Positions 1 through 36,694 of a DNA stretch of 36,694 nt are shown one piece after another (positions within the stretch are counted from its first letter, which is position 1; every line of letters starts with the position of its first letter). A program made the translations under genes and the position numbers. This stretch comes from Chloroflexota bacterium (GTDB lineage: Bacteria; Chloroflexota; Anaerolineae; B4-G1; SLSP01), in NCBI GenBank assembly GCA_019873725.1, contig JAIOAS010000012.1, positions 1-36,694 of the forward strand. Direction: 5' to 3'. The notes below the pieces were generated by a model, which saw only the letters and a list, made by a program, of their open reading frames with translations, was not told the origin of the DNA and did not search any database.

Positions 1-494
1 GGATCGGCGGCTTTGATGAAGTAGTATACATCGTGATAAGCGCGCGCGTACCACTCCGAGCGCATGTTGTCCATCGTGTTGCAATCCGGTTCGTTGCCGA
101 TGAGCCAGATGGCTCCCGGTTGTCTGGCGATGGCGTTGAGCAGCGTTGTGCCGGTGGGAGAGACAGTGTAGCCAACCTGGACTTTATTGCTCAACACCGG
201 TTTAACGCGGACGGTTTGCATATATTGGAGGGGGGGCAGTTGCGTCGCGCCTGTGGCGCCCCAATCCCAATACCACCCGGCATTGAGATAGGCCGGCCAG
301 CCGCGCGCCTGTACATCCTTCACTTTCCTGGTCCACCCAAATCCGAACCGCCCCAGAACAAGCCCGGCTTGCTGCGCTTCAGCATGGGGAGCCGAAACGG
401 CTATGTTTGCCCCCAGCACCGCAGCAATGCCGATCACTATCGTTAAAACAAGAATTCCCGTGCGCGCTCTTCGGTTTGAACACAACTTTTTCAT
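1..494 (-). CDS. Secreted glycoside-hydrolase-like protein, 3' end missing
   Basis: The first 164 residues of a minus-strand gene that runs off the left edge. The ATG at 494 follows a GAGGG ribosome site about 8 bases upstream. The protein opens with MKKLCSNRRARTG and a hydrophobic stretch (residues 13-34) ending near AEAQQ at about 38-42, a clear signal peptide. The mature part has aromatic motifs (GRFGFGW, AGWYWDWG at about 72-79) and LIGNEPD with Glu135. An Asn-Glu-Pro segment at the end of a beta strand is the usual acid/base position in clan GH-A hydrolases (GH128/GH39/GH5-like folds). Role as an extracellular glycanase is inference; the nucleophile half is outside the window. It diverges from the hydrogenase operon across a repeat-rich spacer. 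Confidence 0.6.
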   Translation of the reverse strand, partial: MKKLCSNRRARTGILVLTIVIGIAAVLGANIAVSAPHAEAQQAGLVLGRFGFGWTRKVKDVQARGWPAYLNAGWYWDWGATGATQLPPLQYMQTVRVKPVLSNKVQVGYTVSPTGTTLLNAIARQPGAIWLIGNEPDCNTMDNMRSEWYARAYHDVYYFIKAAD

Positions 495-528
495 TTCGTA
501 TATCCCTCAATTCTTTGGCCGTTATACT

Positions 529-673
529 TATACTAGGCGCACAGTAAAATTTCCTTATTCCTGTCAGCAGATTAAGCAGATTTAGCAGATTATGCGCTGT
601 AAATCGGTCAAAAATCTGCTTAATCTGCTAAATCTGCTGATGAAAATGGCAATTTTAGTGTGCGGTTAGTATA
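529..673. repeat. Long imperfect inverted repeat
   Basis: Left arm 529-591 and right arm 611-673 are imperfect reverse complements. The outer ends match as TATACTAGGCGCACAGTAAA against TATACTAACCGCACACTAAA. The inner parts are tandem AGCAGATT(A/T) units on both arms, offset by one unit. The centre, 592-610, is a short loop. It looks like a non-autonomous palindromic element (MITE- or REP-like) just upstream of the minus-strand hydrolase gene. No open frame in it is credible. Confidence 0.6.
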
Positions 674-720
674 TATTCTACCACATTCAGATACGAATTG
701 ACCCAGGGTCTTATCCTTCT

Positions 721-789
721 TGCTCCGAGGGGAACGCCAGTTCCCCGTTTTAGGCTCATAAGATGCGGATCTGGCGATCCGCTCGAAGC
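721..789 (+). repeat. Two-hairpin GATC palindrome repeat, copy A
   Basis: The block TGCTCC leads into hairpin 1 (GGGGAACgccaGTTCCCC, 729-746), then CCGTTTTAGG, then hairpin 2 (GCGGATCtggcGATCCGC, 765-782) and CGAAGC. The same ordered blocks recur at 17961-18039, 18101-18199 and, inverted, 33617-33738, with a deleted copy at 12795-12838. It is intergenic; a small minus-strand frame across it is only translated repeat. Confidence 0.7.
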
Positions 790-825
790 AAAAATAGGAA
801 ACTGTGACAGAATGATAAAGCCCAA

Positions 826-854
826 TTGACCGCTTTTTCATTGTGCCGTATACT
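826..854 (+). promoter_or_regulatory. Sigma70-type promoter of the hydrogenase operon
   Basis: TTGACC (826-831), a 17-base spacer and TATACT (849-854) give a near-consensus promoter. The start of transcription would be near 861, just before a CCGGCgcatctGCCGG hairpin (866-881) and about 70 bases upstream of the first gene at 930. Together with 495-720 this accounts for the spacer before that gene. Confidence 0.65.
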
Positions 855-929
855 TAAGGTGGCTTCCGGCGCATCTGCCGGATTCCGCAAGGGCTTCACT
901 GTCTCATCAATCGTTGTGGAGGTTAGACT

Positions 930-1841
930 ATGGGGGAGAAATTATTTGCCAATCCTTACAGGGAATTTACCGCTATCCGCAATGTCCTCTTCGATCGGGT
1001 GATGCCGGCGCTCTCGTCCGACGCCTGGAAAGTGTTGTGCGTGGCTTTGCGCCAGACCTGGGGCGGCGACGTGGAAAGTGGGCGGGCGATCCCCGTTCAC
1101 ATCACGCTCGCCCAGTTCGAGGAAAAAACCGGCATCAAGGAATCTGGATTGATTGGCAAGGCGCTGCGTGAATGTGTGGACGCCGGTTATTTGCTGCTGG
1201 ATCAATCCGGCGAGCCGACCACCGACTTTGTGCTCAACCGCGATATCGAATTGAAGCCACTTATTCCGGCAGAGGACAAGCCCGAAAAGATCGTGCCGCT
1301 GCGGCCTGATTTGGAGAGCGCCTTTCAAGCCCTGGTCAGTTTCAGCCGGGAGATGGGGGCGACCGCCGATCTGTCACTGGTGCGTCGGGCGGTGGTCGAT
1401 AACGGGGCGGACGCCGTCGCCGATTGGATTGCGGTGGGGCGTTTGATGACGCATCTGCAGCCGCCCGCGCGCTTCAAGACGGTGCTGGAACGGCTCTTGC
1501 AGGGCGTTCCGCCACTGCCGCTCAGCATGCTGGCGCCGGAAGAACTGGCGGAAGTGGAAGAACCTGCCCCCGTCGTTCGGAAAGAGGCACGCGAGCTTTC
1601 GGCGTCCGAATTGTGGGAGGCGATTCTGGAGGCATTGCGTTCCAAGATGCGGAGCACCAAATTCAAATTCTTTGAGTCTACGGTAGGGGTCGCGCTTGGC
1701 AATGACGTGTTGACGGTGGAAGCGCCCAACGAACGAACCCGGGAATGGCTTGAGAGCGGGCAGTTTGCTGCACTGACCGTGGAAACGGCCAGGGAAGTAG
1801 CCTGGCCGTCACTACAGTTGAAATTCATCGCCAAAGCATAA
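930..1841 (+). CDS. DnaA domain-I / phage replication O-like protein
   Basis: A 303-residue soluble protein; ATG 930 has GGAGG seven bases upstream. Residues about 7-100 (NPYREFTAIRNVLFDR..., with a winged-helix-like stretch to FVLNRDIEL) resemble the N-terminal DNA-binding domain of phage replication protein O and related initiators. Residues about 225-300 (LWEAILEALRSKMRSTKF, then LTVEAPNERTREWLES) follow the pattern of DnaA domain I, which recruits helicase or partner proteins. A charged linker with prolines (about 200-222) joins them. No AAA+ motor is present, so it is not DnaA. It stands first in the operon, eight bases before the hydrogenase small subunit, an odd pairing. A DNA-binding or regulatory role is inference. 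Replication proteins normally sit near origins or on mobile elements, but nothing else here marks such an element. Confidence 0.6.
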   Translation: MGEKLFANPYREFTAIRNVLFDRVMPALSSDAWKVLCVALRQTWGGDVESGRAIPVHITLAQFEEKTGIKESGLIGKALRECVDAGYLLLDQSGEPTTDFVLNRDIELKPLIPAEDKPEKIVPLRPDLESAFQALVSFSREMGATADLSLVRRAVVDNGADAVADWIAVGRLMTHLQPPARFKTVLERLLQGVPPLPLSMLAPEELAEVEEPAPVVRKEARELSASELWEAILEALRSKMRSTKFKFFESTVGVALGNDVLTVEAPNERTREWLESGQFAALTVETAREVAWPSLQLKFIAKA

Positions 1842-1849
1842 GGATACCG

Positions 1850-2713
1850 ATGAAACGTTTCGCCGTGTTGCAGCTTTCCGGGTGCGCCGGCTGCGAAGTG
1901 GCGCTCCTTAACGCCGAGGCGTGGGTGGCGCAATACAGACTCGTTTACATGCCGTTGGTCGTTTCCGCCGAGGACGTGCCGGAGGTGGACGTCCTCCTCA
2001 TCAGCGGCGGTGTGCGCACTGACGAAGACCTCTATAAGTTGCGGCGCGCGGTGAAGAAGGCGCAGCAGGTTGTTGCAGTGGGAACGTGTGCCATTTCCGG
2101 CGGCGTTGCCAACCTGGGCGACCGTGACGATGTGCGCGCGCTCTTTCTGGCCGAAAAGGATCGCCCGCACGTGCCCCGTCTGCTCCCCAAATCCCACCCG
2201 GCCGATGCGTTCGTCACGGTGGACTTGTATGTGCCGGGTTGCCCGCCGACCTCGGAGCTGTTTATGGCGGTGCTCACGAACCCCCACGATTTTCAGGCCA
2301 GCAAGGTGGTTTGCCAGGAATGTGGGCGGCAGAAGCTCAAAGACGTGAAACCGGCGCACCTGCTTGGCTTCCAACAAGGCGAAGTGCTGCCCGACGTGTG
2401 TCTCATCAACCAGGGCTACCTCTGCGTGGGTTCTTCGACGCGCGGCGGCTGTCGTGCCCCGTGCCCGCGCGCGGGCCATCCGTGCGTGGGCTGCCGCGGG
2501 CCTTCGGACGTCTTTATCGAGAAGGAGTCTGCGGCGTGGTTCACCAGCATCAAGCGCGTGTTTGCGACGATGACGAACGTGCCGGAAGACGAAATCGAGC
2601 GGGGGTTGCGTTCCCCACAGTTGGCGCTGTTCCTCTTCCAGTTCTCCGACTATGCCGACAACAGAACTGTCGGTGGAGGCTACCATCCACGTCCGAAAGA
2701 GAAGGTGCTGTGA
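1850..2713 (+). CDS. NiFe hydrogenase small subunit, FrhG/MvhG type
   Basis: A 287-residue iron-sulfur subunit that passes electrons from the NiFe site. ATG 1850 is preceded by AAGGAT within the short gap after the upstream stop. Cys12 and Cys15 (SGCAGCE), Cys80 (VGTCAISGG) and Cys131 (PGCPP) are the four ligands expected for the proximal 4Fe-4S cluster. A second cysteine-rich part (Cys155, 158, 184, 192, 201, 205, 212, 215; RGGCRAPCPRAGHPCVGCRG) resembles the ferredoxin-like tail of F420- or heterodisulfide-linked group 3 hydrogenases (COG1941). There is no Tat signal, so it should be cytoplasmic. It is followed at once by the large subunit (1-base gap). No FrhB, MvhD, HdrA or diaphorase gene is in view, so its electron acceptor is unknown. 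Confidence 0.85.
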   Translation: MKRFAVLQLSGCAGCEVALLNAEAWVAQYRLVYMPLVVSAEDVPEVDVLLISGGVRTDEDLYKLRRAVKKAQQVVAVGTCAISGGVANLGDRDDVRALFLAEKDRPHVPRLLPKSHPADAFVTVDLYVPGCPPTSELFMAVLTNPHDFQASKVVCQECGRQKLKDVKPAHLLGFQQGEVLPDVCLINQGYLCVGSSTRGGCRAPCPRAGHPCVGCRGPSDVFIEKESAAWFTSIKRVFATMTNVPEDEIERGLRSPQLALFLFQFSDYADNRTVGGGYHPRPKEKVL

Positions 2714-2714
2714 G

Positions 2715-4031
2715 ATGACGACGCTAACCTTCCCCTTGAGCCGCATTGAGGGACACGCCCGTGTGATCATCGAAGCGCGCGGCGGAATTGTCCAATCCGC
2801 CAAATTCCAGGCCACCGAGTTTCGCGGCTTCGAGTACCTGGTGAGGGGCGCGCCTGCCGAGCAAATGCCGGTGCTGGTGCCGCGCATCTGTGGCGTGTGT
2901 TCGACCGCGCACCACGTCGCCTCGGTCAAGGCGCTGGAAGACGCCTACGGCGTCACGCCGCCGCCGTTGGCGCTGACCATCCGCGAATTATTGATGCTCG
3001 GCCAGTTGTTGCAGAACCAGGCCACGTCGCTCTTCATCTTCACGATGCCCGACCGGCTGGGGGTGGACAGCCTCTTTGACGTGGATACCACCGAATTGGA
3101 CGGTGACGCGCTGGCAGGCGTGGCGGCGCGCGCGCTGCAAGTGCGCCAGGCGGGGACGCATCTCATCACGTTGGCGGGCGGGCAGTTCATTCACCCCGTC
3201 AAAGCCGTGGTCGGCGGGGTGACGGGCGGCATCGGCGCGGCGGCTGCGTCCGCAATGCGGGCGGAGCTGGCGGAGGCGCTGCCCGTGGCATGTGCGCTCT
3301 TCGATACGTACTGGGACTATTCCGTGGCGTTGAGCGCGCGCCTGGGCACCTGGGGCGACGACGCGCCGGCCTGTTACCTCACGGCGGTCTGTGGCGAGCG
3401 TCCCAACTACTACGGCGACTTCATCCGGCTGATGGGCTGCGAAAGCGGTGACGTGTGCGCGCAGTTTCCGGCCCGCGAGTACCGCGCTTTCCTGACTGTG
3501 GAAGAGGCCGAGTACAGCTACGCCGCTCAAACCAGTTATCAGGGCCACGTCTTGCGGGCCAACAGCCTGGCGCGGGCCAACCTGGTGGACAGCCTGGGCA
3601 CGCCCTGCGCGAACGAGTATCTGCAACGCTTCCACCGCGAGTTCGGTCAACCGGCGCATGCGATTTTGCTCTTCGACCTGGCGCGCGGCATCGAATTGGT
3701 GTATGCCATCGAGCGCGCGATGGAGATTTTAGCCGATCCCCTTGAAGGCGCAGAGACGCGCATCCCCTATACCCCGCGTGATGGCGAAGGCTACGGCCTG
3801 GTTGAAGCGCCGCGCGGGCCCCTCATCCACCACTATCGCATCGAAAATGGTCTGATTGCCCAGGCCGAGTTTGTCATCCCCACCGTGCACAACATTCTGG
3901 CGATCGAGCGCGCCCTGCGCGTCGCCGCCGAACGGTACATCACACCGGAGCGGGTGAACCTGGAATTGGAGCGTGCGGTGGGACGGGTGGTGCGGGCGTT
4001 CGATCCGTGTATCGCCTGCGCGACACATTGA
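2715..4031 (+). CDS. NiFe hydrogenase large subunit lacking the C-terminal extension
   Basis: The catalytic subunit, 438 residues from ATG 2715. An upstream in-frame start at 2652 would overlap the small-subunit gene by about 60 bases, and the protein typically begins near FPLSRIEGHARV, as it does here. The N-terminal nickel motif is RICGVCSTAHH (Cys59, Cys62). The C-terminal motif is FDPCIACATH (Cys432, Cys435, His438). All four nickel-binding cysteines are therefore present. The stop codon follows His438 directly. Most NiFe large subunits carry about 15 or more residues after this His, removed by an endopeptidase during maturation; here there is nothing to remove. No hyp genes or protease are in the window. 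H2 uptake or evolution with an unknown cytoplasmic partner is inference. Confidence 0.88.
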   Translation: MTTLTFPLSRIEGHARVIIEARGGIVQSAKFQATEFRGFEYLVRGAPAEQMPVLVPRICGVCSTAHHVASVKALEDAYGVTPPPLALTIRELLMLGQLLQNQATSLFIFTMPDRLGVDSLFDVDTTELDGDALAGVAARALQVRQAGTHLITLAGGQFIHPVKAVVGGVTGGIGAAAASAMRAELAEALPVACALFDTYWDYSVALSARLGTWGDDAPACYLTAVCGERPNYYGDFIRLMGCESGDVCAQFPAREYRAFLTVEEAEYSYAAQTSYQGHVLRANSLARANLVDSLGTPCANEYLQRFHREFGQPAHAILLFDLARGIELVYAIERAMEILADPLEGAETRIPYTPRDGEGYGLVEAPRGPLIHHYRIENGLIAQAEFVIPTVHNILAIERALRVAAERYITPERVNLELERAVGRVVRAFDPCIACATH

Positions 4032-4051
4032 TGCTACAAACGTTTTCACTC

Positions 4052-4110
4052 GGGCTTTTGGTATTTTCCGTTTCTTCCTCGCATAGGTTAATGCGAGAAT
4101 GATAAAGCCC
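4052..4110 (+). terminator. Nested inverted repeat after the hydrogenase operon
   Basis: GGGCTTT (4052-4058) pairs with AAAGCCC (4104-4110), and inside it CTCGCAT (4078-4084) pairs with ATGCGAG (4091-4097). There is no T-run, so it is a weak terminator candidate. The 15-mer AGAATGATAAAGCCC (4096-4110) is also found at 809-823, so part of it may be a dispersed repeat. Confidence 0.35.
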
Positions 4111-4134
4111 TGACTGCACCAAATCGGAAACCTA

Positions 4135-4163
4135 TTGACACAGGGGAAAAATCATGCTATAGT
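4135..4163 (+). promoter_or_regulatory. Sigma70-type promoter of the first LacI gene
   Basis: Perfect TTGACA (4135-4140), 17-base spacer and TATAGT (4158-4163). Transcription should start near 4170, directly before the 24-bp palindrome at 4176-4199, an arrangement typical of autorepression. Confidence 0.75.
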
Positions 4164-4175
4164 TAAACAGACTCC

Positions 4176-4199
4176 GGTAACGATACCGGTATTGTTACC
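4176..4199 (+). promoter_or_regulatory. 24-bp palindromic operator, GGTAAC...GTTACC
   Basis: The 24 bases are self-complementary apart from one mismatched pair. They consist of GGTAACGATACC abutting GGTATTGTTACC, each with the even symmetry favoured by LacI-family dimers. Lying just downstream of the promoter and 44 bases before the regulator gene, it is the obvious autoregulatory site. I saw no other copy in the window. Confidence 0.6.
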
Positions 4200-4243
4200 G
4201 AAAAGCTATTCATTCATTATTTATTCATCGCGCTCAAGCCATT

Positions 4244-5257
4244 ATGAAGCATAACAAAAGCTCTCTTACGATTCGGGACGTTGCGGAAGCGTGTGGCGTC
4301 TCGATCTCGACTGTATCACGAGTCCTCAACAATAAGGACGACGTCTCGGCAGAGACCTACGAAAAAGTGCAGCGCGTGATTGCCGAAATGGGCTATACCT
4401 CAAGCCTGGCGGCGACCAGTATGCGCAGCCGGCGCACCAATGTCATCGGGGTTCTGGTCGTTGATCTGGGCGATCCCTTCAGTCTCGAATTGTTCAAAGG
4501 GATCGGCAAGGCCATCTACGGCACGGAGTACGATTTGATTATTTACAGCAGTGGTCGCATCGCCGCAACGGCGCAATCTGGCTGGGAGCGCTGGCACCTA
4601 TCGCGGTTGGATGGCGGTATCACGGATGGGATATTGGTCGTGACGCCTACAACGGCGGAGTTGACCACCAATTCCCCCCTGGTCGCCATCGATCCCCACG
4701 AGCATAACGTATTCCCGGCTGTCTTGTCGGCCAACCGCGAAGGGGCTATTGCGGCGATGGAGTACCTGATCAGCTTGGGGCACCGACGCATTGGCTTTAT
4801 CACCGGACGCCAGGGGTTGGTCAGTTCAAACCGCCGTCAACAGGGCTATGTCGAGGCACTCGAGCAGGCAGGATTGCCGGTCGACCCGGCGCTGATCCAG
4901 CCGGGCGATTATACCCGAGAGACCGGCTTCCGCTGCGCGCAAAACTTATTTGCCCTACCGGACCCCCCCACCGCGATTTTTGCCGCGAATGACCAATCCG
5001 CACTCGGCGTGATCGATGCGGCAAACGCAGCCGGCTTGCACATTCCTGACCATTTATCGGTGGTAGGATTCGACAATATCCCACAGGCGACAGGCTCAGT
5101 GCCCGCCTTGACCACAGTGGACCAATCCCTAAGCGAGATGGGATATATCGCCACAACGATGTTGATCAAGCTCATGCAAGGTAAATCACTCGACGCGCCG
5201 GTCTGTAAGATACCAACGCGGTTAGTGATCCGAGATTCCTGTCGAGCCGTCAAATAA
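4244..5257 (+). CDS. LacI-family transcriptional regulator (first)
   Basis: A 337-residue sugar-responsive regulator. The N-terminal helix-turn-helix is LTIRDVAEACGVSISTVSRVLNN (residues about 8-30), followed by the hinge helix ending SLAATSMRSRRT (about 53-65). The periplasmic-binding-protein-like ligand domain (NVIGVLVVDLGDPF to about 330) includes GHRRIGFITG and IFAANDQSALGV. The recognition-helix positions that set operator choice are Ile-Ser, unlike the Tyr-Gln of the neighbouring regulator, so the two should bind different sites. ATG 4244 lacks a strong ribosome site. It probably represses itself through the palindrome at 4176-4199. It converges with the second regulator gene. Its ligand and further targets cannot be read from the sequence. 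Confidence 0.9.
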   Translation: MKHNKSSLTIRDVAEACGVSISTVSRVLNNKDDVSAETYEKVQRVIAEMGYTSSLAATSMRSRRTNVIGVLVVDLGDPFSLELFKGIGKAIYGTEYDLIIYSSGRIAATAQSGWERWHLSRLDGGITDGILVVTPTTAELTTNSPLVAIDPHEHNVFPAVLSANREGAIAAMEYLISLGHRRIGFITGRQGLVSSNRRQQGYVEALEQAGLPVDPALIQPGDYTRETGFRCAQNLFALPDPPTAIFAANDQSALGVIDAANAAGLHIPDHLSVVGFDNIPQATGSVPALTTVDQSLSEMGYIATTMLIKLMQGKSLDAPVCKIPTRLVIRDSCRAVK

Positions 5258-5335
5258 GAGGGAGCGTGCGTTTTTTGCTCCAGCGCTCGGCGCGGATGCC
5301 AACAGAAACAAAAGGAGGAGCTTGCAACAATAGCG
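5258..5335. other. Spacer between convergent regulators with an orphan ribosome-site-like motif
   Basis: GGAGC (5261-5265) and GCTCC (5277-5281) form a short stem with a T-run in the loop, a poor terminator. AAAGGAGGAG (5311-5320) looks like a strong Shine-Dalgarno on the plus strand. The only start after it, TTG CAA CAA TAG, stops at once, so no gene follows it. Confidence 0.4.
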
Positions 5336-6349
5336 TTATTTCAGCGGGGCCGTACTTCCTCGCACGATCAATTCGGGATACAGCACACGTTGCTGCACCG
5401 GCATCGACGGATTACCAATCATAGAAACAAGATACTCCACACTTTGCTGCGCCAACACCTGCAAATCCTGCCGCACCGTGGTAAGCGGCGGGTTGAAATA
5501 GGCAGCTTCCCCCATATCGTCGAACCCCACAACCGACACATCTTCAGGGACACGGACGCCACGCTCGTGTAAGGCGCGTAAAGCCCCCAATGCCATCCGA
5601 TCATTCGCCACAAAAAGTGCGGTGAAAGGCTCACCGCTGTCCAGAAGTTTTATAGTGGACGCATAGCCACTGGGAACTTCAAAATCCCCTGCAATGCTAG
5701 GCCCAGGCGTCAGACCGTGTGCTTTCAGCATCGTCACCACCGTCTCGTGGCGAAGCTGGGCATCGATATGCCGTGGATGACCGGCGATCTCGGCTATCTG
5801 ACGATGTCCCAAGTCCAACAGATGTTGGATCGCCAACTCGCAGCCATGCCGTTGATCAAACACCACTGATGGTGACTTAATTCCCAATGCGGCACCCACC
5901 AGAACGAACGGCACGCCACGGCAGAGACTCCGCATTTCGGTGTAAGAGAAGAACGGCGTAGGTGTATAAATGAGCAAGCCGTCGATCATCCGGGCTGTCA
6001 GGTCGTCCAGGGCGGCCCGAATATCCTCCGGCGCCGCAAAAGGGCTGAGTTCCGAGATAAGCAGCGTGTACCCCTGTTTTCTGGCTTGATAAATCATCGC
6101 CGGCAGCGGGTCACTGTAGCGAATATCGTACATGAGCAATTGTAATATATATGAACGCCCTGTCGCCAACACCTTAGCCGCCTGGTTAGGACGGTAATCG
6201 AGTTGGCGGATTGCGGATAGGACCCGCTCGCGGGTACGCCTGGCAACGTTGGGGTGTTGGTTGATGACGCGCGAAACCGTTTGATAAGAGACTCCGGCGA
6301 GTTCAGCCACATCACGCAAGGTCGAACGCTTGACTTGTGGGTCTTGCAT
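5336..6349 (-). CDS. LacI-family regulator with E. coli LacI-type recognition helix
   Basis: A 337-residue regulator, probably of xylan/oligosaccharide use. Two adjacent ATG codons occur; 6349 sits five bases from GAGGTG (6355-6360) and is preferred over 6352. The head [20 protein letters not shown] is nearly identical to E. coli LacI around its recognition helix, including the Tyr-Gln-Thr and Arg that contact half-site TTGTGA. The hinge ([14 protein letters not shown]) and sugar-binding domain ([13 protein letters not shown] through [14 protein letters not shown]) are complete. Its own promoter carries TGTGA-N4-TCACA at 6372-6385. The same site lies in front of the ABC importer (6555-6568) and the xylanase (33331-33344). 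This strongly suggests it represses all three until an oligosaccharide binds. The inducer is unknown. Confidence 0.93.
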
Positions 6350-6371
6350 CATAGCACCTCAATCCTCGAAT

Positions 6372-6385
6372 TGTGATCCCTCACA
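6372..6385 (-). promoter_or_regulatory. LacI-type operator 1 (regulator gene)
   Basis: TGTGA-tccc-TCACA on the plus strand. Read along the minus-strand transcript it is ATGTGAGGGATCACAA, matching the symmetric lac operator half-site TTGTGA with four central bases. It begins 12 bases after the -10 box, the same distance as at the xylanase promoter. Confidence 0.75.
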
Positions 6386-6397
6386 TAACTCACTAAC

Positions 6398-6426
6398 ATT
6401 ATACATTATGTCTAAACCAAATGCAA
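6398..6426 (-). promoter_or_regulatory. Promoter of the second LacI gene
   Basis: On the minus strand, a perfect TATAAT (6403-6398) with a weak TTGCAT (6426-6421) 17 bases upstream. Transcription would start near 6391, so the operator at 6372-6385 covers about +6 to +20. Confidence 0.55.
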
Positions 6427-6520
6427 TGGTTTTACGGGGGATTTTTCAGAAAAAAGTCAAAACAGGGCTTTTTCGATCTGCCTAAACCCGATAAAACGGT
6501 TGCGAAACAGTTTGAAGGTA

Positions 6521-6549
6521 TTGACTTATTGAAGGAAATGTGTTATATT
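6521..6549 (+). promoter_or_regulatory. Promoter of the ABC importer operon
   Basis: TTGACT (6521-6526), 17-base spacer, TATATT (6544-6549). The operator starts six bases after the -10 box. The transcript would have a long leader of about 175 bases before the first gene. The divergent promoter for the regulator lies about 100 bases away, and 6427-6520 shows no further feature. Confidence 0.65.
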
Positions 6550-6554
6550 AAGAA

Positions 6555-6568
6555 TGTGACCATTCACA
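6555..6568 (+). promoter_or_regulatory. LacI-type operator 2 (ABC importer)
   Basis: TGTGA-ccat-TCACA with flanks giving ATGTGACCATTCACAATT. It overlaps the predicted transcription start, so a bound repressor would block the importer promoter. Confidence 0.75.
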
Positions 6569-6644
6569 ATTAACACGCACGATCCGTGACGATTGTCTTT
6601 CCAAAGCTCGAATTCCCTGATAATTTTTCTGACCGATCCCAGAA

Positions 6645-6652
6645 GAGGAGGT
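6645..6652 (+). promoter_or_regulatory. Shine-Dalgarno-like motif without a gene in the importer leader
   Basis: GAGGAGGT is a near-perfect anti-16S match but is followed by AAAACAAGCGATACG with no usable start codon; the real gene starts 82 bases further on with its own GGAGG. A similar orphan motif lies 92 bases before the xylanase start (33318-33326). Confidence 0.45.
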
Positions 6653-6733
6653 AAAACAAGCGATACGAAATAGAGCATACTGTCCCAGGGCTAGTTTGTT
6701 TATTCAGTTTCACAAAAATATCTGGAGGAAAAA

Positions 6734-8785
6734 ATGAAGGAGAGTAGAAAGAAACTCACGCGCAGAGAATTTCTGCGCAGCGCGGCCGTCTTCACGACCG
6801 CGATGGTAGCGACGGCCTGCACCACCCCCACGCCCCAGATCATCACCCAACGCGAAGAAGTCCCGATCGAGGTCACCCGCGTCGTTGAGGTAGCCGGTAC
6901 GCCGGTGGTCCAGGTTGAACAGGTAGTCGTAACCGCGACGGCAGAGCCCGCCCCCCCGAAAGAAAAAGCCCCCGACGTACTGGGCACTTTCCCCAGAAGC
7001 GAGACCTTCATCGCCAGAATTCTCACCGGGCGTGTCGGTTCACCGGACAACTTCAACTGGTGGGTGGGTTGGAAGTGGTCGGACCGCGGCCTGCAGAACG
7101 TGGCGACTGAAGCACTCTGGACGGTCGATTTTGCCACGGGCGAGATCATCAACGGTCTGGCAGATGGCGATGCAAAATACAACGCCGACTTCACGGAATG
7201 TACAATTCCGCTGCGCAAGGGCGTTGCCTGGTCAGATGGTGAACCCTTCTCGGCTGCCGATGTGGTTTACACGGTCGAAACCCTTATGGCATACACGGAG
7301 TTCGGCGCCCATAACTACTTCGTGAACAACGTCGCCTCCGTCACCGCCGTGGATGATTACACGGTCAAGTTTGTGCTGAACCAGCCCAACTCCCGCTTCC
7401 ACACCACTTTCCTCGACCGCTGGGGCTGCACTCGGATTATGCCCAAGCACATCTTCGAGAAAGAAGCCGATCCGGTTCAGTTCACCTTCAACCCGTTTGT
7501 GGGCGTTGGCCCTTACAAACTGCACAGCTTCGATCCGCAGGGCGCCTGGACCGCATGGGAACGGCGTGAGGACTGGGACAAGAGCCCCACCGGTATCTTG
7601 TACGGCATGCCGAAGCCCAAGTACGTCATCTACCAGTTCTTCGCCGATGAAGGCGCGCAGATCCTGGCCCAATTGACCCACCAGTTGGATGCGGCGGAAC
7701 TCTCGGCCGACGGCCTCAAGGCGCTGTTGGCGCAGTCCAAGACCTCCCGCGCTTACCAGCCCACCTTCCCCTTCGTGGTCAACAACGACCCGTGCATCAC
7801 CGGCATCAACTTCAACACCGCCCGCTCGCCGTTCGATCTGCTCGATGTGCGCTGGGCTCTGTTGCTGGCGATCGATATCGTCGAGTACACGAGCATCGCC
7901 GTCGACTCCTCGGGGACCTTAAGCCCGGTGCACGTCCCGCACCTGGGTCCATACCCCCGTGACTACATCCGCCCGATGCAGGACTGGTTGAAGTCCTTCA
8001 CCATCGACGTCGATGGCGAACCCTTCGCGCCGTATGATCCAGAGGCGCCGAAACGCGTCGCGGCCTATGCCAAGAGCCGCGGTTATGTCTTCCCCGATAC
8101 GCCGGAATTCATCGAACAGGCTTTCGGTCTGGGCTGGTACAAGTATGCCCCGGATGTCGCCGAAAAACTGTTGCTGAAGAATGGTTTCTCGCGGAATGCG
8201 GACGGCAAGTGGCTGCTGCCCGATGGCAAACCGTGGAAGATCTCGTTCCTGTGCGAGACGACGCTTTCCGGCATGGGCGCGCGCAATGCGGCGGCTGCCG
8301 TACAGCAATGGAAGAAGTTCGGTATTGATGCCGAAATCTTCCCCTCAGAGGCACGCGCTGATTTGATCGCCGTCGGTGACTTCGATGTCAGCGGTGACTG
8401 GCCGGCGCAAGAACCCTGGGGTGCAGGGCCTGACCTGTACCGCGTGCTCGACCGGTGGAACTCGGCCTACCTCCGCCCGGTTGGCGAACGCACCCAGGGC
8501 CATTCCTGCCGCTGGACGAGTGAAAAGATGGATAACATCATCAAGCAGCTACGCGAGACGGACCCCTTCGATACCGAAAAAGTCATTGCGATCGGCATCG
8601 AGGGCCTCAAGGAAGCCGTCACCAATATGCCCGGCATTCCGACCTACGGGTATATCGGCTTTGTCGGCTGGGACGAGTACTTCTGGACCAACTATCCCGG
8701 CAGCGAGAATCCCTATACTCAGCCGTATACGCACTGGCCCAACTTCAAGTACATGACCCCATTCCTCGAACCTACCGGCAGGTAG
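6734..8785 (+). CDS. ABC importer solute-binding lipoprotein, family 5
   Basis: A 683-residue extracytoplasmic binding protein that delivers ligand to the permeases encoded next. ATG 6734 follows GGAGG closely. The N-terminus has a twin-arginine pattern (TRREFLRSAA, residues 9-18), a hydrophobic stretch and a lipobox ending at Cys29 (VATAC), so it is probably exported folded by Tat and anchored by lipid. A Thr/Val/Pro-rich linker (about 30-75) precedes the family 5 (DppA/OppA) fold: TVDFATGEIINGLADGD, FTECTIPLRKGVAWSDGEPF and VYTVETLMAY are typical. At about 680 residues it is longer than peptide-binding members, as are family 5 proteins that bind cello- or xylo-oligosaccharides. The shared operator with a xylanase favours an oligosaccharide ligand; this is inference. 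Confidence 0.9.
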   Translation: MKESRKKLTRREFLRSAAVFTTAMVATACTTPTPQIITQREEVPIEVTRVVEVAGTPVVQVEQVVVTATAEPAPPKEKAPDVLGTFPRSETFIARILTGRVGSPDNFNWWVGWKWSDRGLQNVATEALWTVDFATGEIINGLADGDAKYNADFTECTIPLRKGVAWSDGEPFSAADVVYTVETLMAYTEFGAHNYFVNNVASVTAVDDYTVKFVLNQPNSRFHTTFLDRWGCTRIMPKHIFEKEADPVQFTFNPFVGVGPYKLHSFDPQGAWTAWERREDWDKSPTGILYGMPKPKYVIYQFFADEGAQILAQLTHQLDAAELSADGLKALLAQSKTSRAYQPTFPFVVNNDPCITGINFNTARSPFDLLDVRWALLLAIDIVEYTSIAVDSSGTLSPVHVPHLGPYPRDYIRPMQDWLKSFTIDVDGEPFAPYDPEAPKRVAAYAKSRGYVFPDTPEFIEQAFGLGWYKYAPDVAEKLLLKNGFSRNADGKWLLPDGKPWKISFLCETTLSGMGARNAAAAVQQWKKFGIDAEIFPSEARADLIAVGDFDVSGDWPAQEPWGAGPDLYRVLDRWNSAYLRPVGERTQGHSCRWTSEKMDNIIKQLRETDPFDTEKVIAIGIEGLKEAVTNMPGIPTYGYIGFVGWDEYFWTNYPGSENPYTQPYTHWPNFKYMTPFLEPTGR

Positions 8786-8806
8786 TTCAGGCAGTATGTA
8801 GTATAA

Positions 8807-8841
8807 TAATCCTGGGCGGGCGTCTCGCTCGCCCAGGATTA
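8807..8841 (+). terminator. Intercistronic hairpin after the binding-protein gene
   Basis: TAATCCTGGGCG (8807-8818) pairs perfectly with CGCCCAGGATTA (8830-8841), followed by CTTTTG. Such a hairpin between a binding protein and its permeases usually causes partial termination or protects the upstream message, giving excess binding protein. Confidence 0.6.
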
Positions 8842-8865
8842 CTTTTGATAAGTGAGGTGATTACC

Positions 8866-9873
8866 GTGACATTCGTGAAACGATATCTCATCCCTCGTCT
8901 GATTCAATACGTTCTCGTCATCTGGCTGGGCATCACTGTCGTTTTTCTCATTCCCAGAATCACCCCCAACGACCCGGTCATGAGAATGATCGATCAGATG
9001 CAAGCGCGCGGTTCAACCCTGGAACCAGGCACGATGGATGCCATTATCCGCGACCTGACCCAGATGTATGGGCTGGAAGGTTCCTGGCTCGATCAGTATT
9101 GGGCTTTTTGGGGCAGGCTGTTCCGGGGTGACCTGGGCGTTTCCTTCTTCCAATTCCCCACCCGCGTGAACAAGCTCATTTTCACCGCGATGCCCTGGAC
9201 GTTGGGGCTGCTGTTGACCACCACTGCCATCACATGGACATTGGGCAACATCATTGGTGGATTAGCGGGTTATTATTCGCGCAAGGGTTGGTCGCGGATC
9301 CTGGATGCCGTCGCTATGGTCGTCCGCCCGCTGCCCTATTACATCTTTGCGTTCATGCTGCTCCTGATCTTTGCTTATGTCGTGCGGTGGTTCCCCATTA
9401 CAGGAGGGGCGTCGTTGGGCGCTATTCCCACCTTCACCTGGGCCTTTATCAAAGATGTGCTCTGGCATTCAGCCTTGCCGGCTATTTCGCTGATAGTGCT
9501 TGGAGGCGCAGTCACCTTCCAAACCATGAAGCTACTTGTGCAGAACATCAATGCGGAAAACTTTGTCCAGTACGCCAAACTGGGCGGCGTCAAAGAAAAC
9601 CGCATCGTGGGCAAATACGTCATTCGCAATGCTTTACTGCCGCAAATTACCGGCCTGGCGCTCGGATTGGGGCAAATTTTCAGCGGGGCGCTGATTACGG
9701 AGATCGTGTATGGTTATCCCGGCCTGGGCATGTTGCTTTACAGAGCCATCGTCAACGGAGATTACAATTTAATTATGGGAATTACGATCTTTTCTATCTT
9801 CGGCATCACGACGGCAATCCTCATCGTAGATCTGACATATCCTCTATTTGACCCGCGGGTGAGATACACATAA
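8866..9873 (+). CDS. ABC importer permease, DppB/OppB type
   Basis: A 335-residue inner-membrane permease. GTG 8866 is chosen because GAGGTG lies at 8854-8859, six bases upstream; a TTG at 8845 is in frame but sits at the end of the preceding hairpin. It has a first membrane helix (residues about 13-32), a long extracytoplasmic loop and about five further helices, the DppB plan. The cytoplasmic EAA loop is YAKLGGVKENRIVGKYVIRN, which docks on the ATPases. It pairs with the next permease to form the channel. Substrate as for the binding protein. Confidence 0.92.
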   Translation: MTFVKRYLIPRLIQYVLVIWLGITVVFLIPRITPNDPVMRMIDQMQARGSTLEPGTMDAIIRDLTQMYGLEGSWLDQYWAFWGRLFRGDLGVSFFQFPTRVNKLIFTAMPWTLGLLLTTTAITWTLGNIIGGLAGYYSRKGWSRILDAVAMVVRPLPYYIFAFMLLLIFAYVVRWFPITGGASLGAIPTFTWAFIKDVLWHSALPAISLIVLGGAVTFQTMKLLVQNINAENFVQYAKLGGVKENRIVGKYVIRNALLPQITGLALGLGQIFSGALITEIVYGYPGLGMLLYRAIVNGDYNLIMGITIFSIFGITTAILIVDLTYPLFDPRVRYT

Positions 9874-9886
9874 GGAGGCCAGTCCC

Positions 9887-10741
9887 ATGCGAACCCTCAA
9901 AGACCTTTTCAGAGATTATCGCTTCTGCGTCAGCTTTGGCGTTCTGGTGATCATTGTGATCCTGGCCCTCCTGTCGAATTTTTCGCCTTATGACCCGACG
10001 CTGTGGAATGTCGTCCCGCGAGATACCAAGCCATCGGCTGAACACTGGCTGGGCACCGATTCAAACGGCCAGGATATCTTTTGGCAGGCGACCTTTGCGG
10101 TGCGCAATTCCCTGATCATCTCCCTGATTGCCTCACTGATTTCACGGACGATCGCCATCATCGTTGGTATGATTGCCGGCTATCGAGGCGGCATAACCGA
10201 CCGGGTGCTGATGTTCGTCGGCGACAGCCTGCTGGTGATCCCCATCTTTTTGATTATGGTTATGTTGGCAATGCTGGTGCGGCAATTTATGAACCTGGTA
10301 GTTTTGGGATTGATGTTATCGGCCTTCGGTTGGGCATGGGATGCCCGCCTGATTCGCTCGATTATCCTGAGCTTGCGCGAGCGAGACTTCACCAAGACGG
10401 CCATCCTTTCCGGTACGGGAACCATCAAACTGGTCCTGAACGAATACATGCCCTTTGCCACACCGTTGATCTTCTCGACGTTAATCAATAACATCGCCTG
10501 GGCAATTGGGTTGGAGATGACCCTGGCTATTCTGGGGTTGGTCGATCTCAACATCCCGACCCTCGGCACAATGTTGAACTGGGCACTCTTCTACCAATCC
10601 ATTCTGTTAGGACGCTGGTGGTGGATCTTGACGCCGGTGGTCTTGTCGCTTATGCTGTTTGTTGCGCTTTACTGGCTCTCCGTCAGTATCAGCGAATATC
10701 TGGATCCAAGAACGCGCATCCAGCGCGTCGGGGCGCAGTGA
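9887..10741 (+). CDS. ABC importer permease, DppC/OppC type
   Basis: A 284-residue permease with AAGGAGG just before ATG 9887. It has the DppC arrangement: a short cytoplasmic N-terminus, a first helix (about 12-32), then the conserved HWLGTDSNGQDIFWQ (residues about 47-61), and five more helices. The EAA-like loop is FTKTAILSGTGTIKLVLNEY. It lies 13 bases after the first permease and ends seven bases before the ATPase gene, consistent with one transcript. Confidence 0.92.
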   Translation: MRTLKDLFRDYRFCVSFGVLVIIVILALLSNFSPYDPTLWNVVPRDTKPSAEHWLGTDSNGQDIFWQATFAVRNSLIISLIASLISRTIAIIVGMIAGYRGGITDRVLMFVGDSLLVIPIFLIMVMLAMLVRQFMNLVVLGLMLSAFGWAWDARLIRSIILSLRERDFTKTAILSGTGTIKLVLNEYMPFATPLIFSTLINNIAWAIGLEMTLAILGLVDLNIPTLGTMLNWALFYQSILLGRWWWILTPVVLSLMLFVALYWLSVSISEYLDPRTRIQRVGAQ

Positions 10742-10748
10742 GGTGACG

Positions 10749-11753
10749 ATGAACGAGACAATACTCAGAACCGAAGGGTTAAAAACCTTCTACATACTCG
10801 ACGTCTTTGGAACCCAGAAGGTCGTGAAAGCCGTCAACAACATCAATCTTGATATCCGGACCAACGAAGTCTACGGCATCGCCGGAGAAAGCGGCTGTGG
10901 AAAGACGACGCTGCTAAAAGCCCTCGCCGCCGCAATCGAGCCACCGCTGCGTCTGGTCGACGGATACATCTTTTACTACGTCGATGGAAAGCCGGTCGAT
11001 GTCAGCACACTCAGTCCAGAAGCCAAACGAAAATTACGCCTGGACTACATCGCCTACGTCCCCCAAGGCTCAATGAGCGCACTCAATCCCGTGATCAAGC
11101 TGAAAGAGACCTATCGGGATTTCATCGAAAGCCACGTGAGCGGAAAGACCAAAGAAGAGACCGTCGCGATGGCAGAGCAGCATATCACAGAGTTGGGACT
11201 GCCGCCCAAGATCCTGGAGGCGTATCCACACCAGTTGTCCGGTGGGATGCGACAGCGGGTGACGATTGCCCTGGCAGCACTGATGAAGCCCGCCATCATC
11301 ATCGCGGATGAGCCGACCACCGCGCTCGATGTGGTTGTGCAAAGAGGCGTCGTGCAGCTCTTGATGGATATTCAGAAAAAGCTGAAAAACACGATTATCC
11401 TGGTGACACACGATATGGGCGTGCAGGCCAACATCGCCGATCGGGTCGGCATTATGTATGCCGGAAAAATCGTTGAGGAATCCACAACCGAGAAGATCTA
11501 CGGTGATCCCCAGCACCCCTATACCAAATTCTTGATCAATTCACTGCCGCAGTTTGGCGACAAGTCGCCCCGCCAAAGCGTGCCCGGAAGCCCACCCTCA
11601 CTCATCGATTTGCCGAGCGGATGCGCGTTCCATCCACGGTGTCCCCATGCGATGGGAATTTGTGCAGAACAAACACCAGAGCTCATCACACTGGATACCG
11701 ATCACAAAGTCGCCTGCTGGTTGGTTGGAGGACAGCATGGAAAAACTGCTTGA
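10749..11753 (+). CDS. ABC importer ATPase, DppD/OppD type
   Basis: A 334-residue ATPase. ATG 10749, with GAGGTG just upstream, is preferred over an in-frame start at 10659 that would run inside the permease gene. Walker A is GESGCGKTT (46-54), the signature is LSGGMRQRV, and Walker B is [13 protein letters not shown]. The C-terminal extension has the oligopeptide-type [18 protein letters not shown] segment with four cysteines, a site that holds an iron-sulfur cluster in some relatives. It overlaps the next ATPase gene by 17 bases, so the two are probably translationally coupled. Confidence 0.93.
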
Positions 11754-12717
11754 AGTCAAGAACCTGACCAAAGTGTTCACCATGGGGAGTATCCTCTCCA
11801 GAGTCAGATTGACAGCCGCCGAAGATGTGTCCTTTTACATCAAACCAGGCGAAATCTTCACCCTGGCAGGTGAAAGTGGTTGCGGCAAAACCACAACGGC
11901 CAAGATCATTCTGGGTTTCGAGGAACCAACTTCTGGCACGATCGTCCACAACGGCAAAGATCGCGCAGAAACCAAAGGCAAAAAAGTGTGGCAAGAAGAA
12001 GGCATCCAGGCCATCTTTCAAGACCCCTTTGGCACGTTCAATCCCTTGCGCGTTGTTGACCGGTATTTCTTCGAGACCGTTCAGGGCTTCAAATTGGCGG
12101 CCACCAAGCGCGAGGCCATCGAGCTGATCGACGAGACGCTGCGGTTGGTGGGACTCACCTACGAAGAATTTGCCGGAAAATACCCCAGCGAATTCTCCGG
12201 CGGGCAACTGCAACGGGTCTCCATTGCCAGAGCGTTGCTGACCAAGCCAAACCTGCTCATCGCCGACGAACCGGTTTCGATGGTCGATGCCTCGCTCCGC
12301 ATGTCCATCGTCAACCTGTTCAAGCGGCTCAAGGAGGAGACCAACCTGAGCGTGCTCTACATCACGCACGATCTGGCGACCGCCTACTACGTGAGCGAGC
12401 GCATCGCGATTATGTTCAGAGGCAATATCGTCGAAATAGGGCCGGTCGAGAAAGTCCTGATGGAGCCCAAACACCCTTACTCGCAACTGCTGCGTGAATC
12501 CATCCCTGAAGCGGATCCGACAAAGCGGTGGAGCAAGCGAATTGTCCTTGCAGAAACCGAAGAGGAGGAATACCTGAGAGTGGGATGCAAGTTCGCCGGA
12601 CGCTGCCCACATGTCATGGAGATCTGTAAAACCCAGCCTCCCAAGGATATCGACGTCGATGGGGTGCTCGTCAAATGCTTCTTGTATAACGGGACCCCGG
12701 CGACGCCGCACGAATAA
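11737..12717 (+). CDS. ABC importer ATPase, DppF/OppF type
   Basis: A 326-residue ATPase, partner of the preceding one. ATG 11737 has GGAGG six bases upstream; the earlier in-frame start at 11554 lies deep in the upstream gene. Walker A is [11 protein letters not shown], the signature FSGGQLQRVS, Walker B LLIADEPVSMVDASL. The C-terminal cysteine segment (VGCKFAGRCPHVMEIC, then VKCFLYN) is present. It is the last gene of the importer operon, followed by a strong terminator. Confidence 0.93.
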   Translation: MEKLLEVKNLTKVFTMGSILSRVRLTAAEDVSFYIKPGEIFTLAGESGCGKTTTAKIILGFEEPTSGTIVHNGKDRAETKGKKVWQEEGIQAIFQDPFGTFNPLRVVDRYFFETVQGFKLAATKREAIELIDETLRLVGLTYEEFAGKYPSEFSGGQLQRVSIARALLTKPNLLIADEPVSMVDASLRMSIVNLFKRLKEETNLSVLYITHDLATAYYVSERIAIMFRGNIVEIGPVEKVLMEPKHPYSQLLRESIPEADPTKRWSKRIVLAETEEEEYLRVGCKFAGRCPHVMEICKTQPPKDIDVDGVLVKCFLYNGTPATPHE

Positions 12718-12738
12718 CTGCCCGCCTACACCCTCACA

Positions 12739-12771
12739 AACTGCCTGAGATTTCCTTCTCAGGCAGTTTTT
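12739..12771 (+). terminator. Rho-independent terminator of the ABC importer operon
   Basis: AACTGCCTGAGA pairs with TCTCAGGCAGTT across a short TTTCCT loop, followed by TTTT. It lies 22 bases after the last ATPase stop, so the MFS-GH9 gene should have its own promoter. Confidence 0.88.
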
Positions 12772-12794
12772 GTATGGTAGAATAGACAAACCCG

Positions 12795-12838
12795 GTAGAT
12801 CGAAAAATGCTCCAAGCAAAATTAGATCTACGGAGACT
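12795..12838 (+). repeat. Two-hairpin repeat family, internally deleted copy C
   Basis: GTAGATC (12795-12801) pairs with GATCTAC (12825-12831). The left half reads GTAGATCGAAAAATGCTCC and the right end GGAGACT, the same outer blocks as copy B2 at 18101-18199 but without the two inner hairpins. It lies between the terminator and the ribosome site of the next gene, so starts upstream of it are not credible. Confidence 0.6.
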
Positions 12839-12862
12839 TTGGACTTGCGTAAGGATGAACTT

Positions 12863-15800
12863 GTGAGAAAAAACCGTTTATCAGTGTGGCACGCGATCAG
12901 GAGACTTCTACGGGACCTGGACCTCTTTGCCACAGACGGCGTGCCGCGCCGCCACCACAAAGGCATGAAAATGTTCTGGTGGGACGGTCTACTGGCAACG
13001 ATCTCCGCCGCCTTTGTGGACACCTACGTCTCCCTGTATGCACTGGCATTGGGCGCGACCAGCACCCAAATCGGGACGCTCGCCTCGGCGTCCAGTTTTC
13101 TCGGCGCGCTGACGCCGCTGCCCGGCGCGGCGCTGGTACAGAAACTCGGCCGGCGCAAACCCCTTATCGTGTGGATCTCGGCATTTCTCCGCTCGCTGAT
13201 TCTGCTAGCCGCGCTCGTCCCGCTGTTCTTCACCGGGTATACCGCCGTCTATATCGTCATCGTGTTGTTTGCCCTGCGCGCGGGATTGGGCAATCTGATC
13301 CACCCGGCGTGGGTGTCGATGACGGGAGAAGTCGTCCCACTCGAACATCGCGGGCGCTACTTCTCATCACGCAACATGGCCATGGCGCTCGCCTCGATGT
13401 TGATTGTGCCCCTGGCCGGGCAGTTGATCGACGGCATCGGTGGCATCCCCGGCTATCAAGTGAGCCTCGCCCTGGCCTTCGTGGTCGGCCTGGCCTCGTC
13501 GTATGCCTACTCGCGCATCCCAGAACAGCCACTTGCCACAGATTCACAGCAACAGCGCGCCTCGTTCTGGCAGGCCCTGCGCGGCAATCGCACCTTCTTG
13601 TACTTCACCATCATTATGATGTTCTGGAACTTCGGCGTGCAGGTCGCCGGAACGTACTTCACCGTCTACCAAAAAGATGTGCTGCAATCGACCACCCGCC
13701 TCATCGGCTTGCTGACCACTGTGACTTCGCTCACCAGCCTGATCGGCCAGCGGGTGTGGGGACGGCTGATCGACCAACGCGGCTCGCGCTGGGTGATGAC
13801 GCTGTGCGGCTTGATTATCCCCAATATGCCATTCGTGTGGATGTTCGTCACCAAGCCGTGGCACGTCGCCTTCATCTCTGTGCAAAGCGGATTTCTATGG
13901 GCCGGGTTCAACGTTGCCAGCTTCAACTTGCTGCTGGAACTGCCCGACCAGAAGCTGCGCACGCAGGCCTCGGCCAGCTACGCCACCCTCACCAACATCG
14001 CCAGCATTGTCGCGCCGCTTGTCGGTGGCCTCATCATCGACCATCTGGGCTACCGGTGGGATTTTGGCGTCTCCGCCATCCTCCGGCTGTCATCGGCGAT
14101 AGGATTCCTGATTCTACTCAAGCCGTTTGGGAAAAGTAAGAAGCAAGATGCAGGGGGCAAGAGGCAAGAATCGGCGAAAGAGAACCCAGTAGGGCCCGGC
14201 GTCAGGACTGATGACTACGAAAGTAAAGACTACGAGACTAAAGACTACAAGACTAAAGACTATAAGACTAAGGACGACAAAACTATGACAACTTTCTGGA
14301 CTTTGAACGAAAAACAGTACTACGAAGCGCCCGGCCTGGCGGCAACCGTCTTCCACGACTTTTATCCCGAAGGCAAACAGGGCGGACTCACCCTCATCCA
14401 GCATGGTGAGCGCGTGGCAGCCTGCGGAGACGTGCGCCTGGAACCCACACCCGGTCAATGGCGACCACTGCCCAAAGTGGGCGAGCGGCAGGCAGAAGGC
14501 GAGTGTATCAGCGTTCCGGCCCACTTCGAGGCAGCGAACATCCGCTACACGGTGCACATCTGGCCGGAAGGCGAGAGCTTGCGCGTCACCGTTGATTTGG
14601 CCGAAACCCTGCCGCCCGACTGGGAAGGCAAAGTCGGCTTCAACCTGGAACTGTACCCCGGTGCGCTTTTCGGCAAGACGTTTCACCTGGGAGAGACGGC
14701 GCGCGTCTTCCCGCAACAAGCCAACGGCCCGCTGCACCACATCGGTGACTGTCGGCGCTGCCCGGTTCCGCTGGCAAACGGCCCCACCCTCACCGTTGCG
14801 CCCGAAGACCCGCTGCGCCGCCTGGTCATCGAGTCACTGAGCGGCGAAATCCTCCTTTACGACGGGCGGGATACCGACGCTAACGGCTGGTTCGTCGCCC
14901 GCGAGGTCATCCGCGCCGGTGCGACGGAGAAGGCGCTGCAATGGCGCATCACGCCGCACAGCGTCCCGGAATGGCGGCGCGACCCCGTCATCTGCATTTC
15001 ACAGGTGGGCTATCATCCCGACCAGGTGAAGCAGGCCATCCTGGAACTCGACCCGCGTACCGCGGTGCTCGATACCGCCGTCCTCAAACGGCTGGACGCC
15101 AACGGCCTCACCACCACCTGGGCCGACCTGCCGACTCGCTGGGGTCGCTGGCTGGCCTACGAGTACGCGATCTTCGACTTCAGCGCCGTGCGCGAACCGG
15201 GCATGTACGTCGTCCAGTACGGCGAGCAGCGCACCCCACCCTTTGCCATCCACCCAGAGGTTTACCGGCACAACGTCTGGCAACCGACGCTGGAAACTTA
15301 CTTCCCGGTGCAGATGTGCCACGTCGAAGTGCGCGACGGATCGCGCGTCTGGCACGGCGCGTGTCACCTGGATGACGCGCTGCAAGCGCCCGCGCCGCAC
15401 GTCCACTTCGACGGCTACCGCCAGTACGAGTCCACCGACACGCCCTACGCGCCTGGCGAGCACATCCCGCACCTGGACGTGGGCGGCTGGCACGACGCCG
15501 GCGACTACGACCTGGCGGCAGGGTCGCAGGCGCGCACGACGCACTCATTAGCCCTCATCCGCGAATTGTTCGGCGTGGACACCGACCAGACCACGGTGAA
15601 CCAGGCCGAGCGGCTGGTGCTGCTGCACACGCCCGACGGCGTCCCCGACATCGTCGAACAGGTAGCGCACGGTGCGCTCAACCTGCTTTCCGGCTACCGC
15701 GCCACGGCGGGCACGGCACACCCGCACAGCTTCCACGGCATCATCGAGGCTACGCTGGCGCAGTACACCCACCTCGGTGACGCCTCCACGATGACGGATA

Positions 15801-16717
15801 ACCGCATCCACGACCCCGGCCTCGCGCCCGGTCAAATCCGCTGCGATGCGGAGGGTCACATCTACACAAGCCGCAACGACGACCGCTGGGCCTTCACCAA
15901 CCACGACAGCGCGCTCGAATACATGGTCGCGGCGGCGCTGGCGGCCTCCAGTCGCGTGCTGCGCGGCTACGAGGACGACCTGGCCGACGAATGTTTGCGC
16001 ACGGCAATCTACGTGTGGGATTACGAAAAAACGCACACGCCGGTCGAACAGCGCGCGGCCTACGTCCCGCGCGGCGTGGAGGCCCAGGAAATCGTCGCGG
16101 CGGTGGAACTGCTGCTCACGACCGGCGAGGAACGCTACCGCGCACGCTTGTTGGAGCTACAGCCACTCCTGGAAAAGATTGGTCGGTGGGTCGGCGGTGC
16201 CATCGCCCGCGCACTGCCCGCCATTAATGACACCGATTTCACAGCGGCGTTCCGGGCCATTGTGGAAGCCGGCCAGGCCGAACTCGCGGCGGAACTGGCG
16301 TCTAACCCCTTTGGCATCCACTGGCATCCGCACATCTGGGGCGAGGGCTGGAAGATACAACAATACGCCGTCGAGTTATATCAACTGTGGCTGGCTTTCC
16401 CCGATCTGATCGACCGGGAAATCATCCTGCGTGTGGTCAACTACGTCCTGGGCTGTCATCCGGCGTCGAACGTCTCGCTCACGTCGGGTGTGGGTGCGAA
16501 GTCGGTCACCACGGCCTACGGCGTCAATCGCGCCGAATGGTCGTACATCCCCGGCGGCATGGTCTCCGGCGTCGCCCTCATCCGCCCGGACTTCCCCGAG
16601 CTCAAGGACCCGTGGCCGCATCTCTGGCAGCAAACGGAGTATGTGATGCCCGGCGCAGCGAACTACATCTTCTGTGTGCTGGCGGCAGATCGGATGCTGA
16701 ATCATGACGATGAGTGA
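12863..16717 (+). CDS. MFS transporter fused to a GH9 glucanase
   Basis: One uninterrupted frame of 1284 residues. GTG 12863 with AAGGA at 12851-12855 is chosen because everything upstream is repeat and terminator. Residues about 35-450 form a 12-helix MFS transporter (DGLLATISAAFVDTYVS, KLGRRKPLIVWISAF, PLEHRGRYFSSRN). Residues about 451-475 are a low-complexity Lys/Asp/Thr linker. Residues about 477-1284 are a GH9 enzyme: N-terminal domain, Ig-like module (ICISQVGYHPDQVK), then the (alpha/alpha)6 barrel with GGWHDAGDYD (Asp878, Asp881; catalytic base and water ligand) and WQQTEYVMPGAANY (Glu1259, candidate acid). There is no signal peptide, so the enzyme is probably cytoplasmic, hydrolysing sugars the transporter brings in. 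It may instead be two genes: ATG 14285 could start the GH9 part alone. Confidence 0.82.
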   Translation: MRKNRLSVWHAIRRLLRDLDLFATDGVPRRHHKGMKMFWWDGLLATISAAFVDTYVSLYALALGATSTQIGTLASASSFLGALTPLPGAALVQKLGRRKPLIVWISAFLRSLILLAALVPLFFTGYTAVYIVIVLFALRAGLGNLIHPAWVSMTGEVVPLEHRGRYFSSRNMAMALASMLIVPLAGQLIDGIGGIPGYQVSLALAFVVGLASSYAYSRIPEQPLATDSQQQRASFWQALRGNRTFLYFTIIMMFWNFGVQVAGTYFTVYQKDVLQSTTRLIGLLTTVTSLTSLIGQRVWGRLIDQRGSRWVMTLCGLIIPNMPFVWMFVTKPWHVAFISVQSGFLWAGFNVASFNLLLELPDQKLRTQASASYATLTNIASIVAPLVGGLIIDHLGYRWDFGVSAILRLSSAIGFLILLKPFGKSKKQDAGGKRQESAKENPVGPGVRTDDYESKDYETKDYKTKDYKTKDDKTMTTFWTLNEKQYYEAPGLAATVFHDFYPEGKQGGLTLIQHGERVAACGDVRLEPTPGQWRPLPKVGERQAEGECISVPAHFEAANIRYTVHIWPEGESLRVTVDLAETLPPDWEGKVGFNLELYPGALFGKTFHLGETARVFPQQANGPLHHIGDCRRCPVPLANGPTLTVAPEDPLRRLVIESLSGEILLYDGRDTDANGWFVAREVIRAGATEKALQWRITPHSVPEWRRDPVICISQVGYHPDQVKQAILELDPRTAVLDTAVLKRLDANGLTTTWADLPTRWGRWLAYEYAIFDFSAVREPGMYVVQYGEQRTPPFAIHPEVYRHNVWQPTLETYFPVQMCHVEVRDGSRVWHGACHLDDALQAPAPHVHFDGYRQYESTDTPYAPGEHIPHLDVGGWHDAGDYDLAAGSQARTTHSLALIRELFGVDTDQTTVNQAERLVLLHTPDGVPDIVEQVAHGALNLLSGYRATAGTAHPHSFHGIIEATLAQYTHLGDASTMTDNRIHDPGLAPGQIRCDAEGHIYTSRNDDRWAFTNHDSALEYMVAAALAASSRVLRGYEDDLADECLRTAIYVWDYEKTHTPVEQRAAYVPRGVEAQEIVAAVELLLTTGEERYRARLLELQPLLEKIGRWVGGAIARALPAINDTDFTAAFRAIVEAGQAELAAELASNPFGIHWHPHIWGEGWKIQQYAVELYQLWLAFPDLIDREIILRVVNYVLGCHPASNVSLTSGVGAKSVTTAYGVNRAEWSYIPGGMVSGVALIRPDFPELKDPWPHLWQQTEYVMPGAANYIFCVLAADRMLNHDDE
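14213..14287 (+). repeat. Five 15-bp tandem repeats joining the MFS and GH9 coding parts
   Basis: Five units of the type GACTACAAGACTAAA (14213, 14228, 14243, 14258, 14273), read as (K)DYKT-like repeats. Fourteen bases of the third unit are the reverse complement of the non-coding tandem repeat at 29705-29761 (TTAGTCTTGTAGTC). Unit length is a multiple of three, so copy number can change without breaking the frame. The last unit ends in the ATG at 14285. Confidence 0.85.
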
Positions 16718-16749
16718 ATATAAACTGTGCATAGTTTAGGAGGAAGGAC

Positions 16750-16974
16750 ATGCAAACACTCAGTATGGCGCAACAGATTTACCAAACCAGCGTCAAGAGT
16801 TTACCTATTGTTGAACGCTTGAAATTGGTGCAATTGGTCTTAGCTGACTTGCTCAATACTCCAACGATAAAAGCCTTAGACGAAAGCGATGCGTGGACCA
16901 TAGAAGACTATGCGGATTTGACACGTGCCTCGTTGTCGTATGTTGCTGAGACTTTGGAGGAACCAACACTATGA
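16750..16974 (+). CDS. Putative antitoxin of the first MazF-type module
   Basis: A 74-residue acidic protein, with AGGAGG seven bases before ATG 16750. It has no clear DNA-binding motif; residues 18-40 (LPIVERLKLVQLVLADLL) form an amphipathic helix seen in several small antitoxins. It overlaps the following toxin gene by four bases (ATGA), the usual antitoxin-first arrangement. The role is inferred from this position and size. Confidence 0.6.
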   Translation: MQTLSMAQQIYQTSVKSLPIVERLKLVQLVLADLLNTPTIKALDESDAWTIEDYADLTRASLSYVAETLEEPTL

Positions 16975-17300
16975 ATACCTTCCAAGCCGGTGACATTGTT
17001 ATTGTGAATTTTCCCGGCGCACAAGGAATGAAACGTCGCCCAGCGATTGTGCTTTCCACATCCCTCTATCATCAGCATCGCCCTGACATCATCATCGGTG
17101 TTGCCACTTCACAAACACAAAACGCCACGGCACCTACAGATTACATCATCAAGAACTGGAAAGATGCAGGGTTACGTCAACCTTCAGCTTTCCGCACCTT
17201 CCTGGTTACGTTACCGGCTGAATCCGCACTCCGTATTGGGCGCTGCTCCCCGGAAGATTGGCAAGGCATTGTGACTTGTGTGAAAAAAGCGCTGCCCTAG
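16971..17300 (+). CDS. MazF/PemK-family toxin (first module)
   Basis: A 109-residue putative endoribonuclease. The opening FQAGDIVIVNFPGAQGMKRRPAIVLS is the MazF/PemK pattern: a beta barrel start, then the Arg-Pro-Ala-(I/V)-(V/I) strand. The later Ser/Thr stretch IIIGVATSQTQ fits the active-site strand (family knowledge). Length is normal. It starts inside the antitoxin stop and ends at 17300, one base from the end of the opposing toxin gene. Confidence 0.78.
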   Translation: MNTFQAGDIVIVNFPGAQGMKRRPAIVLSTSLYHQHRPDIIIGVATSQTQNATAPTDYIIKNWKDAGLRQPSAFRTFLVTLPAESALRIGRCSPEDWQGIVTCVKKALP

Positions 17301-17301
17301 T

Positions 17302-17631
17302 TCAGTACAGGTTACACTCATCCAAACCAAGCGCGAAATGCAGCGCCTGTCTGACGCGCTGCATCTTTTCAGGGGACAGTGTAGTGATAAAAGCGCCGAG
17401 TTTGGCCTTCTGGATCGTCTGGATGTTGTCAAGGTTGACCGCGCAATCGTTCGCCAGGCCATCCTGAAGGCCAAGCGCAACTTCGGTCGGGATGCCACGA
17501 ATCGTGGTGGTGATTGGGGCAACGGTGACCGAGGAGAGAAAACGGAGCGCAGACGTGCGCGTAAGAATGAGCACCGGGCGGCGCTTGTCGGGCGCGGCGA
17601 AGGGGTACCAGTAGATTTCGCCCTGCTTCAT
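17302..17631 (-). CDS. MazF/PemK-family toxin (second module)
   Basis: A 109-residue putative mRNA endonuclease. The start is set at 17631 because ATG there overlaps the antitoxin stop as ATGA; the in-frame start at 17661 would lie inside the antitoxin. MKQGEIYWYPFAAPDKRRPVLIL is a classic MazF N-terminus (GEIYW, then RRPVLIL). The strand VTVAPITTTIRGIPTEV and the segment CAVNLDNIQTIQKAKLG are also typical. It converges on the first module's toxin. Confidence 0.9.
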   Translation of the reverse strand: MKQGEIYWYPFAAPDKRRPVLILTRTSALRFLSSVTVAPITTTIRGIPTEVALGLQDGLANDCAVNLDNIQTIQKAKLGAFITTLSPEKMQRVRQALHFALGLDECNLY

Positions 17632-17861
17632 TGGTCGCCCCAGGCTTGCTCGGATTCCCATTCGGCAACGTCGGTCGCTGTCTCAGGACAATGCGCGTAC
17701 CCTTCTGCGTGCTGCTGCTCCAACAGGCCGACGCGGTATTGGCGCAACGCCAGGTGTAAAGCGTCGCGGATAAACGCCGACCGCGTTGTGTTGAGGGATT
17801 GGATGACTTGATCGACTTCTGCCAGTAATGATTCGTCAATGGTCATTTGCACGGTTTTCAT
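17628..17861 (-). CDS. Ribbon-helix-helix antitoxin (second module)
   Basis: A 77-residue antitoxin. The N-terminal MKTVQMTIDESLLAEVD and the following TRSAFIRDALHLAL are the strand and two helices of a MetJ/Arc/CopG-type DNA-binding dimer. The acidic C-terminus (TATDVAEWESEQAW) would neutralise the toxin. AGAGAG precedes ATG 17861. Just upstream, the palindrome at 17879-17910 overlaps its promoter and is the expected autoregulatory operator. Confidence 0.88.
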   Translation of the reverse strand: MKTVQMTIDESLLAEVDQVIQSLNTTRSAFIRDALHLALRQYRVGLLEQQHAEGYAHCPETATDVAEWESEQAWGDQ

Positions 17862-17878
17862 TATCGTCTCTCTTATGA

Positions 17879-17910
17879 ATGTGGATTCTAATGTATATTA
17901 TAATCCACAT
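17879..17910 (-). promoter_or_regulatory. Operator/promoter of the second toxin-antitoxin module
   Basis: ATGTGGATT (17879-17887) and AATCCACAT (17902-17910) are perfect inverted repeats 14 bases apart. On the minus strand a TATAAT lies at 17902-17897, between and overlapping the arms, so binding of the RHH antitoxin would shut the promoter. Confidence 0.65.
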
Positions 17911-17960
17911 TTCTAAAAGAGGAAATTACCTCAACAAGGTCTTGTCATTCTCGCCCCACT

Positions 17961-18039
17961 CTCCTCCGTGGGGAATGTCAATCTCCCGTTCTGAGCCAGG
18001 AGGTGTCACAAGACGCGGATCTGGCGATCCGCTTGAAGC
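17961..18039 (+). repeat. Two-hairpin GATC palindrome repeat, copy B1
   Basis: CTCC, a decayed first hairpin (GGGGAATGTCAATCTCCC), CGTTCTG, then GCGGATCtggcGATCCGC (18015-18032) and TTGAAGC. It has the same block order as 721-789. With copy B2 it fills the gap between the antitoxin and the DNA glycosylase gene; I see no gene there. Confidence 0.65.
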
Positions 18040-18100
18040 GCAGAAGAGCGGGGCCGAGACTGATAACCCGAAACGAATATCGGCAGGGCTTTCTATGAAG

Positions 18101-18199
18101 AGACTCAGTAGATCCAAAAATGCTCCAAAGGGATCGTCAGATCCCCGTTCTGGTCTGGATCGGCGATCCAGACCAAGCGAAATTGGATCTACTGAGACT
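18101..18199 (+). repeat. Two-hairpin GATC palindrome repeat, copy B2 (most complete)
   Basis: Outer arms AGACTCAGTAGATCCA and TGGATCTACTGAGACT are inverted repeats with one mismatch. Inside are GGGATCgtcaGATCCC (18130-18145), the linker CCGTTCT, and a 10-bp stem GGTCTGGATC...GATCCAGACC (18152-18174). Outer, first and second stems together would fold into a three-way structure. Confidence 0.75.
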
Positions 18200-18331
18200 G
18201 TCAGTGGGCCGGAATGATCACGCTGCGGACGCTGAAGACACCACGGAATTTCGGACGGTTGGTCTGAAACAGAACTAATGTTCTATTCGTTTTCGGGATT
18301 TGCTTATAAACCATTTTCGCGGAGGCTGACC

Positions 18332-19531
18332 ATGAAAATCTCACTTTCCACAGCCCGGCAACTGGCGCTGCGCGCTCACGGTCTCGATGGCGGGTGGACA
18401 CTGCCGTCCGGCAAGGAAGGCGCGGCGCAAATCGTCGAGCGTTTGGGCTACGTGCAAATCGATACGATCCACGTCATCCAGCGAGCACATCATCACACGC
18501 TTTGGACACGGTTCCCGCAGTATGCGCCAGAAATGCTGGATGAGTTGCTCGCCAAGGACCGCCGCGTCTTCGAGTGGTGGACACATGCGATGGCCTATAT
18601 CCCGATGCGCGATTATCGCTTCTACGCGCCGCGCATGGGGTACGACGCGCTGTGGGGACGCCAGCGCGAGTGGTTGGTCCAGTACGCGGATGTCATTACC
18701 CACGTCAAAGAGCGCATCCGCGCCGAAGGGCCGCTCGGCGCATCCGATTTCGAGAAGCCGGCGTCCTTCAAAACCGGATGGTGGGATTGGAAACCGGCCA
18801 AACAAGCCCTGGAAATCCTCGCTTCGATGGGCGAACTGATGGTGACGCGCCGCCAAAACTTCCAGCGCATCTTCGACCTGACCGAGCGCGTGCTGCCGCC
18901 GGATGTGGACACCACGCCCCCCACCGATGAAGAACTCCAGCGGTTCATCGTGCGCTTCGCCCTGAATACCGGCGGTGTGCTGCGTGCAAATGAGGTGCAA
19001 TGGTCGCGCCAAAAGGCCGATCCCGCTGCCCTACAGGCGCTGGTGGATGAAGGCGAAGTGACAAAATTCGAGGTCGAAGGACTGAACGGCGAACCGTGTT
19101 ATGCGCTCACCGACGTTGTCGAGGCCGTAGCGCAATCCCCGAATGGGGAACCGCATCTGCACATCCTTTCGCCGTTCGACAACCTCATCATCGACCGGCG
19201 CTGGCTCAAAGCGTTCTTCGACGGGTTCGAGTATACGATTGAGTGCTACGTGCCTGAGGCCAAACGCAAATACGGCTACTTCGTCCTGCCGATTTTGTGG
19301 GGCGACCGGTTTGTGGCACGGCTGGACAGCAAGGCCGACCGCAAACCCAAGACGTTCGTCATCAAGCGACTGCTCTTCGAGCCGAATTTCGACGAATACG
19401 ATGCTGTGTTACCCGCGTTGGCGGAAAAGCTGCGCGCGTTTGCGGCGTTCAACGGATGCGACAACTTTGCCGTCGAAGAGGTGCAGCCGGAGAACGTCAA
19501 AGCACCATTAATACAGAGGTTATCAGCTTAG
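18332..19531 (+). CDS. YcaQ/AlkX-type DNA glycosylase
   Basis: A 399-residue winged-helix DNA glycosylase (COG3214, HTH_42 fold). ATG 18332 has GGAGG six bases upstream; an in-frame start at 18278 adds 18 unrelated residues. LSTARQLALRAHGL (about 4-17) and AAQIVERLGYVQIDTI (31-46) are typical. The Q-I-D triad (Gln42, Asp44) is the QxD catalytic motif of the YcaQ/AlkX branch, as opposed to QxQ in AlkZ (family knowledge). HHHTLWTRFPQY follows. C-terminal segments HILSPFDNLIIDRRW and KRKYGYFVLPILWGDRFVARLD match the family. By analogy it excises bulky alkyl adducts or unhooks interstrand crosslinks. It stands alone. Confidence 0.85.
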   Translation: MKISLSTARQLALRAHGLDGGWTLPSGKEGAAQIVERLGYVQIDTIHVIQRAHHHTLWTRFPQYAPEMLDELLAKDRRVFEWWTHAMAYIPMRDYRFYAPRMGYDALWGRQREWLVQYADVITHVKERIRAEGPLGASDFEKPASFKTGWWDWKPAKQALEILASMGELMVTRRQNFQRIFDLTERVLPPDVDTTPPTDEELQRFIVRFALNTGGVLRANEVQWSRQKADPAALQALVDEGEVTKFEVEGLNGEPCYALTDVVEAVAQSPNGEPHLHILSPFDNLIIDRRWLKAFFDGFEYTIECYVPEAKRKYGYFVLPILWGDRFVARLDSKADRKPKTFVIKRLLFEPNFDEYDAVLPALAEKLRAFAAFNGCDNFAVEEVQPENVKAPLIQRLSA

Positions 19532-19589
19532 GCGTTTGACTAGACGCCAAAACCTGTTATGATGTTGCAGGTTGCGAGCACAACGCTAC

Positions 19590-19663
19590 GGGCGGTTAGC
19601 TCAGTCGGTTAGAGCGCCTCCCTTACACGGAGGAGGCCGTAGGTTCGAGTCCTATACCGCCCA
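19590..19663 (+). tRNA. tRNA-Val (anticodon TAC)
   Basis: A complete 74-base cloverleaf. Acceptor GGGCGGT pairs with ACCGCCC, discriminator A. D arm GCTC/GAGC, anticodon stem CCTCC/GGAGG with loop CTTACAC, T arm GTAGG-TTCGAGT-CCTAT. CCA is not encoded. Confidence 0.95.
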
Positions 19664-19765
19664 CTTCCCCGCTTTTTTGACGTGCCAGTACACGCCTTGC
19701 TATTTTCCGACAGGATTTTCAGGAGATGAAAACACACGTGACGTAAAGTTATGTCCCATACGCGG

Positions 19766-20338
19766 CTATTTCAGATGGCGTAAACCGGCGTTGATAGCGT
19801 CCAAATCGAAGAAATCAGGGTCGATCTCCGCGTCACCATACCACTCGACGTACATCGCGTGTTCGGGATGGTTGGGGTCTTTCATCGCTTCGAGAAACTC
19901 GTAATAGCCCCACATCCCGCCGATGTCTTCGATAGGTGCAGCCAGTTTGCCCTTGATGCATACCGGATAAGTCTGCTCCGGATCGGGCGGCAACACCTTT
20001 TCGACTACCACGATATGCTCCCAACTGTCGCCAAAGTCGTATTCGTAGATAAATTTGCAACCCTCACCAGGCGCAATGTCCTTCAAGGTGAACTTACGTT
20101 CATCCAGCATGTCAAAAACCCCATAATCCGGGTGAGGTTCGCCGTAGTATACGTCACCGACAATGAACTGGTGCAAATGCGAATTTGTCCAGTCAAAGGC
20201 CGTTTGGAGAATGTAATGCAGCTTGTCCAGAGGGACATTACTGGGCACCAGGAGCCGCCGCCAAATTGGTGGCTTGCTATACTTGAGTGTGACCTTGAGC
20301 TGATAAATCTCGGTCGGTTGTACTGCTTTACGCGCCAT
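19766..20338 (-). CDS. Plasmid pRiA4b ORF-3-like protein
   Basis: A 190-residue soluble protein. ATG 20338 lies seven bases from AGGAGG (20346-20351); an in-frame start five codons upstream would bury that site. IYQLKVTLKYSKPPIWRRLLVP, HYILQTAFDWTNSHLHQF, YEYDFGDSWEHIVVVEKVL and IGGMWGYYEFLEAMKDP are the hallmark blocks of the PRiA4_ORF3 family, named after an Agrobacterium plasmid gene and also found as IS passengers. Its function is not known. No transposase or element ends are seen nearby. Confidence 0.85.
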   Translation of the reverse strand: MARKAVQPTEIYQLKVTLKYSKPPIWRRLLVPSNVPLDKLHYILQTAFDWTNSHLHQFIVGDVYYGEPHPDYGVFDMLDERKFTLKDIAPGEGCKFIYEYDFGDSWEHIVVVEKVLPPDPEQTYPVCIKGKLAAPIEDIGGMWGYYEFLEAMKDPNHPEHAMYVEWYGDAEIDPDFFDLDAINAGLRHLK

Positions 20339-20372
20339 TGCCTGCCTCCTCAAAGATGCTCATAAACAAGAA

Positions 20373-22154
20373 TTACGAAGCAGGCAAAGTAAACCAAAAC
20401 GTACTTCCACACCCTGCTTCGCTTTCGACTCCCACCTCACCGCCGAGTTTTTCGACGATGTTGCGGGCGATGGAAAGGCCCAGACCGTGCCCCGGTTCGG
20501 CATCGCGCAAGCGGGTGAATTTAGTAAACAGTTGCGCTTGCTGCTCCACAGTGAGGCCGGGGCCATTGTCACGCACCCAAAACTGAATTTTCGATTTTGG
20601 ATTTTCGATATCGGCTGTCGACAATCGGCCATCCAAAATCGAGAATCCCAGTTCTACGCGGGGCGGCGTTCCGCCGTACTTAACGGCGTTGCTGACATAG
20701 TTAGCCCAGACTTCTTCAATCCACGGGCCGTAACTATGAACAACAGGCCAGGTTTCCGGTATGACGAGCGTAGCCTGACGTTCGGCGATCAAGACAGATA
20801 AACGTTTCTGCACATTATCGATAAGCCCAGGCATATCGAGAGGCTCTGTGGCGACGGCTTCAAGTTGGCGCACACTCGCCAGTAACAGCAAGGCATCCAC
20901 AATACTCGCCAGGCGCATTGTGCCCTGCGTAATCGCATCCAGATATTCCGCAATCGTACTAGACGGCAGATCCTCAAAGTACTCTCGAAGCAACGTCGTA
21001 AGCGCCACAATGCCGGTCAATGGGTCTTTGATATCGTGGGCGACGGTATGCGCAAAAGCATTCAACTGTTCATTCAAAGTCTCGAGTTCTGCCGTGTGTT
21101 CGCGCAAGGTAACTTCCGTTACCTTACGCTCTGTGATATCTCGCAGAACGATCAAGCGTCCGATAATATGTTCCGCGCGATCGCGCAGGGGCAGAATCCG
21201 CAAATCATAGTGATGCGGTTGCTGGTGATAATCGGCCACAATATCGGTTTGCACCTCAAATGTGTCTTTGAATTGCTCAACCATAGCATGCCAGGGAGCA
21301 AACACCTGGGTAGCCGATCGCCCAAGAATGGCCTCAGCTTCCACACCGAGCATTGCCAATGCCGCCGGATTCAGGTCTACAATGCGATTGCGGTTGTCCA
21401 GTGCGAACATCGCATCGCTCATGCTGTCAATGACGGCATCACGGGCCACAGGTTGCAGATCAAACAACTGATGACGCGACATTCCGATGACGAAGGCCAT
21501 GGCCGCTATGGCAAAAGTAACCGAGGTATAGTCTTGCACCAGGCCGGGAACAAGCCTGAAAACGTAGACGAAATTGCCGATAAGCGGAATGATGGCGCCC
21601 GCAACCAGCCAGACCGATTGTTGACGATACAGCGCAAAAGATTTGAAAGACTGGCGTACAATCAAAGCTGCGCCAACGAGCACCAAAAGATACCCATGCA
21701 CCAGGTTGACCCAGAACCACGCTCCATAACGGAGAATATGAATGGCAAGGGCGTGACCCACCGGGACAAATGTATAATCCACCCACATCAAACGATGCCA
21801 CTCATTGGTGAAAACAGCCAGAACTGTGAGCAGGGGAACAATACAAAGCCAGGCGAAACGTCTGGCTTCTAGCCATTTGTACCGGTCGGTATAGCGCAAG
21901 GCAAACCGCAACCAGATAAGGGTGGTACTCATCACAAAGATATAGCCCGTTTTGGCCCACAACACCGTTCCGGCCTCGGTGGACGTCACCAACTCCAAGA
22001 AGTTGCACACCAACCATCCCAGCACGCTGAACGTCAACCAGATCAAAGCCGGCATCTGTCGTGAGGCGCGATAACGCCATGCATAGAACAATACGCCAGC
22101 CGAGAAAATGGCAGCGAGCGGCGCCAGGATAAAATAAGCAGTGTATTGCAGCAC
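20373..22154 (-). CDS. Membrane sensor histidine kinase (7TM-PAS-HisKA-HATPase)
   Basis: A 593-residue kinase starting at GTG 22154, with GAAGG upstream. Residues about 5-225 hold seven membrane helices of the histidine-kinase 7TM type. A PAS domain follows (about 237-345, AVIDSMSDAMFALDNRNRIVDL). The dimerisation/phosphotransfer helix carries His373 (VAHDIKDPLTG). The ATPase has its N box NYVSNAVKYGG (485-495), G1 DNGPG (529-533) and G2 GHGLGLS (555-561). Residues about 505-524 are a foreign-looking insert translated from an inverted repeat (20583-20649). The response regulator is encoded 344 bases upstream on the same strand, so they probably form a pair. The signal is unknown. Confidence 0.9.
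   Translation of the reverse strand: MLQYTAYFILAPLAAIFSAGVLFYAWRYRASRQMPALIWLTFSVLGWLVCNFLELVTSTEAGTVLWAKTGYIFVMSTTLIWLRFALRYTDRYKWLEARRFAWLCIVPLLTVLAVFTNEWHRLMWVDYTFVPVGHALAIHILRYGAWFWVNLVHGYLLVLVGAALIVRQSFKSFALYRQQSVWLVAGAIIPLIGNFVYVFRLVPGLVQDYTSVTFAIAAMAFVIGMSRHQLFDLQPVARDAVIDSMSDAMFALDNRNRIVDLNPAALAMLGVEAEAILGRSATQVFAPWHAMVEQFKDTFEVQTDIVADYHQQPHHYDLRILPLRDRAEHIIGRLIVLRDITERKVTEVTLREHTAELETLNEQLNAFAHTVAHDIKDPLTGIVALTTLLREYFEDLPSSTIAEYLDAITQGTMRLASIVDALLLLASVRQLEAVATEPLDMPGLIDNVQKRLSVLIAERQATLVIPETWPVVHSYGPWIEEVWANYVSNAVKYGGTPPRVELGFSILDGRLSTADIENPKSKIQFWVRDNGPGLTVEQQAQLFTKFTRLRDAEPGHGLGLSIARNIVEKLGGEVGVESEAGCGSTFWFTLPAS
20583..20649. repeat. Short inverted repeat inserted in frame in the kinase gene
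   Basis: CGATTTTGGAT (20592-20602) and ATCCAAAATCG (20631-20641) are perfect inverted arms, extended imperfectly outward (GAATTTT against GGGATTCT). On the coding strand it is read as ILDGRLSTADIENPKSKIQ between two strands of the ATPase domain. Frames with NPKSKI-like translations are common products of small dispersed repeats in cyanobacterial and related genomes (general knowledge). Confidence 0.65.
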
Positions 22155-22498
22155 GTTCTAACCTTCTAGCGATGGACAGGCAAAGAGTCCTCTTCCCCGT
22201 GAGACTGAACGCCGGAAGCCAAACCGAGAATGTTGAAGCGACACCTGCAACGCTTTCCCTGGAGACTTGTCTGCTGCGAACCTTGGGCTAATAAATGAGG
22301 GCGTTTTGAGGTTGCTTGATGCTCGCGCGTAACGGATGGCGGTATCCAACGCGAGCTGGCGAGGTCACATCCGATGTCCGACATCCAGGGTACAATACTC
22401 AAGACACTACACCCCACTTGTTAAATCACCGCACCGGTGACGTTCAGCAAGGCCGCTCGAATCCACACAGAAATTCAATGACCTCCCATGATTATAGA
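22155..22498. other. 344-base spacer between kinase and response regulator genes
   Basis: No credible gene, tRNA or repeat seen. Short frames on both strands lack ribosome sites and family features. GCTCGCG (22321-22327) and CGCGAGC (22350-22356) could form a modest hairpin. Its length and moderate structure leave room for a small RNA or leader, but nothing specific supports one. Confidence 0.4.
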
Positions 22499-22870
22499 TC
22501 AAGAGCGGGACGCGTAAGCATCCATGACAGTGTTGACCAGGTCATCCAGGTTGAACGGTTTGGTGATATACCATTGCACACCGAGGGCTTTGGCACGCGC
22601 TGTATGTTGCGCAGTGGCCCAGGCGGAAAGCACCACGACCGGTGTATCGGCGATTTCGGGAATTTCGCGGATTCGTTCGATCGTCTCGAAGCCGTTCAGC
22701 CCCGGCATACGGATGTCCATCAGCACCACATCCGGGACCCATTCTTTAGCCTTTTCTACACCTTCGAGACCATTTTCCGCCAACTGGATTTCGATACCGG
22801 CTAACTGAAGCAGTTGATTCACCAACTCCCGCTGCAATGGTTCATCTTCAACATAAAGGACCTTGACCAT
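22499..22870 (-). CDS. Single-domain response regulator (CheY-like)
   Basis: A 123-residue receiver domain without output domain. Acidic pocket Glu8-Asp9 (YVEDEP), phosphoacceptor Asp52 (LMDIRMPG), Ser82 (VLSAWA) and Lys104 (ITKPFN) are all in place. GGAGG precedes ATG 22870, at 12 bases, with GAGGT nearer. It lies upstream of the histidine kinase on the same strand and is probably its target, acting by protein contact or as a phosphorelay intermediate. Confidence 0.92.
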   Translation of the reverse strand: MVKVLYVEDEPLQRELVNQLLQLAGIEIQLAENGLEGVEKAKEWVPDVVLMDIRMPGLNGFETIERIREIPEIADTPVVVLSAWATAQHTARAKALGVQWYITKPFNLDDLVNTVMDAYASRS

Positions 22871-22937
22871 ACCTCAAGCCTCCTACCGATTAGTCCTCAG
22901 GCTTCTGCACCACAATGGCACAGAATCAATTTGACGT

Positions 22938-22946
22938 AGTATACCA
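22938..22946 (-). promoter_or_regulatory. Candidate extended -10 of the response regulator gene
   Basis: On the minus strand TGGTATACT gives an extended -10 (TATACT at 22943-22938), 67 bases before the start codon. No good -35 is visible. Confidence 0.35.
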
Positions 22947-23126
22947 GGAATTGGCAACTTTTCCTAACGACTCAACTTACAATGTCAAACAAGTTCATAT
23001 ATGTATTATACGTCAGCTAAAGGAGACTTCAACAAGTCGTTCGTCGTCAAGTTGTGTCGCCGCCGATGCAAGTTGACGCACGAACACTTCCAGTGTATCA
23101 TCTTGTGGCATAATCGAGGAGGAAAG

Positions 23127-24008
23127 ATGATGAACGGACAATCGATTATCGAGGTCATTCAAGCGCGGTCTTCGTGCCGCACCTATCAAGAGACACCCAT
23201 TGCACTGCCGGTACAGCAGCAGTTGATAGCGTTTATGAGCGCGCATGCGGTCGGTCCGCTGGGAACACCCGCGCGATTGTCGCTCATCGCCGCCACGGAA
23301 GAAGACCGGCAGGCGCTCAAGGGGCTGAGCACGTATGGCTTCATCAAAGGGGCGACCGGTTTTATCCTCGGGGCAGTCCCGCACGGTGATTTCAACCAGG
23401 AGGATTTTGGTTACGTTATGGAGCACGCGGTCCTCTACGCCACCAGTCTGGGCCTGGGGACATGCTGGCTGGGCGGCACATTCGCCAAAAGCCGTTTTGC
23501 CGCCAAACTGGGGCTAGGCGAAAATGAGGTGTTGCCGGCTGTGATTGCCACGGGGTATTGCGCCGCCAAACGCCGCGTGGTAGAATCGGTCATCCGCCGC
23601 CAGGCCGGCGCCGACCAACGCCTGCCCTGGGAACGTCTGTTTTTCGATGGTGCGTTCGGCGTACCGCTCTCAAGAGAAGCTGCCGGTCCGTTTGCCACGG
23701 TGCTGGACATGGTGCGGCTTGGACCCTCGGCGTCGAACAAACAGCCGTGGCGCATCATCAAGGACAAGACATCCTCGGATGGCGCCGTGTGGCACCTCTT
23801 TATGCAGCGGACACCGGGATATGCTAAACGCAACGAGGCGCTCTTGGGCATCGCCGATATGCAGCGCATCGATATGGGGATTGCGATGTGTCACTTCGCG
23901 CTCACCGCCGAAGAACTGGGACTGCACGGGGCATGGACCGTGCGCGAACCGGCGATCGAGAAACCGGACGCGCTGACAGCGTACATTGCCACCTGGACGA
24001 GAGCATAA
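23127..24008 (+). CDS. Nitroreductase-family protein (TM1586 type)
   Basis: A 293-residue putative FMN enzyme. AGGAGG (23117-23122) fits ATG 23127 or, with better spacing, 23130; an in-frame start at 23001 adds 42 residues with no match. IIEVIQARSSCRTYQETPI is the typical nitroreductase N-terminus with the FMN-phosphate-binding Arg-Ser-Ser-x-Arg stretch. ATSLGLGTCWLGGTF (about 106-120) is the second hallmark. A second half (LDMVRLGPSASNKQPWRIIKD) repeats the fold in tandem, as in the Thermotoga TM1586 group, where one polypeptide forms the pseudo-dimer. The substrate is unknown. It is a single gene divergent from the response regulator. Confidence 0.82.
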   Translation: MMNGQSIIEVIQARSSCRTYQETPIALPVQQQLIAFMSAHAVGPLGTPARLSLIAATEEDRQALKGLSTYGFIKGATGFILGAVPHGDFNQEDFGYVMEHAVLYATSLGLGTCWLGGTFAKSRFAAKLGLGENEVLPAVIATGYCAAKRRVVESVIRRQAGADQRLPWERLFFDGAFGVPLSREAAGPFATVLDMVRLGPSASNKQPWRIIKDKTSSDGAVWHLFMQRTPGYAKRNEALLGIADMQRIDMGIAMCHFALTAEELGLHGAWTVREPAIEKPDALTAYIATWTRA

Positions 24009-24071
24009 CCGGGTTCGGATTGGTCCCCGGAGGGCAGGCACAAAGCCCCTGCACCGCAGTAGACAGCCGTA

Positions 24072-24213
24072 GGGCGATTTGCCAAATCGCCCAACAAATA
24101 GAACAGTCGTAGGGCGATTTGCCAAATCGCATCAACAAACAGAGCAGTCGTAGGGCGATTTGCCAAATCGCCCAACAAATAGAGCAGTCGTAGGGCGATT
24201 TGGCAAATCGCCC
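24072..24213. repeat. Four tandem GGGCGATTT hairpins, period 40-41
   Basis: Perfect or near-perfect palindromes GGGCGATTTgccAAATCGCCC at 24072-24092, 24112-24130 (right end changed to GCAT), 24153-24173 and 24193-24213, joined by AACAAATAGAGCAGTCGTA-like spacers. In the fourth copy the centre is GGC instead of GCC. They fill the gap between the convergent nitroreductase and acetyltransferase genes and may act as a bidirectional transcription stop. Confidence 0.9.
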
Positions 24214-24222
24214 AACAAAAGG

Positions 24223-24834
24223 TCAGCGTAGGGCTAACGGGCCAATCTGCGTGATGCTCGCAGCACCGGCGGCGGCCCCGAAAACAGCGCAGGCTAAGCC
24301 GAACGCCGCCTCCGCGTCCAGTGGCTCAAACGGATGGATCATCACGTGCATGGGCAACGGTGGCTGGTGCGGCCCAACCGACTGGATGTAGTGCACGCCT
24401 TCGAGCAGCCGCGCCCCCTGGCGGCGGTAAAAGGCGATGCGACGCTCGGCTAAAGCGCGTTCAGCCTCCGTGGATGCCAGGTCGGGGCGTTCTACTTCGA
24501 TGAGCATGGCGACCGTCCCGGCAGGCAGCCGGCGCACGATTTCTCCGTATATCGCCGTACCGACGCCGTGGTTACGCGCTTCCGGCGTCACGGCGAACAT
24601 CCATAGCCAGGCAAGCTTGTGCTGAGGAATCAACACGTAATGCGCCAGGCCCACAAAGACACCCCCGCGCTGTATCGCCAGCAGGTGATGGTTGGGCCAC
24701 CGCTCTTTAAGCAGCCGCACATAGAACGAAACGAGCATGCGCTCGGCAGGCGGGAAAGCCGTCTCATACAGGTCGAGCCAGGGGAGTAGCAAGTCATCGT
24801 CGAGATCGGTGATTTCGCTGATATGTAGCTTCAT
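24223..24834 (-). CDS. GNAT-family acetyltransferase
   Basis: A 203-residue acetyltransferase. The start is set at ATG 24834, which overlaps the methyltransferase stop (ATGA). MFAVTPEARNHGVGTAIYGEI carries the acetyl-CoA pyrophosphate loop (R-N-H-G-V-G). VAMLIEVERPD and FYRRQGARLLEGVHYIQ continue the fold. It is the third member of a tightly overlapping minus-strand trio. The substrate is unknown. Confidence 0.85.
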   Translation of the reverse strand: MKLHISEITDLDDDLLLPWLDLYETAFPPAERMLVSFYVRLLKERWPNHHLLAIQRGGVFVGLAHYVLIPQHKLAWLWMFAVTPEARNHGVGTAIYGEIVRRLPAGTVAMLIEVERPDLASTEAERALAERRIAFYRRQGARLLEGVHYIQSVGPHQPPLPMHVMIHPFEPLDAEAAFGLACAVFGAAAGAASITQIGPLALR

Positions 24835-25583
24835 CGAGACCACACAAAGATGTTGGCAGAGAACACCAGCGGATCGAAAGGTGCACCGGCATAACTGCCG
24901 AAGTGGTCAACAGGCATAAAGCCGCGCTCTTTGTGAAGCCGCACGATGTCCGGCGTGCGGAGCGGATACAGCGGCGTTTCGTCCTCGAAGATCACGTTGG
25001 AGCCGGATTGCAAGCGCGTATGGAACGTCACCCGCGTCTCGGAGATCGCCCGATATTCACGGTGAAAGGTCAGCCCTGGCGGCGCCTCGATGACGGGAAA
25101 GGTAAAAGACTCGCGTTCCAGCACGTAGTCCCAGTTCATCACTTGCAGAATCCACGGCGCGCCGGGTCTGAGCACCTGCCGCATGCTGTCGAGGAATTGC
25201 GCAAACTGCGGCGCAAACTGCGCCTGTGTCAGGTGGGCGGCAGTATTGCCAATGCAGAAGGCGGCATCGAAAGGCCCCTCCCCTTCCGTTGCATCCGTTC
25301 GATCCGTTGAGACTAACGCCGCAACATCAAGCATATTCAGCACGTGAAACACGGCTTGCGGATAATGCCGACGCGCGTGGGCGATCATCGCGGCATCCAG
25401 ATCGATGCCGACCGCGTCGAAGCCGTCCGCCGCCAACCTCCCGCAGTAGTGACCGGTCCCACAACCCACATCCAGGCAGCGCCGGTGTTCCGGCAGAATG
25501 TAACGGCGCAATAGCGTGTAGGCCGCTTCGCTGAACGGGAAAATGGCCTCATAGTGTTCAGCAAACTCTGCGTAGAAGGACAT
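24831..25583 (-). CDS. Class I SAM-dependent methyltransferase
   Basis: A 250-residue methyltransferase. ATG 25583 shares one base with the upstream stop (TGATG) and has GGAGG four bases before it. FAEHYEAIFP opens the family pattern. Motif I is CLDVGCGTGHYCGRLA (about 36-51), the acidic motif II VGIDLDAAMIAHAR (about 58-71), and PFDAAFCIGNTAAHL (about 103-117) is motif IV. The C-terminal beta-rich part ends in SANIFVWSR. Substrate unknown; overlap with its neighbours suggests a shared pathway. Confidence 0.88.
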   Translation of the reverse strand: MSFYAEFAEHYEAIFPFSEAAYTLLRRYILPEHRRCLDVGCGTGHYCGRLAADGFDAVGIDLDAAMIAHARRHYPQAVFHVLNMLDVAALVSTDRTDATEGEGPFDAAFCIGNTAAHLTQAQFAPQFAQFLDSMRQVLRPGAPWILQVMNWDYVLERESFTFPVIEAPPGLTFHREYRAISETRVTFHTRLQSGSNVIFEDETPLYPLRTPDIVRLHKERGFMPVDHFGSYAGAPFDPLVFSANIFVWSR

Positions 25584-26338
25584 CAAACCTCCAGCAGCGC
25601 CCGACGCACATCCTCGATATGACGCACATCGCGTCGGCGCAAGCCTGTGAGAAATTTCCGATACCGCTCTTCGTCCTGCGGCGAGACGAGGGCACTTTGG
25701 ACAGCCTGCCGTTCAAATGCACCCCGGCGATCCCAGCGCCAGATGAGGCGATCTTCCGCGCCGTCGCTCTCGTAGACGTGACTGACGCGCCGCTTGAACG
25801 CGAGGCGATCTGAGTGATCCACCCGCAAGTACACTTTGAGCGCGACCGCCGCCAGATGCTCCGACGCGACGCCATTGCCCAAACAGAGTTGATCGCGGGT
25901 TTCTTCCAACGTATCGGCGTGCAGATTCGTGGCGATGATGTGTCCCCGTGCAGTCAATGCGAAAAAGTGACGGGCTTCGTCACCCCAGAGATAGGCGTAG
26001 TAGAGGCCATGGCCGATTTCGTGCGCCAGGTAACAGGTCGCACCTGGATAAGGGTCAGCCTCAGCCATATCCAACACGGCACGGCTGCCCACAGCACGGA
26101 TCCCGGTCGCGTTGGGCAGAAAGTTGAGCAGCGCGACCATCACCGCAGTTTTCCCGGCGCCGCCGGGTCGCGCCCCCACCAGCAGCGATGCGCCGTGGCG
26201 CATCGCTGCGGCAAGATACGCGGCCAAAGGCAGGTCCACCGTCCCGGCATCGAGCAAGTCGATCAGCGAGAGCAGCCGTCCCCCGCGCTGGTTGCAGGCA
26301 TCGAGAGCGTGAACGTGTTCGGTGAGCGCGTCATTCAT
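25583..26338 (-). CDS. Small VirB11/PilT/CpaF-like ATPase
   Basis: A 251-residue P-loop protein. Walker A is GARPGGAGKTA (55-65). AHEIGHGLYYAYLWGDEARHFFAL followed by RGHIIATNLHADTLEETRDQL corresponds to the Walker B and His boxes of secretion/pilus ATPases (normally GE-R...EA...GH...T.HA). The N-terminal domain of those ATPases is reduced to about 45 residues, and no pilus or secretion genes are near. It starts the trio with the methyltransferase and acetyltransferase. ATG 26338 has no strong ribosome site. Function is inferred only as nucleotide-dependent. Confidence 0.62.
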   Translation of the reverse strand: MNDALTEHVHALDACNQRGGRLLSLIDLLDAGTVDLPLAAYLAAAMRHGASLLVGARPGGAGKTAVMVALLNFLPNATGIRAVGSRAVLDMAEADPYPGATCYLAHEIGHGLYYAYLWGDEARHFFALTARGHIIATNLHADTLEETRDQLCLGNGVASEHLAAVALKVYLRVDHSDRLAFKRRVSHVYESDGAEDRLIWRWDRRGAFERQAVQSALVSPQDEERYRKFLTGLRRRDVRHIEDVRRALLEV

Positions 26339-26437
26339 TAGCGGCGGTTAGCCCCAGACAGGTAGTGGACGCAGATTTCGTCACTTCGATTGACGTACCT
26401 GTATGAATCCGCGAAAATCTGCGCTCTGGCGTTTCAC

Positions 26438-27604
26438 CTACTGCGGTTGTTGGTTGACGTTCACCGTGGGTGTGATGCCGGGACCGGGCAAGACGATGGT
26501 CGGCGCGCTGCCTTCAACGGTGAAGATGATCTTGTCGGTAGCAGACAGAGCTGCGGCATTAGCCTCGGCAATCGTCACCAGTTGGAACGACGGATACTCG
26601 GCATAGAGCAGCGCCAGCGCCTTGCGGAGGGCGACTTCCCCACGGGCGGCGGCTTCCATCGCATCGGCTTCTAACTTGCGAATTTGCAGGTTGCGCTCGG
26701 CGGCCAGGATTTCGTTCGCTTTGGCGGCTTCGATGCGCTGCCGTTCCGTCTCCAGCTCGGCCAGGGTGTTAGCACGCTGCGCTTCGATCACGGCCAGTTG
26801 CGCGGCGACACGTTGGCGCTCCAATTCGGCCAGGACGGTCTGCTGGCGGGTTGTTTCCTGAATGCGCGATTGTTCCACCCGAATTTCACCTTCGACGCGG
26901 GCCTGTTCGGCTTCGGCCTGGGCGATGGCCCGCAGTTCGTCCTGAGCTGCTTTTTCGGTGGCCAGACGGCTCTGCACGATAGCGTCTAGCCCGGCCTGCA
27001 CTTCGGGCGAGAGGATGATATTCGGCACAACCACGTTCCTGACGACCAGGCCGACCGATCCGGCCAGGTCGTTGAGTTCGTCATCAATACATTCGCGCAG
27101 TTCATCACGGGCGCTGCCGATGGTGTTGTCGTCGAAGGTGCGCCCGCCGACGCATACCTTCATCGCCTGTCGGGCAAAGTCCTGCACTTTGGCGACCAGG
27201 GCTACATCATCGGTATACAGACCGCGATACTTGGACCAGTTCTCGCGCAAGATATCCTTTTCTGTCGCGCCAGGACGGAAGATGTCGCCGCTGACGACGG
27301 CACCCATGCGTTGCTTGTCCTTGGTGATGATTTCGGCATCCTCCACCGAGAAGGGAATCGCCTGGCTGGAAACCTTGATCATACTGACGAAGAGGCCAAA
27401 GTCGCTGTAAACGCCAGGACCAACAACATCCTTGATGCGTCCGCTGGTGAACTGGACACCGACTTCTTGCGCATCTACCTTCTTGAACAAGTAGAAGAAC
27501 TGACTGCCAAAGCTGAAAAACACAATCACAGCAATGACAATCACTACACCAATAATGATGTTGGTAACGCCTCTGTTCTTGGGTCTCAGGGTTTGCATAG
27601 ACAT
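26438..27604 (-). CDS. SPFH/band-7 (prohibitin-like) membrane protein
   Basis: A 388-residue protein; ATG 27604 has AAGGAG close upstream. A single membrane helix (about 15-36) anchors the N-terminus, followed by the SPFH domain (VDAQEVGVQFTSGRIKDVVGPGVY to VVVPNIILSPEVQ, about 43-203). A long alanine/glutamate/arginine-rich coiled coil follows (about 205-335: AQAEAEQARVEGEIRVEQ). Such proteins oligomerise into membrane microdomain cages and often partner with proteases. The tail is proline-rich. No NfeD or FtsH partner is adjacent. Confidence 0.88.
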   Translation of the reverse strand: MSMQTLRPKNRGVTNIIIGVVIVIAVIVFFSFGSQFFYLFKKVDAQEVGVQFTSGRIKDVVGPGVYSDFGLFVSMIKVSSQAIPFSVEDAEIITKDKQRMGAVVSGDIFRPGATEKDILRENWSKYRGLYTDDVALVAKVQDFARQAMKVCVGGRTFDDNTIGSARDELRECIDDELNDLAGSVGLVVRNVVVPNIILSPEVQAGLDAIVQSRLATEKAAQDELRAIAQAEAEQARVEGEIRVEQSRIQETTRQQTVLAELERQRVAAQLAVIEAQRANTLAELETERQRIEAAKANEILAAERNLQIRKLEADAMEAAARGEVALRKALALLYAEYPSFQLVTIAEANAAALSATDKIIFTVEGSAPTIVLPGPGITPTVNVNQQPQ

Positions 27605-27683
27605 TTTCTCCTTTCAGAATGGCAATGTATGAAATGAATGTATCCCCTTCTTTTCTACGTGCAGCCGTGACGGCAGTTGCACC

Positions 27684-28448
27684 CTACCTGTGCGGTGGCC
27701 TGGTGGCGTCGACTTTGGCGCGCAGATAGACGTAGTACAACATCCGCCAGAGAGTCTTCGCGCTGGAAGAGGCATGGGAGTGGTAGACTTCGGAAGCGCC
27801 CACATAGGCAATCCAATAACCGCGCTGTTGCACAGCACCGGCCCAGGCATAGTCTTCGATCTCGGTCAGGGTTTCGTCAAAAGGAATCTCCAACGCCAGG
27901 GCGCGGCGAAAAGCGGAACTGGCATTCGAAAAGACGTGGTCGGTTTGTCGCAGGGTCGTAGCCTTCGAGCGGTAACGCCACCACAGACGCAGGCGCTCGG
28001 CCCAAGCGATAGGAACGCCCGGCCGAGGGACATGGCGGCTAAAGGCGCCGGCGACTTTGGGATCGGCCAACGGCGCAACCAACGCTTCCAGCCAGCGTTC
28101 GTTCGCCGGGGTCGCATCACCGCTGAGGCTGACCACGATTTCCCCTTCCGCTTCCTGCACACCGACATTCATCGCGTGGCAGTAGCTGAAACACGCCATG
28201 ACCAAAGGAACGTGACGCAGGCGAAAAGCGCGCACAGGGCCGTACTGCTGTAACACCTGGGTAATGCCGTCTCCGGTGCTGGAATCCACGACGAGGACCT
28301 CGTAGGGCAAAAGCGTCTGCTTTTCGAGCATTTGCAGCGTGGCGACCAGCAGTTCTTTCAACGTTGGAACACCGCGAACCGCACGCCGGCTGTTGTCGTA
28401 GGTCTTGATCACTACCGAAACCTGGGGCCGATACGATTGTATGTCCAT
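27684..28448 (-). CDS. Family 2 glycosyltransferase
   Basis: A 254-residue GT-A-fold enzyme. VSVVIKTYDNSR (10-21) is the nucleotide-binding first strand, VLVVDSSTGDG the second, and VVSLSGDATPANERWLEAL holds the acidic metal-binding region. EIEDYAWAGAVQQRGYWIAYV matches the ED-acid base segment. It has no membrane helices. The start ATG lacks a Shine-Dalgarno; TTAGAAT lies a few bases upstream, so a leaderless message is possible. Acceptor unknown. Confidence 0.85.
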   Translation of the reverse strand: MDIQSYRPQVSVVIKTYDNSRRAVRGVPTLKELLVATLQMLEKQTLLPYEVLVVDSSTGDGITQVLQQYGPVRAFRLRHVPLVMACFSYCHAMNVGVQEAEGEIVVSLSGDATPANERWLEALVAPLADPKVAGAFSRHVPRPGVPIAWAERLRLWWRYRSKATTLRQTDHVFSNASSAFRRALALEIPFDETLTEIEDYAWAGAVQQRGYWIAYVGASEVYHSHASSSAKTLWRMLYYVYLRAKVDATRPPHR

Positions 28449-28531
28449 AGCCGCTATTCTAACACAAAGAGGTCACCTGGCGAGTGGCAACAACGCCCCC
28501 GGCGTGCGGATGATGATCCGTGAATCCAGGA

Positions 28532-29683
28532 TCAAGAGAGATGTTTGACGAAACAACGACGGCGTTTGTGTTGGCGCGTCTGGTAATACTTCCATTGCCC
28601 TTGAACGTTGGCATTAGTCTCCAGTTCGGGATTGGATTCCACCTTCATAATGCCGCGTTGCAGATAGAGGCGGTGAATGGCATCCATCAAGATCGCGTTG
28701 ACACCTTTACCCTGGTATTCTGAGCGCACGGCCACCAGATACGCATCCGCCCGCTCCGCCTTGCGCAGAGCGCGTAACAGATGAATAAAACCGAACGGGA
28801 AAAGCCGCCCATCGGCCTTTTGTAGCGCCTTCGACAGGGATGGCATCGTGATTCCAAACGCCACCAACCGGTCATTCTCATCCACCACCAATGGGACGAA
28901 GTCAAGCGAAATTAAGCTGAAGTAGAGCTTGATGTAATAGTCAATCTGCCGTTCGGTCAGTGGGACAACGCCGTAGAGGTGCTCGTATTCGTCGTTGAGC
29001 ACGTCGAACAACTCATGCGCATAGGAAGGCAAACCTTTCTCGGTGCGAGGGCGCAACAACTCTTTTTTATCGCGCACCTGCAACAAGCGCAGCCCATACC
29101 GGCGTTTGGCAAGGTCGGCGATCCGGGCAATGGTTGCATCTGGCTCCGGTGTGACGGTCATCTCGTACTCCACCCAATCCACGTCTTTCACATAGCCGAG
29201 CCGTTCCAGGTGAACGGGGTAGTAGGGGTAGTTGTAGAACGTCGCCATCGTCCCCAACTCCTCAAAGCCTTCCACCAGCATGCCCTCACGATCCAGATCG
29301 GTGAACCCCAGCGGCCCGTGGACGGCGCTCAATCCCTTCTCTCTGGCCCACGCTTCCACCTGCGCGAAGAGCGCCGCCGACACGTCCGGATCGTCCACAA
29401 AATCCACCCAGCCGAAGCGCATGTACGGCTGTCGCCATTTTTCAATGTGCGCGCGGTTGTAGATAGCGGCGATCCTGCCGACGATCTCGCGCCCGCGATA
29501 AGCCAGCCAGTAGCGGGCGTCGCAGTAATCGAAGGCAGGATTCTTGTCGCGGCGAAACGTTTGGTAGTCGTCCATAAAAAGCGCGGGAACCCAATAGGGA
29601 TTATTCCGATATAGTTTGTTGGGAAAGCGGATAAATGCACGCAACTCACGCAAACTGGTCACTTCTTTGATCGATAAGTCCAT
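28532..29683 (-). CDS. Large GNAT-like protein of unknown substrate
   Basis: A 383-residue protein with AAGGAG eight bases before ATG 29683. The N-terminal half begins IKEVTSLRELRAFIRFPNKLY and has RGREIVGRIAAIYN, then FGWVDFVDDPDVSAAL. The C-terminal half has DAYLVAVRSEYQGKGVNAILMD, where R-S-E-Y-Q-G-K-G-V is the acetyl-CoA loop of GNAT enzymes. Proteins of this two-domain type are widespread but uncharacterised. It precedes the glycosyltransferase and may share its transcript. Confidence 0.72.
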   Translation of the reverse strand: MDLSIKEVTSLRELRAFIRFPNKLYRNNPYWVPALFMDDYQTFRRDKNPAFDYCDARYWLAYRGREIVGRIAAIYNRAHIEKWRQPYMRFGWVDFVDDPDVSAALFAQVEAWAREKGLSAVHGPLGFTDLDREGMLVEGFEELGTMATFYNYPYYPVHLERLGYVKDVDWVEYEMTVTPEPDATIARIADLAKRRYGLRLLQVRDKKELLRPRTEKGLPSYAHELFDVLNDEYEHLYGVVPLTERQIDYYIKLYFSLISLDFVPLVVDENDRLVAFGITMPSLSKALQKADGRLFPFGFIHLLRALRKAERADAYLVAVRSEYQGKGVNAILMDAIHRLYLQRGIMKVESNPELETNANVQGQWKYYQTRQHKRRRCFVKHLS

Positions 29684-29704
29684 AGATAAGGCTCCTTCAA
29701 AAAT

Positions 29705-29761
29705 AGTCGCATAGGCGTTAGTCTTGTAGTCACATAGTCGTTAGTCTTGTAGTCGCATAGG
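29705..29761. repeat. 23-bp tandem repeat, two and a half copies
   Basis: Units AGTCGCATAGGCGTTAGTC... begin at 29705, 29728 and 29751 with period 23. The TTAGTCTTGTAGTC core is the reverse complement of the repeat coding for the MFS-GH9 linker at 14243. Together with the terminator at 29900-29940 it occupies the 315-base gap; otherwise I see nothing in it. Confidence 0.75.
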
Positions 29762-29899
29762 CAGAACGCCATCTTCGTGCTGCGTGGCGTGCGTTAGCAC
29801 CGGCGTCTCCCCTCACAACATCATCATCCTTGGAAGAGTTCAGATAAGTGACGATTATACATTCTGTCCACAACCTTCGCAAGGCTCTCAAAGACAAAT

Positions 29900-29940
29900 G
29901 TGCTCCTTCTTCCCCACACTGCACAGGGAAGAAGGAGCAC
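29900..29940 (-). terminator. Terminator-like hairpin downstream of the xylanase
   Basis: GTGCTCCTTCTTCCC (29900-29914) and GGGAAGAAGGAGCAC (29926-29940) form a perfect 15-bp stem with an 11-base loop, 58 bases after the xylanase stop. The following T-run on the minus strand is weak (ATTTGTCTTTG). Confidence 0.6.
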
Positions 29941-29998
29941 AAGGGGTGAAACTAACGATGCATCACTAACGTGAACGTTTGCTCACGCCACCGATCGC

Positions 29999-32900
29999 CT
30001 ACGGTGCGTAGGCTCGCATCACCAGCGGCAGATAGAGCATACGAAGCGGCCGCTCGACGAATTGCAACACACCGATCCGAGATGTGTTCTGCCACGATTG
30101 ACCGGTGGGGTCGTTCCAGATCGCCACGCTGTCGCGGTCACCGTCGCCATCGGCATCGTCGTTGACCTGGAAGTCAAAGCCAATCAAGACGCCGGGCTGC
30201 GGCATCACCGCAGTCAGCGTGATCGCCGCCTCAACGATATACGACCCCTCCATCAACAGCGTCTGGTCTTCAGGAATGATGAACGTCTCACTTCTCAGCG
30301 TGCCCGTCAAAGCCGCCGGATTGAAGCTCTGATCGTTGTCGAAATTGACGCGGTACTGCCCGTCGTCCGATTCGTAACTGGTGGTCTTGGCGTTGTTTTG
30401 GTCCACGAAGACCTCAACGGAGTCCTCTTCCCACGGGTTGGCGCTGGCCTTGCTCAGAAGCGTGTCGGACACGATGGCATAGACGTAGAGATGGCCTTCA
30501 TCCCACATCGTCCTGACTTTCGCCGTTGCCCCACCGGTTCCCATAACCCAGACATCGGTGTTGATCTCGTTGGCATCGGCCCAGATCGCATCAGCGCGTC
30601 CATCGATCACCGGCGTTCCCTTGATGGCCTGCGTCAACTTGTATTCGCCGATCAGAATCAGCGTGCCGAAGTTGGCCGTGCTCGTGAGCTGGCTGTGGGT
30701 CAGATCGTTCCACGAGATCACGGAGTTGTCGCTGCCATCGGTAACGCGGACGTCGAAGCCCAGGCGTGCTCCAGGGGCGAGCGTCGCCGTCAGCGGGAGC
30801 CGCGCTTCCAGGACGTAACCATGCGTGTTGGTGATGATGACGTAGTCCATCTGGAACGTACCGCTGGGGAAGGCGTAGTAGCGGTCATCGCCCTCGTAAG
30901 TGGCAGTCTTGTGATTGTTCTGGTCGACAAAGACCTCGACCTTATCGCCGGCATCCACGGTGGGGTCCTCAACCTTCACGATCACGTAGAGGTTGTTCTC
31001 CGCATCCCAACGGGTCTGGAAGCTGGCCGTCATCGCGCCGGTAGAGCCAATGTCGATCCAGGGTAGCATCTCCCAGAGCACCTCCGTCTTTCCGTCCACA
31101 ACCGGTGTGGCCTGAGAGACAAGTTGCTCCTTGATGAGCGGTGGCAGTCGCGACGGATCAATGATGCCCCAGTAAGCCCACTTGGCCTGCAGGTCCTTGT
31201 CGAAGAGCAACGGCAGGTTGATGCGGTTGATCGGCCAGGTCGAGAGCCAGGTATGATCATCGGCCATCCCCCAGAACGTCACGGAGCCGATTTTGTCCGC
31301 GTGACGGCGGAAGACCTCGAAGATCTCCTTGTAGCGATAGCCCTGTTTGATGAGCACTTCGGGGGGAACAGTGGTGTAGGAATCAGTATCATTGGTGTAA
31401 ATGCTCATATCCAGTTCGGTGATATGCACTTCACCCAATTCGGCGAACATTTCAATGGTTTCCTCGATGGCCGCCGCCGAGGGGTTCTGGATATTGATGT
31501 GCATTTGCATCCCGATGCCATCGATCGGCACGCCCTGATCCTTTAAGCCTTTCACCACATTGTACATACACTGGCGCTTGGCCGGGTCTGTTTCACCGTA
31601 GTCGTTGAGGATCAACGTGGCGGTGGGTGCTTCGCGGTGCGCAATGGTGAACGCGGTCGAGATGTAATCGGAGCCGGTCAGCTCATACCAGCGACTGCGG
31701 CGCAGGCAGTCCGGTTGAGCCGGATCGATGACTTCGTTGACCACGTCCCAAACGTTGACCACGTCTTTGTAGCGATTGACGACTGCGACGATGTGGTCTT
31801 CCAGGCGATCGAGCACCAGTTGTTTGTTCTCGACGGTCGGTGTCAACCATTCGCCAGCGTCATTCTGGAACATCCAGTCAGCAGTTTGCTGATGCCAGAC
31901 CAGCGTATGACCATGGATCGCAACATTGTTTGCCCGCGCAAAGGCAGCCAGCGTATCCGCACCGCTCCAGTCGAAGGTGCCCTCAGTGGGCTGGATCGGA
32001 CCGGGTTTCATCGCGTTTTCGGCGGTGAGGCTGTTGAAGTGCTTGAGGAACAATTCCACATGTCGCTCACTGGCAAGCTGCGCCGGCTCGATCGCCGCTC
32101 CGACCAGGAAATCATCCTTATAAAAGTCGTAGACCGAGGGGAAGTCCTGAATTGGGGGAGGCGGCGCGGTAGTTGGTGGTTCGGTCATGATGATAGTGAC
32201 ATCATCGATGTAGAAGCTGGCGCTAGCATCAGAACACTCCGCATACAGGGTCAAGGCATCGGCTTGCGTCGTGTACTTGAACGAACCGGTCATGCATGAC
32301 CAGGCAGTAGAAGTGGTGTTGTTATCGCTGCCCACCCAGGGATACGTGCTCGAACCGCCAATGGTGTATTGCAAGGCAAAGTTCGTCCGGAACGGCCCTA
32401 ACCCTTCCGCCAGGCGAATACACCCGCTGATTTGATAGGTAGCGCCGACCTTCAACAAGTTCAGCACATCCAGGGCCGGCCCGTTCCACCCACCTGTTCG
32501 TCCCGTCACCCGGAGCGCATAATTGCCCGTATGCACTGGGTCGGTAACGACATCTACAGCGATGCCGGTTCCGCCACGCGCATACCAACCCTGCGGCGTA
32601 TTGTCCTCAAAACCGTAGGTCGCGATAGTGGGTGGTGTAGTCATCACAATGGCGACGTCGTCAATGAAAAAATCGGCGGTTGCGCTGGCGCTTTCAGCGT
32701 ACAAGGTCAGTGTTTCGGCTTCTGCAGTGTATTCGAAAGAGCCACTCACGCATGCCCAAGCGGTATCCGTGGTGTTGTTCTCAACCCCCAACCAATGCCA
32801 ACTTGTAGAACCGCCAACAGGCTTGTACTCCACCGCAAAGTTCGTCCGGGTTGACGCCGTACCTGCCGCCAAACGGATACAACCGCTAATACGATAGGTA

Positions 32901-33226
32901 CCACCAACTATCAACAGGTCTAGCAGGTTCAGAGCCGGCCCATTCCAACCAGCATTACGCCCGGTCACGCCGAGACTACGCGCGCCCTCATGGGCTACCG
33001 TCGTCACCGAGGCCACTACCGCGGCGCCGCGACCGTACCACCCCTGTGTCGTCCCATCCTCGAAGCCATAGGTCGCAAGCACCACATCCGCCTGCGGCGC
33101 AAGGGGTTGCGCGACAGCGGGTTTGGCGGGAGCCACCGCCGGGGACAAAAGGCCAATCAGATAGGCCAGCACAACAAACAATGAGAGGCGTGTGCGCCAA
33201 TTCCGTTTCGCAGAAGTCTGTTGCAT
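29999..33226 (-). CDS. Secreted modular xylanase, CBM22-CBM22-GH10-CBM9-CBM9
   Basis: A 1075-residue extracellular endo-beta-1,4-xylanase. ATG 33226 has AAGGAG eight bases upstream. A signal peptide (about 1-40) is followed by two CBM22-like modules (about 50-198 and 201-349; both with YGFED, GRNAGWNGPAL-type and FYIDDVTI-type blocks). The GH10 barrel spans about 362-700: LTAENAMKPGPIQP, HGHTLVWHQQ, acid/base Glu498 (WDVVNEVID), nucleophile Glu604 (HITELDMSIY) and VTFWGMADDHTW. Two CBM9-like modules follow (about 705-880 and 885-1060; VDGKTEVLW, VEVFVDQNN twice). The C-terminus ends in YLPLVMRAYAP. CBM22 binds xylan and CBM9 chain ends (family knowledge). A LacI-type operator covers its promoter. 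Confidence 0.95.
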   Translation of the reverse strand: MQQTSAKRNWRTRLSLFVVLAYLIGLLSPAVAPAKPAVAQPLAPQADVVLATYGFEDGTTQGWYGRGAAVVASVTTVAHEGARSLGVTGRNAGWNGPALNLLDLLIVGGTYRISGCIRLAAGTASTRTNFAVEYKPVGGSTSWHWLGVENNTTDTAWACVSGSFEYTAEAETLTLYAESASATADFFIDDVAIVMTTPPTIATYGFEDNTPQGWYARGGTGIAVDVVTDPVHTGNYALRVTGRTGGWNGPALDVLNLLKVGATYQISGCIRLAEGLGPFRTNFALQYTIGGSSTYPWVGSDNNTTSTAWSCMTGSFKYTTQADALTLYAECSDASASFYIDDVTIIMTEPPTTAPPPPIQDFPSVYDFYKDDFLVGAAIEPAQLASERHVELFLKHFNSLTAENAMKPGPIQPTEGTFDWSGADTLAAFARANNVAIHGHTLVWHQQTADWMFQNDAGEWLTPTVENKQLVLDRLEDHIVAVVNRYKDVVNVWDVVNEVIDPAQPDCLRRSRWYELTGSDYISTAFTIAHREAPTATLILNDYGETDPAKRQCMYNVVKGLKDQGVPIDGIGMQMHINIQNPSAAAIEETIEMFAELGEVHITELDMSIYTNDTDSYTTVPPEVLIKQGYRYKEIFEVFRRHADKIGSVTFWGMADDHTWLSTWPINRINLPLLFDKDLQAKWAYWGIIDPSRLPPLIKEQLVSQATPVVDGKTEVLWEMLPWIDIGSTGAMTASFQTRWDAENNLYVIVKVEDPTVDAGDKVEVFVDQNNHKTATYEGDDRYYAFPSGTFQMDYVIITNTHGYVLEARLPLTATLAPGARLGFDVRVTDGSDNSVISWNDLTHSQLTSTANFGTLILIGEYKLTQAIKGTPVIDGRADAIWADANEINTDVWVMGTGGATAKVRTMWDEGHLYVYAIVSDTLLSKASANPWEEDSVEVFVDQNNAKTTSYESDDGQYRVNFDNDQSFNPAALTGTLRSETFIIPEDQTLLMEGSYIVEAAITLTAVMPQPGVLIGFDFQVNDDADGDGDRDSVAIWNDPTGQSWQNTSRIGVLQFVERPLRMLYLPLVMRAYAP

Positions 33227-33317
33227 CGTTTCATCTCCTTATTCTTAAATCTGAATAGAGTAACTATAGTCCGCCAATTGTCGTATGTGTAGATAGTCCT
33301 TCAATATTCTCAGTAGG

Positions 33318-33326
33318 CACCTCCTT
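33318..33326 (-). promoter_or_regulatory. Shine-Dalgarno-like motif without a gene in the xylanase leader
   Basis: On the minus strand AAGGAGGTG lies just after the operator and about 92 bases before the true start codon, which has its own AAGGAG. No plausible start codon follows at normal spacing. It parallels the motif at 6645-6652. Confidence 0.45.
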
Positions 33327-33330
33327 ATGT

Positions 33331-33344
33331 TGTGAACGTTCACA
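33331..33344 (-). promoter_or_regulatory. LacI-type operator 3 (xylanase)
   Basis: A perfect palindrome TGTGAACGTTCACA. Along the transcript it reads ATGTGAACGTTCACAAC. It starts 12 bases after the -10 box, exactly as at the regulator's own promoter. Confidence 0.78.
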
Positions 33345-33356
33345 TATCCCCTATAC

Positions 33357-33385
33357 AGTATAGCATAATTTTTCCGAATTTGGAA
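33357..33385 (-). promoter_or_regulatory. Promoter of the xylanase gene
   Basis: On the minus strand TATACT (33362-33357) with a weak TTCCAA (33385-33380) 17 bases upstream. Start of transcription would be near 33350, directly before the operator. Beyond it, 33386-33553 has no visible feature. Confidence 0.55.
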
Positions 33386-33553
33386 CTATTTTTCCGGTGA
33401 TATTTCTGAAAAATCTCAGGAAATCCTCTGTCGCGCCTGACATGAGCACACCCAACACGACACCCCCACCATTGACGCCTGCGCCGACTCCGGTATACTG
33501 GCGTGCGGTCGCACATAGCGCGATCCTGAAAGGAGTGTAACCGAACCTGTCAG

Positions 33554-33606
33554 AGACTACAAAAGTCTGAGCTGGTCCTCGTGAGACTTTTGCAGTCTGG
33601 CTCCTG
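33554..33606. repeat. Hairpin repeat upstream of mgsA (inverted copy of 34364-34416)
   Basis: AGACTACAAAAGTCTGA (33554-33570) pairs with TGAGACTTTTGCAGTCT (33582-33598), with one mismatch and one wobble. Positions 33578-33606 are the reverse complement of 34364-34392 with one difference. Confidence 0.75.
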
Positions 33607-33616
33607 CTTAAATTTC

Positions 33617-33738
33617 GATCTACTGAGACTACCTGACTAACGACTATCAGACCTGGATCGCCAGATCCAGAGCAGAACGGGGATCTGACGAGAGCATTTT
33701 TGGATCTACCGAGACTACCTGACTAACGACTATCAGAC
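33617..33738 (-). repeat. Two-hairpin GATC repeat, copy D, within a 36-bp direct repeat
   Basis: Read on the minus strand it runs GTAGATCCAAAAATGCTC, a decayed first hairpin, CAGATCCCCGTTCTG, then CTGGATCtggcGATCCAG (33670-33653). It is bounded by two 36-base direct repeats (33617-33652 and 33703-33738; GATCTACTGAGACTACCTGA...) that differ at one base. No gene is seen between the xylanase promoter and mgsA. Confidence 0.72.
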
Positions 33739-33758
33739 TACTCTTAGAGGAGGGAACG

Positions 33759-34310
33759 ATGAAATCGACAACACTACCGATGGGCACAAAGAAACACATC
33801 GCACTGGTGGCGCACGATAGCCGCAAGGACGATCTGCTGGAGTGGGTGCGCTTCAACCGCCTGTCACTGATCCAGCACGAGATCTACGCGACGGGCACGA
33901 CGGGCTGGCTGTTGCAGCGCGAGTTGGGGATCGAAGTCCACCGCATGCAGAGCGGCCCGCTCGGCGGCGACTTACAAATCGGCGCGAAAATCGCCGAAGG
34001 AGAAATCGACTTCCTGGTCTTTTTCTGGGATCCGCTGGAAGCGCAGCCGCACGATCCCGACGTGAAGGCGCTGTTGCGGCTGGCGGTGCTGTGGAACATC
34101 CCCGCCGCGACCAACCGGGCCTCGGCGGACTTCATGTTCTCGTCACCGCTGATGCACCAGGACTACGAGCGCATTGTGCCGGATTACGCGACGTACCAGC
34201 GCGAGCGGGAACTGCGAATGGCGCAGTTCGTGGCGGAGGAGTTGCAATCGGCCACCACGGACATTTCCGATGTCGCACCAGCCGACCTCACCCCGGAATC
34301 AGGGCAATGA
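33759..34310 (+). CDS. mgsA: Methylglyoxal synthase
   Basis: A 183-residue enzyme converting dihydroxyacetone phosphate to methylglyoxal and phosphate, a bypass relieving sugar-phosphate stress. GGAGGG precedes ATG 33759. Family blocks are all present at the E. coli positions: HIALVAHD (His19), YATGTTG, SGPLGGDLQ (catalytic Asp71), FFWDPLEAQPHDPDVKALLR (Asp91, His98, Asp101) and IPAATNRASADF. A roughly 30-residue C-terminal extension beyond the usual length is the only novelty. The gene stands alone between two inverted hairpin repeats. A high sugar flux from polysaccharide use would fit its role, but no shared control is visible. Confidence 0.95.
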   Translation: MKSTTLPMGTKKHIALVAHDSRKDDLLEWVRFNRLSLIQHEIYATGTTGWLLQRELGIEVHRMQSGPLGGDLQIGAKIAEGEIDFLVFFWDPLEAQPHDPDVKALLRLAVLWNIPAATNRASADFMFSSPLMHQDYERIVPDYATYQRERELRMAQFVAEELQSATTDISDVAPADLTPESGQ

Positions 34311-34363
34311 CTTGCGACAAGGCCAGCAACCACGCCACCCATAGCGCGTTGACAAGCGCGCCG

Positions 34364-34416
34364 CAGGAGCCAGACTACAAAAGTCTCACGAGTGCCAGAT
34401 GAGACTTTTGTAGTCT
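34364..34416. terminator. Long hairpin between convergent mgsA and the next gene
   Basis: AGACTACAAAAGTCTCA (34372-34388) and TGAGACTTTTGTAGTCT (34400-34416) form a perfect 17-bp stem with an 11-base loop, ending five bases before the stop of the minus-strand gene. It may stop transcription from both sides. Its left part is an inverted copy of 33578-33606. Confidence 0.65.
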
Positions 34417-34421
34417 TTGAC

Positions 34422-34934
34422 TCAACGGTCAAACGTCAACCATTTGGGCAACTTCCGTTTGACCGGTGGGTTTACCGCCTCGACTGCCCGAATGACGGCT
34501 TCACAGAACTTTTGCGCGGCTGCTTCCGGCCCCATCCCAACGTAGCCCCGTACCCGCCCCCGCGAATCGCCGATGACGCCAAAGACCTCCAAACCGGCAT
34601 CGCGCGTGAGTACCGACGTGTAGGCCCTGACACGGATGTCTTTCAAATCGGCGGACGTCAACACCACGCTGGAATCGTCTGTGGCGCGCACCCAGATAAG
34701 CTGCTGCGGCGTCAGCAGCATCCCTATGTAGACAGTCGCAGCGCTCTCGCCCTCTAACCAGGAAATCAGCCGGCCGGCAGCCTGCTTCGTAGAGGTGGTC
34801 TCACAACACATCAAGACTTCGATTTCCGGATCGCCCAACTGCTGCGCCTGGAAATAGTCCCGTATGGCCTGCGATAATACCGGGCGCAATTCGCTCACCC
34901 GACATTCGCGTGTAGTGCGGTGGTATGTACTCAT
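34422..34934 (-). CDS. Conserved-looking protein of unknown function
   Basis: A 170-residue soluble protein. ATG 34934 follows AGAGAG; an in-frame start at 35054 would run into the moeA gene. It begins with a helical part (about 12-30), contains two cysteines (EVLMCCETTST), and then strands LTPQQLIWVRATDD, VVLTSADLKDIRVR and LEVFGVIGDSRGRVRGYVGMG that could form a PH-like barrel, followed by a C-terminal helix (EAAAQKFCEAVIRAV). I do not recognise the family. It lies 56 bases after moeA on the same strand and could be co-transcribed. Confidence 0.65.
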   Translation of the reverse strand: MSTYHRTTRECRVSELRPVLSQAIRDYFQAQQLGDPEIEVLMCCETTSTKQAAGRLISWLEGESAATVYIGMLLTPQQLIWVRATDDSSVVLTSADLKDIRVRAYTSVLTRDAGLEVFGVIGDSRGRVRGYVGMGPEAAAQKFCEAVIRAVEAVNPPVKRKLPKWLTFDR

Positions 34935-34990
34935 CGTTTGCTCTCTGTGCTGAGTTCTAGAGCAGAATTCATCGCGCTTTTCCCACTTTC

Positions 34991-36280
34991 TCAGAACAGG
35001 CCGGTCTCGAACGGCAACACCTGAACACGCGCACCTGCCGGGGCGTGATCCCATTCTTCCGGGATGATCGCCAGGCCGTTGGATTGTACCATCGAGTTGA
35101 GGATGCCCGATCCCTGCTCGCCGGTGAGTACAGCGTGGAATCGGGGGTCCGCTTCCGCGCCATCCGGGCGGCGTTCGAGGCGCACGCGCACGTAGTGCCG
35201 CCGATCATCTTTGTGCGGGATGGCCTGATCCAAAATCGCCTCCAGGGTAGGTCGGCGCAAATCCGTCACGCCGAGCATCGTCAGGATCGCCGGACGGGCG
35301 AACAACTCGAACGATACCATCGCCGAGACCGGATTGCCCGGCATTCCTAACAGCGGTACTGTGTGTGGTACGCCGTTCACCTCCGCGGTGATGTAGCCGA
35401 AGGCCAGCGGTTTACCCGGCTTCATCCGCACGCGCCAGAAGGAGATTTCACCCTCGGCAGCCAGCACCTTTTTCACCACGTCGAAATCGCCCACCGAGAC
35501 CCCACCCGACGTCAGCAGCAAGTCCGCGCCCTGCGCCAGCCCCGCGTGGATTTTGGCGGTCAGGTCATCCACAGTGTCCCGCGCGATACCCAACATCAAC
35601 GGAAGGCCGCCACACTGAAGCACTTGGGCCGCATTCGAATAGCTGTTGGCATTGCGGATTTTGCCGGGCAACAGCGGCATATCGATGTCTACCAACTCAT
35701 CGCCGGTCGCCAGGATGGCGACACGCGGGCGGCGGATCACGGCGACTTCGCCATAGCCCAGAGCCGCCAGCATCCCGATCTCCTGTGGGCGAATGTGCGT
35801 GCCACGCGCCAGCGTGCGCTCACCCGCGCGCACGTCCTCTCCGGCCAAACGGACATTCGCGCCAACACGCATTTCGGCGAAGCAATCCACAAACTCGCCG
35901 TCCTGGTGCGTCTCCTCGAAGGGAATGACAGCATCCGCGCCTTCTGGCAACGGCGCACCGGTCATAATGCGGATCGCCGTCCCCGGCGTGACGCGCCGCG
36001 TGGCAACGTACCCGGCAGCCAGATTCTCAATCACACGCAGCCGTTTTGGCGACTCCGGCCCCGCGCCCGCGAGGTCGGCGGACTGCACGGCATAGCCGTC
36101 CATAGCGGTGTTGGCATGCGGTGGGATGTCGCCTGTGGCGATCACGTCCTCGGCCAGCACGCGGCCCAACGTCTCCAACACCGGTACTCGTTCCGCCTCC
36201 AACGGGTGGAACATCGCCAGCACCTTCTCCAACGCCGCTTCGACACTCAGCAGCGGGTAAAGTTCGGGTTCGGGTTTCAT
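34991..36280 (-). CDS. moeA: Molybdopterin molybdenumtransferase
   Basis: A 429-residue enzyme that inserts molybdate into adenylated molybdopterin. ATG 36280 has GGGAGG eight bases upstream; the in-frame start at 36313 lies inside the moaB gene. IPPHANTAMDGYAV (about 52-65) is the conserved active-site loop. RIMTGAPLPEGADAVIPFE, ILATGDELV, LLTSGGVSVGDFD and LGMPGNPVSAMVSFE complete the MoeA domains. It lies 14 bases after moaB, in one operon. A molybdoenzyme must exist elsewhere; none is in the window. Confidence 0.95.
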   Translation of the reverse strand: MKPEPELYPLLSVEAALEKVLAMFHPLEAERVPVLETLGRVLAEDVIATGDIPPHANTAMDGYAVQSADLAGAGPESPKRLRVIENLAAGYVATRRVTPGTAIRIMTGAPLPEGADAVIPFEETHQDGEFVDCFAEMRVGANVRLAGEDVRAGERTLARGTHIRPQEIGMLAALGYGEVAVIRRPRVAILATGDELVDIDMPLLPGKIRNANSYSNAAQVLQCGGLPLMLGIARDTVDDLTAKIHAGLAQGADLLLTSGGVSVGDFDVVKKVLAAEGEISFWRVRMKPGKPLAFGYITAEVNGVPHTVPLLGMPGNPVSAMVSFELFARPAILTMLGVTDLRRPTLEAILDQAIPHKDDRRHYVRVRLERRPDGAEADPRFHAVLTGEQGSGILNSMVQSNGLAIIPEEWDHAPAGARVQVLPFETGLF

Positions 36281-36294
36281 GAATAACGCCTCCC

Positions 36295-36694
36295 TTAACG
36301 CGCCACTTCCCACGCGAGATGTTGCAATTCCGGCGCGATGAGCTTTTCCCAGGCCAACTGGACCGCCGCCGGAGAGCCAGGCGTGGAGATGATGACTTTT
36401 CCCCGGTACGTGCCTGCCGTGGCCCGCGAGAACATCGCCGCAGAGCCAATCTGCTCGTAACTCAGCATGCGGAACAGCTCGCCAAATCCGACCAGATGTT
36501 TCTCCAATTTAGCAGACAAGACATCGATGGTCGTATCGCGCCGCGAGATGCCGGTACCACCGTTGAAGAGAATGATACGCGCCTCGCTGCCAGCCAGTTC
36601 ATCCAGCACAGCCAGGACCTGATCCGGCTCATCTTTGATCAGGCGGTAGGCGACCAGCCGGTGTCCTGCGGCGGCCAACGCAGCTTCAAGATAG
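36295..36694 (-). CDS. moaB: Molybdopterin adenylyltransferase, N-terminus missing
   Basis: The C-terminal 132 or so residues of a MoaB/MogA protein whose start lies beyond the right edge; the frame is open to 36694 ([16 protein letters not shown]). [19 protein letters not shown] is the MPT-binding signature, [18 protein letters not shown] and [16 protein letters not shown] follow. It activates molybdopterin with ATP before MoeA. MoaB and MogA cannot be fully separated from this part, but length and sequence favour MoaB. Confidence 0.9.

Follow-up and report, generated by a model that had tools for sequence, protein, structure and literature searches.

Secondary transporters of 12 helices joined to a cytoplasmic soluble domain are exemplified by LplT-Aas (MFS-acyltransferase) and LacS (symporter-IIA). 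In these proteins the soluble domain is an acyltransferase or a regulator, whereas in the protein described here, encoded within a window of 36,694 nt (the whole stretch of DNA that was analysed), it is a glycoside hydrolase of family GH9. A search of the open-licence literature on fusions of MFS transporters with glycoside hydrolases returned nothing relevant, and no description of an MFS-GH9 protein was found there, in agreement with the initial annotation of the window, which knew of no characterised example.

The closest solved structures to the GH9 half, by both sequence and fold, are GH9 endoglucanases with a CelD_N domain (3X17, AaCel9A 3EZ8, CelD 1CLC, BoGH9A 6DHT), which have no membrane domain and share 15–21% identity with it. 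The exo-acting GH9 glucosidases/glucosaminidases of Vibrionaceae (VC0615 6GDT, PBPRA0520 5DGR, VP2484 3H7L) also combine an (alpha/alpha)6 barrel with an N-terminal Ig/Fn3-type domain and are 14–16% identical to the GH9 half over the structural match, but they are only 566–586 residues long and have no transporter, whereas the window protein adds an MFS part and an N-terminal beta domain. These exo-acting enzymes use an Asp as the base and a C-terminal Glu as the acid (PMC6096475), and residue E785 of the GH9 part is placed like Glu546 of VC0615 (PMC6096475). The same three domains are found at full length, but with no MFS, in unfused GH9 proteins of Chloroflexota, Bacteroidota and Proteobacteria (for example L011, L014, L069 and L146; 41–69% identity).

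The fusion frame and its distribution

Inspection of the sequence directly confirmed the frame of 1284 codons reported in the initial annotation, which runs without a stop over positions 12863-16717 of the plus strand, from the MFS through a linker to the GH9 part (Table 1). The predicted mass is 142.9 kDa for the whole fusion and 90.4 kDa for a GH9 product starting at Met475.

Table 1. Features of the MFS-GH9 locus and of the region 5' of it
Feature	Position	Strand	Remarks
LacI-family regulator	4244..5257	+	same neighbourhood; present in G001
Opp-type ABC importer	6734..12717	+	SBP family 5, two permeases, two ATPases; 5' of the fusion
Hairpin and T run, ACTGCCTGAG-ATTTCCTT-CTCAGGCAGT-TTTT	12740..12771	+	found by eye; conserved in G001 and G003
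Promoter-like site	12756..12783	+	extended -10 (TG before TAGAAT); sole plus-strand candidate within 12600-17000
Shine-Dalgarno-like AAGGA	12851..12855	+	7 nt 5' of the GTG start at 12863; GAGGA there in G001 and G003
MFS transporter domain	12863..14128	+	residues 1-422; 12 helices; Pfam, AlphaFold, Foldseek
Linker	14129..14284	+	residues 423-474; disordered; 15-nt GACTA units at 14213-14285
Shine-Dalgarno-like AAGGA	14270..14274	+	10 nt 5' of the internal ATG at 14285; identical in three species
GH9 part	14285..16717	+	residues 475-1284; ancestral ATG at 14285, probable internal start
N-terminal beta domain of the GH9 part	14285..14980	+	about 230 residues, ahead of the Ig domain
CelD_N Ig-like domain	14981..15229	+	Pfam; residues 707-789
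GH9 catalytic domain	15302..16714	+	reaches the protein end; D878/D881 (15494, 15503), putative acid E1259 (16637)

The same domain order, which the initial annotation had proposed to look for in related genomes, was found in two further species of the genus. Genome G001 (the locus is in record DYKY01000010.1, labelled Thermoflexus sp., Chloroflexota) carries a complete one-frame fusion with 89% identity, while in G003 a single frame passes through the junction with 81% identity up to the contig end. The fusion is known from these three genomes, all of them draft assemblies, the copy of G003 being cut 234 residues into GH9; in a fourth genome of the genus (G002), neither half has a close match. 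Two features might favour an error of assembly or sequencing that joined two genes, namely the fragmentation of the draft genome (415 contigs) and the tandem repeat that forms the linker. However, the assemblies of G001 and G003 share the junction and have different linker sequences, which led us to reject such an artefact, whose probability we regard as negligible. Since no stop lies between the domains, ribosomes that start at the MFS can only produce the fusion, a conclusion that is independent of any statistics. The absence of a stop in all three species predicts one polypeptide, as had been claimed, and we hold the MFS-GH9 fusion to be genuine at the sequence level with high confidence.

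Outside the genus the GH9 was found unfused, with identities of 63% (G015), 69% (G022) and about 45% (G029 and G035); in G022 a fragment of the GH9 start sits behind a helicase gene. Among the GH9 loci taken from a species-level genome collection, the upstream extension did not exceed 134 residues, with the exception of G001, and the examined loci of this collection contained no further MFS-GH9 fusion save G001. Beyond the genus, 396 genomes of the class and 400 of the phylum yielded none. The initial annotation had named separate MFS and GH9 genes in close relatives as evidence against a fusion, and this is borne out in part: GH9 proteins of the same family (63–69% identical) do occur without an MFS, but both same-genus species that carry the gene have it fused. 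We regard the transporter-enzyme fusion as real and restricted to one lineage, with a predicted mechanism. Long frames near MFS matches in G015, G045 and G054 were considered as candidate fusions and proved to be separate ordinary genes or overlapping frames. An MFS protein of 781 aa with a long C-terminal extension resembling HEAT-type repeats (by eye) is encoded in G035, of the same order (L162:2093-4438).

The start region at the GTG codon is shared by the window, G001 and G003; just 5' of it the window contains an insertion that is absent from the other two. The hairpin with a T run, which is missing from the program's list of terminator-like sites, is likely to be the terminator of the upstream ABC operon. 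Two promoter-like sites were found against 1.2 expected by chance, so they are weak; TATGGTAGAATAGAC at the site near the fusion is kept in three species. Together, the hairpin and this promoter-like site suggest that the fusion is transcribed separately.

The linker and the probable internal start codon

The linker comprises 52, 57 and 52 codons over the three species (52 residues in the window), thus differing by multiples of three, and its protein identity among them is 25–52%. Nucleotide changes are about equally distributed over the codon positions (16/13/22, 25/29/31 and 21/23/20), whereas the MFS and GH9 parts show the third-position excess typical of coding sequence, and GC3 is 0.40–0.56 in the linker versus 0.79 in the MFS. 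The 12-mer GACTAAAGACTA was found in 46 copies in this genome, versus 0 for the reversed control, and in 5–29 copies in each other member of the genus; it is absent from two genomes of the same order. Of 18 GACTA places inspected in this genome, 14 were called intergenic and three were at the margin of an open frame; many of the 18 directly precede a start codon, and only the array at 14213-14285 is located well within a long frame. The GACTA repeats, the equal drift of the codon positions and the low GC3 indicate that the linker is probably intergenic repeat DNA that was captured, free of constraint on its residues. Two more GACTA-type stretches in the window (29704-29762 and 33712-33740) are also located just 5' of start codons.

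GACTA arrays elsewhere consist of units of 7 and 8 nt, about equally frequent, and 31 of 41 arrays have stops in every frame. Across 40 further arrays of this repeat, approximately 9% of single frames are open over 150 nt. The linkers contain no in-frame stops, versus 6–9 in another frame of the same linkers, and in neutral simulations started from each extant linker the frame remained open in about 11–33% of runs at a one-branch distance (d 0.2–0.3). The array and simulation values make three open linkers unlikely by drift, with a probability in the order of 1%, a level at which statistics by themselves leave it some room. A chance open frame across a non-coding gap was accordingly considered unlikely given the three species, only to about 1%.

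The ATG at 14285 aligns with the starts of standalone GH9 proteins of Chloroflexota. In each species the 60 nt around it rank among the 1.5–2% of the gene's windows with the least structure, although the AT-rich repeat alone could account for this low RNA structure. The first seven informative synonymous codons after the ATG are identical in the three species (shuffle P 0.015). The AAGGA, the low RNA structure and the conserved synonymous codons suggest that free GH9 is probably made too, so that the likely outcome is the fusion together with a free enzyme of about 90 kDa, rather than the fusion alone.

Since the linker lacks amino-acid conservation, tethering itself may be neutral. The main rival explanation is a tolerated read-through, in which GH9 would mostly be made free from 14285, and the fusion would be a by-product of a lost stop, with a tether that brings no benefit. 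The drift of the linker without amino-acid constraint and its non-coding GC3 would fit such a situation, as would the retained signals of the internal start (AAGGA, low structure, conserved codons) and the standalone state of GH9 in all other relatives found. On the other hand, the frame is open in three species despite the 27–37 single changes able to create stops in the linkers, and it has stayed open even though gain or loss of one 7- or 8-nt repeat unit would break it. Moreover, under read-through every MFS molecule would carry a GH9, which is costly if useless. We therefore regard read-through as a serious possibility, but one with clearly less than even chances.

The halves might also be made together and separated later, either through proteolytic cleavage of the disordered, Lys/Asp-rich linker or through a ribosomal frameshift within the repeat. 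The disorder of the linker (pLDDT below 50) and its richness in repeats would permit this, but neither a conserved slippery site nor a conserved cleavage motif was apparent on visual inspection of the three linkers, and we consider such a separation improbable.

The transporter and GH9 halves

The MFS half matched the Pfam family MFS_1 (1e-38; 133.6 bits versus a cut-off of 33.4). Its AlphaFold model is a 12-helix bundle composed of two six-helix bundles and ending near residue 419, followed by a disordered tail (residues 424-474; pLDDT below 50). The helix count was taken from this model, a simple hydropathy count having given too few. The model thus bears out the 12 membrane helices of the initial annotation, and its argument that a GH9 without a signal peptide should face the cytoplasm is well supported, as 12 helices are predicted to place GH9 on the cytoplasmic side. 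In the seven closest unfused MFS relatives, the protein extends 1–19 residues past the last aligned position and ends shortly behind the final helix.

According to Foldseek, the nearest folds are NorA and VMAT (drug/amine exporters) and the sugar symporter MelB, which matches about as well as the exporters; in a profile search the nearest solved MFS proteins were NorA, VMAT and EmrB (drug and amine exporters). This profile ranking is consistent with an exporter (sugar or drug efflux), in which case the fusion would be unrelated to uptake, performed instead by the adjacent ABC importer, whose operon with its LacI regulator is kept in G001. However, the equally good fold match of MelB argues against this, as does the genomic context of several unfused MFS relatives (about 45–52% identity), which adjoin genes encoding GH3, sulfatase, enolase-superfamily, FGGY kinase and xylose-isomerase-like proteins. 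These neighbourhoods point to carbohydrates, without proving import. An exporter is, in our opinion, unlikely; the MFS half would most likely transport carbohydrate through the membrane, and it may plausibly import cellodextrins.

Within the GH9 half, Pfam Glyco_hydro_9 covers residues 814-1217 (7.5e-17; 62.2 bits versus a cut-off of 27.7; 63.5 bits in the genome-wide profile search) and CelD_N residues 707-789 (3.7e-8, above the curated cut-off). The preceding beta domain matches no Pfam family, despite its conservation in several phyla within this GH9 group. The Asp pair of the DAGD motif, D878/D881 (D404/D407 of the GH9 part), is invariant in an alignment of 34 sequences, and E1259 (E785 of the GH9 part), located 25 residues from the end, is nearly invariant. 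The presence of DAGD and the profile score above the cut-off agree with the intact GH9 domain claimed in the initial annotation. Since the model of the GH9 part is poor over residues 732-785, assignment of the acid Glu rests on sequence only. Standalone GH9 proteins of Chloroflexota, among those examined, lack a signal peptide and begin close to the position of Met475, whereas most of the Bacteroidota and Proteobacteria copies have an N-terminal extension that reads (by eye) as a signal or lipoprotein signal peptide.

The GH9-part model consists of the beta domain, the Ig-like domain and an (alpha/alpha)6 barrel. Its best fold matches were the GH9 endoglucanases 3X17 (E 5.6e-23; target-normalised TM 0.69), AaCel9A and CelD, and the exo-acting Vibrionaceae enzymes matched as well. 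The criterion for the exo-acting subgroup is the presence of long alpha1-alpha2 and alpha9-alpha10 loops that close the pocket; in the present model the loop between helices 329-342 and 412-429 has 69 residues.

Proposed origin of the fusion and its surroundings

We propose that, in the ancestral state, a gene for a cytoplasmic GH9 followed an MFS gene, and the GH9 start codon was preceded by a GACTA-repeat leader. In-frame loss of the MFS stop codon would have caused the leader to be translated as a flexible tether of 52–57 residues, giving a membrane protein of about 143 kDa with its GH9 half hanging in the cytoplasm. There, GH9 would hydrolyse beta-linked oligosaccharides near the inner mouth of the transporter, or those supplied by the adjacent ABC importer, while the retained start at 14285 would also provide the free enzyme. 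The explanation that we favour, with moderate confidence, is a fusion of a carbohydrate transporter and a cytoplasmic GH9 fixed in one lineage of Chloroflexota, probably accompanied by free GH9. We infer the direction of transport, the substrate, the benefit of proximity and the ratio of the two products; in function, the protein would most likely be an importer-hydrolase unit acting on beta-linked oligosaccharides.

A stronger version, in which the transporter hands incoming oligosaccharides to its own GH9 (vectorial hydrolysis) via the captured repeat tether, and in which slippage switches the fusion, seems rather unlikely to us. With a tether composed of 7- and 8-nt units, the gain or loss of a single unit by slippage could uncouple the halves and so make the fusion switchable.

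Fusions of an enzyme with a transporter of its own cargo are rare and would allow direct tests of whether proximity aids flux. The present one looks young and has been retained in three species with differing tether sequences; the unfused relatives of both halves can serve as natural controls. It would also illustrate a route to gene fusion, in which a stop codon is lost ahead of an intergenic repeat array that is open in one frame.

Since an ABC importer adjoins the fusion, uptake may not depend on the MFS. In G001 the regulator and the binding protein recur in matching gene order. A search for LacI-type operators gave no more matches than expected by chance. Profile searches of the genome of the window revealed two matches to GH94 phosphorylases and no second GH9; in G015 the GH9 gene is located near GH94 and GH130. 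Directly 3' of the fusion (16751-17300) there is a possible small antitoxin gene with a PemK/MazF-type toxin gene, and in region 24060-24234 a 40-bp unit with the palindrome GGGCGATTTGCCAAATCGCCC is repeated in tandem about four times. A large GH10 xylanase with CBM4_9 and CBM9 modules is encoded on the minus strand (29999-33226), approximately 13 kb from the fusion.
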